Origin: Cellulophaga baltica
Lineage (GTDB): Bacteria > Bacteroidota > Bacteroidia > Flavobacteriales > Flavobacteriaceae
Direction: 5' to 3'
DNA: 64,000 bases
Assembly: GCF_018861125.1 (NCBI RefSeq)
Contig: NZ_JAHKQN010000004.1
Coordinates: forward strand, 1 to 64,000
In this document: one piece after another, positions 1 to 64,000 of the stretch
Layout: the number at the start of each line of letters is the position of its first letter
Position numbering within the stretch: position 1 is the first letter of the stretch
Notes under the pieces: model-generated
Told to the model about the DNA's origin: nothing
What the model saw: only the letters and a program-made list of their open reading frames with translations
Databases searched by the model: none
Made by a program: the position numbers and the translations under genes

Positions 1-230
1 ATTTTAAATGTTTTACAACTTGTTTATATGCGGAACTTTCTTCCTTTTATACTGCCTTTTTGGTTGGCTATGCGGAAGTTTTGTTCCGTTTTGTGTTTTT
101 TAGTCTCCACAATTTTAAGGTTGAAAATTCTTACTAATTGCAATTTAATTATGTTTTATAAATTAACAACTATTTTTTATTAGAATGTATATGATAAAAG
201 AAAACTAATAATTTAAAAAAGGGTATAAAC
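1..230. other. left chromosomal flank, no gene seen
   Basis: AT-rich sequence with no convincing reading frame. It contains two similar short stretches (ATGCGGAACTTT near 29 and ATGCGGAAGTTT near 70) of unknown meaning. If the island interpretation is right, this is the chromosome that lay downstream of tRNA-Pro before insertion. Confidence 0.5.
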
Positions 231-263
231 AAAAAAAACCTCCTGATTTCTCAGAAGGTTTTT
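231..263 (-). terminator. displaced tRNA-Pro terminator
   Basis: On the minus strand a hairpin (arms 237-246 and 251-260, one mismatch, 4-nt loop) is followed by eight T. It lies directly beside the 13-bp copy of the tRNA-Pro 3' end. The inference is that it ended the tRNA-Ser/tRNA-Pro transcript before the island entered and is now about 11.5 kb from the tRNA. Confidence 0.7.
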
Positions 264-276
264 GTCGGGGTGGCAG
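264..276 (-). repeat. attL: copy of tRNA-Pro 3' end
   Basis: The 13 bases GTCGGGGTGGCAG are identical to 11760-11772, which cover the last 12 nt of the tRNA-Pro gene plus one flanking base. A GC-rich exact repeat placed precisely at a tRNA 3' end, with an integrase gene beside the intact tRNA, is the expected footprint of tRNA-targeted integration. It has the same orientation as the right copy. Confidence 0.85.
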
Positions 277-312
277 AATATTCTTAAACCATCCCATATT
301 TTTAAAAATCAG

Positions 313-357
313 TCAGTTACATTTTTTAAGTTGTTCTTAGTAACCGAATAAGTAACC
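313..357. promoter_or_regulatory. candidate arm-type integrase sites, left end
   Basis: GTAACCGAAT at 340-349 is followed by a second GTAACC at 352-357, with an inverted GTTAC at 316-320. The same decamer appears as an inverted pair near the integrase at 11606-11616 and 11639-11649. Repeated short sites inside both ends of an element are typical of arm-type binding sites of tyrosine recombinases such as IntDOT and lambda Int. Binding is inferred. Confidence 0.5.
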
Positions 358-943
358 TATTTGATAATGTCTATTGTTTTATTTTGATACTAAGATAATG
401 AATTTTAAGCTTAGTGCTATCTTTTTGATCCGTGTATTAATTCTATCAATTATACACAATTGGTTAATGCTACCTGACTTTTGAAAAAGTCGTCTTTAGT
501 AAATTCCGTGAGAATCTTATATTTAAAGCTCACACGAAATAACACTTTACACATCTAGTATTTTTATTCATAAAAGTTGTTTTTGAAAATACACTATAGG
601 ACGAGTTGCATTATAGTGCAACGCATAAATACTATTTGATAGTATAATAGTTAAGTATTTCAGCGGGATATTTTAACACTTCATAGAAATATCAACACAT
701 TACTATAAATCTTACAGAAAAGCGTAGGAAATAACCATATTTAATATTTAATTTAGGAACCGTAAAGAAAAGTACTTCCCCCCACCTTTTCATATATATT
801 CATTATAGAATTCGATATGAAATATCTTAAATAAAACTATAAAAATAGGTGTAACAGTAATCATACGGTTATCCTGAAATAATAATGAATAACCATATAC
901 ATACGTATATCCGTACGTTACCTGCAAGCTGAAAAAACCAACT
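358..943. other. non-coding left part of the island
   Basis: No credible gene was found. It holds a near-palindrome at 607-624 (GTTGCA arms around TTATAG) and, just before the first gene, an inverted pair ACGTA/TACGT at 903-907 and 914-918 that could be an operator for the AbiTii gene. Otherwise it is AT-rich with many stop codons. Confidence 0.4.
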
Positions 944-1846
944 ATGATAAAACAACTTATTAATGACATAGCTCTAGATAAAATCAAATTATCTCAAGCT
1001 TTGACCAGAACGAAACTCATTCAAAACAAAGTAAAGAATGATACTTTAAAAAATTGGTTAAAAAAGGAATTAGAAGGTTACGAATTTGAAGATAAATTCT
1101 TGCCAAATTACCGAAGAGTTTATAGCGAAATAAATTTAATTGCACAATTTCCTGGCGGACAAGAAACAAAACTACCGATTACTCTTCCTGAAGAGGCAGA
1201 AGAACAAGATATTGAGTTTTTAAAATTTCATAAAATTCACGAATCAATTACTATAATAGAAATTCAATTAAGCGAAAATGATACTAATAAGAGCTATATA
1301 AATCTTCCTTCAAGATTAATTGATTCATTATCATTGCTTTTACCAAAAGCTTTAATAATTCAAGTTAAAATGGGTGGTGGGACTCTACAAGGTTTTCGAG
1401 AAATGAATAATATTCTTTACAATAATGTTATTGAACAGACCAAGCAAAAACTATTAGATACCTTAATAGAGCTTGACAATGAATTTCCTGATTTAGAAGA
1501 TGAATATAAAATTTCTGAAGAAAATACTAATAAGCTTCAAAATATTGTCACAAATAATATTTATGGTGGTACTAATCCTATGAATATTGCTTTAGGAGAA
1601 AATGTAACTCAAAGCGGAAATACAATCAATTTAATTGAACAAAAAACGGAGGAACTAAAATCTTACGGAGTTGAAGAAGAAGAAATAATAGAATTAAAGG
1701 AAATTATAAAAAAGGATTCTAATGATAAATCAAAGCTATCCAAAAATGTTTTAGGTTGGTTAGGTAAAGTTTCTGCATCTATTTCTGCTAAAGGTTTATA
1801 TGAACACATACCGCAAATTACGGAATTTGTTCAGAATCTGATATAA
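944..1846 (+). CDS. AbiTii-domain abortive infection protein
   Basis: A 300-residue soluble protein with no signal peptide. Residues about 1-190 read as the AbiTii domain known from lactococcal abortive-infection proteins: the N-terminus LINDIALDKIKLSQALTRTK is followed by a lysine-rich helix and the LKKELEGYE turn. A short Gly/Asn-rich segment (about 205-225, IYGGTNPMNIALGENV) then leads into a helical C-terminal tail. AbiTii mechanism is not established, so the role as stand-alone phage defence is inferred from the domain and from PARIS-like and Hachiman neighbours. The gene stands alone and is followed at once by a folded intergenic element. Confidence 0.7.
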   Translation: MIKQLINDIALDKIKLSQALTRTKLIQNKVKNDTLKNWLKKELEGYEFEDKFLPNYRRVYSEINLIAQFPGGQETKLPITLPEEAEEQDIEFLKFHKIHESITIIEIQLSENDTNKSYINLPSRLIDSLSLLLPKALIIQVKMGGGTLQGFREMNNILYNNVIEQTKQKLLDTLIELDNEFPDLEDEYKISEENTNKLQNIVTNNIYGGTNPMNIALGENVTQSGNTINLIEQKTEELKSYGVEEEEIIELKEIIKKDSNDKSKLSKNVLGWLGKVSASISAKGLYEHIPQITEFVQNLI

Positions 1847-1859
1847 TAAAAAAAGAAAA

Positions 1860-2061
1860 GCCAGCAGGTAACACCGTATAAAAAAAATAGGGCAATGAGT
1901 GCTTAACCCAAAGGACAAGACACTTTTGCGAAGTCGCCAAATTTTTAAATTTGGCTTATTGAAAAAAAAGATAATAAGAAAAATTTAAAAATTCGGCTTG
2001 TGTTTAATCGAATGGTTCGTGCATTTTTTCCGCCCTACTATTCTTATACAATTCCGTTGAC
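1860..2061. repeat. folded cassette-junction element 1
   Basis: About 200 nt of nested inverted repeats between two unrelated genes. GTATAA (1876-1881) pairs with TTATAC (2044-2049). TAGGGC (1888-1893) pairs with GCCCTA (2032-2037). A 17-nt arm at 1936-1952 pairs with 1981-1997 with one mismatch, and CTTATT (1955-1960) pairs with AATAAG (1973-1978). The outer edges carry GTAAC (1868-1872) and GTTGAC (2056-2061). The arrangement recalls an oversized integron attC site. I also recall similar intergenic sequences in other Bacteroidota, from memory only. Confidence 0.55.
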
Positions 2062-2080
2062 AAACATTAAAAACAACCAT

Positions 2081-2764
2081 ATGAAACATTTTACATTAAC
2101 AATTATCGGAATTCTATTTGCGACATTTAACTCTTACGCACAGGAAGATGTTAAAGTAGACAAAAATGAAATTGAACAAGCAAAAGAAGATGGAGAAGAA
2201 ATTATCTACGAAAGACCATTTAATGCGTTTATTTCTGCGGGGATTAATGTCAGAATTGGAGAGAATTACAATGTTGCAATCTCACCGATTGACAATACTG
2301 TACAATTCGAAAAAATATCTCCCTTGAATTCAGGAGTTTCAACGGGACTTGTATGGAATCCTTTTACATTTCCATACAAGGTTTTTGACTACAAAGGTCA
2401 GGACAAAGATTGGCATTATGAATATAGAAGAAACCCTTTCGCAATAGCATTATTAATAAACGTTTTCAAGCTATCGTTTAGCGATGAGCAAGCGAATACT
2501 ACTTCTCCAATTGATGTTGGGTTCGGAATAGGATATCGAAACGATAATCTTCTGATTCTATTAACAACTGAATATACTCCAATCAGACAGCCGCGACAAT
2601 ACTTTATAGATGGATATAAAGACAAAAACCTTCCTTTGGTATTAGCAAATTCAAGTGAGCCCGTAAGGACAATTAGTTCTGACGACAACTCCTTGTTTGT
2701 AACGAAATTATTCCCTTCAATAGGATTAAAAATTGCATACTCATTTGGAAAGAAAAAGGAATAA
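2081..2764 (+). CDS. exported beta-barrel-like protein, unknown function
   Basis: I do not recognise a family. The ATG at 2081 is chosen over an upstream in-frame ATG at 2000, because from 2081 the protein begins with a clean Sec signal peptide (MKHFTLTIIGILFATFNSYA, then QED) and because 2000-2061 lies inside the folded element. The 227-residue product has alternating hydrophobic and aromatic strands (VGFGIGYRNDNLLILLTTEY) and ends in KIAYSFGKKKE, like a small outer-membrane barrel. It lies between folded elements, so it looks like an independent cargo cassette. A surface protein in a defence island could affect phage adsorption, but that is only a guess. Confidence 0.6.
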   Translation: MKHFTLTIIGILFATFNSYAQEDVKVDKNEIEQAKEDGEEIIYERPFNAFISAGINVRIGENYNVAISPIDNTVQFEKISPLNSGVSTGLVWNPFTFPYKVFDYKGQDKDWHYEYRRNPFAIALLINVFKLSFSDEQANTTSPIDVGFGIGYRNDNLLILLTTEYTPIRQPRQYFIDGYKDKNLPLVLANSSEPVRTISSDDNSLFVTKLFPSIGLKIAYSFGKKKE

Positions 2765-2770
2765 CAATTT

Positions 2771-2837
2771 GCCAACAATGTGTAAAAATCATAGCCACCC
2801 TGCGGGATGGCAACGCTTCTTACACTCACCGTTAGGC
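2771..2837. repeat. folded cassette-junction element 2, attC-like
   Basis: A 67-nt element with outer boxes GCCAAC (2771-2776) and GTTAGGC (2831-2837), second boxes TGTGTAA (2779-2785) and TTACAC (2820-2825), and a central hairpin (2794-2800 with 2805-2811, loop TGCG). Two pairs of complementary boxes around a central stem, ending in GTTAGGC, is the layout of an integron attC site. No integron integrase is visible in the window. Confidence 0.6.
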
Positions 2838-2863
2838 ACAATTAGAAAAAACAACCAACATAT

Positions 2864-4222
2864 ATGAAAATATTAAACTTTGAAGCTAAAAATGTACATA
2901 AGTTGTTGAATTATGACATTAAGCTAAATGAGAGACTTACATTTCTCATAGGAATAAATGGCTCTGGAAAAACATCAGTTTTAAAACTTATTCTGGGCTT
3001 AATATCACCTTCCTATAATTATTTAAGTAGTATAGACCACGATTTCGCAAAATTAACTTGTGCTGACGAAAATGGTAAATTAATAGAAATTTCATCCACA
3101 AAGATTAATGAACTTAAATACGAAATTGTACTGGCTAAAGAAGGAGAAGAGCCTGTTATTGGCAAATTAAACTCAAATGTTAGAAATGAAGATGAAGAAT
3201 TTGATTATGAAGAATATCAGAAAAAAAGTAATAGAATACTTCAAATGTTCGACAGCCAAGATGTAGTTAAAGAGATTAAGCAATTATCAACACCACTTTT
3301 TCTCGGGCTTGATAGACGTGTTTATGAAGGACAACAAATAGACAAAATTCATAGATACTCAATCACAAGGAGAAGATATAGGAATTATCCCAAAAATGAC
3401 CCATTAAATATAAGTCTTATCGATATCCAAGAGGTTATATATGATTATTTTAGACTGATTGCATCAAAGCAACCTCAAATAAACGAAGAGTTTAAAAATA
3501 AAATTTTACATCAATCTTTTGAGTTCATCCAAACAAGAGAATTTAATGTTTGGAAAGATGGTAGAGAATTAAGCGAGAAAAAAGAAAAAGCACTAGAGGC
3601 TTTTACCAATTTAAATGTTGATGGTATTACTGAAAGTGTGAATAATTTTTTTGAATTATTAAGTAAAACGCTAGACCAATTTACTGAAGTTCAAAAAAAG
3701 AGAGACGGAAAAAAAGAACTTGACCCAGACGATATTGATACTATTCAAAAATGGTTTAATAATCAACCGCAATTAAGAAAAATTGATGAATTAATTGAGT
3801 ACAATCAATCTTATCAAAATGAAATAGAAAATCTTTTTGAGCCAATCGAAAAAGCAAAAAATATAATTAATAAATTTTTTAGTGAAAGTAAAAAAGAATT
3901 AATTATAGACGCTCAAGGAGAATTAAAAATAAAATTTAAGAATGACAATATTGTTAATATCTACGAACTTTCATCTGGAGAAAAACAAATTGTTACTATG
4001 CTTGGTCATTTAATATTTTTCGTTGAAAAATATAAAAAGGAATCTGGAATTTTCATTATTGATGAACCTGAAGTTTCTCTGCATTTAGCTTGGCAAGAAA
4101 TATTTGTTGAAGCTATTTTAAATGCAAGTCCTAACACGCAATTTATACTAGCAACTCATTCACCTGCAATAATTGGAGATACATCGGAAGATTTGTGTAA
4201 TGATTTAGCAAAATTGAACTAG
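2864..4222 (+). CDS. PARIS-like AAA ATPase (AriA-type)
   Basis: A 452-residue ABC/SMC-like ATPase of the AAA_15/AAA_21 kind. It has Walker A GINGSGKTS at 30-38, the signature LSSGEKQ at 369-375, Walker B FIIDEPE at 397-403, and a THSP switch at 431-434. The middle, about 110-340, is a charged helical insertion. Four bases after its stop comes a DUF4435 gene, and AAA ATPase + DUF4435 is the composition of the PARIS defence system (AriA/AriB), which senses phage anti-restriction proteins and triggers abortive infection. Lengths also fit. A related ATPase-TOPRIM pair outside PARIS proper is possible. Confidence 0.7.
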   Translation: MKILNFEAKNVHKLLNYDIKLNERLTFLIGINGSGKTSVLKLILGLISPSYNYLSSIDHDFAKLTCADENGKLIEISSTKINELKYEIVLAKEGEEPVIGKLNSNVRNEDEEFDYEEYQKKSNRILQMFDSQDVVKEIKQLSTPLFLGLDRRVYEGQQIDKIHRYSITRRRYRNYPKNDPLNISLIDIQEVIYDYFRLIASKQPQINEEFKNKILHQSFEFIQTREFNVWKDGRELSEKKEKALEAFTNLNVDGITESVNNFFELLSKTLDQFTEVQKKRDGKKELDPDDIDTIQKWFNNQPQLRKIDELIEYNQSYQNEIENLFEPIEKAKNIINKFFSESKKELIIDAQGELKIKFKNDNIVNIYELSSGEKQIVTMLGHLIFFVEKYKKESGIFIIDEPEVSLHLAWQEIFVEAILNASPNTQFILATHSPAIIGDTSEDLCNDLAKLN

Positions 4223-4226
4223 ACAT

Positions 4227-5105
4227 ATGTTGAAATACGGTAGTAACGCCTTAAAGGCTATGTCTAAATTATTTTCCTATAGAAATGATGTAGATATTTA
4301 TACAGAAGACAAAGTCGCTGATAAGGAATTTTATAAAACACTATTTAAAAATTTATTTGGAGATACATTAATAATAAATGATGTAACACCTTTAGGCTGT
4401 AAAGCAAATGTTTTAAACCAATATGACAATCAAGACCCAAAAAGTAAAAGAAAAAAATACTTTATAGTTGACGGAGACCTTGATTTGATATTAGGAATAA
4501 ATAGAAAAAATGAAAAAAATCTCATTATTCTAGATTCTTATTGCATTGAAAACTATCTATTAGAAGAAGAAGGTATAATTAACTTAATTTATTTTTCTAA
4601 TGGAGAAAAGAGTAAAGAACAGCATAAGAGTAAATTAAACTTCGATAAATGGTTAGGTTATAATTCTCAAAGTTTAGTTGATTTGTTTTTGAATTTTGCA
4701 ATTTTAAGAAAGTATGGAGGTGGTCCAAAACTTAAAAACGCAAATCAATTTCTAACAAAAAATGGTAAAGAAACAATTCTTGATAAAACTAAAGTTGCAG
4801 ATTATTCGAAAGAAATAAAAGATGAAATAATCACTTTATTAGAAGCTAATGGCTACTCAAATATTGAGGCAAATGAATTATACGATAATGATTATAGAAA
4901 TCTGAATAAAAAATGGCGATTTAATAATGATACTTTATTAAAAACAGTGTCAGGAAAAAACTATTTATTACCGCTTTTACAATTTAGAATTAATCATTGC
5001 ATTGATGGGAATAAATCTCTTTTTCCGAGAAACTCATTGAAATTATATCTAGCCGACAATTCGAATTTGAATAGGCTTGAATTTTTAAAACAAAGAATTA
5101 AATAA
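4227..5105 (+). CDS. PARIS-like DUF4435 TOPRIM effector (AriB-type)
   Basis: A 292-residue DUF4435 protein. The TOPRIM-like acidic residues are visible as E27 (IYTEDKVADKEFY), then LGCKANV at 56-62, and DGD at 82-84 with D86. The family motif CIENYLL is at 106-112. In PARIS, AriB is released by AriA and acts as a tRNA-cleaving nuclease. That role is transferred here from the family and was not read from sequence. The gene starts 4 bp after the ATPase stop, so the two are surely one transcript. The long third folded element follows directly. Confidence 0.7.
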   Translation: MLKYGSNALKAMSKLFSYRNDVDIYTEDKVADKEFYKTLFKNLFGDTLIINDVTPLGCKANVLNQYDNQDPKSKRKKYFIVDGDLDLILGINRKNEKNLIILDSYCIENYLLEEEGIINLIYFSNGEKSKEQHKSKLNFDKWLGYNSQSLVDLFLNFAILRKYGGGPKLKNANQFLTKNGKETILDKTKVADYSKEIKDEIITLLEANGYSNIEANELYDNDYRNLNKKWRFNNDTLLKTVSGKNYLLPLLQFRINHCIDGNKSLFPRNSLKLYLADNSNLNRLEFLKQRIK

Positions 5106-5107
5106 CT

Positions 5108-5396
5108 GTGCCTAACAATGGTAACCGTTGCATAAGTCATTATCATGAATAAATTAATTGTTTTGAATTATTATAAAAATTAAAACTCAATATAACAATT
5201 AGTTATGTTTTGTAAAAATAACCGAATAAGCATTTGTTAGAGAAATTCATAGTTGTACAACAAGCATAATGGCTATAAGTAATTGCTTGTTCTCGCCTAC
5301 TTCTGAAAATCCTCGCGGATTTTCAGCTTGGTGTGTACTTGCAAAGTTAATTGCTAAACCACGCAACTACTCATAGCCGAGACCGTTATGTCTCAC
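5108..5396. repeat. folded cassette-junction element 3, composite
   Basis: This non-coding gap holds two parts. The first opens with GTGCCTAACAATGG (5108-5121) and may close at CATTTGTTAG (5231-5240). The second is strongly folded: ATAATGG (5266-5272) with CCGTTAT (5383-5389), GGCTATAAGTA (5271-5281) with TACTCATAGCC (5368-5378, one mismatch), and a perfect 10-bp hairpin CTGAAAATCC / GGATTTTCAG at 5303-5326 with loop TCGC. TAACCGAATAAG at 5219-5230 matches 341-352 near the left end exactly. I read it as two junctions in tandem. Confidence 0.55.
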
Positions 5397-5432
5397 CTAA
5401 AAACAAACCATGTAGCCACATAAATAAAGAAA

Positions 5433-6350
5433 ATGGATTTTAAAATACTTATAAATAATACTTTCACAGATATTAATACTGACGCTACTTTAAATCCAGT
5501 TGCAAATAAGAGCGTGATAAGTATGATAAATAATTTTGAAGCAACAGAATGGAGGTACAATCATTTTCAAAATTTCATATGGGACAATATTGCTGAAACC
5601 TCATTATCACACAGAGAAAGAGAAAGTCTTGTTAATAATCATCATTCATTATTGACCTATGCTGCAAAAAACTTAAGACTTTCTGACAAATCAGGTGACA
5701 TTAGTAAAGGAAGTGAAATTGCGGAAATTGTTCTATATGCTATAATGAAACATCATTTCAATGCGTTACCCGTTGTTCCAAAAATATTTTATAAGCAAAA
5801 TGCACAAGACAATGCTAAAGGTGCTGATAGCGTTCATATAATTGTCGAAAACGACACCGATTTTTCTATATGGTTTGGAGAAGCAAAATTTTATAATAGT
5901 ATTGAGGATGCAAGAATTCCTGAAATAATTACATCTGTAGCAAATTCATTATTAACTGGGAAACTCAAAAAGGAAAACAGTATTGTTACGAATCTACCAG
6001 ATATCGATTCCTTAATTGGTGATGAGACTTTACGAAATTCGATTAAATCAGCACTATCCCCAAGAGAATCTATCGATTTGATAAAACCCAAATTGCATAT
6101 CCCAATACTACTATTACACGAATGTGAAATAACACAAAAACAAAGTGAAATTTCTGATGAATATAAAAATGAATTGATTGATTACCATAAAAACAGAGCT
6201 GAATCATTTTTCAAAAAGCAATTGAATAAAATTGGAGATATACCACACTATTCGCAAATCAAGTTTCATTTAATTTTATTTCCTGTACCACTTAAAAAAA
6301 ACATTGTAGATAAGTTTGTTTCAATGGCTAACTTTTATAAAAATTATTAA
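5433..6350 (+). CDS. hamA: Hachiman nuclease HamA (DUF1837)
   Basis: A 305-residue DUF1837 protein. The PD-(D/E)xK-like core is clear: D132 (GADSVHIIVE), then E150 and K152 in IWFGEAKFYNS, with E95 of GSEIAEIVLYAIM as a further family acidic residue. In Hachiman, HamA is the effector nuclease held inactive by the helicase HamB until phage DNA damage is sensed. The hamB start lies 3 bp after this stop, so the pair is one operon. No signal peptide or membrane segment is present, and the catalytic residues look intact. Confidence 0.85.
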   Translation: MDFKILINNTFTDINTDATLNPVANKSVISMINNFEATEWRYNHFQNFIWDNIAETSLSHRERESLVNNHHSLLTYAAKNLRLSDKSGDISKGSEIAEIVLYAIMKHHFNALPVVPKIFYKQNAQDNAKGADSVHIIVENDTDFSIWFGEAKFYNSIEDARIPEIITSVANSLLTGKLKKENSIVTNLPDIDSLIGDETLRNSIKSALSPRESIDLIKPKLHIPILLLHECEITQKQSEISDEYKNELIDYHKNRAESFFKKQLNKIGDIPHYSQIKFHLILFPVPLKKNIVDKFVSMANFYKNY

Positions 6351-6353
6351 CCA

Positions 6354-8480
6354 ATGGAAATATTTGATACTTGCCATATAATTAATGAATACTTAATTGG
6401 AAATAAAGAGGTTCAAGCAAGAAATGAATTGATTAAACTTTTGGATTACCACGAAAGAAACGAAATTGAATATTCTCCACTAGTTAACCATTTAATTCGT
6501 GAAACAGGTTTATATCCATATCTCAAAGCAGACACTGCTAATTGGGAGGATAGATTTGTATATGAAATATTCAAAGTTGATGTCGGCGGTAAACAAGCTA
6601 CGTTACATAGAGAACAGTCATCATTATTAAAACGATTAGTTAATGGAGAAAACATTGCCGTAAGTGCTCCGACAAGCTTTGGAAAAAGCTTCGTTATAGA
6701 CGCTTTTATTTCCATAAAAAATCCAGATAATGTAGTAATAATAGTACCTACAATAGCATTAACAGACGAAACACGTAGACGTTTGTACAAGAAATTTGCT
6801 CATAGTTATAAAATTATTACAACCACTGAAGTTGAGCTTGCTGATAGAAACATTTTCATTTTTCCGCAAGAAAGGGCAATGAACTACGTGAATAAAATCA
6901 ACAGTATTGATATATTAATAATTGATGAATTTTATAAAGCAAGTTCTTTTTACGATAAATCAAGGTCTCCATCTCTGTTAAAAGCAATTATTAAATTAGG
7001 ACTTAAATCAAAACAAAAATATTTTCTAGCTCCTAACATAACATCAATTGATGATAATGTATTCACTCAAGATATGATTTTTGAGGATAAATTAGGATTT
7101 AGTACAGTTTATCTTGAACGATTTGAGCCATACAAAGAAATTGAAGGAGACAAAATTGAAAAAGAACTTCAAAAAAGTGAAGTACTTCTAAAAATTATTG
7201 ACGAAACAAAAACCAAATCACTTATTTATGCAGCATCATATCCACAAATCGACAAAGTTTCAATTCTCTTAAATGAAAACCTCTCAATTTCCGATAAACC
7301 CTTATTGATAGAATTTGCTAATTGGCTCACTAATAATTATGGAGCTAATTGGAAACTAACCAATTTAGTTAAAAGGGGTGTTGGTATTCATAACGGGCAA
7401 TTACATCGTTCTATAAGTCAAATTCAAGTAAAACTATTTGAGGAACAAGAAGGATTAAGTAATATTATTTCTACTTCATCAATAATAGAAGGTGTAAATA
7501 CATCTGCTGAAAACGTTATAATTTGGCGAAATCGTAAAAGTGGTGGCAACACTCTTTTAGACAGTTTTACGTATAAAAATATTATTGGCAGAGGTGGTAG
7601 AATGTTTAAGTATTTCATTGGTAAAATTTACTTGCTCGAACCACCACCACCAGAAGGAACAACACAACTTGATATTCCTTTTCCAGACACAATTTTAGGA
7701 GACTTGGACGAAAACATTTACAGTTCAAGTTTAGATAGTGAGCAAATCGCCAAAATCGTAACTTTTAAAAATGAAATGTACGATATACTTGGAAAGGAGA
7801 CGTACGATAGACTTTTAAAAGAAAATATATTCCAATCTAATAATTCAGAGTTTATAAAGGAGACAGCTAGACAAATGAAATCTAATTTAGAAGATTGGAA
7901 TGGACTTTCGTATCTAAATTCTAATGAACCTGAATCTTGGGGCAGACTACTATGGAAAATAATTAGTTTGCAACCAGGCGAATGGGGAGATGGACCTCAT
8001 GGTATTCAACACAAAAAATTTGTAGAGTTTGTTAAAGTATTAGTTGGGAATTGGGGAAGTACAATTCCTGAACTTTTAGATGAATTGGACGAGTTTGATA
8101 TTAACATTGAGCAATTTTTCAAGTTGGAAAGAACAGCTGCATTTAATCTATCTTCGTTGATTAGTGATATAAACATACTTCAAAAAGAAATAATTGATAA
8201 CGGTACTGATGTTACACCTTTTGTTTCTAGGGTTTCTCACGCTTTCTTGCCATCAGTTGTTTATCAACTTGAAGAATATGGTATGCCACGAATGATTTCA
8301 AGAAAACTCCATCAGAAAGGTGTAATAAATTTTTTAGACGATAATTTGAATATTCATAACACCATTGGAGTCTTTCATAAAATTGGTAAGGAAAAAATTA
8401 AGTCTTTTGAATATTTTGACAGTTTTGATAAATATATAATAGACTATTTTTATGATGGAATTACTATTAACAACGAGTAA
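6354..8480 (+). CDS. hamB: Hachiman helicase HamB
   Basis: A 708-residue superfamily 2 helicase. It has Walker A APTSFGKS at 105-112, VPTIALTDE at 131-139, DEFY box at 191-194 (IIDEFYKAS), SIIEGVNT as the C-terminal-domain motif, and motif VI IIGRGGRM. The first ~85 residues are a family-specific N-domain and the last ~230 a helical C-domain. HamB surveys DNA for damage and releases HamA. Full length, in frame, 3 bp after hamA. The non-coding region that follows lacks an obvious folded junction of the type seen upstream. Confidence 0.85.
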   Translation: MEIFDTCHIINEYLIGNKEVQARNELIKLLDYHERNEIEYSPLVNHLIRETGLYPYLKADTANWEDRFVYEIFKVDVGGKQATLHREQSSLLKRLVNGENIAVSAPTSFGKSFVIDAFISIKNPDNVVIIVPTIALTDETRRRLYKKFAHSYKIITTTEVELADRNIFIFPQERAMNYVNKINSIDILIIDEFYKASSFYDKSRSPSLLKAIIKLGLKSKQKYFLAPNITSIDDNVFTQDMIFEDKLGFSTVYLERFEPYKEIEGDKIEKELQKSEVLLKIIDETKTKSLIYAASYPQIDKVSILLNENLSISDKPLLIEFANWLTNNYGANWKLTNLVKRGVGIHNGQLHRSISQIQVKLFEEQEGLSNIISTSSIIEGVNTSAENVIIWRNRKSGGNTLLDSFTYKNIIGRGGRMFKYFIGKIYLLEPPPPEGTTQLDIPFPDTILGDLDENIYSSSLDSEQIAKIVTFKNEMYDILGKETYDRLLKENIFQSNNSEFIKETARQMKSNLEDWNGLSYLNSNEPESWGRLLWKIISLQPGEWGDGPHGIQHKKFVEFVKVLVGNWGSTIPELLDELDEFDINIEQFFKLERTAAFNLSSLISDINILQKEIIDNGTDVTPFVSRVSHAFLPSVVYQLEEYGMPRMISRKLHQKGVINFLDDNLNIHNTIGVFHKIGKEKIKSFEYFDSFDKYIIDYFYDGITINNE

Positions 8481-9366
8481 AAAACATAAAAGGCGAAGGC
8501 ATGACATAGAACTGAGCTGAATTTGATCTTCTAAATTAAGTTTAGTTCGTTTGTATTCCTCTGTAATAACCAATGCGAAATCCATCGAAAAGTAAACGTT
8601 ACAAATACCTTTATAAATTAGAAAAATAAAGTAAAGAGGAATAGCAAGAGGATAACACGCTACGCGATGTTATAATTTATTAATTACTTGATTTTAAGTA
8701 ATTTAAATAAACTATTCACCTCTTTATTTTATAGTTTTGCGACAAATACCCTGTAAAGCCCCGTAAAATGGCTGTTTTTTGCGACAAATCACCGATTAAA
8801 CTTCTGAAATATTTACTTATTGATTCTTTGTTTATCGGTTATACTATAGTGTCCTTACCCTATTTCCTTCCACTACGTTTCAGAAAAAAAGGTGCGTTTA
8901 AATGTCTTGAACAAAAGTCAAAAAGAATTTAAATTTCATACTGTTATTATGGGAAAAATTCATTTTTAACTTACGTTCGCTGGGTCAACTTTTTAGTTGA
9001 ATTTGACCCCTCTCATTTCATTACCTAAACTCAACATCATTTTGAATCGCCTTAGCTTTTTGATTTGAAAAGAACAGAATTTGAACATAGCGGGCGCATA
9101 AAACGGATTGCCATGCACTCCTATTTATAGCCCTTTCCTATCTTCAAATCCAGAAAGAAAGCCAACTCAAAAAGGTAATGCGAAGGGCTCTGAAAGAAGT
9201 AAATCAAGTACCGAATAAAGCTTATTTCATTCGAGGTAATATCCTGCTGTTATCAAGGTTTTAAAATAAAAAAAAGGAAAATGCTCTTAGATAAAAAAAG
9301 TAAACGTATACAGTTTATTAAAAATAAATCCAACTAATATTAGTTCTAATAAATCAACCTGTTAAA
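8481..9366. other. 886-bp gap in island: repeats, no gene
   Basis: No convincing gene. It contains two exact copies of TTTTGCGACAAAT (8735-8747 and 8777-8789, 42 bp apart) and a nested hairpin at 8982-9009 (GGGTCAA/TTTGACCC outside, CAACT/AGTTG inside). A minus-strand fragment around 9000-9090 reads KKLRRFKMMLSLGN EMRGVKFN then stop and could be the decayed tail of a lost gene. The repeats could be recombinase or transfer-origin sites of an ancestral element, but nothing proves this. Confidence 0.4.
8735..8789. repeat. direct repeat pair in the island
   Basis: Two identical 13-mers, TTTTGCGACAAAT, separated by 29 bp that include a G/C-rich CCCTGTAAAGCCCCG stretch unusual for this region. Repeats of this sort occur at replication or transfer origins and at recombinase sites. 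No relaxase or replication gene is present in the island, so the function is open. Confidence 0.6.
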
Positions 9367-10173
9367 CTAACCTTCATTACTGCGCAAGTTATCCATAAAT
9401 ACAGTTAATTCTTTTGTAAATTCATCCAGGTCTAGTGCCGAGGATTGTAAATAACTCATAATCTTTTTCAATTCTTCGAAACGATACTTTTCTGGCTCAT
9501 CAAGAAGATTCGATAAACCCAAAATTTTTGTAATTGGTTGTCTTACCTTATGAGAGATCATGAATATCATTTCTTCTAAACCTTCAATATGGTTTGTTAA
9601 AGATTCCTCATTTTGCGTAAGTTCAGTATAGGCTACAGTTAACTCCGATGACAATTCTTTTTTAATATTATATTGCAATCTAAGTTCATTATGAATAGCT
9701 ATTAATTCTTCATCCTGCTTTTGTTTTTCATAATATTTTGTTACAAGTTTTTTGTTTGCTTGCAACAATTCATAAGCCCATTTTTGCTTTTCGTCTTTTT
9801 GAAAATCAAGTTCATTATTTACATTTAACAGCTCATTAATTCTTTTCTGTTTCTGATGATATTGAGAAGCAAGTCTTTTGTTTGCAATCAATAACTCATC
9901 AGCTCGTTTTTGTTTTTCATCTTTTTGAAAATCAATTTTTTTGTTTGCAATGATTAGCTCTTCTGTACGTTTTCTTTTTTCTTTTTTTTGTTCGGTCAGT
10001 TCTTTATTTACTATTATTAATTCCTGAACTCGTTTTTGCTTCTGATTATTTTGAATTGCATTATCATTTTTAGATAGCATTAGTTCTGCTGTCAATGATT
10101 CAATTTCTAATTTTTGCAATAATATCTCACTTTTTAACTGAAGAAAATTTTCCTTTTCTATTTCTTTATTCAT
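9367..10173 (-). CDS. coiled-coil histidine-kinase-like protein lacking ATPase domain
   Basis: 268 residues. Residues about 40-180 are tandem ~22-residue units of the form EKQKRADELLIANKRL, predicted to make a long coiled coil. They are followed by a DHp-like segment with an H-box, FMISHKVRQPITKILGLS, at about 203-220 and a second helix to the end. Repeats like these occur in flavobacterial hybrid sensor kinases, but here the protein stops after DHp with no N, G1 or G2 boxes. It therefore cannot phosphorylate itself. It could dimerise with or accept phosphate from another kinase. It sits alone, transcribed toward hamB. Confidence 0.65.
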   Translation of the reverse strand: MNKEIEKENFLQLKSEILLQKLEIESLTAELMLSKNDNAIQNNQKQKRVQELIIVNKELTEQKKEKRKRTEELIIANKKIDFQKDEKQKRADELLIANKRLASQYHQKQKRINELLNVNNELDFQKDEKQKWAYELLQANKKLVTKYYEKQKQDEELIAIHNELRLQYNIKKELSSELTVAYTELTQNEESLTNHIEGLEEMIFMISHKVRQPITKILGLSNLLDEPEKYRFEELKKIMSYLQSSALDLDEFTKELTVFMDNLRSNEG

Positions 10174-10356
10174 AACTCAGAGGCTTGTAAAGCCAGTTTT
10201 AAATTTATAATGTGAAACAATATTAAAATTAGACTATAAAACTATATGTCCCAAATATAAACGAAAAGAAGATATTTTTATAAATACTAAAATTGTAATT
10301 GCAACTTACTTCAAATCATTAGTGTAGATTATTATAATACAAACTTTTTCTAAAGC

Positions 10357-11556
10357 TTAAAACAATCCTTCTAATTTCTGCATATCTTCACTTACTTTTC
10401 TTTCTATCACTTTAGCATAAATCTGTGTTGTAGAGATTTTTGAATGCCCTAATAATTTAGATACGGTTTCTATCGGTACACCATTACTTAAGGTAACTGT
10501 AGTCGCAAAAGTATGGCGTGCGATATGAAAAGTAAGGTGTTTTTTTATTCCTGTGACATCCGCTATTTCTTTTAAATAGGAATTCAGCTTTTGATTAGAG
10601 ATCGTCGGAAATAATCTGTCGTTTGTATTTGGGCGACGTGGTGTTTCATATTTCTCAATAATTTGTAATGCTTTTGAAAGTAAAGGAATTTTAATGGGAA
10701 TACGTGTCTTTTCCCTTTGCGAATAAATCCATTGTTTTCTATCTATTCCCAAACACAAATTATCTTTGGTTAAATTCATCACATCTCCATAGGAGAGTCC
10801 TGTATAACAGCTAAAGACAAATAAGTCCTTAATAAGTTGCAATCTGGGAACACTAAACTGTTTGTTTTCTATCGCTTCTAGTTCTTCTATGCTTAGAAAT
10901 GTTCGTTCTTTTCGCTCATACTTTGCTTCAAACTTAAGGAAGGGGTCTTTGTCTATCCATTCCATCTTAAAAGCAAGACTAACCATTTTTCGTAGTCGTT
11001 CTAGATGTTTCATAACAGTATTGTTACCCATAGCTTTTTGCTGTCTTAAAAAGCGTTCAAAATCGATAATGAACTTATAGTTCAGTTCACTTAAGAACAT
11101 ATCGCTGGTACTATGCTTTTGCTTTAGAAAAAGAAAAATATACTTATGGGTGGTAAAATAATTCTTCTGAGTTCCCCAACGTAGTGTAGATTTCATATGC
11201 TCGTTATGGTATGTAATAATATCCGTTAGCCTATAACGGTCTTCGTTTTCTCCTAAAAAATGAGTTTTAACAAGACTCGAGGTAACGAATTTATTTTCCC
11301 TATTTAATTTTTGATAGCATTCAAAAAGTTGTGCATGGACCTGTTCTAGGTAATTATTCATCTTTTTGGTCTGGTCACTCAACCCTTTTAATCGATTCTT
11401 TTTTGAATCCCAATCCGAAATTAGAAGTTTTTGCTTTAGGGAAAGCTCTGCTCGTTTGCCATTTACAGTAATTCGGGCATACAGAGGTGCTTTTCCGTTT
11501 TGTGCATTTGCTTGCTTTAGCCAAAACAGGATACTGAAGGTGTGTAATGTTTTCAT
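10357..11556 (-). CDS. IntDOT-like tyrosine recombinase (island integrase)
   Basis: 399 residues: an N-terminal arm-binding domain (about 1-95), a SAM-like core-binding domain (100-210), and a catalytic domain (220-399). Catalytic residues read K283, H344-x-x-R347, H371 and nucleophile Y380 (TTQIYAKV). The position of the first catalytic Arg in TGLR is Ser255 (YTGLSYGDV), the substitution I recall for Bacteroidota IntDOT-type integrases. The gene lies 204 bp from the tRNA-Pro junction with inverted GGTAACCGAAT sites in between, so it is surely the enzyme that inserted this island. No excisionase gene was seen. Confidence 0.9.
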   Translation of the reverse strand: MKTLHTFSILFWLKQANAQNGKAPLYARITVNGKRAELSLKQKLLISDWDSKKNRLKGLSDQTKKMNNYLEQVHAQLFECYQKLNRENKFVTSSLVKTHFLGENEDRYRLTDIITYHNEHMKSTLRWGTQKNYFTTHKYIFLFLKQKHSTSDMFLSELNYKFIIDFERFLRQQKAMGNNTVMKHLERLRKMVSLAFKMEWIDKDPFLKFEAKYERKERTFLSIEELEAIENKQFSVPRLQLIKDLFVFSCYTGLSYGDVMNLTKDNLCLGIDRKQWIYSQREKTRIPIKIPLLSKALQIIEKYETPRRPNTNDRLFPTISNQKLNSYLKEIADVTGIKKHLTFHIARHTFATTVTLSNGVPIETVSKLLGHSKISTTQIYAKVIERKVSEDMQKLEGLF

Positions 11557-11605
11557 ACGCTTTTGTTTTAAAATTGAACATTGAAAACAAAAGTCAAATC
11601 AAATC

Positions 11606-11649
11606 ATTCGGTTACCTTTTTTATTCATTTTAGGACATGGTAACCGAAT
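11606..11649. promoter_or_regulatory. inverted arm-type sites beside integrase
   Basis: ATTCGGTTACC (11606-11616) and GGTAACCGAAT (11639-11649) form a perfect 11-bp inverted repeat with a 22-bp spacer, 50-93 bp upstream of the integrase start. The decamer GTAACCGAAT recurs at 340-349 near the other end. Dual roles as integrase arm sites and integrase promoter operator are plausible. Confidence 0.55.
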
Positions 11650-11702
11650 TGGTCACATTTTTATTCAAATCAATTCATATCATATGAATGCCCTAAAACG
11701 AC

Positions 11703-11736
11703 AAAAACTTGATAATCATACGATTACCAAGTTTTT
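11703..11736 (-). terminator. terminator now downstream of tRNA-Pro
   Basis: Hairpin with AAAAACTTG (11703-11711) pairing with CAAGTTTTT (11728-11736), extended by TAATC/GATTA around the loop ATAC. T runs on both strands suit either direction. It lies inside the island end, so the island may supply a replacement terminator for the tRNA transcript. Confidence 0.7.
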
Positions 11737-11759
11737 ATTACTATCTAATACTCTAAAAA

Positions 11760-11772
11760 GTCGGGGTGGCAG
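11760..11772 (-). repeat. attR: tRNA-Pro 3' end at island junction
   Basis: The 13 bases are identical to 264-276. Here the full tRNA-Pro gene remains intact to the right, so this side keeps the functional tRNA and the island lies to the left. Crossover must have occurred within or next to these bases. Confidence 0.85.
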
Positions 11773-11835
11773 GATTCGAACCTGCGACCTCCGCGTCCCA
11801 AACGCGGCGCGATAACCGGGCTACGCTACACCCCG
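11761..11835 (-). tRNA. tRNA-Pro (TGG)
   Basis: The acceptor stem CGGGGTG/CACCCCG closes with discriminator A. The anticodon loop is TTTGGGA, giving anticodon TGG. The T-arm AGGTTCGAATCCT is standard. CCA is not encoded. It is the attachment site of the island, and its 3' end is repeated at the far boundary. It lies 23 bp after tRNA-Ser and is probably transcribed with it. Confidence 0.95.
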
Positions 11836-11858
11836 AAGGTTATCTAAAAAGTAAAAAG

Positions 11859-11949
11859 CGGAGAGACAGGGATTCGAACCCTGGGTAAGTGTTTCCACCT
11901 ACGACGATTTAGCAAACCGCTCCTTTCGGCCACTCAGGCACCTCTCCAA
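11859..11949 (-). tRNA. tRNA-Ser (GCT)
   Basis: A 91-nt class II tRNA with acceptor stem GGAGAGG, long variable arm, anticodon loop TTTGCTAAA (anticodon GCT), and T-arm GGGTTCGAATCCC. Discriminator G, CCA not encoded. First gene of a two-tRNA transcript with tRNA-Pro. Confidence 0.95.
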
Positions 11950-11986
11950 TAATCTTTTAAGAACTTGCAATAAAATTGCGGTTGCA

Positions 11987-12017
11987 AATGTAATTTTTAC
12001 TTAGCATTAACACAACT
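11987..12017 (-). promoter_or_regulatory. promoter of the tRNA-Ser/tRNA-Pro unit
   Basis: On the minus strand TTG (12017-12015) is followed by a 20-nt spacer and a perfect TACATTTG (11994-11987), matching the Bacteroidota TTTG / TAnnTTTG consensus. The predicted start is about 30 bp before mature tRNA-Ser. Confidence 0.65.
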
Positions 12018-12048
12018 ATTTTTTAAACTTTTTTTTACCAATTTTTTA

Positions 12049-14100
12049 TTACTCTGGGTACTCGACTCTTAGGTGGTAAATATTAGTGAGTTTCTGCTTT
12101 AAAATCTTCTTAATTGCTTCAATTTCTTTAAATGTAATGTTCGCATTTAAAAACTGATTGGCTCTCATTTGCCCTCCAATGATTTTTTCTACAAACTCAT
12201 CAATAATTTTGAAAGTTGGGTTTTTTAAACTTTTTGATGCCGCTTCAATGGAGTCGGCCATCATTAATATTGCTGTTTCTTTTGAAAATGGTGTTGGACC
12301 AGGGTATCTAAAATCTTGTTCGTCTACGTCATCATCAATTTCTTGCTGTTTTTTATAAAAATAATAAACTAACGAAGTACCGTGGTGTACTCGTATAAAA
12401 TCAATCACTCTATCAGGCAAATTGTTTTTACGCGCCAATTCTATACCTCCAATTACATGATCAATTATTATTTTCGCACTATCAATTGGCGATAGTTCAT
12501 CATGAGGATTTACATTGGTGATTTGATTTTCAGTAAAATACGTTGGATTGTTCATTTTACCAATATCATGATACAATGCCCCTACCCTAACCAACATTGC
12601 ATTTGCACCTATTTCATTAGCCGCCGCTTCTGCCAAATTAGCAACTTGTAGTGAATGATGAAAGGTTCCGGGTGCCTTGTTTGACATTTCTTTTAAAAGC
12701 TTTGAATTGGTGTCTGAAAGCTCTAAAAGTGATACATCTGAAACTAAACCAAAAATCTTTTCATAAATATAAATTAAGGGTTGTACAAATAGCGTTATCA
12801 TACCATTTAATAAGAACAAGCCAAAAGTCAACCATTGAATATTATCTAAATTGCCTTCATGAATAATATGGAATGCAAAATAAGCTACGATATAAATTAA
12901 TGTTATTTGCCCTACAGATATAAATAGGTTTGCTCTTTTGTACAACTCTGACACAGTAAGTATAGTAACTATACCTGTTATTATTTGAAGAAAAATATAT
13001 TCAAAACTATTAGGCACTACAAAACCTAAAATTAATACCGCTAAAACATGCACAAACAAGCCTAACCTAGCATCAAAAAAAGTTTTAAGTATTAATGGCA
13101 ATATGCAAAGCGGCACTACAAATACAAAAGCTTCATTATATTTAACGACTAGTGTTGTCACAAATACCATGAACAATATATTAAAATAGATAAAGGTTAC
13201 TTTGGTGTTGTTCTCATAAATATCTCTTCTATATCGTTTTAAGAAAAACAACAACATCATCAATACCAATGCTACTAAAACTGAATAGCCAAACAAGATA
13301 AAATAATAGTTGTTTGCGGTCCACAATTCCGACTCATACTCTGAGCGTAGTGAATTCAAAATTTTTAAATTTTCAGCCTCTACAACCTCACCCTTAGCAA
13401 TAATAAGTTTTCCGTGATCTACAGTGCCACGTGTATATGATAATTTAGAATATTCTTCTTCTAATGCTTTTTCTGACAACTCATCATTATAAAAAACATT
13501 TGGCTCTATAATGTTTGAAAAAATACGCTGGTATTGCCCTTTATAATCTTCTAAATTTTTCTTTTTTAAATAAGCATTTAAAACTGCATTAACATTAGCA
13601 AGAGTATTCAACTTTGTTGCGTTTATTTTATACTCCTCATTGCCTTTAATTAAACTAATTGACGTCTCAGAAAATTTGTGATCATCCTCAGAAATTACAC
13701 CATTTGCATACACCTTATCAAGTACCTCCTTACCAGTTCTTACTAATAATTTATACTTACTCTCATCAGTATTATCTTCTTGCTTAAAAGCATTTGAAAC
13801 TTCTAACTGGTAATCTTCGTAAACTTGATCTACAATTTTACCATCAAAACTGTAATATAGTACTTGGTTTTGCTTAATAACACGTTTTTCTTCGGTTATT
13901 TCATCTGCAGATTTTTTAATTGAAAAATCAAACGGAGCATAATAATTTTCATACTGCCAAGGCTTCCCTTTTTGAAACTCATACTTAAACTTACCTCCTT
14001 TAGGAAAGAAGAAAACAATAAGTACCGTAGTAACTATATAAATGAAGTATTTATATATTGATGATTGATTTTTATAAAACTTATCTAAAAATACACTCAT
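12049..14100 (-). CDS. 7TM-HD cyclic-di-AMP phosphodiesterase (PgpH/YqfF family)
   Basis: 683 residues: a TM helix near 17-32, an extracytoplasmic helical domain to about 265, a bundle of seven TM segments to about 465, and a cytoplasmic HD domain. The HD domain has FHHSLQVANLAE and VRVGALYHDIGKM as metal ligands and DRVIDFIRVHHG downstream. This is the order of 7TMR-HDED, 7TMR-HD and HD in PgpH, which hydrolyses the second messenger c-di-AMP. Length is normal. A possible -7 box TATTTTTG is at 14127-14120. The neighbouring tRNAs downstream are in the same orientation but have their own promoter. Confidence 0.85.
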   Translation of the reverse strand: MSVFLDKFYKNQSSIYKYFIYIVTTVLIVFFFPKGGKFKYEFQKGKPWQYENYYAPFDFSIKKSADEITEEKRVIKQNQVLYYSFDGKIVDQVYEDYQLEVSNAFKQEDNTDESKYKLLVRTGKEVLDKVYANGVISEDDHKFSETSISLIKGNEEYKINATKLNTLANVNAVLNAYLKKKNLEDYKGQYQRIFSNIIEPNVFYNDELSEKALEEEYSKLSYTRGTVDHGKLIIAKGEVVEAENLKILNSLRSEYESELWTANNYYFILFGYSVLVALVLMMLLFFLKRYRRDIYENNTKVTFIYFNILFMVFVTTLVVKYNEAFVFVVPLCILPLILKTFFDARLGLFVHVLAVLILGFVVPNSFEYIFLQIITGIVTILTVSELYKRANLFISVGQITLIYIVAYFAFHIIHEGNLDNIQWLTFGLFLLNGMITLFVQPLIYIYEKIFGLVSDVSLLELSDTNSKLLKEMSNKAPGTFHHSLQVANLAEAAANEIGANAMLVRVGALYHDIGKMNNPTYFTENQITNVNPHDELSPIDSAKIIIDHVIGGIELARKNNLPDRVIDFIRVHHGTSLVYYFYKKQQEIDDDVDEQDFRYPGPTPFSKETAILMMADSIEAASKSLKNPTFKIIDEFVEKIIGGQMRANQFLNANITFKEIEAIKKILKQKLTNIYHLRVEYPE

Positions 14101-14303
14101 GTAATTTTATTTCTTAATTCAAAAATAGAAAATATAAGTTTAACAAATCATTTTACAGTACATAACCATTACCCTACTCTAAATATAGTTTTCCCTTTTA
14201 CGAAAAATATAAATTATTAATGCAGATTATGTGAATTACAAAATATATAACATAGAAACGCACAATTATTTGTTATTTTAGTAGCAACTAATAATTATTA
14301 AAA

Positions 14304-15479
14304 ATGAAAAAAGTAGTCATCGTTGCAGCCGCTAGAACACCACTTGGTAGTTTCATGGGAAGCTTATCAACCATACCAGCACCAAAACTAGGTTCTTATG
14401 CTATAAAAGGAGCTTTAGATAAAATTAAATTAGATGCTAATTTAGTGGATGAAGTTATTATGGGTAATGTTGTGCAAGCTGGTACAGGGCAAGCACCTGC
14501 TAGGCAAGCTGCTATTTATGCTGGAATACCAAACACTGTACCTTGTACTACCATAAATAAAGTATGTGCATCGGGCATGAAAGCTGTAATGCAAGCCGCG
14601 CAAGCTATTGCATTAGGTGACGCTAATATAGTTGTCGCGGGTGGTATGGAAAATATGAGTTTAATTCCGCACTACACGCACTTAAGAAACGGAACCAAAT
14701 TTGGGCCAACTACATTAATTGATGGTTTACAAAAAGATGGACTTGTAGATGCTTATGACAATAACGCCATGGGGGTTTGTGCTGATGCATGTGCGACGAA
14801 GTATGAATTTAGTAGAGAAGACCAAGATAATTTTGCAATACAATCTTACAAAAGAGCTGCTGGAGCTTGGGAAAACGGAAGTTTTAAAAATGAAGTTATT
14901 CCGGTTGCTGTACCACAAAGGCGCGGAGAACCTATTATTGTTACTGAAGATGAAGAATTTAAAAATGTTAAACTTGAAAAAATACCTGCACTAAGACCTG
15001 CTTTTTCAAAAGATGGAACTGTTACTGCTGCAAATGCCTCAACAATAAATGACGGTGCCGCTGCATTAATTTTGATGAGTGAAGAAAAAGCAAAAGAACT
15101 TAATCTTACTCCTTTAGCTGCCATACTAAGTTATGCTGATGCCGCTCATGAACCAGAATGGTTTACTACAGCACCTGCAAAAGCGTTACCAAAGGCTTTA
15201 GATAAGGCTAATTTAAAAATAGATGCTATTGATTACTTTGAGTTTAACGAAGCATTCTCTGTTGTTGGCTTAGCTAATATGAAAATTTTAGGCTTAAATG
15301 ATTCTAACGTAAATATAAATGGTGGCGCTGTTTCATTAGGGCATCCATTGGGTTGTTCTGGTGCTCGAATTTTAGTAACATTATTAAATGTATTGGAGCA
15401 AAAAGATGGAAAATTAGGCGCCGCAGCTATTTGTAATGGTGGTGGTGGCGCATCAGCCATAATAGTTAAAAAAGAATAA
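14304..15479 (+). CDS. acetyl-CoA acetyltransferase (thiolase)
   Basis: 391 residues, the usual thiolase length. The nucleophile is Cys88 in INKVCASGM. The other catalytic residues are His347 in GHPLGCSGAR and Cys377 in AAICNGGGG, and FNEAFS is present. It interconverts two acetyl-CoA and acetoacetyl-CoA, or shortens 3-ketoacyl-CoA. The sequence fits a biosynthetic acetoacetyl-CoA thiolase best. It is a single gene, divergent from the PgpH-like gene and convergent with the TPR gene. Confidence 0.92.
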   Translation: MKKVVIVAAARTPLGSFMGSLSTIPAPKLGSYAIKGALDKIKLDANLVDEVIMGNVVQAGTGQAPARQAAIYAGIPNTVPCTTINKVCASGMKAVMQAAQAIALGDANIVVAGGMENMSLIPHYTHLRNGTKFGPTTLIDGLQKDGLVDAYDNNAMGVCADACATKYEFSREDQDNFAIQSYKRAAGAWENGSFKNEVIPVAVPQRRGEPIIVTEDEEFKNVKLEKIPALRPAFSKDGTVTAANASTINDGAAALILMSEEKAKELNLTPLAAILSYADAAHEPEWFTTAPAKALPKALDKANLKIDAIDYFEFNEAFSVVGLANMKILGLNDSNVNINGGAVSLGHPLGCSGARILVTLLNVLEQKDGKLGAAAICNGGGGASAIIVKKE

Positions 15480-15498
15480 CACATAAAGTGCTTAAAAA

Positions 15499-15530
15499 AA
15501 TAAAGCCTTTGCTAACGCAAAGGCTTTATT
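15499..15530. terminator. bidirectional terminator
   Basis: A perfect 14-bp hairpin, AATAAAGCCTTTGC with GCAAAGGCTTTATT around TAAC, between the convergent thiolase and TPR genes. Confidence 0.85.
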
Positions 15531-15552
15531 ATATATTAAAAAATGTAATTGA

Positions 15553-16815
15553 CTATCCTTCAATTAACTTTTTTAATCTCATGAAGTTATCATTATCACC
15601 TAATGCTCCGTAGATGTTTTTTAATTGCTCCATAATCCCTTGATTACCAGGATTTGTTTTTAAAGAATCTTCTAAAATAGTTGCTCCTTGTCTGAATAAA
15701 CTATCTTTCTTTTCTTTTAACTCATCATACTTAGCAATATCAGCTCTTGAATTACCTAAAGCATTCATTTCATCAATTAACTCATTACCTTCATTTACAT
15801 ACGTCGTAGAAAGGTTTAATTGTGCATTTACATAACCAGGGTTAATTTCTAAAGCTCTATTATAAGCTTTTCTAGCTTCTTCAATATTACCTTGCTCCAT
15901 ATTCACAACACCAATGTTGTAAAATAAATCTGCATTGTCAGGTTGTAAAGATGTAGCTTCAGCCATTAAAGCCTTAAACTTTTCTTTATCACCTAATTTG
16001 AAGTAAAGGTTAGCTTCATTTAAAATCAAGTTTACATCTTCAGGATCATTTGCACGAGCATCTTTGTAAGCACCTAAAGCTTTATCATCTTGACCTAATT
16101 GTGTGTATATTAAAGCAATATTCTTTACAATTTCTGCTTTTTTAGATGGTGAAACAACTTCTGCTGGATCTTTATACGTTTTAGACTTTAACATTAAATC
16201 TCTTTGGCTTTTAGACATTTCTTCAGTTTCACCTGTAGAAACATTTACAGCAGTATATTTAGTTTCAGCTCCATCATATCCTAAATCTTTCAATTCATTA
16301 TAATACGTAAGCGCTTGCTCATACTCACCTCCATTAACAGCACTACTTGCTGCATAATACAAGTACACTGTATCTTTAGGGCTTAATTTGTATCCTAAAT
16401 ATAATTTTTCAGCAGCTACTTTGTATTTTTTGTTGCTATTATCTTCTACAGCAGAATTTACTAAATCTGCTGTCATTGCAGAAAGTTTCGTTTTAGTTTC
16501 AGCAGTATATTTTGCTTTCCCTGAAGCTTCCTCTGTAGAAATCACACTATTATATGACTCGATAGCTGTGTTAAATGCACTAGCATCACCGTCCTTTGCT
16601 AATTTAGCATATGTTTCTCCTTTTAAAAAGTAGAACTGTGCCTTTTGCTTTTCGTCAGCACTTCCCATCAGAGATGAAGCACTTTCTAAAGCTGTTTTAG
16701 CTTCAGCAACACTACCTGCCTTTAACGCTTTTTCAGCAGTTTTTAATTCCGTTTTTTGAGAAAATCCTACCATTGTGCAAGAAAATGCTGCAAGTAAAAT
16801 TAATTTGTTTTTCAT
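15553..16815 (-). CDS. secreted TPR-repeat protein
   Basis: 420 residues starting with a Sec signal peptide (MKNKLILLAAFSCTMVGFSQ). Tetratricopeptide repeats follow, clearest at about 225-340 (IALIYTQLGQDDKALGAYKDA, NIGVVNMEQGNIEEARKAYNRALEINPG split over adjacent units). It is likely a periplasmic scaffold, though no partner is identifiable. It follows gyrA by 26 bp in the same direction and is probably co-transcribed with it. Confidence 0.8.
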   Translation of the reverse strand: MKNKLILLAAFSCTMVGFSQKTELKTAEKALKAGSVAEAKTALESASSLMGSADEKQKAQFYFLKGETYAKLAKDGDASAFNTAIESYNSVISTEEASGKAKYTAETKTKLSAMTADLVNSAVEDNSNKKYKVAAEKLYLGYKLSPKDTVYLYYAASSAVNGGEYEQALTYYNELKDLGYDGAETKYTAVNVSTGETEEMSKSQRDLMLKSKTYKDPAEVVSPSKKAEIVKNIALIYTQLGQDDKALGAYKDARANDPEDVNLILNEANLYFKLGDKEKFKALMAEATSLQPDNADLFYNIGVVNMEQGNIEEARKAYNRALEINPGYVNAQLNLSTTYVNEGNELIDEMNALGNSRADIAKYDELKEKKDSLFRQGATILEDSLKTNPGNQGIMEQLKNIYGALGDNDNFMRLKKLIEG

Positions 16816-16841
16816 TTTTATTTGTTTTAAATATTTAGTGT

Positions 16842-19400
16842 TTATTCTTCTGTTTTCGTTTCATCAGTATCAAGAGCCGTGCCATTATCAGCTTCACCCT
16901 CTTGTTCAAGGCCTTCAATAGCTTCTAATTCTTCGTCATCCTCTTTCATTACTTTCGCTACCGCAGCAATAGAATCGTTACCCTTTAGATTAATTAATTT
17001 AACCCCTTGAGTTGCTCTACCCATTGTACGCAAGCTTTCAACAGCCATACGAATCGCAATACCTGATTTATTAATAATCATTAAATCATCTTTATCAGTA
17101 ACTGATTTAATAGATACTAAACCACCTGTTTTATCAGAAATAGAAATAGTTTTCACACCTTTACCTCCTCTATTGGTAATTCTATAAACTGCTTCACCAT
17201 CTTCAGGATCATCAATGTATGTACGCTTACCGTAACCGTTTTCAGATACTACAAGTACTGTTTCTTCTTGCGGATTGTTCACCGTTACCATACCAATAAC
17301 CTCATCTTTATCATTTGCTAGAGTTATACCCCTAACACCTGATGCACCTCTACCCATTGGTCTTGTTTTAGCTTCTTCAAAACGAATAGCTTTACCAGAT
17401 TTTAGGGCTAGCATTACTTGACTATTACCTGTAGTTAATTTCGCTTCTAAAAGCTCATCACCATCTTTAATTGTAATAGCATTAATACCGTTAGTTCTTG
17501 GTCTTGAATATTGCTCTAAAACAGTCTTTTTAACTTGACCTTTTTTAGTCGCCATAATTACATAATGACTATTGATGTACTCTTCATCTTTTAAATCTTG
17601 AGTACAAATAAATGCCATTACCTTATCGTCTTTCTCAATATTAATAAGATTTTGTATTGCTCTACCTTTTGATGTTTTACTACCTTCAGGTATTTCATAC
17701 ACACGCATCCAGAAACATTTTCCTTTTTGCGTAAAGAACAACATATATTGGTGGTTTGTACCTACAAATAAGTTTTCTAAGAAATCTTCATTACGTGTAG
17801 TTGATGCTTTTTGACCAACACCACCTCTATTTTGAGTTTTGTATTCCGTTAATGGTGTTCTTTTAATATAACCCGCGTGAGAAATCGTAATCACAACTTG
17901 CTCATCAGGAATCATATCTTCCATACTTAAATCGCCACCAGCAAAATTAATTTCTGAACGACGCTCATCACCATACTTAGCTTTTACCTCTAGTAATTCT
18001 TCCTTGATGATATCCATTCTACGCTCTTTACGTGCAAGAATGTCTTTTAAATCTTCTATCGTCTTTAAAATGTCTTCGTATTCTGCACGTAATTTATCTT
18101 GCTCCAGTCCTGTCAATTGACGTAATCGCATTTCAACAATTGCTTTCGCCTGAATTTCTGACAGTTTAAAACGTTCGATTAAATTATTTCGAGCTTCATC
18201 AGCATTTGCCGACGCTCTAATAATAGCAATTACTTCATCAATATTATCAGAAGCAATAATCAAACCTTCTAAGATATGTGCTCTATCTTCTGCTTTCTTT
18301 AGTTCAAATTCCGTTCTACGAACAACCACTTCATGCCTATGCTCCACAAAATGGTGAATCATATCTTTTACGTTCAGCATTTCTGGCCTACCATTAACTA
18401 GTGCTATATTATTTACACTAAATGATGATTGTAAAGCAGTATACTTATATAAAGTATTTAATACAATATTAGGTATTGCGTCTCTTTTAATAATATAAAC
18501 GATACGCATACCGTTTCTATCAGACTCATCTCTAATAGTAGAAATACCTTCTATTTTCTTATCATTAATAAGGTCTGCAGTCTTTTTAATCATGTCTGCC
18601 TTATTCACTTGGTACGGTATTTCAGTAACGATAATACACTCTCTACCTTGAACCTCTTCAAAAGTAGCCTTTGCACGCATTACTACTCTACCTCTACCCG
18701 TATGAAAAGCTTCTTTTACACCATCATACCCATAAATAATACCACCAGTTGGAAAATCTGGTGCTTTAATATGAGTGATTAGTTCATCAATCTCAATATC
18801 ATTATTATCAATATACGCAACAGTACCATCAACAACTTCAGTCAAGTTATGAGGTGGCATATTTGTTGCCATACCTACTGCAATACCTGATGCACCATTT
18901 ACTAAAAGTGCCGGAATACGTGTTGGTAATACTTTAGGTTCTTGTAAAGAGTCATCAAAATTCAATTGATGATCAACAGTATCTTTATCTATATCTGCCA
19001 ACATATCGTCAGCTATTTTTCGCATACGAGCCTCAGTATAACGCATTGCTGCAGGGCTATCACCATCAATAGATCCGAAGTTACCCTGCCCATCTACAAG
19101 CATATATCTCAAACTCCACTCTTGTGCCATACGCACCATAGCGTCATAAACAGAGGTATCACCATGAGGGTGATACTTACCTAAAACTTCACCTACAATA
19201 CGCGCAGATTTTTTATGAGCACTCGTAGACCGAACTCCCAACTCGTACATTCCAAATAAAACTCTTCTATGTACTGGTTTTAAACCATCCCTAACATCTG
19301 GTAAAGCACGTGACACAATGACCGACATTGAATAATCAATGTATGCGGACTTCATTTCATCTTCAATGTTGATGGGGATTAATTTTTCTCCTTCTGCCAT
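16842..19400 (-). CDS. gyrA: DNA gyrase subunit A
   Basis: 852 residues. The catalytic tyrosine is Tyr121 (AAMRYTEAR). The quinolone-determining stretch reads [17 protein letters not shown], with Thr82 at the position of E. coli Ser83 and Asp86 at that of Asp87. The C-terminal pinwheel carries a GyrA box variant, QNRGGVGQ, and a second NRGGKG. The enzyme introduces negative supercoils together with GyrB. It ends in an acidic tail ([18 protein letters not shown]). It is first in a short operon with the TPR gene. Confidence 0.97.
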
Positions 19401-19604
19401 TTATAAAATCTTATATTATTTACTACGTTAAAAAACATGCCAATATACAGAAAATTGAGGCCTTTAACACATTTCTTTAATAGTTTATTAAACAATTTAT
19501 CAACATTATCCAATCTCAATTATTAATAAATAAAACCTATTAAAATTGGATTTATAGGTTTTTTTACGTCAATTAGATAATGTTTAACGAATATAGGTAC
19601 GGTA

Positions 19605-19635
19605 TTTGTTCTAGTTTCGGATAGATTTACTATTT
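19605..19635 (+). promoter_or_regulatory. putative clpC promoter
   Basis: TTTG at 19605-19608, 19-nt spacer, then TACTATTT at 19628-19635, one base from the TAnnTTTG consensus. The predicted start, about 19642, lies just upstream of the ATG at 19657, which supports that start. Confidence 0.5.
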
Positions 19636-19656
19636 TTATTGTTGAAAGGAAAGTAT

Positions 19657-22209
19657 ATGGATGATAATTTTTCACCTAGAGTAAAAGATGTAATTGCTTA
19701 CAGTAAAGAGGAAGCTTTAAGACTTGGTCACGATTTTATTGGTACCGAGCACTTAATGCTTGGCCTATTACGTGATGGAAGTGGTAAAGCAATAAGCATA
19801 CTTGACGCTTTAGACGTGGACTTAAATCACCTGAGAAGAAAGGTTGAAATTTTAAGTCCAGCAAACCCAAGCGCTAGTCCAATGCAAAAAGACAAAAAGA
19901 ATTTGCATTTAACAAGGCAAGCAGAGCGCGCATTAAAGACAACTTTTTTAGAAGCTAAACTTTTTCAAAGCTCTTCTATTAATACAGCACACCTATTGTT
20001 ATGCATTCTTAGAAATGAGAATGACCCAACAACAAAACTACTTCATAAATTGAAAGTAGATTATGATGGTGTTAAAGAACAATTTAAATCTATGATTACA
20101 AGTGATGATGATTTTATAGATTCTCCAACTTCAGAATCTTTTCCAAATGACGCTAATGAAGATGCGGATGGAAAAGAAGGTACATTTGGAAGTAGCAGTG
20201 CTACACCAAAAGGAAACAAGAAATCTAAAACTCCTGTTTTAGATAATTTTGGCCGTGATTTAACCATGATGGCTGAAGAAAATAAATTAGACCCTGTTGT
20301 TGGTAGAGAAAAAGAAATTGAGAGAGTTTCTCAAATTTTAAGTAGAAGAAAGAAAAACAACCCGCTACTTATTGGTGAGCCTGGTGTTGGTAAAAGTGCC
20401 ATTGCCGAAGGCTTAGCCTTGAGAATTGTAAACAAGAAAGTTTCAAGAATTCTTTACAACAAAAGAGTTGTAACTCTTGATTTAGCTTCTTTAGTTGCAG
20501 GTACAAAATACCGTGGACAATTTGAAGAACGCATGAAAGCGGTTATGAATGAACTTGAAAAGAATGATGATATTATTCTTTTTATTGATGAAATTCATAC
20601 AATCGTAGGTGCTGGTGGTGCCACAGGAAGCCTTGATGCTTCTAACATGTTTAAACCTGCGTTGGCAAGAGGTGAAATACAATGCATTGGAGCCACGACT
20701 CTTGATGAATACAGACAGTATATTGAAAAAGATGGTGCATTAGAACGTCGTTTTCAAAAAGTAATTGTTGAACCTACAAGTGTAGACGAAACAATAGAAA
20801 TACTAAAAAACATTAAAGGTAAATATGAAGATCACCATAATGTTATTTATACTGATGAATCACTAGAAGCTTGTGTAAAGTTAACGAACAGATATATGAC
20901 TGATCGTTTTTTACCAGACAAGGCTATTGATGCTCTTGACGAAGCTGGTTCTCGTGTTCATATTGTAAATATGGACGTACCTAAGCAAATTCTAGAATTA
21001 GAAAAACAACTAGAAGAGGTTCGTGAGCACAAAAACACTGTAGTTAAAAAACAACGTTACGAAGAAGCTGCAAAGCTTAGAGATGACGAAAAGAAAATAG
21101 AAAAAGACCTTGCTAGTGCCCAAGAAAAATGGGAAGAAGAAAGCAAATTACATAGAGAAATTGTAACCGAAGATAACGTAGCCGATGTTGTATCTATGAT
21201 GAGTGGTATTCCTGTAAACAGGATTGCTCAAACAGAAATCACAAAGCTTGCCGAATTACCTGAACTTATTAAAGGCAATGTTATCGGTCAAGATGACGCA
21301 GTTGCTAAAGTTGCAAAAGCTATTCAACGTAATAGAGCTGGGCTAAAAGACCCTAACAAACCAATTGGATCTTTTATTTTCTTAGGTCAAACTGGTGTTG
21401 GTAAAACACAGTTAGCCAAAGTACTTGCAAAAGAACTATTTGACTCTGAAGACGCCCTTATTCGTATTGATATGAGTGAGTATATGGAAAAATTCGCCAT
21501 ATCTCGTTTAGTTGGAGCACCTCCGGGATACGTTGGTTATGAAGAAGGTGGTCAATTAACTGAAAAAGTTCGTCGTAAGCCTTACGCTGTTGTTCTACTT
21601 GATGAAGTTGAAAAAGCACACCCTGATGTATTTAATATGATGCTTCAAGTGCTTGATGACGGATTCTTAACTGATAGTTTAGGACGTAAAATTGATTTTA
21701 GAAACACAATTATAATCATGACTTCTAATATTGGTGCACGCCAACTGAAGGATTTTGGTCAAGGAGTTGGTTTTGGAACTTCTGCAAAGAAATCACAAGT
21801 AGACAGCCACCAAAAAGGAGTAATTGAAAGTGCTTTAAAAAAGGCTTTTGCCCCTGAATTCTTAAACAGAATTGATGATGTGGTTGTATTTAACGCTTTG
21901 GAGAAAAAAGATATTCATAAAATTATTGATATTGAGTTACGCAAATTACTAGCTCGTATTAAAGACATAGGATATGAATTAACTTTATCTGAAAAAGCTA
22001 AAGATTATATTGCTGAAAAAGGCTTTGACAAACAATATGGAGCTAGACCTTTAAAAAGAGCTATTCAAAAATATATTGAAGATGCACTTGCTGAAGAAAT
22101 AGTAAATTCAAAGCTTGAAGAAGGAGATACTATTTTCATGGATCTTGATGAAAAGAAAAATGAATTGACTATAAAAATTGATAAGGCTAAAAAAGAATCT
22201 GAAGCTTAA
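19657..22209 (+). CDS. clpC: ATP-dependent protease ATPase ClpC
   Basis: 850 residues. Start ATG 19657 ([20 protein letters not shown]) is preferred over an in-frame TTG at 19639, which would lie at or before the predicted transcription start. AAAGGA sits 8-13 bp upstream. The order is Clp N-domain repeats (1-145), AAA1 with GEPGVGKS, an M-domain with a UVR-like coiled coil ([15 protein letters not shown]), AAA2 with GQTGVGKT, and ClpB D2-small C-domain. It unfolds proteins for ClpP. It is monocistronic, with a terminator. Confidence 0.95.
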
Positions 22210-22227
22210 TATCATACCATAATGAAT

Positions 22228-22257
22228 AAAAAAGGAAGACTAATGTCTTCCTTTTTT
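22228..22257 (+). terminator. clpC terminator
   Basis: Hairpin AAAGGAAGAC / GTCTTCCTTT around TAAT followed by a T run, 19 bp after the clpC stop. Confidence 0.85.
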
Positions 22258-22519
22258 TATTCCATAAATATTCAATCTTCTACAACTCACACATTAAAAA
22301 ATACCATCTATACATTTTACTCTTTTTTTTACGCAAAAAACTCGTTACTAATTAAGATTACGACGATTAAAATGTAAGCCAAAACTCTCGCTTATAAACT
22401 TCAATCAAACAATATTCACTTCTTGAACGATATTTAGGTTTTTTATCTAATATTTTAACACAAAAAACAACTTAAGACTACTTTCGTAAACGAGACAACA
22501 CTATATAAAATACCGGAGA
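22258..22519 (+). other. upstream region of small hypothetical gene
   Basis: No gene and no strong repeat. A TACTTTCG (near 22479) resembles a -7 box for the next gene, but no -33 partner is clear. Confidence 0.3.
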
Positions 22520-22921
22520 ATGAATATCGGACAATCGAAGAACAAAGTCATCGTTCAAGAGTATATTCTTGAGAGTGGCACCATACAAGTGTACAATGAT
22601 TACATGGTAGGCATTTTCAACGAAGGAGCTACATTAACAATTGAAAGAGTTTATCAAATAATGGGTATTTCTGAAATACATTTCAGAAATAAAAACTTTG
22701 GATATATTAGTCTTCGAAAAAACTCTTACGCTTTAGACCCAGACATCTACAACTATATAAGAGAATTAGATAACTTAAAAGCACTTGCTATAGTTTCTGT
22801 TAAAGAAATTGACATGCATAATTTTAAAATTGAAAAGCTTTTCTACAAAAAGCAAATGAAGTTTTTTATAGAGTTTGATAATGCATTAGCTTGGGTAAAA
22901 AGAAGAGTTAAAGCTAAGTAA
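22520..22921 (+). CDS. conserved hypothetical protein, STAS-like
   Basis: A 133-residue soluble protein with no signal peptide. It is an alpha/beta pattern with strands such as LKALAIVSVKEID and a final amphipathic helix FDNALAWVKRRVKAK. The length and pattern resemble the small SpoIIAA/STAS-like proteins common in flavobacteria, but I cannot identify a family with certainty. It is monocistronic, convergent with the NAD(P)HX repair gene. Confidence 0.65.
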   Translation: MNIGQSKNKVIVQEYILESGTIQVYNDYMVGIFNEGATLTIERVYQIMGISEIHFRNKNFGYISLRKNSYALDPDIYNYIRELDNLKALAIVSVKEIDMHNFKIEKLFYKKQMKFFIEFDNALAWVKRRVKAK

Positions 22922-22949
22922 AAAAACTCTAACTCTTAATTTTTATACA

Positions 22950-24506
22950 TTATTCTTGAGGTGATTGTTGCTCCTGCCCACCATTCTCTACTTGCTCTGG
23001 AACTTTAAACAAATCAACATAAGCACCACCAATACCATTTATTATGCTTGAAGCTATTAACGACTGATAACCTGTCGTTTCCACAGCTATATCTCCTGAT
23101 TTTCCATGTAAATACACTCCAAAAATTGAGGCCTGTAAAGCATCATAACCTTGAGCTATTAAACTAGTAATTACACCCGTAAGCACATCACCACTACCTG
23201 CAGTTGCCATACCAGGGTTTCCTGTGGTATTTACATATCCTTTATCTTCATAAATTGTAATGGTATTAGCACCTTTAATAATTAAAACACAATCGTGCTT
23301 TTTAGAGAATGATTTTGCCTTTTTAAGCTTATCAAAATCGTCTTCCCATGCTCCAATTAATCGTTCTAATTCTTTAGGGTGTGGCGTTAGAACTGTTTTA
23401 GAAGGTAAACTTTCTAATAGCTCTTTGTTTTTAGATAGTATGTTTAACCCATCAGCATCAATTACTAAAGGTGTTTTGTTATTACTTAAAAAGTTTGCAA
23501 AAGCTGTTTTGACCTCATCCGAAGTTCCTAACCCCATTCCAATACCAATTACTTTTGGCTCAATATCAAATGATATTTCTGAAACTATTTTTTCATTTTC
23601 AGCAGTTAACACCATTATTTCAGGCAAAGCAGTTTGAAACGGGATATATCCACATTCAGGAACTAGAACAGAAACCAATCCGGCACCTGTAACTAAACAT
23701 GCTTTAGAACTCAATTGAACCGAACCTATTTTACCGTAACTACCGCCAATAATTAAGGCATGACCAAAAGTACCTTTATGTGAATATTTTTCTCTAGGGA
23801 TATAAATTGGCAATACTTCATTTTTACCTATAAGTTCAAAGTCAACATTCGTATTCTGAATATATTCAGGATCAATACCTATATCTAATATTTCCCATTG
23901 GTTAGCATATACCCCTGTTTGCGGTAAAAAGAAAACCAATTTAGGCGTCTGAAAAGTCAGCACATGATTTGCTTTTATCACTCCCTCTTCAATACTAGGA
24001 ACACTATCCGTAAACAAACCAGAAGGCAAATCAACAGATAAAACAAAAGCTTTTGATGTATTAATGTGTTTCATTACATCTACAACCCAAGCATCAGGAT
24101 TTCTATTTAAACCGATACCAAAAATAGCATCTATGATAATATCTTCAGGACTAATATCTGGTAATTCACAATCACTATTAATAAAATTAGGCCATATTTT
24201 TCTATCTTTTAAACGGTCTAGGTTTTTTAAAAAATCATCTGATCGTTTATCACTATAGTTTACAATATGAACTTCTATATTATAACCATGCTCCTGCAAA
24301 TGTCTTGCAACAGCAACACCATCTCCACCATTATTACCAATACCACAGAAGATCTGAATTTTTACTGGAGCACCTTGCAATCGCATGTGCAACCAATTAA
24401 ATATTTGAACCGCAACACGCTCCATTAATTCATTACTAGAAAGCTTTTGCTTTTTTATTGTAAATTCATCAGCTTTATAGATTTGTTCTGCACTAAAAAT
24501 CTTCAT
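22950..24506 (-). CDS. nnrD/nnrE: bifunctional NAD(P)H-hydrate epimerase / dehydratase
   Basis: 518 residues with two fused domains. The first (1-215) is the YjeF_N epimerase, with GIGNNGGDGVAVARHL at about 55-70. The second (230-505) is an ADP-dependent (S)-NAD(P)HX dehydratase of the ribokinase fold, with HKGTFGHALIIGGSYGKIG and NPGMATAGSGDVLTG, the nucleotide/catalytic loop. Together they repair hydrated NADH and NADPH. The protein ends in an unusual Gln-rich tail (EQVENGGQEQQSPQE). It is divergent from the thr operon. Confidence 0.93.
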   Translation of the reverse strand: MKIFSAEQIYKADEFTIKKQKLSSNELMERVAVQIFNWLHMRLQGAPVKIQIFCGIGNNGGDGVAVARHLQEHGYNIEVHIVNYSDKRSDDFLKNLDRLKDRKIWPNFINSDCELPDISPEDIIIDAIFGIGLNRNPDAWVVDVMKHINTSKAFVLSVDLPSGLFTDSVPSIEEGVIKANHVLTFQTPKLVFFLPQTGVYANQWEILDIGIDPEYIQNTNVDFELIGKNEVLPIYIPREKYSHKGTFGHALIIGGSYGKIGSVQLSSKACLVTGAGLVSVLVPECGYIPFQTALPEIMVLTAENEKIVSEISFDIEPKVIGIGMGLGTSDEVKTAFANFLSNNKTPLVIDADGLNILSKNKELLESLPSKTVLTPHPKELERLIGAWEDDFDKLKKAKSFSKKHDCVLIIKGANTITIYEDKGYVNTTGNPGMATAGSGDVLTGVITSLIAQGYDALQASIFGVYLHGKSGDIAVETTGYQSLIASSIINGIGGAYVDLFKVPEQVENGGQEQQSPQE

Positions 24507-24559
24507 TTATTAATAAAATTTGAAATATATTAGAATTTTCGTAAAAATTTGAGAAATCA

Positions 24560-24590
24560 TTTGATAAAGAACTCAAAAATACTACATTTG
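24560..24590 (+). promoter_or_regulatory. thr operon promoter
   Basis: A perfect Bacteroidota vegetative promoter: TTTG at 24560-24563, 19-nt spacer, TACATTTG at 24583-24590. Transcription should start near 24597, 25 bp before the leader peptide ATG. Confidence 0.75.
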
Positions 24591-24621
24591 AGCATATCTT
24601 AAAAAGATATAGAGACCCAAA

Positions 24622-24705
24622 ATGGATAGTATATTTAATTTTTCTACAATTAACTTCGCTTGTGATACAACTATCACTATCAGCATCACAACCCCTTTGG
24701 GGTAA
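24622..24705 (+). CDS. thrL: thr operon leader peptide
   Basis: A 27-codon frame just after a perfect promoter and 75 bp before thrA. It reads MDSIFNFSTINFACDTTITI then SITTPLG and stop: five Thr and six Ile, with a Thr/Ile run (DTTITISITT) near the end. This is the hallmark of ribosome-mediated attenuation in threonine operons such as E. coli thrL. The last codons sit in an inverted repeat ACCCC-TTT-GGGGT (24691-24703), and GGGG could alternatively pair with the CCCG before TTTTT at 24723-24731. Too short for routine gene finding, but the amino acid bias is decisive. Confidence 0.85.
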   Translation: MDSIFNFSTINFACDTTITISITTPLG

Positions 24706-24731
24706 ATTGCTATATATACTCGTCCCGTTTT
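24691..24731 (+). promoter_or_regulatory. candidate thr attenuator
   Basis: ACCCC (24691-24695) can pair with GGGGT (24699-24703), or GGGG can pair with CCC at 24724-24726 just ahead of a T5 run. Mutually exclusive pairings overlapping the leader stop codon fit an antiterminator/terminator switch. The stems are short, so the exact structure is uncertain. Confidence 0.5.
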
Positions 24732-24780
24732 TGCATATACATGCATCCCTATTTATTTTTCAAAATAACAATCTCATAAA

Positions 24781-27225
24781 ATGAAAATTTTAAAATTTGG
24801 TGGTACTTCGGTAGCCAACGCAAAAAATATATCTTTAGTAAAAAACATAGTTGCTAATTCAAAAGCAGACAAAACAATAGTTGTTGTTTCTGCCTTAGGT
24901 GGTGTAACTGATTTACTTTTAAACACGGCACAATTAGCTTCTTCTCAAAACGAAGAATACAAATCAATTCTTAAGCAAATTGAAGACAGACATATTGCTA
25001 CTATAAAAGAATTAATTCCTATTCTAGAACAAAGCACAGTATTAAGTAAAGTAAAAAGTGAATTGAACACACTTGAAACTTTAGTAGAAGGTGCTTTTTT
25101 AATTGGAGAAATTACACCTAAACTTTCAGATAAAATTGTAAGTTTCGGCGAGTTGTTATCTTCTTTTATTATTAGCGAATATTTTAAAGCTGAAAAATTA
25201 AGCTGTACTTATAAAGACAGTAGAGAAATTATAAAAACTAATAATAACCACGGCAAAGCTATTGTTGATTTTAACATTACAAACAACAACTGCAAAACGT
25301 ACTTTTCTAAAGTATCAGAAAGTATAATAATCATGGGTGGTTTTATTGCATCATCAACTACTGGAAACTCTACAACATTAGGTCGTGGAGGTTCTGACTA
25401 TACTGCTGCCATTGTTGCAAGTGCTGTTGATGCAGAAATTTTAGAGATTTGGACCGATGTTAGTGGTATGTATACTGCAAATCCTAAATTGGTAAAACAA
25501 GCAGTTCCAATTCCTCATATATCATATGAAGAAGCTATGGAGCTTTCACATTTTGGGGCAAAAGTTTTATACCCACCAACAATACAACCCGTACTTTCAA
25601 AAGGAATTTCAATAGTAATAAAAAATACTTTTGATTCTGAAAGTTCAGGTACTTTAATTACAAAAAACAAAAACGAAGAAGGCAAAACCATTCGTGGTAT
25701 TAGCCATGTTGAAAATATAGCATTAGTATCTTTAGAAGGTTCAGGAATGGTTGGCATCCCTGGAATATCAAAACGCTTTTTTGAAGTTCTTTCTCAAGCA
25801 GGTATCAGCGTTGTACTTATTACACAAGCATCTTCTGAGCATTCAATTTGTGTAGGTATTTCAGAATATGATACTGATAAAGCGGTTGCTATAGTAAATG
25901 AAGCTTTTGAATATGAAATTTCATTAGGTAAAATCAAACCTACAATAGCTGAGAAAAACTTAGCCATTATTGCGCTTGTTGGTGATAATATGAAAAAACA
26001 CCAAGGACTAAGCGGTAAAATGTTCAGTGCTCTAGGAAAAAACAATGTAAATATTAGAGCTATTGCACAAGGTGCTTCTGAGCGTAATATTTCTGCTGTA
26101 ATTGTAAAAGAAGATGTAAAAAAAGCACTAAACACTTTACATGAGCAGTTTTTTGAAGAAAACGTAAAGCAACTAAACCTGTTTGTAATGGGTGTTGGTA
26201 ATGTTGGTAACAAATTCTTAGATCAAATTCAGCAACAGAAAAAATTCTTAAAAGAGAATTTAAAATTGAACTTAAGAGTTATTGGAATTTCAAACTCTAG
26301 AAAAATGTTTTTTGATGAAGATGGCATCAATTTAAAAGAGTGGAAATCTCTATTAGATAATGGTGAGAAAGCTGATAAAAAATTATTTTTTGAAAAAATT
26401 CAGAAATTAAATTACAGAAATAGCATTTTTGTTGATAATACAGCTAGTGCAGAAGTTTCTGAAACATATGCTTCATATCTAAAAAACAGCATTTCTGTTG
26501 TAACGTGTAATAAAATTGCTTGTTCTTCTGAGTTTAAAAACTATCAAAAACTTAAAGAATTAGCACGCCAGTACAATGCACCTTTCTTATTTGAAACAAA
26601 TGTTGGTGCCGGTTTACCTATTATAGACACCCTTAAACATTTAATTGCTTCTGGTGATAAAATATTAAAGATTCAAGCAGTACTATCAGGGAGTTTAAAC
26701 TTTGTATTCAACAACTTTGATGACAAAACCACATTCCATGATGTGGTTAAACAAGCACAAGAAGAAGGCTACACAGAGCCGGATCCAAAAATAGATTTAA
26801 GTGGTATTGACGTAATGCGTAAAATATTAATTTTAGCACGTGAAAGTGGTAATAAAATTGATATTGATGAAATAGGGAATACTCCTTTTTTACCTCAAGA
26901 AAGTTTAGATACAACAAATAATGAAGACTTTTTTGCAACTTTAGTAAAACACGAAGCTGATTTTCAAAAAACATATAAAGAAGCTACTGAAAAGAATAGC
27001 AAACTTAAATATGTTGCGCAGTTTGAAAATGGTAAAGCAAGTGTAGGTTTACAAGAAATACCAAAAGGTCATGATTTTTATAATTTAGAAGGTAGTGATA
27101 ATATTGTACTTTTTTATACAGAAAGGTATCCTAACCAACCTATGATTATAAAAGGGGCTGGTGCAGGAGCTGATGTTACTGCTTCAGGTATTTTTGCTGA
27201 TATCATCAGAATAGGTAATTTTTAA
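24781..27225 (+). CDS. thrA: bifunctional aspartokinase / homoserine dehydrogenase
   Basis: 814 residues. It has an aspartokinase domain with KFGGTSVANAKNI at 4-16 and TTLGRGGSDYTAAI, two ACT domains (about 310-460) for threonine sensing, then homoserine dehydrogenase from about 465 with GVGNVGNKFLDQI and SGSLNFVFNNF. It catalyses the first and third steps from aspartate toward threonine. Start ATG 24781 gives MKILKFGGTS, the normal beginning. First gene of thrABC, 75 bp after the leader peptide. Confidence 0.96.
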   Translation: MKILKFGGTSVANAKNISLVKNIVANSKADKTIVVVSALGGVTDLLLNTAQLASSQNEEYKSILKQIEDRHIATIKELIPILEQSTVLSKVKSELNTLETLVEGAFLIGEITPKLSDKIVSFGELLSSFIISEYFKAEKLSCTYKDSREIIKTNNNHGKAIVDFNITNNNCKTYFSKVSESIIIMGGFIASSTTGNSTTLGRGGSDYTAAIVASAVDAEILEIWTDVSGMYTANPKLVKQAVPIPHISYEEAMELSHFGAKVLYPPTIQPVLSKGISIVIKNTFDSESSGTLITKNKNEEGKTIRGISHVENIALVSLEGSGMVGIPGISKRFFEVLSQAGISVVLITQASSEHSICVGISEYDTDKAVAIVNEAFEYEISLGKIKPTIAEKNLAIIALVGDNMKKHQGLSGKMFSALGKNNVNIRAIAQGASERNISAVIVKEDVKKALNTLHEQFFEENVKQLNLFVMGVGNVGNKFLDQIQQQKKFLKENLKLNLRVIGISNSRKMFFDEDGINLKEWKSLLDNGEKADKKLFFEKIQKLNYRNSIFVDNTASAEVSETYASYLKNSISVVTCNKIACSSEFKNYQKLKELARQYNAPFLFETNVGAGLPIIDTLKHLIASGDKILKIQAVLSGSLNFVFNNFDDKTTFHDVVKQAQEEGYTEPDPKIDLSGIDVMRKILILARESGNKIDIDEIGNTPFLPQESLDTTNNEDFFATLVKHEADFQKTYKEATEKNSKLKYVAQFENGKASVGLQEIPKGHDFYNLEGSDNIVLFYTERYPNQPMIIKGAGAGADVTASGIFADIIRIGNF

Positions 27226-27237
27226 TTCAACAAAAAA

Positions 27238-28164
27238 ATGAGTGCATACGAGATAAGAGTTTTTTGTCCTGCAACTATTGCAAATGTATCTTGCGGTTTT
27301 GATGTATTAGGTCTTGCATTAGATGCTGTTGGAGATGAAATGGTGGTTAGAAAAACTGTAGAAAAAGGTATAAAAATAACAAAACTTGAAGGCCAAAATT
27401 TACCATTAGAAACTCTACAAAATGTTGCAGGTGTTGCCGGTTTAGCATTTTTAGCTGCTTGCGATTACGAGGGTGGTTTTGAAATTGAAATTTATAAAAA
27501 AATAAAAGCTGGTAGCGGTATTGGCTCAAGCGCAGCAAGTTCAACAGGTGCCGTTTGGGCTATGAATGAGCTAATTGGAAAACCATTTTCACCTTTAGAA
27601 TTAGTTAAATTTGCAATGGAAGGTGAACGCTTGGCAAGCGGGGTTCCGCATGCTGACAATGTCGCTCCTGCCCTATTTGGTGGTTTTACTTTAGTTAGAA
27701 GTTACATTCCATTAGATGTAGTGAAAATTAATACGCCAAGCGAATTATACGCTACTGTTATTCACCCACAAATTGAAGTAAAAACATCAGACTCAAGAAG
27801 AATTTTAAAAACTACAATTTCTCTTGAAGATGGTATTAAGCAATGGGGAAATGTCGGCGGATTAATTGCTGGGCTTTTTACTGAAGATTACGATTTAATA
27901 TCAAGATCACTAGAAGATCATATTGTTGAACCTATCCGTTCTATACTTATACCAGGTTTTGACTCCGTAAAACAAAAAGCATTAGACAATGGGGCTTTAG
28001 GTTCTGGGATTTCAGGTTCTGGGCCATCAATTTTTGCTTTAAGTAAAGGTGAAGAAACCGCAAAAAATGTTGCTAAAGCAATGACCGAAGTATACGACAA
28101 AATTGGAATCGATTACGATATTCATGTTTCAAAAATAAACTCAGAAGGAATAAAAATAATATAG
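27238..28164 (+). CDS. thrB: homoserine kinase
   Basis: 308 residues of the GHMP kinase family. It has VFCPATIANVSCGFDVLG at the N-terminus, the ATP loop IKAGSGIGSSAASSTGA at about 90-106, and the C-terminal GSGISGSGPSIFAL. It phosphorylates homoserine. It follows thrA by 12 bp. Confidence 0.96.
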   Translation: MSAYEIRVFCPATIANVSCGFDVLGLALDAVGDEMVVRKTVEKGIKITKLEGQNLPLETLQNVAGVAGLAFLAACDYEGGFEIEIYKKIKAGSGIGSSAASSTGAVWAMNELIGKPFSPLELVKFAMEGERLASGVPHADNVAPALFGGFTLVRSYIPLDVVKINTPSELYATVIHPQIEVKTSDSRRILKTTISLEDGIKQWGNVGGLIAGLFTEDYDLISRSLEDHIVEPIRSILIPGFDSVKQKALDNGALGSGISGSGPSIFALSKGEETAKNVAKAMTEVYDKIGIDYDIHVSKINSEGIKII

Positions 28165-28177
28165 TAAATAGCTACTT

Positions 28178-29479
28178 ATGAACTTTTACAGTCTAAATAA
28201 AAAAGCACCGAATGTAACTTTTAAAGATGCAGTCATAAAAGGTATAGCTCCTGATCGTGGCCTTTACTTTCCTGAAAGTATTACGCCTTTACCAAAAGAG
28301 TTTTTTGATAGTATAGAAAACTTAACAAATATTGAAATTGCTTTAAAAGCTATTCGTCAATTTGTTTCTGATGATATTAATGATGAAAAATTAAAAGATA
28401 TACTTGAAGGCGTTTTAAGTTTTGATTTCCCCGTTATAGAAATTAACGAGAATGTTGGAACATTAGAGCTTTTTCATGGACCAACACTTGCTTTTAAAGA
28501 TGTTGGTGCTGGATTTATGGCAAGATGCCTTGGTCATTTTTCTGAAGAAAACAAAAATGAAGTGACTGTTTTAGTTGCCACATCTGGTGATACTGGTGGT
28601 GCCGTAGCTAATGGCTTTTTAGATGTTGAAGGAGTGAATGTTGTTATTCTTTACCCAAGTGGTAAAGTAAGTGATATTCAAGAAAAGCAATTAACTACAC
28701 TTGGTAAAAACATTACCGCATTAGAAGTTAATGGTACTTTTGATGATTGCCAAACAATGGTAAAAACAGCATTTTTAGATACTGACCTTACTGATGCTAT
28801 GCAGTTAACATCAGCAAACTCAATAAATGTAGCACGTTGGTTACCACAAATGTTTTACTTTATGTTTGCTTACAAGCAAGCTAAATCAAAAGGCAAAGAA
28901 ATTGTATTTTCAATACCTAGTGGTAATTTTGGAAATATTTGTGCAGGTATGATTGCGCAACAATTAGGACTTCCTGTAAAACATTTTATAGCATCAACAA
29001 ATATAAATGATGTTGTACCTCGTTTTATGGATACCAAAAGTTACGACCCCAAACCATCTCATGCTACAATATCAAATGCAATGGATGTTGGAGACCCAAG
29101 TAATTTTATAAGAATCAGACATATTTTTAATGATGATTTTGATCAAATAGCAAAACATTTATCATCATACTCTTATACAGATGAGCAGACTAAAGAAGCT
29201 ATGAAAAAGCTTTATAATGATTTTAATTACACTGCTGATCCGCATGGAGCCGTTGGATATTTAGGATTGCAAAAATACCAAGAAACAAACCCTGACACTT
29301 ACGGTATTTTCTTAGAAACTGCACATCCAGTGAAGTTTTTAGATGTAGTTGAAGATACAATTCAAGAAAACATTGAAATTCCTGAAAAAATCATCAAACA
29401 GATGAAGAAAAAGAAAAAGTCTATTGAAATATCAACTTATGAAGAGCTTAAAAACTATTTATTAGTAGCTAAGAAATAA
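28178..29479 (+). CDS. thrC: threonine synthase
   Basis: 433 residues, PLP-dependent fold II. The PLP lysine lies in GPTLAFKDVGAGFM, and the phosphate loop is VATSGDTGGAVANG with SIPSGNFGNICAG downstream. It converts O-phosphohomoserine to threonine. It ends the thrABC operon, 13 bp after thrB, and is followed by a strong terminator. Confidence 0.96.
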   Translation: MNFYSLNKKAPNVTFKDAVIKGIAPDRGLYFPESITPLPKEFFDSIENLTNIEIALKAIRQFVSDDINDEKLKDILEGVLSFDFPVIEINENVGTLELFHGPTLAFKDVGAGFMARCLGHFSEENKNEVTVLVATSGDTGGAVANGFLDVEGVNVVILYPSGKVSDIQEKQLTTLGKNITALEVNGTFDDCQTMVKTAFLDTDLTDAMQLTSANSINVARWLPQMFYFMFAYKQAKSKGKEIVFSIPSGNFGNICAGMIAQQLGLPVKHFIASTNINDVVPRFMDTKSYDPKPSHATISNAMDVGDPSNFIRIRHIFNDDFDQIAKHLSSYSYTDEQTKEAMKKLYNDFNYTADPHGAVGYLGLQKYQETNPDTYGIFLETAHPVKFLDVVEDTIQENIEIPEKIIKQMKKKKKSIEISTYEELKNYLLVAKK

Positions 29480-29496
29480 GACTATATTTATCTTAT

Positions 29497-29534
29497 AAAA
29501 AAAGGGTATTCATTAAGTGAATACCCTTTTTTTT
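29497..29534. terminator. bidirectional terminator
   Basis: AAAAAAAGGGTATTCA pairs perfectly with TGAATACCCTTTTTTT around a 5-nt loop. It serves convergent thrC and the PL7 gene. Confidence 0.9.
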
Positions 29535-29550
29535 ATATTGTAACTTAAGT

Positions 29551-30501
29551 TTAATCGTGTGTAGCATAAAAATCATAAACTACAACTTCTCCGTAATTAT
29601 TCTCATCATCAGTATCATCACCTTCTCTTTCAGCATTACTTTGCGTATAATTCCCAATTTTAAAATAAGAATCTTCATATGCTAAATCCATTAAAACAGT
29701 AGATCCGTCAGCTTCTACCAAATAATCTGAAGCAGTACCTGCATCAAACTTATCTTTTAATGTACCATCTTCACTATAGTAACAATAATGCTTATCATCA
29801 ATTACTTCAAATATAACCTCATGAATTGTACCTAATGTGTAGCTTGTTGAAATAGTAACATCTTCACGCAATTGACCACCATTAAAACTTAAAAACAAAT
29901 GAGAACCTTCTAAACGTAACACCATTGAATCATCAATACCCGCTTCTTTATCTCCATGAATTTGCGTAGCCACTAAATCATCTTTATTAATTGGCAGGTG
30001 CGTAATAGCCTGTTTTGCATAAACTATATGAGTACCCTCGGTTGTCCAGTAAATATCACTATCACCATCTTCTGTTCTCTCTCTGAGTTCAGATCTTATA
30101 TAGCTAGAATTAGGAGTTGTTCCATTATTACTTCGTATTGGAGCTTTAAAAACGATGCCATTTTTATCATCATTTACAAAAAAATATTCGTTGTTATCTT
30201 CATCACAAAGTGTTTTATCTTCTTCACCATCAGGATATGTAATTTTCCATTGATCACAATTCACCATTAAATCCGCAGGAATTAAAGCAGTACCTTCTTC
30301 CATTGATGTATCACCTTCTTCTACTTCATCATCAACTATTTCTTCATCAGTATCTGCATTTTCTTCTTCTGGCATTAAAATATCAATATCTTCATCCGCA
30401 TCTGTTTCATTATTAGAACAACTTACAGTACCTAATAACATAAAAGCAAATAGGCAACTTAAATAAAAAGCTGGCCTTAATAACATATTTGTTTTTTTCA
30501 T
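29551..30501 (-). CDS. PL7 alginate lyase lipoprotein, single domain
   Basis: 316 residues. A lipoprotein signal ends at LLGTVSCSNN, so the protein is likely anchored in the outer membrane. A very acidic linker (about 35-70) is followed by one PL7 lyase domain with the catalytic strands RSELRER, ATQIHGD and YFKIGNYTQS. It cleaves alginate by beta-elimination, but endo/exo mode and M/G preference cannot be read. The catalytic domain is close to that of the protein at 32949-34679. A TTTG plus 20-nt plus TAAATTTT promoter-like pair lies upstream, but not the palindrome shared by the two other PL7 genes. Confidence 0.88.
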   Translation of the reverse strand: MKKTNMLLRPAFYLSCLFAFMLLGTVSCSNNETDADEDIDILMPEEENADTDEEIVDDEVEEGDTSMEEGTALIPADLMVNCDQWKITYPDGEEDKTLCDEDNNEYFFVNDDKNGIVFKAPIRSNNGTTPNSSYIRSELRERTEDGDSDIYWTTEGTHIVYAKQAITHLPINKDDLVATQIHGDKEAGIDDSMVLRLEGSHLFLSFNGGQLREDVTISTSYTLGTIHEVIFEVIDDKHYCYYSEDGTLKDKFDAGTASDYLVEADGSTVLMDLAYEDSYFKIGNYTQSNAEREGDDTDDENNYGEVVVYDFYATHD

Positions 30502-30634
30502 AATTTATAGCAATAAAATTTATTTGACAATAACTAAAGACTCAAATTTAGTCTTAATATTTAACGATTAATTACATTAAAAATTGTTTAATTATAACTA
30601 GCAACACCTGTAGAACGTAGTATTTCATCGAAAA

Positions 30635-30664
30635 AAAAGCCCTCGAAAAAATTCAAGGGCTTTA
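30635..30664 (-). terminator. terminator after the 641-residue PL7 gene frame
   Basis: AAAAGCCCT pairs with AGGGCTTT, and on the minus strand the stem is followed by eight T, 28 bp after the stop of the upstream lyase gene. Confidence 0.85.
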
Positions 30665-30691
30665 AACAAACATTTAAATTAAAAAAAATGG

Positions 30692-32578
30692 TTAGTCATG
30701 AGAAGTTTCTAACCTGTAAAAAGTTACTTGCTCGTAATCTGATGAGCTTGTAACTGTCTTATTGGCAGAATACAAACCTGCTTTGAAATACATGTAATCA
30801 TCTTCTAAACCACTATCATTCATATCAAAAGTAGTAGAAGCAAGTGTACTTCCTGATTCATTATAGATATAAACATACATTGTATTACCTACAACTTCTA
30901 TTTTATAAGAGAATACTTCACCAAGTTCAATACCATCTGACGGACTACCAGCACCTGTGTAATCACCAGCACCTGAACCAGTTTCTTCTACATAATCATC
31001 ACCAAGTAAGTTTTCAAAAACTTCATCACCATCATTAGGATCATGAGCAAAATAGATTGCACCTTTACTATGACCTGGTTGTTTATGATAGTACAAACGA
31101 ATTGGCTCATTATCACTTGCATGAATTTGTCCAATAATCACCCTACCTAATTGCGAGGTACTTTCAGATGTTGTTGTAACCCTGTTTACTGTTAAAGTTG
31201 CTTCCATTACACCATCAACACCACCTGCTTTAGATTGGTTACTAGAGCTAGATGAACTAAATACCCAGTTATTACCATTAATACCTTGCGTACTAATATC
31301 ATCATTAGTACCACGTAACATTTCTCTTAACTCAACTCTAGAATATGTTGAATTTGTAGTTGTACCGGCTCCTTTAGGGTAATTTTTAAATACCATTCCA
31401 CCATCAGAACCTGTATAAAACTGATCTTCAAGCTCAAAACCATCATTAATTTGCTCAACTGTTTTCTCTTCACCTGATGACAATGTTATTTTCCACGTTG
31501 AAAGATCAAAGTTTTCAGAAGGCGCCCAACTAGAATTTAAATCTCCAATTGCAACTTCTTCCTCTTCCTCTTCTTCCTCATCTTCAATTTCTTCTTCTAA
31601 TTCAGATCCATCGATACTACCACTATACACTTGAACTTCTGCTAAAGAAAGGTTGTCTTCCCCTTTTAATTTAATACGCACTCTAGATCCAACAACACCA
31701 CCAGTACTTAAAATTAAAGACGGGCTAGGTTCTTCTGTAATTGTAGATTTATATACTTGATCTCCATTTTCGTTGTAAACAAATACATCAAAATTTGTTA
31801 ATCTATCTGTACAACAATCAGTTCTATTCCAAATTACAATATCTCCAATTTCATAATCATCACCTAAACGCACTTGCCACCAAGCTTCTGATTCTATATT
31901 TGTACGAGTTACACTATTATCACTACTATCATCACTCCACTCACCAGATGTATTACCATCAATAGCTAATGAAGCTGCTCCTACACCTGAAGTGTTTGTT
32001 GACGATTGTTCAGCTGTTCCACTTAAAGCAATGTTTTCAACAGTAGTTGATGCAACATCAATTGGAGTTATTGAAATCCAATTAATATTCCAACCACCAC
32101 CAGTGGCTAATAATTTTAAAATACTTGAACCTTCTTCTAACTCTACCGTTTTTGAAGTAGTTACCCAACTTTGCCAACCACCAGACGCTGCTTTATTTAC
32201 GTTCGATAATTTCGTATCATCTTGATAAAAATCAAATTTAGATGTTTCTGTTTTTGAAGCTACTCTAAAATCAAATTTGTAGCTTCCTGATGCAGGAACA
32301 TCAATTTCATACTCTAAATAATCGCCTTCATCAATCCAACCAACATTTATACCGCCATCTGTATCTGATGTTGTTTCAGTTTTAATACCACTCATGGAAT
32401 CAAAATTTTCTGCTTCTATCAAAATTTCCGAAGTTGAAGAAATAGAAGTTGATTCTGTAACTGAAAATTCTTGTAAATTTTCTTCATAAAAACTTTCATC
32501 CTCAGAACAATTGTAGGTAATTAGTGATGCTGACAATAGTAAAGCACCGTAACTAATTGATTTAATTTTTTTTTTCAT
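30692..32578 (-). CDS. CBM6-CBM32-PL7 alginate lyase lipoprotein
   Basis: Start ATG 32578 (MKKKIKSISYGALLL) is chosen over an in-frame ATG 39 bp upstream, because it gives a clean lipoprotein signal (SLITYNCSED). 628 residues: CBM6-like domain (about 35-175, IEAENFDSMSG, GWNINWISITP), F5/8-type CBM32 (about 180-320, SGEWSDDSSDN, EIGDIVIWNRTDCC), a poly-Glu linker, and a C-terminal PL7 with RVELREM, IIGQIHA and YFKAGLYSAN. The lyase differs in the Q-I-H region from its two neighbours and is probably another PL7 subfamily. Upstream are a TTTG-19-TAATATTG promoter and a palindromic operator candidate. Confidence 0.88.
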   Translation of the reverse strand: MKKKIKSISYGALLLSASLITYNCSEDESFYEENLQEFSVTESTSISSTSEILIEAENFDSMSGIKTETTSDTDGGINVGWIDEGDYLEYEIDVPASGSYKFDFRVASKTETSKFDFYQDDTKLSNVNKAASGGWQSWVTTSKTVELEEGSSILKLLATGGGWNINWISITPIDVASTTVENIALSGTAEQSSTNTSGVGAASLAIDGNTSGEWSDDSSDNSVTRTNIESEAWWQVRLGDDYEIGDIVIWNRTDCCTDRLTNFDVFVYNENGDQVYKSTITEEPSPSLILSTGGVVGSRVRIKLKGEDNLSLAEVQVYSGSIDGSELEEEIEDEEEEEEEEVAIGDLNSSWAPSENFDLSTWKITLSSGEEKTVEQINDGFELEDQFYTGSDGGMVFKNYPKGAGTTTNSTYSRVELREMLRGTNDDISTQGINGNNWVFSSSSSSNQSKAGGVDGVMEATLTVNRVTTTSESTSQLGRVIIGQIHASDNEPIRLYYHKQPGHSKGAIYFAHDPNDGDEVFENLLGDDYVEETGSGAGDYTGAGSPSDGIELGEVFSYKIEVVGNTMYVYIYNESGSTLASTTFDMNDSGLEDDYMYFKAGLYSANKTVTSSSDYEQVTFYRLETSHD

Positions 32579-32608
32579 TTTTTCTAATAAAATTTGAGTT
32601 AAATATTC

Positions 32609-32635
32609 TCTGGTCAACCAATCTGGTTTTCCAAA
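32609..32635. promoter_or_regulatory. palindromic operator candidate, PL7 gene 2
   Basis: TCTGGTCA-A-CCAA-T-CTGG-T-TTTCCAAA has the same plan as the near-perfect palindrome at 34714-34740 (outer TTGGTnA / TnnCCAA, inner CCAA / TTGG). It lies just after the predicted transcription start and about 44 bp before the start codon. Confidence 0.5.
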
Positions 32636-32645
32636 TTTGAAAGCG

Positions 32646-32676
32646 CAATATTATAGCCTATGTTAAATTATTCAAA
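32646..32676 (-). promoter_or_regulatory. promoter of CBM6-CBM32-PL7 gene
   Basis: On the minus strand TTTG (32676-32673), 19-nt spacer, TAATATTG (32653-32646). The companion lyase gene upstream has the same -33/-7 layout. Confidence 0.6.
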
Positions 32677-32690
32677 AAAAATTAATTTAT

Positions 32691-32703
32691 TTTAGATGAA
32701 ATA
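32691..32703 (-). promoter_or_regulatory. shared ATTTCATCTAAA motif upstream of PL7 promoter
   Basis: The minus strand reads TATTTCATCTAAA, 15 bp upstream of the -33 box. The matching TGCATTTCATCTAAA sits in the same relation to the next lyase promoter (34796-34782). Position suggests an activator site. Related ATTTCATCGA/CTTCATCGG forms are at 30622, 32804 and 32849. Confidence 0.4.
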
Positions 32704-32892
32704 CGTTAAAAAAGATACTATTCCTTAAATATGAGTAATCTAAATCCTACATTTATTTAATTTACTTTAAAGTAATTTTACGTTTTATAAAGATTATTTA
32801 TGCATTTCATCGATAAAACACAATAATTGTAAATTTAATTTAGTGCGCTTCATCGGTAAATTTAAAGGAAATCACATTTTTACAAACAAAAA

Positions 32893-32926
32893 AAAGAGGT
32901 GTTCACAACTAGATGAACACCTCTTT
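32893..32926 (-). terminator. terminator after 576-residue PL7 gene
   Basis: A perfect hairpin AAAGAGGTGTTCA / TGAACACCTCTTT, 23 bp after the lyase stop. The rest of the gap 32704-32892 is AT-rich with two CATCGRTAAA motifs and no gene. Confidence 0.85.
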
Positions 32927-32948
32927 AGTTTTGTTAAAAAATCACTAA

Positions 32949-34679
32949 TTAATCATGATCTACAAAAAAGTCATAAACAACAACTTCTCCGTAATTATTC
33001 GAATTATCAGTATCACTACCTTCTTCATCAGCATTACTCTGCGTGTAATTACCTATTTTAAAATAAGACTGATCATAATCTAAATCCATCAACACCGAAC
33101 TTCCACTATCTTGAACTAAATAAGCTGATGCATTACCACTTAAATATTTACTTCTTAAATCACCATCTTCACTGTAGTAACAATAATGCTTACCATTAAT
33201 CACTTCAAAAATCACTTCATGAACTGTACCTAATGAATAGTTAGATTTAACGGTTACATCACTTCTTAATTTATTACCATTAAAACTTAAGAACATGTTT
33301 GAACCTTCCAATCTAAGTACCATTGCATCATCAATACCTGCATCTTTATCACCATGAATTTGAGTAGCTACTAAATGGTTTTTGTTGATTGGTAAGTGTG
33401 TAATTGCTTGTTTTACATAAACTACATGTGTACCATCTGTTGTCCAATAAATATCTGAACCACCATCTTCTGTTCTTTCTCTTAATTCAGACCTAACATA
33501 ATCAGAATTAGGAGTAGTACCATTATTACTTCTAATTGGAGCTCTAAAAACCATTCCGTTTTTCTCATCGTTCACATAGAAATATTCATTATTAGCTTCG
33601 CCACATAATGTTTTATCTTCTTCACCATCAGGGTATGTTATTTTCCATTGATTACAATTATCCATTAAGTCAGATGGAATTGATGCATTACCTTCTGGTG
33701 TTGTTGTACCTGTACTAGTACCAAATATTTGCACTTCTGCTAAAGATAAAGGTGTTGCTGTATTTTTTTGCTTTACCCTAACTCTATCACCAGATACACC
33801 TCCTGTATTAATTGTTAAACTTGGGCTTGGGACTTGAGTATAAGTTTCTTTAAAAACTAAAGTATTACTACTATTATATATAAACACATCAAAATTGCTT
33901 AATCGACTACTACAACAAGAGTCTGTTCTATTCCAAATTACAACTTCTTCAATTGTAGTATTAGAATTTAATCGCACTTGCCACCAATCTAATTCATTAG
34001 AGTTATTTGTATGCGTTACACTACCACTACTCCATTTACCATTAGTATTACCATCAATGGCTAATTCTGCACCACCTGCAACACCTGAATAATCTGAAGA
34101 TTGTTCAGCTTCACCAGCTAAGGCTAAATTTTCACTTAAGGTTACAGCTGCAACATCAACCGGAGTAATTCTAATCCAATTAATATTCCAACCACCACCG
34201 GTCGCTAATAATTTTAAAGTACTTGAGCCTGCTTCTAAATTTACAGTTTTAGAAGTAGTTACCCAAGTTTGCCAACCACCTGTTGCCGCTTTGTTTACAT
34301 TAGATAGCTTTGTATTATCTTGGTAGAAATCAAATTTAGAGGTATTAGTTCTCGAAGCTACTCTAAATTCAAATTTATAACTACCTGATGCTGGTACATT
34401 AAAATCATACTCTAAATAATCTCCAGTGTCTATCCAGCCAACATTTGTACCGCCCCCAGTATCTGATGTTGATTCGGTTTTCACACCGTTCATTCCGTCA
34501 TAATCTTCAGCTTGAAAAGTCAAAGCTGAAGATGTTGAGACGGTTACTTCTGCTACTGCAAATTCTTCTAAATTCTCCTCGTAAAAATTTTCCTTTTCTG
34601 TACAGCTGTACGTAAATATTGTTGCTGATATTAGCAACGCTCTTACGCACAATGGTTTAATAATTGTTTTCATTTTCAT
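32949..34679 (-). CDS. CBM6-CBM32-PL7 alginate lyase lipoprotein (chimeric)
   Basis: 576 residues. The lipoprotein signal ends ATIFTYSCTEK. The N-terminal CBM6 (about 45-190) and CBM32 (195-330) closely match the protein at 30692-32578, including GWNINWIRITP and WNRTDSCCSSRL. The C-terminal PL7 (345-576) closely matches the single-domain lyase at 29551-30501, including RSELRER, ATQIHGDKDAG and YFKIGNYTQS. It thus looks like a recombinant of its two neighbours. A second Met two codons in could be the start. A promoter and palindromic operator lie just upstream. Confidence 0.88.
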   Translation of the reverse strand: MKMKTIIKPLCVRALLISATIFTYSCTEKENFYEENLEEFAVAEVTVSTSSALTFQAEDYDGMNGVKTESTSDTGGGTNVGWIDTGDYLEYDFNVPASGSYKFEFRVASRTNTSKFDFYQDNTKLSNVNKAATGGWQTWVTTSKTVNLEAGSSTLKLLATGGGWNINWIRITPVDVAAVTLSENLALAGEAEQSSDYSGVAGGAELAIDGNTNGKWSSGSVTHTNNSNELDWWQVRLNSNTTIEEVVIWNRTDSCCSSRLSNFDVFIYNSSNTLVFKETYTQVPSPSLTINTGGVSGDRVRVKQKNTATPLSLAEVQIFGTSTGTTTPEGNASIPSDLMDNCNQWKITYPDGEEDKTLCGEANNEYFYVNDEKNGMVFRAPIRSNNGTTPNSDYVRSELRERTEDGGSDIYWTTDGTHVVYVKQAITHLPINKNHLVATQIHGDKDAGIDDAMVLRLEGSNMFLSFNGNKLRSDVTVKSNYSLGTVHEVIFEVINGKHYCYYSEDGDLRSKYLSGNASAYLVQDSGSSVLMDLDYDQSYFKIGNYTQSNADEEGSDTDNSNNYGEVVVYDFFVDHD

Positions 34680-34713
34680 TGTAAGTTGAGTTAATATTAA
34701 TTTAAAAAAACAA

Positions 34714-34740
34714 ATTGGTTACCCAATTTGGATAACCAAT
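34714..34740. promoter_or_regulatory. palindromic operator candidate, PL7 gene 3
   Basis: A 27-bp dyad: ATTGGTTA-C-CCAA at 34714-34726, centre T34727, TTGG-A-TAACCAAT at 34728-34740, perfect but for one position in each half. It overlaps the -7 box and the start site of the lyase promoter, the classical position for a repressor. The TTGGT..ACCAA half-site recalls LacI or FadR-like GntR operators. The regulator is not in the window. Confidence 0.65.
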
Positions 34741-34767
34741 AATAGAGCGTATATTGTAATATTCAAA
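34737..34767 (-). promoter_or_regulatory. promoter of chimeric PL7 gene
   Basis: On the minus strand TTTG (34767-34764), 19-nt spacer, TATTATTG (34744-34737). It is overlapped by the palindrome and preceded by TGCATTTCATCTAAA at 34796-34782. Confidence 0.6.
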
Positions 34768-34923
34768 ATAAAAAGTTAAAATTTAGATGAAATGCACAAT
34801 ATTTTATTGAAATTTTACATTTTTTATAAAAATTAACTTGCAAACTGCTAAATATTCATCTTCAATTTTAAGTAAGCTTAGTCTAATATATTTTCAATAA
34901 TTTTGAAGCTTAAAATCTGATAT

Positions 34924-36009
34924 ATGAAAAATACCGCTTTAACTCAATTACATGAACAACTAGGCGCCAAACTGGTTCCTTTTGCAGGCTATAATATGCC
35001 TGTATCTTATGAAGGTGTAAATATTGAACATGAAACGGTTAGGAATAGTGTTGGTGTTTTTGATGTTTCTCACATGGGGGAATTTTTAATAAGTGGCCCT
35101 AATTCTTTAGCTCTTATTCAAAAAGTAAGCTCTAATGATGCTACAAAATTAGAAATAGGTAAAGCTCAATATAGCTGCATGCCTAATGAAACTGGTGGTA
35201 TAGTTGATGATTTAATTATCTACCAAATTAAAGAAGAACAATATTTATTAGTAGTAAACGCATCAAATATTGATAAAGACTGGAATCATATTTCAAAATA
35301 CAATAAAGAATTTAATGCTGATATGCGCAATATATCAGAAGGGTATTCATTATTAGCTATTCAAGGTCCAAAAGCAGTTGATGCAATGCAATCATTAACA
35401 TCAATAGATTTAGCCGCTATTAAATTTTATAATTTTAAGGTCGCTGATTTTGCAGGTATTGAAAATGTAATTATTTCAGCTACAGGTTACACAGGTTCTG
35501 GTGGATTTGAAATTTATTGTAAAAATGACGAAGTTGAACAGGTTTGGAACAAGGTCTTTGAAGCTGGAGAAAATTTTGGCATTAAACCTATAGGTTTAGC
35601 CGCTCGAGATACATTACGTTTAGAAATGGGGTATTGTTTATATGGTAACGATATTAATGATACTACTTCTCCTTTAGAAGCTGGTTTAGGCTGGGTTACT
35701 AAATTCTCTAAAGATTTTGTCAACAGTGAAAACTTAGCAAAACAAAAAGATACTGGAATTTCAAAAAAACTAATTGCTTTTGAATTAGATGAAAGAGGAA
35801 TCCCTCGTCATGATTATGATATTGTAAACGAAAACGGCGAAAAAATTGGTATTGTAACTTCAGGTACTATGTCACCTTCATTGAGCAAAGGTATTGGCTT
35901 AGGTTATGTTCCTGTTGATCAAAGTAAAATAGGTTCTAAAATTTATATTCAAATTAGAAAAAAAGCTGTGCCTGCAACAGTTATTAAATTACCATTTTAT
36001 AAAAGTTAA
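34924..36009 (+). CDS. gcvT: glycine cleavage system T protein (aminomethyltransferase)
   Basis: 361 residues, the full family length. Start ATG 34924 gives MKNTALTQLHEQLGAKLVPF. The folate-binding core is recognisable by SVGVFDVSHMGE, LLAIQGPKA and ATGYTGSGGFEIY. It transfers the methylene group from the H protein to tetrahydrofolate. A TAATTTTG at 34898-34905 resembles a -7 box. Its stop overlaps the glutaminase ATG by one base. Confidence 0.95.
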   Translation: MKNTALTQLHEQLGAKLVPFAGYNMPVSYEGVNIEHETVRNSVGVFDVSHMGEFLISGPNSLALIQKVSSNDATKLEIGKAQYSCMPNETGGIVDDLIIYQIKEEQYLLVVNASNIDKDWNHISKYNKEFNADMRNISEGYSLLAIQGPKAVDAMQSLTSIDLAAIKFYNFKVADFAGIENVIISATGYTGSGGFEIYCKNDEVEQVWNKVFEAGENFGIKPIGLAARDTLRLEMGYCLYGNDINDTTSPLEAGLGWVTKFSKDFVNSENLAKQKDTGISKKLIAFELDERGIPRHDYDIVNENGEKIGIVTSGTMSPSLSKGIGLGYVPVDQSKIGSKIYIQIRKKAVPATVIKLPFYKS

Positions 36010-36923
36010 TGATTGACTACACTACTATATTAAATACAATTCACAAAGAAGCTTCTACCTCAAAAAGCAAAGGTGAGATAGCTACTTACATACCTGAACT
36101 ATCAAAAATTGATGTCAACAAATTTGGCATTCATTTAATTGATAAAGATAAAAATGAGTTTTCTTCTGGTGATGCACAAGAGAAATTCTCTATACAGAGT
36201 ATCTCTAAGGTTTTATCATTGAGTCTCGTTTTAAGCTTAATTGGTGAGGATTTATGGAAACGTGTTGATGTAGAGCCATCTGGTGACCCTTTTAACCATT
36301 TATCACTTTTAGAACTTGAAAATGGAATTCCAAGAAATCCTTTAATTAATGCAGGAGCTATTGTAGTTGCTGATATTTTAATTTCAAAGCTAAAAAACCC
36401 GAAAGAAAATTTTTTAACTTTTATTCAAGATATTTCAGGCGATAAAAGTATTAACTTTGATGAAAAAGTTGCTCAGTCAGAAAAAGAAACTGGGTTTAAT
36501 AATTATGCTGCTGCTAATCTTTTAAAGTCCTACGGCAATTTAAAAAATGATGTAGATACCGTTCTTGACTTTTATTTTCATCAGTGTTCTTTAACAATGA
36601 CTTGCGCACAACTTACCAAAGTGTTTTTTATATTTATGAATCGCGGTAAGTGTTTGCAAAACAAAACCTATTTAACCACCAGCCAAGTAAAAAGAATTAA
36701 CGCTATTATGTTAACCTGCGGTTTTTATGATGAAGCCGGAGAATTTGCTTTTGAGGTCGGCTTACCTGGAAAAAGTGGTGTTGGTGGTGGTATTGTAGCA
36801 CTTTTACCAAATCATTTTTGTGTAGCAACATGGTCTCCTGGTTTAAACAAAAAAGGAAACTCTAAATTAGGCATGCTAGCATTGGAAAGATTAACGACAG
36901 AAACACAACAGTCAATATTTTAA
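36009..36923 (+). CDS. glsA: glutaminase A
   Basis: 304 residues, serine-dependent beta-lactamase fold. The active site S64-x-x-K67 lies in FSIQSISKVLSL. GIPRNPLINAGAIV and GVGGGIVALLP are family blocks. It hydrolyses glutamine to glutamate and ammonia. The ATG overlaps the gcvT TAA, so translation is probably coupled. Confidence 0.95.
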   Translation: MIDYTTILNTIHKEASTSKSKGEIATYIPELSKIDVNKFGIHLIDKDKNEFSSGDAQEKFSIQSISKVLSLSLVLSLIGEDLWKRVDVEPSGDPFNHLSLLELENGIPRNPLINAGAIVVADILISKLKNPKENFLTFIQDISGDKSINFDEKVAQSEKETGFNNYAAANLLKSYGNLKNDVDTVLDFYFHQCSLTMTCAQLTKVFFIFMNRGKCLQNKTYLTTSQVKRINAIMLTCGFYDEAGEFAFEVGLPGKSGVGGGIVALLPNHFCVATWSPGLNKKGNSKLGMLALERLTTETQQSIF

Positions 36924-36926
36924 TAT

Positions 36927-37748
36927 TTGGAAAAGAAAAGAATTCTTATTCTTGGAGCCAGTGGTTTCATTGGCAACGCTATATATAAAGAGTTATGTAA
37001 CTACTTTAACACGTTTGGCACCTATAATGCTGCAAGAAGGTCTTTTGAGAGTAATAAACAATTTTTTAAATACAATTTAGAAGAAGATGATGTTTTTGAT
37101 GTTTTAGGAGAAACTAAACCAGACATTGTTATTTCAGCCTTACGAGGAAATTTTCAAGAACAGATTATCGCTCACCAACATTTGGTAGAGTATGTTTTAA
37201 ATAAAAAATGTAAATTATTTTTTATCTCTTCAGCCAATGTTTTTGATGCCTATAGCAAATACCCTTCTTATGAGTACGACAAAACATTATCAGAAAGCAT
37301 TTATGGTCGGTTAAAAATAAAAATCGAGAATATGCTTTTACGTATCCCAAAAGAAAAAATGGTGATTTTAAGAGTGCCAATGGTTTTTGGCAACGGTTCA
37401 CCTCGCGTAAAAGAAATGAAAACGAACATTAGTAATAATGAACCTGTTGAAGTATTCCCTAACTTAATAATGAATGTCACTAACGACACAAAACTAACAC
37501 AGCAAATTCATTATCTAATTAGTAAAGATAAAAGTGGAATTTATCATTTAGGAAGTAATGATTTGGTACATCATGATGAGTTTATAAATGAAATTTTAAA
37601 ACGAGTGGGTAGCTTTAACCCTTTATTCAAAAGAGTTTACACCACTAATGAAGAGCGCTATTTAGCAGTATTGCCAAAAGACAATAAATTACCAAAAAAC
37701 TACCAAACCACTTACGAAGAAGTAATTGAAGAACACGTAATCGGATAA
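36927..37748 (+). CDS. NAD-dependent epimerase/reductase-like protein (SDR)
   Basis: 273 residues of the extended SDR / RmlD-like fold. The Rossmann motif is GASGFIGNAI at about 10-19. FFISSANVFDAYSKYPSYEYDK resembles the strand leading to the catalytic Y-x-x-x-K (split here for length). VILRVPMVFG follows the active site. The substrate is unknown, but a sugar nucleotide or aldehyde reductase is likely. The start is TTG 36927, 3 bp after glsA. No in-frame ATG upstream is available. Confidence 0.75.
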   Translation: MEKKRILILGASGFIGNAIYKELCNYFNTFGTYNAARRSFESNKQFFKYNLEEDDVFDVLGETKPDIVISALRGNFQEQIIAHQHLVEYVLNKKCKLFFISSANVFDAYSKYPSYEYDKTLSESIYGRLKIKIENMLLRIPKEKMVILRVPMVFGNGSPRVKEMKTNISNNEPVEVFPNLIMNVTNDTKLTQQIHYLISKDKSGIYHLGSNDLVHHDEFINEILKRVGSFNPLFKRVYTTNEERYLAVLPKDNKLPKNYQTTYEEVIEEHVIG

Positions 37749-37759
37749 AATATAGATTT

Positions 37760-38047
37760 ATGGAAAAGCTTGATTTAAAAAACATTGAAAAAGAATTAGA
37801 ACAATTAGAAGGTTGGGAATATGTTGATGGAGCTATTGAAACATCATTTGAATTTGCCGATTTCAAAGATGCATTTTCGGTAATGACAAGAATTGCTTTT
37901 GAATGTGAAGCACAAAATCACCACCCAGAATGGACAAATGTTTACAACTCACTTCAAATTAGATTAAATACGCACGATGCTGAAGGTGTAACTGAAAAAG
38001 ATTTCAAATTAGCCAAAATCATTGAGTCTATTATACAAAGTGAATAA
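37760..38047 (+). CDS. phhB: pterin-4a-carbinolamine dehydratase
   Basis: 95 residues, single-domain family length. The active-site motif is HHPEW at about 53-57, followed by NSLQIRLNTHDAEGVTEKDF. It dehydrates 4a-hydroxytetrahydrobiopterin, recycling the cofactor of aromatic amino acid hydroxylases, or acts as a related pterin enzyme. It is 11 bp after the SDR gene, apparently the same transcript as gcvT. Confidence 0.92.
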   Translation: MEKLDLKNIEKELEQLEGWEYVDGAIETSFEFADFKDAFSVMTRIAFECEAQNHHPEWTNVYNSLQIRLNTHDAEGVTEKDFKLAKIIESIIQSE

Positions 38048-38125
38048 GATTGCACCAATATTACACTTGTTCAAGTATTAAATTATATTAAATTTGTAAA
38101 ACTAATTTTATAATCACTTTTAGAA

Positions 38126-38836
38126 ATGGGAAGAGCTTTTGAGTTTAGAAAGGCACGTAAAATGAAAAGATGGTCTGCAATGTCTAAAGCGTTTACGCGT
38201 ATTGGAAAAGATATTGTGATGGCAGTAAAAGAAGGTGGTCCTGACCCAGATTCAAATGCCAGACTAAGAGCTGTTATTCAAAATGCGAAATCTGTTAACA
38301 TGCCTAAAGATAATGTTGAACGTGCTATAAAACGTGCGAGTGACAAAAGCTTAGGTGATTTTAAAGAAGTACTTTTTGAAGGTTATGCACCACACGGTAT
38401 TGCTATTTTAGTAGAAACAGCAACTGACAATAATACTAGAACCGTAGCCAATGTGCGTAGCTACTTTAACAAATGTAATGGAAACATGGGAACTTCTGGT
38501 TCTGTAGAATTTATGTTTGACCATACGTGTAATTTTAGAATACCTGCTGAAGGTATTGACCCTGAAGAACTTGAATTAGAAATGATTGATTTTGGTGCTG
38601 AAGAGGTTTTTGCTGATGATGACGGAATTTTAATTTACGCTCCTTTTGAAAGCTTTGGTGCTATTCAAAAAGAATTAGAAACAAGAGAAATTGAAATATT
38701 ATCTTCTGGTTTTGAACGTATACCACAAGTAACAAAACCTTTAAATGAAGAAGAAGCTGCTGATGTTGAAAAACTACTAGAGAAGCTTGAAGAAGATGAT
38801 GATGTGCAAAATGTATATCACTCAATGCAAGAATAA
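38126..38836 (+). CDS. YebC/PmpR-family regulator
   Basis: 236 residues with the usual three-domain plan. The N-terminus MGRAFEFRKARKMKRWSAM is the Bacteroidota form of the YebC opening, followed by DPDSNARLRAVIQNAK and ATDNNTRTVANVR. The family was named as transcription factors, and recent work links it to easing ribosome stalling at polyproline. Either role is transferred, not seen. It is followed by a strong terminator. Confidence 0.92.
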   Translation: MGRAFEFRKARKMKRWSAMSKAFTRIGKDIVMAVKEGGPDPDSNARLRAVIQNAKSVNMPKDNVERAIKRASDKSLGDFKEVLFEGYAPHGIAILVETATDNNTRTVANVRSYFNKCNGNMGTSGSVEFMFDHTCNFRIPAEGIDPEELELEMIDFGAEEVFADDDGILIYAPFESFGAIQKELETREIEILSSGFERIPQVTKPLNEEEAADVEKLLEKLEEDDDVQNVYHSMQE

Positions 38837-38857
38837 TTTCTATTATAATATAATATT

Positions 38858-38894
38858 AAAAAAGCCTGTTGATTAAATCAACAGGCTTTTTTTT
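38858..38894. terminator. bidirectional terminator
   Basis: AAAAGCCTGTTGATT pairs with AATCAACAGGCTTTT between convergent yebC and the lipoprotein gene. Confidence 0.88.
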
Positions 38895-38929
38895 AAAACA
38901 CTTAAAAAAACTTACACTAAATTCTTTTA

Positions 38930-39955
38930 TTAGTTTGAGTAGAAGTATAATGAAGAAGCACTTGCTAAAGTATTATTAATGCTTGGTGCAATATCTCCAC
39001 CAGCACTAGCATTTGAGAAAGCTAATACTTTACCGCCTCCATTTGCTGCTTCTGCTATAAAAACAGTTTCAGAGTCTGCATCATATTCAGTAGCAACAGG
39101 ATTACCCAAAAAAGTACTACTACCTGATACTCTTACTTGATTGTTAGCTAAAACCATAGTTTCACCATCTGCAACAGCATTAAATTTAGAATCAAAATCA
39201 GTTATAATATGAAAAGCACCATCACTATCAGAGGCAGCATCACCTACATCAGTTAAAATCATAGTTCCATTATCATATGCTAAACCATGCGTTCTCACGA
39301 TACCTTCAATTGCAATTCTTTTTGATGCACTTACAACAGCATCAGTTGTATTTGTAGCTGTAAAACTAGTATATACTGCTAATTCATTAGTCTTATCAAC
39401 TACAGCGTATAAATCATCACCAACAAACTCGATTCCCCACAACGCAATATCCGTAGTAATGATATTTCTTAGAGTTATAGATCCATCTGCGATTGTATAC
39501 ACAAATAATCTTCCATCAGCAGTTTCTGTATCACCATCAACATCTGCATTATCAGCTACAACAAGGTAATCACCATTTACTGCTATATCTCTAGGGCTCT
39601 CTACATCAGAAGAACTAGAAAAAGAAGCAGAAATTGTTGTACTAGCCAAATAGGTAGAAATTCCCGAATACACGTTTAATTGGTTTGAAGATCTTGAAGC
39701 CTGAATAATTTCATCAGAATCTTCATCATAATAAATACCTTCTGCAGCGTCTGAACTTGTAGTTAATGTTTTCACATCACCAGTATTCATATCATATATA
39801 GTAACTTTACCGTCTGAATTGTTTGAAGCAAATAATTGCGCAGTTTCAAATTCTGTATCTACAGTTGAGCTATCATCGTCATTATTATCACATGAAATTA
39901 ACGTTAATGAAGTAATTGCCATGGTAAGGCCGAAGTTAAAAATTGAATTTTTCAT
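38930..39955 (-). CDS. beta-propeller-like lipoprotein, unknown function
   Basis: 341 residues. A lipoprotein signal ends SLTLISCDNNDDD. The body is all-beta, with repeated units such as GKVTIYDMNTGDVKTLT, RDIAVNGDYLVVADNADVDG and GIEFVGDDLYAVVDKTNELA spaced about 45 residues apart. This is consistent with a beta-propeller. No catalytic residues recognised. It is a single gene with its own upstream gap. Confidence 0.7.
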   Translation of the reverse strand: MKNSIFNFGLTMAITSLTLISCDNNDDDSSTVDTEFETAQLFASNNSDGKVTIYDMNTGDVKTLTTSSDAAEGIYYDEDSDEIIQASRSSNQLNVYSGISTYLASTTISASFSSSSDVESPRDIAVNGDYLVVADNADVDGDTETADGRLFVYTIADGSITLRNIITTDIALWGIEFVGDDLYAVVDKTNELAVYTSFTATNTTDAVVSASKRIAIEGIVRTHGLAYDNGTMILTDVGDAASDSDGAFHIITDFDSKFNAVADGETMVLANNQVRVSGSSTFLGNPVATEYDADSETVFIAEAANGGGKVLAFSNASAGGDIAPSINNTLASASSLYFYSN

Positions 39956-40026
39956 TTTCTTTGTTTTTTATAATTTCCCATACTTACGAGACTTTTATAA
40001 ACAGGGTTTTAAAAAAATGAAAAAAA

Positions 40027-40575
40027 TTAATCTACAATGAAACTTTTTTTAGGAATCCGACCTAGCACCCCTTTAAAAAAAGACTTATACAACTTAAAAT
40101 CAGCTTCTTGATCATCAGTTGTAAAATAAGGCTTAGATATTTTTATTTGTTTTTTTCCGTAGTCAAATGCGACCATTACCACTGGAACTTCAGCTTTTTT
40201 TGCTATAAAATAGAATCCTGTCTTCCATTCTGTAACTTTATCTCTTGTTCCTTCTGGGGATAATGAAAGCCTAAACTTTTCTTTAGATTTAAAAATAGCC
40301 GCAATTGCAGAAACTGTATCACTATTTTTATTTCTAATAATAGGCGCACCACCAACTTTTTTTAAATACCAACCAATAGGCCCTACAAACAAACTTTTTT
40401 TACCAATAAAATTTATTTCTTCTTGCCATATTTTACGAACTAATAATCCTAAAAAAAAATCAGAATAACTTGTATGCGACACAACAATCATAACGCATTT
40501 TTTAACATCAGGAAAATCACCTACTAGTGACCAACCCATTATTTTAAAATAAATAAATTTTGCAATTGCGTGCAT
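40027..40575 (-). CDS. 1-acyl-glycerol-3-phosphate acyltransferase-like protein
   Basis: 182 residues of the PlsC/LPLAT fold, on the short side for the family. The H-x4-D box is H34-TSYS-D39, and block III is LSPEGTRDK. It probably acylates a lysophospholipid or another envelope glycolipid. It is the last gene of a seven-gene minus-strand run that includes kdsB and kdnB, 5 bp after kdnB, so a role in lipid A/LPS modification is possible. Confidence 0.8.
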   Translation of the reverse strand: MHAIAKFIYFKIMGWSLVGDFPDVKKCVMIVVSHTSYSDFFLGLLVRKIWQEEINFIGKKSLFVGPIGWYLKKVGGAPIIRNKNSDTVSAIAAIFKSKEKFRLSLSPEGTRDKVTEWKTGFYFIAKKAEVPVVMVAFDYGKKQIKISKPYFTTDDQEADFKLYKSFFKGVLGRIPKKSFIVD

Positions 40576-40580
40576 CTGAA

Positions 40581-41657
40581 CTATATCAATTTATAAAGTG
40601 ATAATAATTTATCATAAGTCATAATTTCTTTCCAGTTTTCACCTAGAGCATTCTCCCAAAGTGGTGCCAACCCAAAAGAAACATTTATCATAGTTTCAAA
40701 CTGTTCATCAGTTAAACCTGCACATACCCCTTTAGGCAATTTGATTTGATGTTTTTCTTGCATTTGTTTAAAAACTTTTACCCCTTCAGGATAAAATTCT
40801 TCCAAATATTGAAAAACTAAACAATTACCAATACCATGCTTTACACCTAATACATAAGCCAAACCATAACTCATTGCATGGGCAACACCTACTTGGCTAT
40901 ACGCAATACTCATGCCACCATGCCAAGAAGCCATCATTAATTTATCACGAGAATCTTCAGCTGAAATATTGCTTAAATACACTTCTTTACAAAGTTCTAA
41001 AGCTTTTTCACCATAGCTCTGGCTAAAAGCGTTTAAATAGGTCCCGTTTAATGACTCTATACAATGAATATAACAATCCATACCCGTATAAAACCATTGT
41101 TCTTTTGAAACCCCTATAGTTAAATTAGGATCAAGAACAACTTGATCAAAAGGTGTAAAATCGGAATTAATACCTAATTTTTTTTCAGGCCCCATTAAAA
41201 CAGTAGTTCTTGAAACTTCTGCTCCTGTTCCTGATATTGTCGGGATACCAACATGGTAGATAGCAGGTTTTTTCACCAAATCCCAACCTTGATAATCTAC
41301 TGAACTACCCGTATTTGTTAGCATAATTGCTACAGCTTTAGCCATATCGAGCAAAGTACCACCGCCAATACCTATAATTCCGGAAGGAAGTTCAGCAAAG
41401 GTTTCTTTTATAATAGCTACAACAGCATCAACTTGTGCCGTTTTTGGTTCTTCTTCTGAAGAAATAAATATAATTTGATCATCAAAAAGCAACGGTATTT
41501 TTGAAATCAACTCTTTTGTTTCAAAAACATCATCAATTAAATATATAAAAGGAGCTTCTGAGTTTTTGCGTTTTGGCATAAGTATTTCTCCTAGTTGAGA
41601 AAAACTATTATCACCAAAAACAACTCTTGGTACCATCGGAAAATTCCTGTACTTCAT
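40581..41657 (-). CDS. kdnB: iron-type alcohol dehydrogenase, Kdo 8-oxidase KdnB-like
   Basis: 358 residues of the iron-containing ADH family. It has the NAD loop GIGGGTLLDMAKAVA at about 96-110, then HVGIPTISGTGAEVSRT and metal-ligand region FYTGMDCYIHCIES. From memory it matches Shewanella KdnB unusually well in these blocks and in YQGWDLVKKPA. KdnB oxidises C8 of Kdo before amination by KdnA, giving 8-amino-Kdo. Kdo cytidylyltransferase kdsB lies in the same operon. No KdnA aminotransferase is seen in the window. Confidence 0.8.
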   Translation of the reverse strand: MKYRNFPMVPRVVFGDNSFSQLGEILMPKRKNSEAPFIYLIDDVFETKELISKIPLLFDDQIIFISSEEEPKTAQVDAVVAIIKETFAELPSGIIGIGGGTLLDMAKAVAIMLTNTGSSVDYQGWDLVKKPAIYHVGIPTISGTGAEVSRTTVLMGPEKKLGINSDFTPFDQVVLDPNLTIGVSKEQWFYTGMDCYIHCIESLNGTYLNAFSQSYGEKALELCKEVYLSNISAEDSRDKLMMASWHGGMSIAYSQVGVAHAMSYGLAYVLGVKHGIGNCLVFQYLEEFYPEGVKVFKQMQEKHQIKLPKGVCAGLTDEQFETMINVSFGLAPLWENALGENWKEIMTYDKLLSLYKLI

Positions 41658-41668
41658 TAACTAAACTG

Positions 41669-42292
41669 TTATTTATAAGAATTTAAAAATTCTTGAAAAT
41701 TTTCTAAAAATTGCCCTACATGATAACCATCAACTAAGGCATGATTAACACTCACAGCTACTGACATTTCTAACTTATCATTAACTTCAGTCACTTTACC
41801 AAAAGCTAACTTGGGCACTGACTCTTTTTGGCCACTAACTGGTTCTTTATGTCCTGTAAAATCTACCCAAGGCATTGCAGAGCAATAAATACAATCTAAA
41901 GTATTGGTGGGCGGAAAAAGTGTATTTGAATTTAAAATGCGTTCTTTTTCTAGTTGTACGTTTTTTATAAATGAATTTAAGTCTTCATTATAATTCACAA
42001 ACGTGAAACCAAAAGTTTGATTAGGTCTTATCATTGTTGCCGATGCATGAATTACATCATATCTAACAACTTTATCATCTTCAATTCTATATTTAAAATT
42101 TTCGACGCTATTAATGGCTTGCATACATGCATGTAAATACACTCCAAAAAATGATAGTTCATTTTTTTTAGCATATTGTTTTGCAACTGTTACATCAACC
42201 TTTGAAGTTACCGCAAAATAAGGATCTGAAAATGTATTAAAAAACTCATAATGTTCTTTTCTATTCCAAGTATCAATAGCAATGACTTTCAT
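41669..42292 (-). CDS. chloramphenicol-acetyltransferase-fold protein
   Basis: 207 residues, type of CAT / acyl-CoA-dependent O-acyltransferases. The catalytic HxxxDG is visible in VNHALVDGYHVGQF near the C-terminus, and the CAT-like segment PWVDFTGH is present. True drug resistance is not implied. In a Kdo/envelope operon it may acetylate a sugar or lipid. It is 11 bp before kdnB and 3 bp after the HAD gene. Confidence 0.8.
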   Translation of the reverse strand: MKVIAIDTWNRKEHYEFFNTFSDPYFAVTSKVDVTVAKQYAKKNELSFFGVYLHACMQAINSVENFKYRIEDDKVVRYDVIHASATMIRPNQTFGFTFVNYNEDLNSFIKNVQLEKERILNSNTLFPPTNTLDCIYCSAMPWVDFTGHKEPVSGQKESVPKLAFGKVTEVNDKLEMSVAVSVNHALVDGYHVGQFLENFQEFLNSYK

Positions 42293-42295
42293 AAA

Positions 42296-42997
42296 TTACA
42301 CTAATTTTAAAAGTTCACTCAACCTACCAATGGTTTGATAGTCTTTTCCTTTTGTATCATTATCAGTCACTGTTTCATGTTCCCAAGTGGTATGAAAAGG
42401 CACATGAATTGCTTTTGCTCCTAAATTAACAAGCGGTAAAACATCAGAACGCAAAGAGTTCCCAATCATTAAAAACTCATTAACATCAATTTCTAAATGA
42501 TCTAAAAGGTTTTGATAATTAGTTTCTTTTTTATCACTTAAAACTTCAACATGATGAAAATATTCAGATAAATTGGACATTTCAACTTTACGTTCTTGAT
42601 CTAACAAATCACCTTTGGTTAAAACAATCAATCTATATTTCTTTGAGAGCTCTTTTAAAACATCTTCAACATCATCTAACAATTCCACAGGGCGCGTAAT
42701 CATATGTTTACCTATATTTAAAATGGCTTCCATAGTTTCATTAGAAACTTTTTTATTAGACAAGTCTAAAGCCGCTTCAATCATAGAAAGCATAAAACCT
42801 TTTACGCCATAGCCGTATAGATTTAGGTTTTTAATTTCCATTTTAAAAAGCTCTTGATCTATTTTATTTTTGGTTTCATAACCTTCTAGCAAACTAGCAA
42901 ACTCTTCTTCTGCATCTCTAAAATAGGTTTCATTTACCCATAGTGTATCATCGGCATCAAAACCAATAACCTTAATATTACTATAATCTATTTCCAT
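42296..42997 (-). CDS. HAD-family hydrolase
   Basis: 233 residues. Motif I is GFDADDTLW (D15, D17), motif II is LIVLTKGD, and motif III/IV is [10 protein letters not shown]. An alpha-helical cap lies between. A phosphatase of unknown substrate. It overlaps the kdsB 3' end by 10 bp. Kdo-8-phosphate phosphatase is also a HAD, but KdsC proteins are smaller and capless, so this is unlikely to be KdsC. Confidence 0.85.
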
Positions 42998-43716
42998 GCT
43001 TTCTTTGCTCTTTCTAAATCTTCAGGAGTATCAATTTCAATACCCGTCACATCGGTTTCAACCATTTTCAATTTTTTTCCATATTCTAAATATCGAATGG
43101 CTTCAATTTTCTCACTTGCTTCTAATTGTAACATTGGCAACCTTTGAAAGTCCATCAATGCACGTTTTCTAAAGGCATAAATACCTTTGTGTTTGTAATA
43201 AATACTATTAACTTCCTTAGCTCTTGGGTATGGTATTGGCGAACGAGAAAAGTATAAAGCAAAGTTATTAGTATCTACAATAACCTTTACCGTATTAGGG
43301 TTACTAATTTCATCCCAATCTGTAATTTTTACCATTAACGAAGCTAAATCAATCTCTTTTTCTGGATCTTCATCAAAAACGTTTAAAACACTTGCTAAAC
43401 TTTCTTTATCCGTAAAAGGTTCATCACCTTGAACATTTACGATGATATCTACATCCATACTTTCAACAGCCTCTGCAATACGATCGCTACCACATTCGTG
43501 CTCTTTTAAACTCATAATTGCTTTACCGCCTGCATTTACAATTACATCATAAATAATTTGGCTATCGGTCACCACAAAAACATCATCAAACAAGCTAGTA
43601 TTTACTGCTGCTTCATAAGTTCTCAAAATGACTGGTTTGCCCTGTAAATCTTGCATTAATTTTGCAGGAAAACGAGATGCCGCATAACGCGCGGGTATCA
43701 TTGCTATTCTTTTCAT
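42988..43716 (-). CDS. kdsB: 3-deoxy-manno-octulosonate cytidylyltransferase
   Basis: 242 residues, normal length. It has [18 protein letters not shown] at the N-terminus for CTP binding, [21 protein letters not shown], and [11 protein letters not shown]. It activates Kdo (or 8-amino-Kdo) as CMP-Kdo for LPS inner core. It is 15 bp after the DUF4126 gene and overlaps the HAD gene. Confidence 0.95.
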
Positions 43717-43731
43717 TAATTCTATAAGAAT

Positions 43732-44304
43732 TTAAATTTTTGTATTTCGAGGTCGTATTTTTCTGTAAATCCAGAATATAAATGATAAGATAATCACTAC
43801 CAAAACCCCTGCTAAAACTGGTGCAAATATAGATGCTGTAGATACAACTACCGCTGTACCTGTCTCAATTGTTGAAACTATTGGATTTGCCAAACCACCC
43901 GTTGTTGTAGTTGAAGCCAAACGACTTGTTGCTGATGCTCCTTTGATTGCTGTTGCAGTACCGCCACCAGCTATAATTGCTAATGACCAAGTAACTACTG
44001 GATCTAAATTAGCTACTGTTGAAACCATTACTGCTGTACCTGCAATACCTGCAAGAGGCACTGCCAAACTGTCTAACAAATTATCAACCCAAGGAATAAA
44101 ATATGCAAATATCTCTACTATTGTCGCTACACCTAAAGCAATAACTGCCGCCAAACTCCCTATCCACTCCCAACTATTATTTAAGTCCCAAAAATTAAAA
44201 TAAGAAGCTAAACTAAGCGCAAAAAGTGGTAAAAAAACACGAAAACCTACCGAAGCAGCTAAACCAACCCCTAAAAAAATACTTAAAATAGTTTCTGTAG
44301 TCAT
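43732..44304 (-). CDS. DUF4126 membrane protein
   Basis: 190 residues with four to five hydrophobic segments rich in Gly, Ala and Val (ILSIFLGVGLAASVGFRVFL, GSLAAVIALGVATIVEIFAY, FAPVLAGVLVVIILSFIFWI). The sequence matches DUF4126, a family with no assigned function. It lies 28 bp after the recD-like gene and upstream of kdsB in the same run. Confidence 0.8.
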   Translation of the reverse strand: MTTETILSIFLGVGLAASVGFRVFLPLFALSLASYFNFWDLNNSWEWIGSLAAVIALGVATIVEIFAYFIPWVDNLLDSLAVPLAGIAGTAVMVSTVANLDPVVTWSLAIIAGGGTATAIKGASATSRLASTTTTGGLANPIVSTIETGTAVVVSTASIFAPVLAGVLVVIILSFIFWIYRKIRPRNTKI

Positions 44305-44332
44305 GTTATTCGTTTGAGCAAACTAAAATACA

Positions 44333-45775
44333 TTATTCTGAATCAAGAAAAAAATCATTCTTAAAACCTATTAAATACAATTTACTTTTCGCTCTTGTTA
44401 ATGCAGTATACAACCAACGCATATTTTCTTTATCCATCCCATTTGGCATGTATGGTTGCTCTACAAAAACAGTATCCCACTGTCCACCTTGCGATTTATG
44501 ACAGGTAATTGCGTAAGAGAATTTCACCTGTAAAGCATTGAAAAACGGATTGTTTTTTACAGCCAAAAACTTTTTATATTTTGATGTTTCGCCTTCGTAA
44601 TCCTTCATTACCTCTTGGTATAATCTATTTCCGTCTTCGTATGGTAAAGATGGTGCCTCGGCAGTAATTGTATCTAATAACAAAACAGTTTCAAAAGGTG
44701 GTTGATTTGGGTAATCAACCATTTGCACTTTTACTTCGGCAAATTTAAAAGTGTATATTTCTTTTATTGAAAAAATTTCAAGCACTTCAATAATATCACC
44801 ATTGGCAATAAAGCCTGCTTCAGTATTTGGCTTTAACCAGAAATAGTTATTCTTTACTACCATCATGTAGTCACCTACCGCCAAATCATGTTCTAGAAAT
44901 AAAATACGTTGTCTTATATTTTCATTATATAAATTGGCTCTTTTATTAGAGCGGACTATAAAGGCTGTTTCCTCTTTTCCGTTCGTGACATAAGAATCAT
45001 CAATTGCTTCTAGAATCTCATTTCCTTCAATTAAACGAACAATATCAACAAACGGAGCAACATCAAATTTAAAATCATCATAAAATTCACTTTGCAATTG
45101 CTCCCTAAGATTGGTAGCATTATATAAAATTCCAGAATCTTCTGCTTGACGCACTACTTCATTCAGCTCTAAAACCTTTACTTCTTTATTATAATTCAAT
45201 GATAATCTATCTGCATCTAATGCTGGACTTAAATCTAGCCGAACTGGTGGTAATTGGGCTGTGTCACCAATTAAAATTAATTTACAACCATGACCAGCAT
45301 AAACATATTGAATTAAATCATCTAACAAAGATCCATTTTCAAAAAGTTTAGAGTCTGCAGGAGTATCTGGTATCATTGAAGCTTCATCAACAATAAAAAT
45401 AGTATTCCTATGTTTATTGGGCGCTAAAACAAACTGCACGCCTGATCCACCACTCTGTTTACGAGGTACGTAAATTTTTCTATGAATAGTATACGCCTGA
45501 GTTTTTGAGTAGTTTGACATTACTTTAGCCGCACGACCCGTTGGAGCCATTAAAACAGTTTTCATAACTGTGTGCCATAAACTAGACACCATTGTACCAA
45601 TTATAGTAGTCTTACCAGTTCCAGCAAATCCCTTTAATAAAAAAAGACCATCTTTTTCTTTTGACAAAACAAAATCTGCCAAATCTTCAAGAGCAAGACC
45701 TTGTTTTAGTGTTGGAGTATGTGGAAATTTATCTTTTAAAATAGCGCTGAAACTAGCTGGAGTAAGGACTTTCAT
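44333..45775 (-). CDS. RecD-like ATP-dependent DNA helicase
   Basis: 480 residues of superfamily 1B. Walker A is GFAGTGKTTIIGTM at about 50-63, Walker B is IVDEASMI, LIGDTAQLPPV is motif III, and ITCHKSQGGQWD plus YTALTRAKSKLYLIG are the C-terminal motifs. It resembles the short AAA_30/UvrD_C_2 helicases such as Dda rather than full RecD with a RecBC partner. First of the minus-strand run. Confidence 0.9.
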   Translation of the reverse strand: MKVLTPASFSAILKDKFPHTPTLKQGLALEDLADFVLSKEKDGLFLLKGFAGTGKTTIIGTMVSSLWHTVMKTVLMAPTGRAAKVMSNYSKTQAYTIHRKIYVPRKQSGGSGVQFVLAPNKHRNTIFIVDEASMIPDTPADSKLFENGSLLDDLIQYVYAGHGCKLILIGDTAQLPPVRLDLSPALDADRLSLNYNKEVKVLELNEVVRQAEDSGILYNATNLREQLQSEFYDDFKFDVAPFVDIVRLIEGNEILEAIDDSYVTNGKEETAFIVRSNKRANLYNENIRQRILFLEHDLAVGDYMMVVKNNYFWLKPNTEAGFIANGDIIEVLEIFSIKEIYTFKFAEVKVQMVDYPNQPPFETVLLLDTITAEAPSLPYEDGNRLYQEVMKDYEGETSKYKKFLAVKNNPFFNALQVKFSYAITCHKSQGGQWDTVFVEQPYMPNGMDKENMRWLYTALTRAKSKLYLIGFKNDFFLDSE

Positions 45776-45815
45776 AGAACATCAAAGATAATAATGATTT
45801 TTAAGCACAAATACT

Positions 45816-45844
45816 TTTGTGATTAAAAAAAAATTGTAGATTTG
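45816..45844 (+). promoter_or_regulatory. promoter of the pseudopilin-like/DUF3822/rsmD operon
   Basis: TTTG at 45816-45819, 17-nt spacer, TAGATTTG at 45837-45844, matching TAnnTTTG exactly. Predicted start near 45851, 27 bp before the ATG. Confidence 0.6.
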
Positions 45845-45877
45845 TGACAACGACATAATTTAAAATAATACTATATA

Positions 45878-46531
45878 ATGAAAACTGTTTTACAAATTGT
45901 ACTTTGGATTGCTGCACTTGGATTTGGATACTTGATTTATCAATCTGTAAATGCACCAATCGAATTTGCTAAAGTTAAAGAAGAAAGATTCCAAAAAGTA
46001 ATCAATTCTTTAAAAGATATTAGAAACGCACAAGATGCTTATAAACTTTCTAATGGAACATTTGCAAAAGATTTTAAAACATTAATAAACTTCATTGACA
46101 ACGGTAAATATGTTATCACACAACAAAGAGATACATCTTACTTAGAATACAATGAAGATTTTGGTATTGATATGCTTACAGAAAGAAAAATTATTGATAC
46201 TTTAGATTTTGTTGCTGTAAAAGATTCTTTATTTAAAAAAGATAGTCGTTACAAAACTTTGATGAATGTTCCTGGAGCTCCAAACGGAGAAAAATTCCAA
46301 ATGACAGCTAAGCAAATCGAAAAAAGTGGCTACCAAGTACCAGTATACGAAGTTTTCACTCCTAAAGAAGTTGTTTTATATGATCAACCAAAAGATTTAG
46401 TTGCTAGAGAAAAAAGTCACGTAAATGTTGAAGAGGTTAATGGAGCTACAATTAAAGTTGGTTCATTAGAAGAGGTAAGTACAAATGGTAACTGGCCACC
46501 GATATATGACAGAAAAAGAGACAAACAATAG
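45878..46531 (+). CDS. membrane-anchored pseudopilin-like protein
   Basis: 217 residues. An N-terminal hydrophobic helix (VLQIVLWIAALGFGYLIYQS, 4-23) is followed by a long charged helix KEERFQKVINSLKDIRNAQD and then beta-rich sequence. The layout resembles a type IV pilin or pseudopilin fold (helix plus RNAQDAYKLSNGTFAKD loop), but no prepilin cleavage motif is present. Conserved with DUF3822 and rsmD in this order, as far as I recall, in related bacteria. Function unknown. Confidence 0.7.
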   Translation: MKTVLQIVLWIAALGFGYLIYQSVNAPIEFAKVKEERFQKVINSLKDIRNAQDAYKLSNGTFAKDFKTLINFIDNGKYVITQQRDTSYLEYNEDFGIDMLTERKIIDTLDFVAVKDSLFKKDSRYKTLMNVPGAPNGEKFQMTAKQIEKSGYQVPVYEVFTPKEVVLYDQPKDLVAREKSHVNVEEVNGATIKVGSLEEVSTNGNWPPIYDRKRDKQ

Positions 46532-47339
46532 TATAAAAAGCTCAACTTTGAGCTATATAAAATTGTCCATTCAAATTAGTTTGAATGGACTTTCTTTTTG
46601 TGTTTTAGATACTATTAAAAACACAATTATCAAACAAGAAAGCTTACATTTTGATGAGGAACAAATTCCTTTTCAAGTTCAAAAAAAATTAGAAGAGCTA
46701 TTAGTAAGTAATGGTATTACAAAAATGTCTTTCTCTGATATTATTGTAATCCATAACAATATGCTTTTCAGCCTTGTACCAAAAGCTTTGTTTGATAAAA
46801 ATGAATTAGCAAACTATTTAAAGTACAATGCCAAAATACTTGCAAACGATCATTTAGATTTTGATGAGATTACAGCATACGACATGGTAAATGTATATGT
46901 ACCATTTGTAAACATCAACAATTATATTTATGATCTTTTTGGTGAGTTTGAATACAAACATAACGGTACAATTTTAATTGAAACTTTATTGAATAACTTC
47001 AATAGTGGTAAAGAACCTATTTGCTATGTACATGTTTTAGAGAATCAGCTAGATATTACTGTTATCGCTAACAAGAAGTTATTATTTTTTAATAGCTTTA
47101 GCTTTCAAACAAAAGAAGACTTTATCTACTACATACTTTTTACCATTGAGCAGTTAAAGTTAGATACCGAAACAATTAAAGTAAGGTTATTTGGCACCAT
47201 TGAAGAAGATGATGATTTATACAACATATGTTATAAATACATTAGAAACATTGATGTTTACATCCCTTCAAAACTATCAAACCATACAGAAAACAGTAGT
47301 GATAACACTATTGACTTTACCACAATAAGTGCTTTTTAA
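46506..47339 (+). CDS. DUF3822 protein
   Basis: 277 residues from ATG 46506 (MTEKETNNSIKSS). An upstream in-frame ATG at 46485 exists but would deepen the overlap with the previous gene (26 bp even at 46506). The fold looks like an actin/Hsp70-type ATPase relic, with ISLNGLSFCVLDT at the start and QLDITVIANKKLLFFNSF later, as in pilM-like proteins. Paired with a pseudopilin-like gene, a PilM-like role is conceivable but unproven. The stop overlaps the rsmD ATG by one base. Confidence 0.75.
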   Translation: MTEKETNNSIKSSTLSYIKLSIQISLNGLSFCVLDTIKNTIIKQESLHFDEEQIPFQVQKKLEELLVSNGITKMSFSDIIVIHNNMLFSLVPKALFDKNELANYLKYNAKILANDHLDFDEITAYDMVNVYVPFVNINNYIYDLFGEFEYKHNGTILIETLLNNFNSGKEPICYVHVLENQLDITVIANKKLLFFNSFSFQTKEDFIYYILFTIEQLKLDTETIKVRLFGTIEEDDDLYNICYKYIRNIDVYIPSKLSNHTENSSDNTIDFTTISAF

Positions 47340-47878
47340 TGCGAATAATATCAGGAAAATATAGAGGAAGAAGACTTGTTGCTCCAGCAAAATTACCTGT
47401 GAGACCAACAACAGATATGGCTAAAGAAGGCCTATTCAACATATTAAATAACGATTATTATTTTACCGATATATCTGTTTTAGATTTGTTTTCTGGCACA
47501 GGAAATATTGCCTTTGAATTTGGATCAAGAGGATGTACCAACCTAGTTAGTGTTGATGCTCACCAAGGTTGTGTAAAATTTATTACAGATACTGCCGAAG
47601 CTCTTGATTTACCTATTACAACTATTAAAAGTGACGTGTTTAATTATCTTGAAAAAGCATTAATTAAAGCTGATGTAATTTTTGCAGATCCACCCTACGA
47701 TTTAGACATTGAAGATTTTTCTAAAATACCAGAATTAGTGTTTGAAAAAAAAATGCTTTTGGAAGATGGTGTATTGATTATAGAACATTCTAAACACACA
47801 GATTTATCATCATTACCAAATTTTACAAAACAAAGAAAATACGGTGGCAGTGTTTTTAGTTTTTTTGATGCAGTTTAA
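47339..47878 (+). CDS. rsmD: 16S rRNA (guanine-966-N2)-methyltransferase
   Basis: 179 residues. It has MRIISGKYRGRRLVAP and RPTTDMAKEGLFNIL typical of RsmD, the SAM loop LDLFSGTGNIAFEFGSRG at about 46-63, and the catalytic ADPPYD at about 116-121. It methylates G966 of 16S rRNA. One-base overlap with DUF3822 indicates coupled translation. Confidence 0.93.
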   Translation: MRIISGKYRGRRLVAPAKLPVRPTTDMAKEGLFNILNNDYYFTDISVLDLFSGTGNIAFEFGSRGCTNLVSVDAHQGCVKFITDTAEALDLPITTIKSDVFNYLEKALIKADVIFADPPYDLDIEDFSKIPELVFEKKMLLEDGVLIIEHSKHTDLSSLPNFTKQRKYGGSVFSFFDAV

Positions 47879-47942
47879 TTTTTTTGACCTATAATACCAA
47901 CTAAGATAATTAAGCGTTAGTTATAATAAAAATATACAACCA

Positions 47943-48539
47943 ATGAATAACTTAAGCTTTCCTTTAAAATTCGTATTTAAAATTTCGTCATTTAGCAATG
48001 ATTTTACTGCAACAGATGCCAACGGACAAACAGTTGCCTATGTAAAACAGAAAATGTTTAAACTAAAAGAAGCAATTTCTATTTACGAAGATGAAACAAA
48101 ATCAAAAGTCAACTTCAAAATTAATGCTGATAAGTGGATAGATTTTTCTACCGCTTATAGTTTTACAGATGCCAACGGCAGTGAATTAGGCAAAGTTGCC
48201 AGAAAAGGATGGGCATCAATATGGAAAGCTAAATATGAATTAATTGACCAACATCAAAAATTACAATATCACATTCGTGAAGAAAACGCTTGGGTAAAAG
48301 TTATTGATAGCTTAATGGGTGAAATACCGATTTTAGGTATGTTTACCGGCTATTTATTTAATCCTTCGTATATAGTTACCGATTTAGATGGAAATAATGT
48401 TGCTCGTTTAAAAAAAGAAGCTTCTTTTTTCGGTAGAAAATTTGAAGTAAATAAATTAACCGATATAGATGTTGACGACGAACAAAGAATATTACTAGGC
48501 TTAATGATGATGATTCTTTTAGAAAGAAGAAGAGGTTAA
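47943..48539 (+). CDS. LURP-one-related (tubby-like) protein
   Basis: 198 residues. It is a series of beta strands with NFTATDANGQTVAYVKQKMF-type units around a central helix near the C-terminus (QRILLGLMMMILLERRR). This matches the LURP-one-related / tubby C-terminal-like fold. Such proteins may act as lipid-binding scaffolds. No catalytic motif. Its own start follows a 64-bp gap after rsmD. Confidence 0.65.
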   Translation: MNNLSFPLKFVFKISSFSNDFTATDANGQTVAYVKQKMFKLKEAISIYEDETKSKVNFKINADKWIDFSTAYSFTDANGSELGKVARKGWASIWKAKYELIDQHQKLQYHIREENAWVKVIDSLMGEIPILGMFTGYLFNPSYIVTDLDGNNVARLKKEASFFGRKFEVNKLTDIDVDDEQRILLGLMMMILLERRRG

Positions 48540-48557
48540 TTGTTAAAACACCTAGAC

Positions 48558-49853
48558 TTATAAACCTAAAATAGGTAGCACTGGATTGTTATTCTCAAAA
48601 GCATAACACCTCCAGAAGCTACCTTCTTTTTTATACTTCCAAGCTATTTCTCCTGTTTCCGTTATTTCCCAAAACCCATAATCACTCTCACAAATTAATG
48701 TATTCCCATTTAACAATCTTACAGCACTAGAAACTCGCTCACTAAACATATTTGAATCTGTAAAACTCCAAACAACATTTGGCTCATTATCAGTATTCGC
48801 TATAAGATTAAAATTTTCAGGAATTTCTAATTCATACGCAGTAGACTGCTGAGCAGTTCTCCCATTATCAAAAACCATTAAATTACCTTCACCAGGAAAA
48901 CCAGCTTCAATTAAATTAGGAAAATGGTTACGATCAAATATTTGCTCTCCCATTAAATTATCATAAGCTTTAGGATTCCCAAAGCGATATATCAAATCAC
49001 CACCTAGATTATAAGTACCACCAACAAAGCCAGATGCTTCTTCGGTAGTTGTGCTATGATCAATAACCCAAACTTCGCTATAGTAATTAACACTTAAATA
49101 AATTATATCTTTATTTGAATCATACTCAATAGCATTAGCATGCATGATATCGCCATTTGGCTCATCATAATAATTTATATCAATCTTATTAGGGTATTCC
49201 GATATTTCAGCATAACTATCAAAACCTTCATTTAAATTCTGAATAATATGATCCCAACTTCTCCATTCCCAAACAATTTCTTTAGTAACATAGTCAACCT
49301 CTATTAATTTTTCAGGAAATAAATCATGATTAACAAATACACCTTTACTTGCTGCTAATTCTGGAGAAATTCTTTCCCAAGCCATTATTAAAAGGTTTCC
49401 GTTAGGTAAAAGTTCCACATCATGGTGCGCAAGAAAATCATCAGAATTATAAGTATACTCCCATTCAATAGAACCATTTAAGTTAATAATCTGAACAATT
49501 CCTCCATAACCACCAAAACTAAACGAAGTATTATCTGGTTTGAATATTCCTAAAACTTGTCCCGTTGGTAAAAGCTCTAAGTCATTTCCTAAATTGTTAT
49601 CAAAATTCCAATTATACAATTCCTCACCGTCTTTATTAACCACATAGGCTACGTCACCTCCATTTTCAACAACAAAAACAAGACTTTCTGATATTACATC
49701 AGCATTATAAACTTCTAAATTCTCAGGGGTGTCATTTTCTTCATCCAATTCAACATCAACTAGCTCTTCATTTTCTTGATTGTTCTCTACACTAGAATCA
49801 TTATCACAATTGAAAAACAATAAAATTGATAAAAACAAAAATAAATGTTTCAT
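48558..49853 (-). CDS. arylsulfotransferase-family lipoprotein
   Basis: 431 residues. A lipoprotein signal ends LLFFNCDNDS, then an acidic linker (about 22-47). The rest is a beta-propeller with the arylsulfotransferase (ASST/Arylsulfotran_2) pattern: HHDVELLPNGNLLIMAWE, HANAIEYDSNKDIIYLSVN, MVFDNGR and SAVRLLNGNTLICESDYG. It may transfer sulfate between phenolic compounds, or use the fold differently. Catalytic His candidates are present. It starts 39 bp downstream of rnpB in the same direction. Confidence 0.78.
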   Translation of the reverse strand: MKHLFLFLSILLFFNCDNDSSVENNQENEELVDVELDEENDTPENLEVYNADVISESLVFVVENGGDVAYVVNKDGEELYNWNFDNNLGNDLELLPTGQVLGIFKPDNTSFSFGGYGGIVQIINLNGSIEWEYTYNSDDFLAHHDVELLPNGNLLIMAWERISPELAASKGVFVNHDLFPEKLIEVDYVTKEIVWEWRSWDHIIQNLNEGFDSYAEISEYPNKIDINYYDEPNGDIMHANAIEYDSNKDIIYLSVNYYSEVWVIDHSTTTEEASGFVGGTYNLGGDLIYRFGNPKAYDNLMGEQIFDRNHFPNLIEAGFPGEGNLMVFDNGRTAQQSTAYELEIPENFNLIANTDNEPNVVWSFTDSNMFSERVSSAVRLLNGNTLICESDYGFWEITETGEIAWKYKKEGSFWRCYAFENNNPVLPILGL

Positions 49854-49892
49854 GGTGAGCAGATTAAATGTCAGACAGTTATAAATAAAAAT

Positions 49893-50204
49893 AGCAGGCC
49901 ATAAGCCGGATTCTGTAAACCCTAAACTAGGTTCGGGGTTTTCCTTATCATTTATCTCGACTTTTAGTTACCCAAAAGCTCTAACCGCCTACCCTTCAGC
50001 ACGAGCGTGCCGCTCTTAAAGCTGATATACATGACGTTTCACCGTATAGAGTTTACCTGGTTTCACTACAGCATTATCTGTACATACTTTCTGTTGCACT
50101 AGTCCTATTCAATTAAGAATGACGGGCGTTACCCGCTATACTGCACTATGGTGTCCGGACTTTCCTCGTTTTGATTGCTCAAACCGCGATAAGGTAGCCT
50201 GCTA
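49893..50204 (-). ncRNA. rnpB: RNase P RNA
   Basis: The 3' end reads ACAGAATCCGGCTTATGGCC and the 5' part GAGGAAAGTCCGGACACC, both universally conserved RNase P RNA blocks. The terminal P1 helix is AGCAGGC with GCCTGCT. Length about 312 nt fits a bacterial A-type RNA. TACCTTTG at 50216-50209 on the minus strand is a perfect -7 box placed to start transcription near the first nucleotide. A U-rich stretch follows the 3' end. Confidence 0.93.
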
Positions 50205-50333
50205 ATAGCAAAGGTAACTCAATTGTTGATAAATAAGCTGCTAAATTTATTCAAATCGTTTATAAAACAACTTGCTATATTTATATTTGTAATACGTTGT
50301 TTTCACAACTATAATCATTTAAAAGTTTAGTAT

Positions 50334-51416
50334 TTGGAACCATTTGTAGTATCTGCTCGAAAGTATAGACCTCAAACATTTAAGGATGTTGTTGGGCAAC
50401 AAGCGATTACCAATACCCTTTTAAATGCAATAGAAAATAACCATTTAGCACAAGCTTTATTATTTTGCGGACCAAGAGGAGTTGGTAAAACTACTTGCGC
50501 TAGAATTTTAGCAAAGAAAATTAACGAAGATGGCACTCAAAACTCTGATGAAGATTACGCTTTTAATGTTTTTGAATTAGATGCCGCATCAAACAACTCC
50601 GTTGATGACATTCGTAGTTTAACAGACCAAGTACGTATACCTCCACAAGTTGGAAAATACAAGGTTTATATTATTGATGAGGTTCACATGTTATCACAAG
50701 CTGCCTTTAATGCTTTTTTAAAGACACTTGAAGAACCACCAAAACATGCAATTTTTATATTAGCTACTACCGAAAAACACAAAATTATACCAACGATTTT
50801 ATCTCGTTGCCAAATTTTTGATTTTAAACGTATTACAGTCAAAGATGCTGCAGATTATTTAAAATATATTGCAGAAAATCAAGAAATTGAAGCTGAAGAT
50901 GATGCGTTACATATTATTGCTCAAAAGGCAGATGGTGCTATGCGTGACGCTTTATCTATTTTCGATAGGGTTGTAAGCTTTGCAGGAAAAAACCTTACAA
51001 GAAAAGCTGTAACTGAAAACTTAAATGTTTTAGATTATGATACGTATTTTACTGCTACTGATTTAATTTTAGCACATAATATTCCTGAATTACTAGTTTT
51101 ATTAAATGATACGCTTGCAAAAGGTTTTGACGGGCATCATTTTATAACTGGCCTTGCTTCACATTACCGTGATTTAATGGTATGTCAACACCAATCTACT
51201 ATTGAACTTTTAGAAGTGGGTGAAGAAGCTAAGAAATTATATTTAGAACAATCTAAAAAAACAACACCTTCATTTTTAATGAAAGCAATTGACATTGCTA
51301 ATGATTGTGATCTTAAATATAAAACAAGCCGAAATCAGCGACTGTTAGTTGAATTAGCACTAATGAAATTAGCCTCTATCGATTTTGATGGAGAAAAAAA
51401 AAATCTAATTCAGTAG
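50334..51416 (+). CDS. dnaX: DNA polymerase III gamma subunit (dnaX, short form)
   Basis: 360 codons from TTG 50334 (no suitable ATG). It has Walker A GPRGVGKTT, Walker B IIDEVHML, the SRC sensor motif LSRCQIF, and clamp-loader lid and collar domains. The Cys4 zinc module of E. coli DnaX is absent (ARILAKKINEDGTQNSDEDY runs through that place). The frame stops at 51414 just after an A10 tract. The clear C-terminal extension continues in the -1 frame, so this product corresponds to gamma and the shifted product to tau. Confidence 0.93.
   Translation: MEPFVVSARKYRPQTFKDVVGQQAITNTLLNAIENNHLAQALLFCGPRGVGKTTCARILAKKINEDGTQNSDEDYAFNVFELDAASNNSVDDIRSLTDQVRIPPQVGKYKVYIIDEVHMLSQAAFNAFLKTLEEPPKHAIFILATTEKHKIIPTILSRCQIFDFKRITVKDAADYLKYIAENQEIEAEDDALHIIAQKADGAMRDALSIFDRVVSFAGKNLTRKAVTENLNVLDYDTYFTATDLILAHNIPELLVLLNDTLAKGFDGHHFITGLASHYRDLMVCQHQSTIELLEVGEEAKKLYLEQSKKTTPSFLMKAIDIANDCDLKYKTSRNQRLLVELALMKLASIDFDGEKKNLIQ
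51394..51403 (+). promoter_or_regulatory. A10 slippery tract in dnaX
   Basis: Ten consecutive A in the codons GAA AAA AAA AAT, preceded by GGAG at 51390-51393. The tract satisfies the X-XXY-YYZ pattern for -1 ribosomal frameshifting and is also long enough for polymerase slippage, as reported for Thermus dnaX. After the shift, the frame stays open to 52162. Confidence 0.75.
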
Positions 51417-52162
51417 CTAATTATATTGCTCCAGCTTCATACTACCAAAATGGAGATTTTAAGAAAACGGGTGGCAAACCTGGTGATTTATTAACCACAA
51501 AAGAGCTACCAACACCAGTAAACGAACAGTTAGATAGCACTAAAAAACCAACAAGTACACCAGAAACTGATCCTGAAACTTCAGCAGTTTCAGAAGAACC
51601 GAGTAATTATAAGTCAAATACAGCAAACACTCCTACTCCAACGAACACTGTTGTTGAAGAAAAAAAGCCTATTACTAAAATAGATATTAAAAGCCCTTCA
51701 AACAGAGTTTCAGGTTTATCACTATCAAGTTTAAAAAGAAAAAAAGAACACCAATTAAATAAAAAAGAAGTAGTAATTGATGAAAGTAAGCTTCCTAAAT
51801 CTGTTTTTAGTGAAGAAGAAATGCAAAAACACTGGGCTGATTTTGTAATTCAAATTGATAATGACGGACGTAAAATATTGGCATCAAACCTAAATACAGA
51901 TACTCCCAAGCTTTTAGAAAATTTTGTCTTATGGATTGAATTACCAAACGGCACTATGAAAAAAGAAATTGAACGCGAGCAGTTTGATTTGATGGAGTAT
52001 TTAAGAGCAAAATTGAACAATCATTTTATCAGCTTAAAAATAACTGTAAATGAAACTACCAATACAAAATTTGCTTTCACACCTGAAGAGAAATACGAAA
52101 AACTTAGAGAAAAAAATCCTGTAATTGATCTTTTAAGACAGGAATTTGATTTGTCTTTATAA
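51398..52162 (+). CDS. dnaX: tau C-terminal extension of dnaX, -1 frame
   Basis: In the -1 frame from 51398 the sequence continues without a stop: KKSNSVANYIAPASYYQNGD, a Pro/Thr/Ser-rich linker to about 51720, then a folded domain starting near 51800 (SEEEMQKHWADFVIQIDNDG) and ending LLRQEFDLSL. The joint tau product would be about 609 residues, the normal DnaX length in this group. The tail should bind the polymerase alpha subunit and the DnaB helicase. No start codon near its beginning argues against a separate gene; an internal ATG at 51821 would give only the last 113 residues. Confidence 0.8.
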   Translation, partial: KKSNSVANYIAPASYYQNGDFKKTGGKPGDLLTTKELPTPVNEQLDSTKKPTSTPETDPETSAVSEEPSNYKSNTANTPTPTNTVVEEKKPITKIDIKSPSNRVSGLSLSSLKRKKEHQLNKKEVVIDESKLPKSVFSEEEMQKHWADFVIQIDNDGRKILASNLNTDTPKLLENFVLWIELPNGTMKKEIEREQFDLMEYLRAKLNNHFISLKITVNETTNTKFAFTPEEKYEKLREKNPVIDLLRQEFDLSL

Positions 52163-52251
52163 GCTTTTTGAGTCAAAACTAATTATCATAAATATATTAT
52201 AAACGATTAAAATTCCCACTTCTTTCCAGAATTTTTGCACAAATTTGTATT

Positions 52252-52929
52252 GTGAAAATTTTAATTATAGAAGACGAACAGCAACTTCTTTATCATATAA
52301 AAGAATCGCTAGAAAAAGAGAAGTTTCTAGTGGAAACAGCTAGTGACTATCATAGTGCTTATGAGAAAATTTTTATTTATGAATATGATTGTATTTTATT
52401 AGATATCATGCTACCTAACGGTAGTGGATTAGAGCTTTTAAATGAATTAAAAAAAGCCAAAAAAAGTGAAAATATAATCATAATTTCTGCTAAAGATTCT
52501 CTTGACGACAAACTTAAAGGTTTGGAGTTAGGGGCTGATGATTACCTTACAAAACCCTTTCATTTAGCGGAACTCAATGCCCGAATAAAAGCTGTTATCC
52601 GAAGAAAAGAATTAAACGGAAAAAACACTATTGAATTTGGCAATACTACTCTAGTATTCAAAGAAAGACAATTTTTTGTAGACAATAAATTGGTTACACT
52701 TAACCGAAAGGAATTTGATATTTTAAATTACTTTATGTCTAACAAAAACCGGTTAATTACTAAAAATGCGCTTGCCGAACATGTTTGGGGAGATAATACA
52801 GACCAAGCTGATAATTTTGATTTTGTGTACTACCAAATTAAAAACTTACGTAAAAAACTAGTGAAATCTAAAGTTACTTTTGAAATAGAATCTATTTACG
52901 GGGTAGGCTACAAACTAATTTTAATATGA
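52252..52929 (+). CDS. OmpR-family response regulator
   Basis: 225 residues from GTG 52252. The receiver domain has acidic pocket IIEDEQ, phospho-acceptor Asp51 in ILLDIMLPNGSG, and K in LTKPFH. The winged-helix DNA-binding domain follows (about 130-225, RKEFDILNYFMSNKNRLITK). It overlaps the kinase gene by 4 bp (ATGA). Likely targets are the two envelope genes that follow. Confidence 0.93.
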   Translation: MKILIIEDEQQLLYHIKESLEKEKFLVETASDYHSAYEKIFIYEYDCILLDIMLPNGSGLELLNELKKAKKSENIIIISAKDSLDDKLKGLELGADDYLTKPFHLAELNARIKAVIRRKELNGKNTIEFGNTTLVFKERQFFVDNKLVTLNRKEFDILNYFMSNKNRLITKNALAEHVWGDNTDQADNFDFVYYQIKNLRKKLVKSKVTFEIESIYGVGYKLILI

Positions 52930-54209
52930 AATTACTCAATAAATCTATAAAACATTTATCTATTTCAATATTGGGTATTGTGACAATTTGGTCTGTATTT
53001 TTTTACGTTAATATGCTTAAAGAAATAAAAAGAAGTATTGATGAAGGTTTAGAAAACTACAAACGGATTATAATTCAAAATGCAATTAAAGACCCTAGCA
53101 TTTTAAACAAACAGTATTTCGATGAAAGTTTTTTTACCATCCATAAAATTGATAAGCAACATGCAATTACCGTAACAGATAGCTACAGTGATACTATTTT
53201 ATTAATGCAAGATGCTGATGATGCAGAGCCTGAACCAGAACCTGTACGAATGTTAATTACAGCATTTAAAATTGATAACCAATATTATCAATTAAAAATA
53301 GCAAACTCAATGGTAGAAGAAGATGACCTTATTAATGAGTTACTATGGGATGTTATTTGGCTCTATACCATTTTAATTATTGGTATTGTATTTATAAATA
53401 ATATTGTTTTAAAAAGACTTTGGAAACCTTTTTATAACTTTCTTAATCAGCTTAAAAAATTCCATCTGGGTAAAACACAAACAATTCCTGAAACAAATAC
53501 CAATATAAAAGAATTTACAGATTTACAGAAAGTAGTAAATACATTATTAGTTCATAATATAGATGTATACGAACAGCAAAAAGAATTTATAGGAAATACA
53601 TCACACGAACTACAAACACCATTAGCCATTGCTACTAATAAGTTAGAATTACTTTTAGAGCAAGGAAGCTTAAAAGATAAAGAAGCCAAAAACATTACTG
53701 AAATTTACCAAGTGATTCAACGTTTGGTTCGCCTAAACAAATCATTATTATTATTAACTAAAATTGAAAACAAACAGTTTTTAGACAATCAAACAATATC
53801 AATTAATACTATAGTACAACAATCTTTACATGATTTAGAAGATATTATAACTTTTAAAAATATTACTGTAACCGTCGAGAAAATATCAGATTTAAAAATA
53901 CAAATGGATGCTACACTTGCAAGTATTATGATTTCAAATTTAATTAAAAATGCCACTTTTCATAATAATGAGAATGGCACAATATCAATAACGATTAAAA
54001 ATAATTCAATAAAAATAAACAATACAGGACCAGGCAGTGAGTTAGATAAAAAAGTTATTTTTAATAGATTCTACAAGTCTAATTTAAAAAAGAACAATAC
54101 TGGCTTAGGTTTAACAATCACAAAGGCTATTGCCGATTTGTATGCCATAACAATAAACTATCACTATAAAAACACTTCACACTTGTTTGAGCTTATTTTT
54201 TTTAAATAA
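52926..54209 (+). CDS. sensor histidine kinase
   Basis: 427 residues. TM helices are at about 10-30 and 143-162, enclosing a ~110-residue periplasmic domain with an acidic DADDAEPEPEP loop. The DHp H-box is His227 in NTSHELQTPLA. The ATPase domain has N-box ISNLIKNA and G-box GLGLTITKAIA. It is co-translated with the regulator (ATGA overlap). The ligand is unknown, though partners with PepSY-like folds hint at envelope or metal sensing. Confidence 0.93.
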   Translation: MKLLNKSIKHLSISILGIVTIWSVFFYVNMLKEIKRSIDEGLENYKRIIIQNAIKDPSILNKQYFDESFFTIHKIDKQHAITVTDSYSDTILLMQDADDAEPEPEPVRMLITAFKIDNQYYQLKIANSMVEEDDLINELLWDVIWLYTILIIGIVFINNIVLKRLWKPFYNFLNQLKKFHLGKTQTIPETNTNIKEFTDLQKVVNTLLVHNIDVYEQQKEFIGNTSHELQTPLAIATNKLELLLEQGSLKDKEAKNITEIYQVIQRLVRLNKSLLLLTKIENKQFLDNQTISINTIVQQSLHDLEDIITFKNITVTVEKISDLKIQMDATLASIMISNLIKNATFHNNENGTISITIKNNSIKINNTGPGSELDKKVIFNRFYKSNLKKNNTGLGLTITKAIADLYAITINYHYKNTSHLFELIFFK

Positions 54210-54292
54210 AAAAAGTTGATTGCCCAATAATTCCCAATTGTTTCCACATTCAGGTATTTCATTTGTAGCATAATTTTTAAAAAACATACAAA

Positions 54293-54739
54293 ATGAAAAA
54301 ACAAATTTTAATTATCGGAACAGTTTTAGCAATCACATTTACTAGTCAGGCACAAGACATTTCACAAAACCAAATACCATCAGTAATCATAAATAATTTT
54401 AATACTCAATACCCAAAAGCCACAGACATAGAATGGGAAGTTGATGGTAATTTATATTATGTTGATTTCGAAATTGGCTGGAATACAGATCATGAAATTT
54501 GGTATAACAATAAAGGCAAAATGGTAAAACATAAGCATGACATTGCCAAAAATAAATTACCCCAAGCTGTAAACAATAAAATTAAATCTGAATTTAACGG
54601 CTATACAGTAAGTGATTTAGAAGAAATAACAGACCACGGAAAAGTATTTTATAAAATGGAACTAGAAGCTGTATTAAAACAAGATTGGGATGTTATTGTA
54701 GGTAATAATGGAAATATTTTAAGTAAAGTAGCAGATTAA
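54293..54739 (+). CDS. periplasmic PepSY-like (DUF2874) protein
   Basis: 148 residues. Signal peptide MKKQILIIGTVLAITFTSQA is followed by two repeats of a PepSY/BLIP-like unit: VIINNFNTQYPKATDIEWEV with YYVDFEI, then KIKSEFNGYTVSDLEEI with FYKMELE. Such proteins often occur beside this type of two-component system in Bacteroidota. Probably regulated by it. Confidence 0.8.
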   Translation: MKKQILIIGTVLAITFTSQAQDISQNQIPSVIINNFNTQYPKATDIEWEVDGNLYYVDFEIGWNTDHEIWYNNKGKMVKHKHDIAKNKLPQAVNNKIKSEFNGYTVSDLEEITDHGKVFYKMELEAVLKQDWDVIVGNNGNILSKVAD

Positions 54740-54743
54740 TTTT

Positions 54744-55520
54744 ATGAAGAATATGTATAAAATAGTATTTATTATTCTTTTAACCTTCATCTATTATTCA
54801 AATTGTTTCGCCCAGTTTACTCCTCCAGGACTGGGTGACACAAATGATGCTAGTTGGTTTGCTTTAGGAATAAAACAAAAACTAAATTCATCTGGCAACG
54901 TAGTTTCATCAACACATATTGGCTTAGGAAGAATTAGCAATCCTGATAACTACAATCTATTTCAAAACCCTTCTATTTATGTTTTTAATGAAGAAATATC
55001 AAATCATTTTAAAAAACATTGGAAGTATTCAGTTGCATTGAGTTACAGGTGGCAAAATCAATATAACACTAGCGCACCTTATGAATTAGATAGTGAAAAC
55101 GCACGGCAAGAAATTAGAGCTTATGGACGTTTGTTTTATTTAAACAGTCTTAAAAATATAGATTATTCGTTTAGTTTTAGACCCGAAATACGCTTTTTCT
55201 ATAATAGAAATTTTGATTCTTATATTGAAGACAGGCAATTTAGAACTCGTTTTCGCGGTAAAATGACTCTTAACTTAAATAATTTTAAAACTCATAAATT
55301 AATTACAACAGCAGAATTTTTACTTTCCGCTACAAGAGAGGATAATAATTGGAACAAATTTGGGTATAAAGAAGCTCGTTTTTCATTGTATTATGCTTAT
55401 ACTTTAGCGACATTAAATACAACTTTCAACTTTGGTTATATGAATAATTTATTAGGAAAGTCTGACTTGCAAGTCGTTCACTATTTAGCATTTGATATTG
55501 AGATTAAAAATCCTTTCTAA
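54744..55520 (+). CDS. DUF2490 outer-membrane barrel protein
   Basis: 258 residues. Signal peptide ends NCFAQF. The body is beta strands rich in aromatic residues (WKYSVALSYRWQNQYNTSA, RAYGRLFYLNSLKNIDYSFS, YYAYTLATLNTTFNFGY), matching DUF2490, a predicted outer-membrane barrel. It is 4 bp after the PepSY-like gene and followed by a strong terminator, so the four genes form one unit. Confidence 0.8.
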   Translation: MKNMYKIVFIILLTFIYYSNCFAQFTPPGLGDTNDASWFALGIKQKLNSSGNVVSSTHIGLGRISNPDNYNLFQNPSIYVFNEEISNHFKKHWKYSVALSYRWQNQYNTSAPYELDSENARQEIRAYGRLFYLNSLKNIDYSFSFRPEIRFFYNRNFDSYIEDRQFRTRFRGKMTLNLNNFKTHKLITTAEFLLSATREDNNWNKFGYKEARFSLYYAYTLATLNTTFNFGYMNNLLGKSDLQVVHYLAFDIEIKNPF

Positions 55521-55560
55521 AACAAACAATCCACTTTCATTCACTTTTAAATAACTATTA

Positions 55561-55602
55561 AAAGTAGCAGGCGTAAATTTATTAATTTACGCCTGCTACT
55601 TT
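55561..55602. terminator. bidirectional terminator, 19-bp perfect stem
   Basis: AAAGTAGCAGGCGTAAATT pairs exactly with AATTTACGCCTGCTACTTT around TATT, between the convergent DUF2490 and tonB genes. Confidence 0.9.
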
Positions 55603-55615
55603 ATAAAATTAACTC

Positions 55616-56353
55616 TTATTGATCGCTATATGAAGCCATTTTAAAAGTTATAGGAACCGAATATGGCATTTTCACACTAGAGCCACGTTGCATACCTGGT
55701 TTCATTCTAGGTAGTGCTGCAATAATACGACCCGCTTCTTTTTCAAGACTTATATCCGGCCCTCTAGTTTGTATGTTTGTTATGGCTCCTTTTTGATCTA
55801 TTGTAAAGTAAACAAAAACTCTACCTTGTATATTTAATTCTAAAGCAGTAGCAGGATAATTAAATTCACTTTTCACATGCTCTTGAATTTTTTGTTGAAA
55901 ACAAGCTTTTTTCTGATCGTTAGTTTTCATTTTTTCACAGCCAGGAAAAACAGGTACATTTTCAATCACTGCAAAAGGCACAGTAATCTCTTCTTCTACT
56001 TCAATAACCTCAATATCTTCAACTGCAATTGTTTCTTGTATTACTGTTTCTTGATTAATATCACTACTTTCTATAAAAGTCTCTTCAACTTCCGATACAT
56101 CAGACACCACTTCAATAATTTCAGGTGCTAAAGGCGGTGGTGGTGGCGGTGGTGTATTTATAGCCCTTGTGATAGGTATATCTTCTTTTAGTATTTCTTG
56201 TACGTTTATTACTTGAACAACTTCGTCCACCGTAGAATATGTTTTATATTCAAATAACCTCCATACCACAAAAAGTGAAAGCGCTAGGCCTATTGCAAAA
56301 TATAGGCCACTATTTCTGTTTAAATCTGCTTTTGGGTTTTTTTTGAGTTCCAT
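55616..56353 (-). CDS. tonB: TonB energy-transducer protein
   Basis: 245 residues. One TM helix at about 18-36 (YFAIGLALSLFVVWRLF), a proline run (NTPPPPPPPLAPE), an acidic Val/Glu-rich spacer, and a C-terminal TonB domain (about 160-245) with YPATALELNIQGRVFVYFTI and PGMQRGSSVKMPYSVPITF. It couples the proton gradient to TonB-dependent receptors such as SusC-type glycan importers. A cysteine pair in the CEKMKTNDQKKAC segment is common in Bacteroidota TonBs. Confidence 0.92.
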   Translation of the reverse strand: MELKKNPKADLNRNSGLYFAIGLALSLFVVWRLFEYKTYSTVDEVVQVINVQEILKEDIPITRAINTPPPPPPPLAPEIIEVVSDVSEVEETFIESSDINQETVIQETIAVEDIEVIEVEEEITVPFAVIENVPVFPGCEKMKTNDQKKACFQQKIQEHVKSEFNYPATALELNIQGRVFVYFTIDQKGAITNIQTRGPDISLEKEAGRIIAALPRMKPGMQRGSSVKMPYSVPITFKMASYSDQ

Positions 56354-56473
56354 AATCTGTCATTTTAATACTCTAAATTTAAACTACTTACAGAATAAAA
56401 AATATGACATATATCAGTACCAAAAACTAAAATTCATCCAGTTATTAATATAAATTTATACAAATATCATTAG

Positions 56474-56785
56474 TTATTGTTGACTATCTTCAAGTCCCCA
56501 TTTATCTAAACCTCTTAAAATAGCTTCTAACGATTTACCACGCTTTGTCAAACCATATTCAACTTTTGGTGGCACTACAGGATATACTTTTCGGGTTAAA
56601 AGCCCGTCTTTTTCTAATTCTCTAACCGTTTGAGTAAACATCTTATTAGAAATTCCTTCAATATGTTTTTGAAGAATTCCTGAACGTAAGTTTCCATCCA
56701 ATAAATGAAACATAATTAACGGCTTCCATTTTGTTCCAATTAAATTCATTGTATAATTTAAAGGGCATTTAACATCTTTCTTCAA
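56474..56785 (-). CDS. HxlR-family transcriptional regulator
   Basis: 103 residues, the normal family length. It begins MKKDVKCPLNYTMNLIGTKW with the conserved Cys7 and has the winged helix ISNKMFTQTVRELEKDGLLTRKVY. HxlR proteins often sense aldehydes or redox through the N-terminal cysteine. It is divergent from the VOC gene, which is its likely target. Confidence 0.92.
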   Translation of the reverse strand: MKKDVKCPLNYTMNLIGTKWKPLIMFHLLDGNLRSGILQKHIEGISNKMFTQTVRELEKDGLLTRKVYPVVPPKVEYGLTKRGKSLEAILRGLDKWGLEDSQQ

Positions 56786-56833
56786 AATAAATAAAATTTA
56801 AAACACTAATAATCATTAATTTACTCATTTAGG

Positions 56834-56859
56834 TAACTATAACACTTTTTAGTAAGTTA
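56834..56859. promoter_or_regulatory. candidate HxlR operator
   Basis: TAACT (56834-56838) and AGTTA (56855-56859) face each other across 16 bp in the gap between the divergent hxlR and VOC genes. HxlR dimers bind spaced inverted repeats of this size. Inference from position. Confidence 0.4.
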
Positions 56860-56908
56860 TTGTTAATAAGTCAAATATAGTATAATTTTACAATCTAAAT
56901 TGAAAGTC

Positions 56909-57421
56909 ATGACAACAAAAAAGAATTACCCAAAGTCGTTCTCACATATAGGAATAACAGTCCCTGATATTCATAAAGCCGTAGAATTTTATTCTGAGGT
57001 TATGGGATGGTATGTAATTATGGAACCTTCTAAAGTAAAAAAAGAAAAAGAAACAGCTATTGGCCAAATGTGTATTGACGTTTTTGGTGATGCCTGGACA
57101 GAATTTGAAATTGCACATTTAGCAACTTCTGATGGTATTGGTATTGAATTATTTTCTTTCCCTCACGGAATTAAAGAAGCGCCAGAGTTTACCCCCTTTA
57201 ACACAGGTCTTTTCCATTTTTGTATTCAAGATCCTGAAATTGAAAAATTAATTGAGAAAATAGTTTCTTTAGGTGGTAAACAAAGAATGCCAATAAGAGA
57301 ATATTACCCAGAAGACAAACCATTTAAAATGTGTTATGTTGAAGATCCATTTGGTATTGTATTCGAAATTTACACACATAGTTATGAGTTAACTTACTCA
57401 TCAGGTGCATACGCAAAATAA
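56909..57421 (+). CDS. VOC (glyoxalase/dioxygenase) superfamily protein
   Basis: 170 residues from ATG 56909 (MTTKKNYPKSFSH). An in-frame TTG nine bases upstream is less likely. Paired VOC modules begin HIGITVPDIHKAVEFYSEVM and end YVEDPFGIVFEIYTHSYELT, with metal-ligand candidates His (SHIG), His (LFHFC) and Glu (FEIYTH). It is probably a lactoylglutathione-lyase-like enzyme handling a reactive small molecule. Control by the divergent HxlR gene is likely. Confidence 0.82.
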   Translation: MTTKKNYPKSFSHIGITVPDIHKAVEFYSEVMGWYVIMEPSKVKKEKETAIGQMCIDVFGDAWTEFEIAHLATSDGIGIELFSFPHGIKEAPEFTPFNTGLFHFCIQDPEIEKLIEKIVSLGGKQRMPIREYYPEDKPFKMCYVEDPFGIVFEIYTHSYELTYSSGAYAK

Positions 57422-57454
57422 AACCTGAGAGTAGTTTTACTTGAGATTAATCTT

Positions 57455-57510
57455 AAAAGCAAAATAGATAAGAAAAATAGTATACTATTTTTCTTATCTA
57501 TTTTGCTTTT
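57455..57510. repeat. 56-bp perfect palindrome
   Basis: AAAAGCAAAATAGATAAGAA at 57455-57474 continues AAATAG to 57480. The exact reverse complement occupies 57485-57510, and the central TATA is itself palindromic, so all 56 bases are symmetric. It lies 34 bp after the VOC stop and may act as a terminator, but it is far longer than the other terminators here and contains only one GC pair cluster per arm. Confidence 0.9.
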
Positions 57511-57681
57511 CTTTAATTTAAAACTGAAGTATTAATAAATTTTTGAATTCTCATTAACAGCAAACAAAACCTATGAAGATCATTGAAATACTTTTTTTCT
57601 GATTTTTTAGATTGGTTAAATATTTCTAAATAAGTGAGTCTATGATAAATTTTAAAATTAGATTTATCTATTGCCTTGTTT

Positions 57682-58545
57682 ATGAAAAAGCTTTTAGCAG
57701 TACATATCTTAATTTTCATTAGTATATTATATACTTCATGTACTGTTTTACAGTGGCGAAAGACCGATAAAGAATTAAAAGAAAAGTTTGACAAATTAAA
57801 TATTGAGAGTACAATATCATATTTTAAAGTTGACAGCCTCAATTTAAAAACACGTATTTTTTCGGTTACTCCAAAAGAAAATAACAACATAAATTTTGTG
57901 TTTTTTCATGGTTCTCCAAGTTCTTTATCTGCTTGGGAAGGTTATTTAGCTGATTCTATTTTAAGAACGGAAGCAAATATGTACGCTATTGACAGGCCTG
58001 GATATGGTTATTCTAATTTTGGTGATGAGATGACCTCAATTGATAAACAAGCCCAAATAATGAGTACCATAATTAATGAAAATCAATTAAAAAATGTGAT
58101 TGTAGTTGGTTCTTCTTATGGAGGACCTTTAGCTGCAAGGGTAGGTTATTTAAATAAAAATGTAAAAGCTGTTGTAATGATTTCTCCCGCAATTGATCCA
58201 GATAACGAGAAGGATGTCTGGGCCGCTCGTTTTACACAGTGGTTTTTAACAAGGTGGTTAGTTCCAACTGCTTATAGAGTCGCTGGTGATGAAAAAAAGG
58301 TACATGCTGAAGAACTAGCATTATTAGAAAACGATTGGAATAAAATAACTATCCCTGTCTTACATTTTCATGGTGATAAAGATGAGTTAGTGCCCTATGA
58401 AAATATAAACTACACTAAAGAAAACTTTAAAAATATTAAAATAATTACAGTCCCTGAAAAAGGGCATGAAATTGCTTGGAAACACCGAGAAATTATTATT
58501 CCGTATTTAATACGTCTTGCCAAAAAAACACAGGTAGAAAATTAA
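57682..58545 (+). CDS. alpha/beta-hydrolase lipoprotein
   Basis: 287 residues from ATG 57682 (MKKLLAVHILIF). An in-frame TTG 6 bp upstream is less likely. The lipoprotein signal ends ILYTSCTVL. Oxyanion loop FFHGSPSS, nucleophile elbow VVGSSYGG, acid HGDKDELV, and catalytic His in KGHEIAWKH form a complete triad. It is an envelope-anchored esterase or lipase of unknown substrate. Confidence 0.85.
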   Translation: MKKLLAVHILIFISILYTSCTVLQWRKTDKELKEKFDKLNIESTISYFKVDSLNLKTRIFSVTPKENNNINFVFFHGSPSSLSAWEGYLADSILRTEANMYAIDRPGYGYSNFGDEMTSIDKQAQIMSTIINENQLKNVIVVGSSYGGPLAARVGYLNKNVKAVVMISPAIDPDNEKDVWAARFTQWFLTRWLVPTAYRVAGDEKKVHAEELALLENDWNKITIPVLHFHGDKDELVPYENINYTKENFKNIKIITVPEKGHEIAWKHREIIIPYLIRLAKKTQVEN

Positions 58546-58650
58546 AACAAAGCTATTTGAAGTCAACTGTTTTATATTCAATTATTTCAACTGTTATTTA
58601 TCACAAATATTATTTTAAACTTATTTATTTCTATAATTAATAGTATTATT

Positions 58651-58681
58651 GATTTAAATTAAAAAAATCACAATTTAAATC
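58651..58681. promoter_or_regulatory. inverted repeat upstream of PL6 lyase
   Basis: GATTTAAATT (58651-58660) and AATTTAAATC (58672-58681) are perfect inverted copies across 11 bp, 70-100 bp before the PL6 start. A repressor operator is possible. It is unrelated to the palindrome before the PL7 genes. Confidence 0.45.
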
Positions 58682-58750
58682 AAGTATTAATTCTACTTAT
58701 TTTAAATTATGAAATGAGTCAGAGTACCCTAAATAACAAAAAAACCAACC

Positions 58751-61075
58751 ATGATGAAACAGGTTATAATTGTCATATGCTCATTACTTTTAGTACTTTC
58801 ATGCAAAGAGAAATTACACAAAAAAATTATACTTGTAAACGACATTACTGAACTAAAAGAGAGTATAAGTAAAGTTGTTCCTGGTGATGAAATTGTATTA
58901 AAAAATGGCATTTGGAATAATGTAGAAATTAATTTTTATGCACTTGGCACTAAAGAAAGTCCTATTATATTACGTGCTGAAACTCCTGGAAAAGTTTTTA
59001 TTGAAGGGGTTTCATACCTGCATTTAGGAGGAGATTATTTAATAGTTGATGGATTATATTTTAGAAATGGTTATACCCCAAAAAGTAGTATTATTAGATA
59101 TAAAATTGATAATGATATTACTGCTACAAATAGTAAAGTTACTAATACCGTTATAGAAAATTTCACACAACCAAACCGATTTACCAATGACCATTGGATT
59201 GAATTTTTTGGAAAAAACAATCAACTAGATCATTGCTATATCTCAGGAAAATCTAATGACGGAGAAACATTACGGGTATTTTTTACTGGTAATAAAAATA
59301 TAAATAGCCATCACCAAATAGTGAATAATTATTTTGGACCACGCCCACGAAAAGGTGGACCAAGAGCTGAAACAATTCGTGTTGGGGACAGTAAAACTCG
59401 TTTTGTTCCTGGTTATGTAAATGTTTCAAACAATTATTTTGAAGCCTGTAATGGCGAGGTTGAAATCATATCAGACAAAACAAACTTCAACTCTTATAAA
59501 AACAATATTTTTTATAAATGCGAAGGTTCACTTGTATTGAGACATGGTAGCTATGCTACTGTAGATGGTAATATTTTTATAGGCGATGATGATTCTGACT
59601 TTTACGGTGGTATAAGAGTTGTAAATGCCGGGCATTGGATTACCAATAACTATTTTTACAAAATTAAAGGAGAGGCTTTTAGATCACCATTAGCAATGAT
59701 GAACGGGATACCAATGACACCTTTAAACCGTTATTTACAAGTTTCTGATGCTGTTATTGCTCATAATACATGGGTAGATTGTTCGTCACCTTGGCAAATT
59801 GGTGTTGGCCAAAACTTAAAAAGCGCTACTGTACTTCCTGCAAGTGAAATCCGTTCTGCACCGCCAATACGCAGTATTATTGCAAATAATATTATTTACA
59901 ATACGCAAGAAGACAAAATACCGGTTATAAACCACAGTGAAATGAGTGGTATTTTATTTAAAAATAATTTAATTGATAATAATGGTGCTACATATACCGA
60001 ATATGATGTTTTAAAAAACACATCAATAAAAATGAAAAAAATCAACGAATGGTTATATGCACCTGAATCTTCAAATAATAAATTATTAACTGAGGTTTTT
60101 GAAGGTTACGATTTTGAAACTATAAAAACAGATCTTTTTGGTACCAATAGAAATAATAATAATAATAATATTGGTGCTATTACAGATTTAGCAAACGCAG
60201 AAAAATTTAAAATAGATGAAAAGAAATTTGGTCCTAACTGGTTTAATACCGAAAAAAATATTGCTGAGCAAAAACTAATTACCGCTACTGCAGTTGATGG
60301 TGATTTATCTCAAAAAATAAAAGAAGCAAATTCAGGAGATATTATAGAATTGATTGATAGTTTATATAGACTTAAAAACACTATAAATATAAACAAAGAC
60401 ATTATCATCCGTTCTAAAAACAAAGACAATAAAGCAACAATAGTTTTTACTAAAAACAGTGATTCACTGGCTTTTGCTATGCATCCAGAAGGAAATTTAA
60501 AATTAGAGAATTTAATATTAAAAGGTGATGGCTCTATAACTGCATTTGCTCCATTAAAAGAAAATATGGCATCTGCATACAATTTATCTGTAGAAAACTG
60601 TTCGGTAGAAAATTTCAATTATATTTTAAAAGCAACAAAAGGTTCATTTTCTGATGCTATCTCATTCAAAAGTTCAATTCTAAAAAAATGCAAAAATGGC
60701 ATTGTACTTTCTTCAGAAGAAAAAGGAGATTATAATGCTGAAATGGTAACTTTTGAACGTTGCGAATTTAAAAATATAGAACAAAATGTAATTGATTTTT
60801 TCAGAGGTGGTTATGATGAATCTACTATCGGAGGAATTTTAACGGTTACAAACAACACATTTGCTAATTGTGGTAAAAATGAAAAAGATGCTATTTTATT
60901 AAAAACAAAAGGCATTATAAATGTTGAACTCACAGCAAATACATTTAAAAATAACAGCCCTAAATACACCGCTGTTTTATGGGGAGAAAAGAACAATCAT
61001 CATAAAAACAATACCATAATTAACTCAGGTGATATAAAAGTTGAAGACCAACAAAAACTAAAAATCCTATATTAA
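58751..61075 (+). CDS. PL6 alginate lyase lipoprotein
   Basis: 774 residues. The lipoprotein signal ends LLLVLSCKEK. Residues about 30-440 are a right-handed beta-helix of the PL6 (chondroitinase-B-like) family, with ETIRVGDSKTRFVPG, NGEVEIISDKTNFNSYKNN (catalytic Lys), and GSLVLRHGSYATVDGN (catalytic Arg). The segment about 500-774 is a second parallel beta-helix without the lyase motifs. The start may be either of two adjacent ATGs. An (AAT)n run codes for NNNNN at about residue 471. It likely depolymerises alginate together with the PL7 enzymes. Confidence 0.88.
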   Translation: MMKQVIIVICSLLLVLSCKEKLHKKIILVNDITELKESISKVVPGDEIVLKNGIWNNVEINFYALGTKESPIILRAETPGKVFIEGVSYLHLGGDYLIVDGLYFRNGYTPKSSIIRYKIDNDITATNSKVTNTVIENFTQPNRFTNDHWIEFFGKNNQLDHCYISGKSNDGETLRVFFTGNKNINSHHQIVNNYFGPRPRKGGPRAETIRVGDSKTRFVPGYVNVSNNYFEACNGEVEIISDKTNFNSYKNNIFYKCEGSLVLRHGSYATVDGNIFIGDDDSDFYGGIRVVNAGHWITNNYFYKIKGEAFRSPLAMMNGIPMTPLNRYLQVSDAVIAHNTWVDCSSPWQIGVGQNLKSATVLPASEIRSAPPIRSIIANNIIYNTQEDKIPVINHSEMSGILFKNNLIDNNGATYTEYDVLKNTSIKMKKINEWLYAPESSNNKLLTEVFEGYDFETIKTDLFGTNRNNNNNNIGAITDLANAEKFKIDEKKFGPNWFNTEKNIAEQKLITATAVDGDLSQKIKEANSGDIIELIDSLYRLKNTININKDIIIRSKNKDNKATIVFTKNSDSLAFAMHPEGNLKLENLILKGDGSITAFAPLKENMASAYNLSVENCSVENFNYILKATKGSFSDAISFKSSILKKCKNGIVLSSEEKGDYNAEMVTFERCEFKNIEQNVIDFFRGGYDESTIGGILTVTNNTFANCGKNEKDAILLKTKGIINVELTANTFKNNSPKYTAVLWGEKNNHHKNNTIINSGDIKVEDQQKLKILY

Positions 61076-61154
61076 CATTAAAATCTTTCTATTCAATAAA
61101 ATATTTATTTAAACTAATTTTGTCTAAAACTGTATAGTATAGATATTTTTAAAA

Positions 61155-61862
61155 ATGGTGAATAGAAAATTAGCTTTAAAAATTAGAAAAACACACCGTT
61201 ATTTAGGGCTGTTTTTGGGAATTCAATTTTTATTCTGGACTATTAGCGGACTTTATTTTAGCTGGACAGATTTAGATGAGATTCATGGTGATTATTTTAA
61301 AAACTTAAACTACCAACCAAAATCCTTTAGTGGTTTAATAAGCCCTTCAGATATTGCAACAACTGAAGACATTCATACTATCGAATTAAGAGATATAAGC
61401 AATACTCCTCATTACTGGGTTAATAAAAACCAACTTTACAATGCTTTAGACGGAAGCAAAAAAAGTAACATTACGGAGCAAGAAGCATTATACATTGCCA
61501 AAAACCACATGAAAGCTGATTTAGAAATATTAGCAATTAAACAAATAAGCGAAACAGATAAACATCATGAATATCGTGGCAGATTATTACCCGCCTATGT
61601 TATATCATACAAAACTGATGAAAACCTAAAAGCTTATATTTCTACTAAAGATGGCAAATTTCAAACTGTAAGACATAAAAATTGGCGTTGGTTTGATTTT
61701 TTATGGATGACGCACACCATGGATTATGAAGGTAGGGATAATTTTAATACTATTGTTCTAAGAGCTTTTTCACTCCTTGGTTTAGTTACTGTTTTAAGTG
61801 GTTTTCTACTCTGGTATACATCATCAAAATCGGTAAAAAAAATTACTAAGAAAAAAGATTAA
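61155..61862 (+). CDS. PepSY-domain membrane protein
   Basis: 235 residues. TM segments lie at about 17-37 (YLGLFLGIQFLFWTISGLYF) and near the C-terminus (LGLVTVLSGFLLWYTSS). A PepSY domain lies between (ITEQEALYIAKNHMKADLEI, YVISYKTDENLKAYISTKDG). The pattern matches the PepSY-associated TM family, often linked to iron or metal reduction. It is 79 bp after the PL6 gene but shares no evident function. Confidence 0.82.
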   Translation: MVNRKLALKIRKTHRYLGLFLGIQFLFWTISGLYFSWTDLDEIHGDYFKNLNYQPKSFSGLISPSDIATTEDIHTIELRDISNTPHYWVNKNQLYNALDGSKKSNITEQEALYIAKNHMKADLEILAIKQISETDKHHEYRGRLLPAYVISYKTDENLKAYISTKDGKFQTVRHKNWRWFDFLWMTHTMDYEGRDNFNTIVLRAFSLLGLVTVLSGFLLWYTSSKSVKKITKKKD

Positions 61863-61864
61863 AT

Positions 61865-62213
61865 CTATTTTACTAGTTTTTTACCCAAAGCAAATAAGCC
61901 AAATACGAAAGCCATTAGTAATAAACCAAAAGCTTCTCTACCTTTTTCGATATTTTTTATATCACCTTTTCCTATTTCAAAACCTTCAAATTTATCAGGA
62001 AATACATACGAAAAACCTAAGAAAGCACATAGCATAAAAATTAAAAGCACTCTCATACTTAGCATATCTATAAGAAATAAAATAGTTATTACCATAGCAA
62101 CAACATAAATAAGCATCCAAATAATTGGATCAGGATCATTGTATTGTAAAACAGCGGAAACTAAGAATAATAAACAAAAAAATTATCGCTAGTGCTTTAA
62201 ATAAAATACGCAT
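61865..62213 (-). pseudogene. TMEM220-family membrane protein, frameshifted at T7 tract
   Basis: From ATG 62213 the minus strand reads MRILFKALAIIFLFIILSFR and runs to a stop. The family body SAVLQYNDPDPIIWMLIYVV continues in another frame to 61865. Removing one T from the T7 run (A7 on the plus strand, 62176-62182) joins them into a 115-residue protein with a continuous first helix, IIFCLLFLVSAVLQYNDPDP. QYNDPDP-x3-W is the TMEM220 signature. It may be a true mutation, slippage decoding or a sequence error. If translated only from ATG 62116, an 83-residue fragment lacking the first helix results. Confidence 0.75.
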
Positions 62214-62261
62214 AGATAACTGATTTTTACTTAAAAATTAAATTACCCTGTAAGATACTAT

Positions 62262-62292
62262 TTTGATGTGATATTGTTTCCTTGTACATTTG
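62262..62292 (+). promoter_or_regulatory. miaE promoter
   Basis: TTTG at 62262-62265, exactly 19 nt, then TACATTTG at 62285-62292. Transcription would start near 62299. This rules out the in-frame TTG at 62290, which lies within the -7 box, and supports ATG 62311. Confidence 0.7.
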
Positions 62293-62310
62293 AATAGAAT
62301 TAAACTAGAT

Positions 62311-62892
62311 ATGTTAGGACTTAAATTACCAACGGACCCAAGATGGGTGAATATTGTTGAAAAGAATATTGACGAAATTCTTACGGATCATGCGTATTGT
62401 GAACAAAAAGCAGCAAGTACTGCTGTATCATTAATTGTTTCTTTTCCTGAATATACTGAACTAGTACAAGAAATGGTTGCTTTAGTCCGTGAAGAAATGG
62501 GTCATTTTAAAATGGTTCATGATCGTATTATTGCTCGTGGTAATGTATTGGGTAGAGATCGAAAAGATGAGTATGTAATTGCTTTGATTAAATTTTTCCC
62601 AAAAGGTGGTAGTAGAACTACGCAATTGGTACATCGTTTATTATATGCTGCTTTAATTGAAGCACGTAGCTGTGAACGTTTTAGACTATTATCAGAAGAA
62701 TTAAAAGATAAAGAGTTGGCCGAATTTTACCATAAATTAATGGTTAGCGAGGCAGGCCATTATACTATGTTTTTGAAATTTGCTCGTAAATACGGTGATG
62801 AAACTGAGGTAAATCAAAAATGGAGCGACTTATTATCTTTTGAGGCTGAAATAATGAAAGACCTAAGTAAGAAAGAAAGTATACACGGATAA
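62311..62892 (+). CDS. miaE: tRNA-(ms2io6A37) hydroxylase
   Basis: 193 residues from ATG 62311 (MLGLKLPTDPRWVNI). Start chosen by promoter position and family beginning. A four-helix diiron protein: carboxylate/His ligands are in HAYCEQKAAS, REEMGHFKMVHD, EARSCERF and SEAGHYTMF, in the E...E-x-x-H...E...E-x-x-H order. It hydroxylates the isopentenyl group of modified A37 in tRNA, needing O2. It stands alone, convergent with ppx. Confidence 0.92.
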   Translation: MLGLKLPTDPRWVNIVEKNIDEILTDHAYCEQKAASTAVSLIVSFPEYTELVQEMVALVREEMGHFKMVHDRIIARGNVLGRDRKDEYVIALIKFFPKGGSRTTQLVHRLLYAALIEARSCERFRLLSEELKDKELAEFYHKLMVSEAGHYTMFLKFARKYGDETEVNQKWSDLLSFEAEIMKDLSKKESIHG

Positions 62893-62896
62893 AAAT

Positions 62897-63784
62897 TTAT
62901 TTATCCGCGTAGTATAATGTTTTTATAATACCATCTGAAAGCCCAATTTTTGGAACATGAATTTTTTTAGCGCCACACCATTTCGCCGCTGATAAAAATA
63001 TTTTGGTTGCCGGAATAATAACATCGGCTCTATCAGGGTTTAAACCTAATTCTGATATTCTTTCTTCATAAGTAAGACTATCGAGAAAATTATATTGCGC
63101 CTTTAACCACAGTGCTGATAAGGCTTCACCTTCTTTTCTACCTGAAATTTTATGTAGTTTATTAATGTTTCCGCCTGATCCAATTATAGATACCTGATCT
63201 ATGGTTTTCATCTGCTCTTTAATCCATTCTTGCAGTTTTAACCAAGTACTTTCGCCTACCATATTATTTAATAAACGTACCGTACCTAATTTGAAAGATT
63301 TAGAAACTTTAATTTTCCCTTGAGTAAAAAATGTAAACTCCGTACTACCACCACCAACATCAATATACAAGTATGATTTACCATCTTGCATTAATTGTTT
63401 TAAATCTGTTGATGCAATTATTGCTGCTTCTCTTTTACCATCAATTAGCTCAATGGTAATTTCAGCCTCTTCCTTTACACGCTGAATTATTTCTAATCCG
63501 TTATTTGCTTCACGCATTGCAGAAGTAGCACAAGCCATATACTTTTCAACCCCAGCTACATTCATCAATAACTTAAACGCTTTCATAGTATCAACTATTC
63601 TATCTGCATTACGGTCTGAAATTTCCCCAACAGTAAAGGAGTCTTCTCCTAAACGAACAGGAACCCTTACTAAAGAGCTTTTCCTAAATTGCGGATTCTT
63701 ACTTTTTTCTTCTATTATATTGTGCGTTAATAATCGAACAGCGTTAGAGCCAATATCAATTGCCGCATATTTTCTAACTTTCAA
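62897..63784 (-). CDS. ppx: exopolyphosphatase / GppA-family phosphatase
   Basis: 295 residues, the short form without the C-terminal HD domain. The ASKHA phosphate loops are AIDIGSNAVRLL at 8-19 and YIDVGGGSTEFTFF at about 138-151, and CATSAMREANNG is conserved. It degrades polyphosphate or pppGpp. It lies 10 bp after ppk1, the polyphosphate kinase, so synthesis and degradation genes are linked. Confidence 0.92.
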   Translation of the reverse strand: MKVRKYAAIDIGSNAVRLLTHNIIEEKSKNPQFRKSSLVRVPVRLGEDSFTVGEISDRNADRIVDTMKAFKLLMNVAGVEKYMACATSAMREANNGLEIIQRVKEEAEITIELIDGKREAAIIASTDLKQLMQDGKSYLYIDVGGGSTEFTFFTQGKIKVSKSFKLGTVRLLNNMVGESTWLKLQEWIKEQMKTIDQVSIIGSGGNINKLHKISGRKEGEALSALWLKAQYNFLDSLTYEERISELGLNPDRADVIIPATKIFLSAAKWCGAKKIHVPKIGLSDGIIKTLYYADK

Positions 63785-63794
63785 TATATTGTTT

Positions 63795-64000
63795 TTAAGA
63801 TTCTAATTTTGCTTGGTAATAATTATATAATTCAAATTGAGAACGCAATTCTGGCCCTTCAATTTTTCTATATGCATTGTCTTGTTCTTTAGAAAAAATT
63901 CTTGCTTTTAAATTATCTTTCCAAGTTATTTCAAAAGTTTCAATCAATTCTTGTTTAATATCTTTATCATAAATAGGGCAACCTACCTCTACTCTATAAT
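63795..64000 (-). CDS. ppk1: polyphosphate kinase 1, C-terminal end (partial)
   Basis: Only the last 67 residues are in the window, reading YRVEVGCPIYDKDIKQELIE and ending YYQAKLES. RVEV-x-CPI-x-D is the conserved C-terminal segment of PPK1, which polymerises the ATP gamma-phosphate into polyphosphate. The gene runs off the right edge. It is followed after 10 bp by ppx. Confidence 0.85.
   Translation of the reverse strand, partial: YRVEVGCPIYDKDIKQELIETFEITWKDNLKARIFSKEQDNAYRKIEGPELRSQFELYNYYQAKLES

Follow-up and report, generated by a model that had tools for sequence, protein, structure and literature searches.

A probable Thr/Ile-sensing leader without a recognisable intrinsic terminator upstream of thrA in Cellulophaga baltica

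The segment directly upstream of thrA in Cellulophaga baltica is very probably a Thr/Ile-sensing leader of the thr operon, as judged by sequence comparison across its family. The leader consists of a short Thr/Ile-rich open reading frame (ORF), a hairpin that overlaps the leader stop codon (H1), a G-poor linker and a second hairpin (H2). The sensor half of this arrangement is well supported, and for the output step we infer that control probably acts on transcription or on the fate of the RNA, and does so without an intrinsic terminator. The DNA analysed, called the window below, is a stretch of 64,000 nucleotides (contig NZ_JAHKQN010000004.1, positions 1 to 64,000 of the forward strand), and coordinates refer to the plus strand of this stretch. 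A first-pass annotation had described the segment as a complete thr attenuation leader. The translated, Thr/Ile-coded leader in that description stands, by conservation; neither an intrinsic terminator nor a consistent switch between pairings was found to complete it.

Layout and conserved coding frame

As read from the sequence, transcription would begin from a promoter at 24560..24590 that consists of TTTG (24560-24563), a 19-nt spacer and TACATTTG (24583-24590). This bears out the promoter given in the first-pass annotation and fits the TAnnTTTG type of flavobacterial box described in PMC9723704. The spacing of the two elements is identical in all 18 genomes of the genus. Between the promoter and the leader ORF lies a small 5' hairpin (ATATCTT/AAGATAT, 24594-24610), of which part of the genus seems to carry a version with a different sequence at the same place.

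The leader ORF occupies 24622..24705, encodes the 27-codon peptide MDSIFNFSTINFACDTTITISITTPLG and ends with TAA. Its length agrees with that annotated, and the Thr and Ile counts had been interchanged: the peptide holds six Thr and five Ile. The codon list and the positional enrichment of Thr and Ile place the control codons at 24667..24693 (TTITISITT, codons 16-24), and the last of these, codon 24, is the ACC that opens the H1 stem. As annotated, a gap of 75 nt separates the end of the leader ORF from the ATG at 24781. The ORF that starts there (24781..27225, 814 aa) is recognised from its sequence as what we take to be thrA, encoding aspartate kinase / homoserine dehydrogenase. It is followed on the same strand by ORFs at 27238..28164 and 28178..29479, which are presumably thrB (homoserine kinase) and thrC (threonine synthase). 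Among named relatives, the closest that was found is an uncultured Cellulophaga, with the proviso that the window's own record may be omitted from that comparison. After thrC, two ORFs on the minus strand (29551-32617) look like secreted polysaccharide (alginate) lyases, an identification that we assume from their sequences.

A Thr/Ile run by itself is unremarkable in this DNA, since the six frames of the window contain 16 overlapping positions with at least nine Thr plus Ile residues per 13 codons, and the comparative test is therefore the one that decides. This test uses a family sample in which each genus is represented by a single genome. Among the 149 genomes examined, thrA passed the threshold in 115, and the analysis covers 110 of their upstream regions. 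Three genomes outside the 110-locus count (G082, G052 and G081) were inspected separately, and two more (G112 and G141, with a split contig) were met among the covariance-model matches described below. H1 occurs in frame with a Thr/Ile run in 89 of the 110 upstream regions, and the element as defined is absent from the other 21 genera; the cut-off of four Thr plus Ile dropped two of the 91 loci that have a candidate stem. Across the 89 loci the mean number of Thr plus Ile in 13 codons is 7.13 in the frame of the ACC, compared with 0.62 and 0.29 in the other two frames. The enrichment draws on all Thr and Ile codons, and the control codons are densest within the last seven codons, ACC included. 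A chance ORF, or a conserved DNA site with no translated leader, would have to be entertained on the ground that AT-rich DNA readily yields Thr/Ile-rich frames, as the 16 window positions illustrate; frame-specific enrichment in 89 genera through every Thr and Ile codon argues so strongly against it that we regard it as wrong with near certainty.

A second set of loci, picked by similarity and overlapping the same family, has the stem in 91 of 96 cases; the stem noted in L096 is a false one. A few of its loci, such as L088 and L093, have weak Thr/Ile runs. The set omits the two paralogues L002 and L003, L021, which we treat as identical in locus to L004, and L071, whose sequence is truncated. 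The first-pass annotation had staked its reading on conservation of the peptide and its Thr/Ile run among close flavobacterial relatives; with 89 of 110 genus-balanced loci positive, the leader passes this test. It had also recorded the leader as a flavobacterial case worth noting; the case is not an isolated one, since such leaders are found throughout the family and in further families of the phylum.

Hairpins and linker

H1 (ACCCC-TTT-GGGGT, 24691..24703) is identified by folding and by alignment. It overlaps the leader stop as first annotated, with its last base being the first T of the TAA. The core C and G columns of H1 are invariant or nearly so in alignment A1, which holds 74 sequences hand-picked from 101 available. 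Covariation in the stem, which had been proposed as a check, is not found for H1 among these 74 sequences because the core is nearly invariant. In the 89 family loci the stop codon ends 9 to 33 nt past the start of the ACC, and in 77 of them it ends at 9, 15 or 18 nt, so that a terminating ribosome would cover H1. Depending on lineage, the ACC-encoded Thr is usually followed by Pro, Leu or Arg (by Gln in L081), and thus the RNA stem, rather than the end of the peptide, seems to be what is held. The entire leader folds better than its shuffles (z -2.8, with 2 of 200 as good). A search with the pattern CCCN4GGG-N10-34-CGTC gives one match besides the thr site, inside a long ORF.

H1 is followed by a U/A-rich, G-poor linker (24704..24731) that carries CTATATATACTCGTCC and is defined by the base frequencies of the 89 loci and by alignment A1. 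It is about 28 nt long, with a G frequency of at most 0.10 at positions 8 to 20 after the stem in the 89 loci. A TATAT/CATATC motif within it commonly begins 9 to 13 nt past the stem, and a second copy of CATATC stands at the ORF start as a loose match in 26 of 101 loci.

H2 (TGCAT-ATAC-ATGCA, 24732..24745) is weak in the window genome, at -3.7 kcal/mol and z -2.0 in its own folding window, and its position is conserved in the family. Taken as a whole, the segment 3' of H1 shows unremarkable folding (mean z -0.55). Only the interval from +22 to +72 stands out from its shuffles, with a mean z of -1.53 and values below -1 in 58 of 89 loci, compared with means of +0.37 and +0.29 in the fold windows before and after it. 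In 46 of these 58 loci, pairing begins 27 to 31 nt past the stem. H2 is thus kept at a fixed distance from H1 with a sequence that is free to vary; certain lineages, for example Gelidibacter and Flagellimonas, have no H2 or only a very weak one.

Pairing within H2 was compared with shuffles in 22 sequences of one clade, which were hand-picked and cut around their own predicted hairpins, a choice that favours pairing; one poorly pairing sequence (L206) is retained among them. In these rows 95.5 % of cells are paired against 86.5 % in shuffles (0/500 as high), and 14 cells are double-changed against 3.4 (0/500). Two other measures in the same rows are not outstanding: double changes affect 4 pairs against 2.5 in shuffles (46/500), and the count of further pair types is equalled by 244/500 shuffles.

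Candidate output mechanisms

The terminator scan finds no intrinsic terminator between the leader and thrA in the window. With the strict rule applied from stem to thrA, terminator-like sequence is present in one of the 89 family loci (L212), in one of 18 thr loci of the genus (L010, six pairs) and in none of 12 further element loci. The same rule applied to control flanks of the genus returns terminator-like sequence in 18 of 18 his, 14 of 17 ilvD and 8 of 18 trp flanks, and several trp terminator tails, reading TTACTTATTTT, fail the rule. Thr leaders of the terminator kind match the scan in seven of seven cases (five loci of family f3, plus L271 and L275 from two genera of the window's family), where the match in L271 is not the downstream hairpin-plus-T that is visible by eye. 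As the controls give matches, terminators are usually recognisable when present, and the thr leader is one that does not have them. An intrinsic terminator is consequently not borne out as the output, with no match in the window, 1/89 in the family and 1/18 in the genus.

The window's own genome contains, outside the window, his (L112, contig C35), trp (L148, C26) and ilv (L133, C4) leaders. Their peptides carry HHHH, WWW and MRNYILNKVIIIVSSKR, respectively, and hairpin-plus-T terminators follow them. A considerable distance separates the ilv leader from ilvD, and a further promoter-like box occurs in that interval.

The untranslated segment at 24706..24780 contains 16 C and 5 G and is a candidate Rho-loading region. 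In the 89 element loci the 75 nt preceding thrA have a C frequency of 0.174 and a G frequency of 0.077, and C exceeds G in 88 of them, compared with 10 of the 21 loci without the element. A script had put the thrA start at a stop codon in five of these 21 (L256, L259, L260, L262 and L267); after cleaning, which removed such misplaced starts and flanks that are open frames, C exceeds G in 8 of 15 loci without the element (Fisher 2e-6). The corresponding counts are 13 of 31 for control flanks of the window and 26 of 59 for phylum loci without a leader. The bias is also present, in mild form, in his (16/18) and trp (18/18) flanks, and it fails in two of the 12 further element loci (L289 and L293). 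The window's genome has a rho gene, detected as a TIGR00767 match above cut-off.

The absence of an intrinsic terminator together with the strong excess of C over G makes Rho-dependent termination the first choice for the output. The distance from the stem to the thrA ATG ranges from 73 to 271 nt across loci, which makes control of transcription or RNA fate likelier than translational coupling. The reading we tentatively prefer from these sequence features is that thrABC responds to ribosomes stalled at the Thr/Ile codons of a leader that works without a terminator, with Rho as the most likely intermediary. In this mechanism the short ORF would be translated while the leader is being synthesised. 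When charged Thr- or Ile-tRNA is scarce, the ribosome would stall on the run ahead of H1. When both tRNAs are ample, it would reach the stop in or just past H1 and depart, leaving the G-poor, C-over-G leader RNA exposed to Rho, which would halt transcription before thrA or early within it. A stalled ribosome would instead hinder the loading or movement of Rho, so that thrABC could be transcribed. Stalls modelled in the window with one assumed footprint mask H1 at codons 23, 24 and 28 and leave H1 forming at codons 9, 16, 17 and 19; a ribosome held at the last control codons would thus lie over the 5' arm of H1. Translation with stalling, the action of Rho and the roles of H1 and H2 are all steps that we infer, and Rho in particular is named as the agent with considerable reserve. 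The C excess could merely reflect avoidance of G that keeps the RNA open, and unless the leader ORF is counted too, the free segment past H1 offers little length for a Rho site. Moreover, the Rho model does not account for the fixed H1-H2 spacing or the retention of H2.

Pairings alternative to H1 and H2 were compared with cross-locus and shuffled controls. An antiterminator formed by the H1 G arm and the linker is not borne out, with pairing weaker than in both kinds of control; when the 5' arm is taken away, the G arm does pair elsewhere in the minimum free energy fold of 85 of 89 loci. Pairing of H1 with H2, and of the whole leader ORF with H2, is at chance level and is likewise not borne out. 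The leader ORF pairs with the linker at -7.43, compared with -6.78 across loci (0/60 as strong) and -7.08 in shuffles (2/60). For the last 40 nt of the ORF in 88 loci, pairing with the linker is equalled by 0 of 100 cross-locus controls and by 14 of 40 shuffles, and pairing with H2 by 5 of 100 and 3 of 40; the other seven fine-piece pairings in these loci are unremarkable. In part of 38 hand-picked relatives, the ORF start (AAACGGAC) can form a helix with the linker (GTCCGTTT) that scores 14.5, against 13.9 across loci (15/300 as high) and 13.0 with shuffled linkers (0/100). This helix is limited to part of one clade and is a lead only, and a terminator/antiterminator switch in the thr leader is unproven but may exist. 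The loci with this pairing (L022, L026, L028, L042, L171, L177 and L178) belong to part of the Maribacter/Flagellimonas group, and in one case, L042, it is kept through a compensatory change.

These results bear unequally on the rival explanations. Classical attenuation of the E. coli type, with H2 or another hairpin as an intrinsic terminator governed by H1 or a long-range helix, would share the same sensor part, and its anatomy is seen in the his, trp and ilv leaders of the genus and in the terminator-bearing thr leaders of the five f3 loci, L271 and L275. The pairing of the ORF with the linker beats its controls, and that of the last codons with H2 does so somewhat; both count in its favour. 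Classical attenuation is nevertheless quite improbable here, given how rarely the three sets of thr loci contain terminator-like sequence, the lack of a T-run directly 3' of H2, by eye, among the foldings listed, and pairings that fall below chance for the G arm with the linker and at chance for the ORF or H1 with H2.

The fixed geometry of H1, linker and H2 that Rho alone leaves unexplained keeps a post-transcriptional model alive. In this model an RNase would cut, or a protein would bind, at the open linker, H2 would shield the new 5' end of the thrA mRNA, and the stalled ribosome or H1 would gate access. It fits a single-stranded motif at a fixed place in the linker and an H2 with fixed distance, free sequence and compensatory changes in one clade; the lineages in which H2 is missing or very weak (Gelidibacter and Flagellimonas) speak against it, and on balance we hold it to be unlikely, with a real chance of being correct. 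Translational control, where leader translation or H1/H2 would govern initiation at thrA, is compatible with the leader ORF and thrA appearing on one transcript and with the participation of a ribosome. It is very unlikely, however, in view of a stem-to-ATG distance that varies so widely while the H1-H2 spacing stays fixed.

Occurrence in the phylum and relation to known leaders

In E. coli, the thr leader (thrL, RF00506 Thr_leader) encodes a Thr/Ile peptide just upstream of thrA, with a hairpin around its stop. The leader described here resembles it in having a Thr/Ile-coded short peptide before thrA and a hairpin at the leader stop, and differs from it in having the conserved linker and H2 instead of an intrinsic terminator. 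Rfam gives no match to the window at the gathering threshold, RF00506 included, and at E <=5 the window matches only three other families, at chance level. Six leader peptides gave no match in Pfam/NCBIfam, a search run with no E. coli positive control and on peptides of a length that matches poorly. The his, trp and ilv leaders of the genus are similar to the thr leader in that their peptides are rich in the regulated amino acid (for example HHHH, WWW, IIIIVLVIII and MKTNNIIIIVLVIIISLWG) and that a hairpin may lie near the stop; these leaders end in hairpin-plus-T terminators, whereas the thr leader does not. In the thr leaders of f3, L271 and L275, a Thr/Ile peptide likewise precedes thrA, and a hairpin-plus-T terminator replaces the linker and H2.

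Rho termination linked to an upstream ORF is known from tnaC, which senses free tryptophan. In E. coli topAI/toiL, stalling on the upstream ORF alters downstream Rho termination (PMC12121999); toiL senses antibiotics, and its effect on Rho is indirect, through translation of topAI (PMC12121999). In contrast to both systems, the cue here would be charged tRNA, and the action of Rho is at this stage a proposal. For Flavobacterium psychrophilum, a member of the same family, a 2021 transcriptome paper reports strong clues for leader-peptide attenuation before amino-acid operons (PMC9723704). Its relevant section does not contain the thr-leader architecture, and the word 'threonine' is absent from its main text. 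A search of the open-licence literature found no paper describing a thr leader of this architecture. Flavobacterial leader-peptide attenuation is already suggested in print.

Within the window's genome, a covariance model built on the stem, the linker and the H2 region matches the thr leader only (E 9.4e-5; the next match has E 1.4). In the 149 family genomes it yields 107 matches at E <=0.05, of which 86 lie just before thrA. Below E 0.01, 83 of 88 matches lie just before thrA; the 74 rows of the model derive mostly from the same genomes, so that the thrA matches arise by construction and the informative part is the five matches elsewhere. These five comprise a thrA on a split contig, a thrB-like ORF, two sites without the ACCC stem and one site that resembles a his-leader terminator. 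At the thrB-like site (L386; G096:C85), a Thr/Ile leader and stem stand ahead of a thrB-like ORF rather than thrA.

The phylum sample contains 87 upstream regions, 73 from outside the window's family and 14 from inside it. The terminator-less design of stem and run is found in families f2, f4 and f21, the last of which belongs to another class, in 11 loci altogether (L289, L291-L297 and L300-L302). In family f8, Thr-rich leaders (L307, L308 and L313) end at the same place in an inverted stem, with GGG first and CCC second, which suggests that the hairpin, and not its letters, is the requirement there. Many phylum loci, those of f15 included, have no upstream ORF with more than four Thr plus Ile per 13 codons. 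With more caution than the Rho-based reading calls for, we raise the possibility of a cis-regulatory RNA family, present in several lineages of the phylum, that would combine a Thr/Ile leader, no intrinsic terminator and a fixed hairpin-linker-hairpin, that would be controlled through Rho or a factor acting on the linker, and that would have been interchanged in evolution with the terminator design.

Attenuation by amino-acid leaders is taught with an intrinsic terminator as the output. Here the sensor is kept in most sampled genera and in other families, with another conserved module where the terminator is expected. The neighbouring his, trp and ilv leaders with ordinary terminators offer a natural comparison for how ribosome stalling is read out, and searches for attenuators that rely on terminators are suggested to miss leaders of the terminator-less kind.

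Two further arrangements were observed upstream of thrA in the phylum. In L255, L260, L262 and L267, where no thr leader was found, thrA lies behind a long open frame whose end resembles what we take to be threonine dehydratase (IlvA). In L307, L308, L313 and L320, Thr-rich leaders of another family, the inverted stem has GGGG before CCC and the stop lies within the loop.
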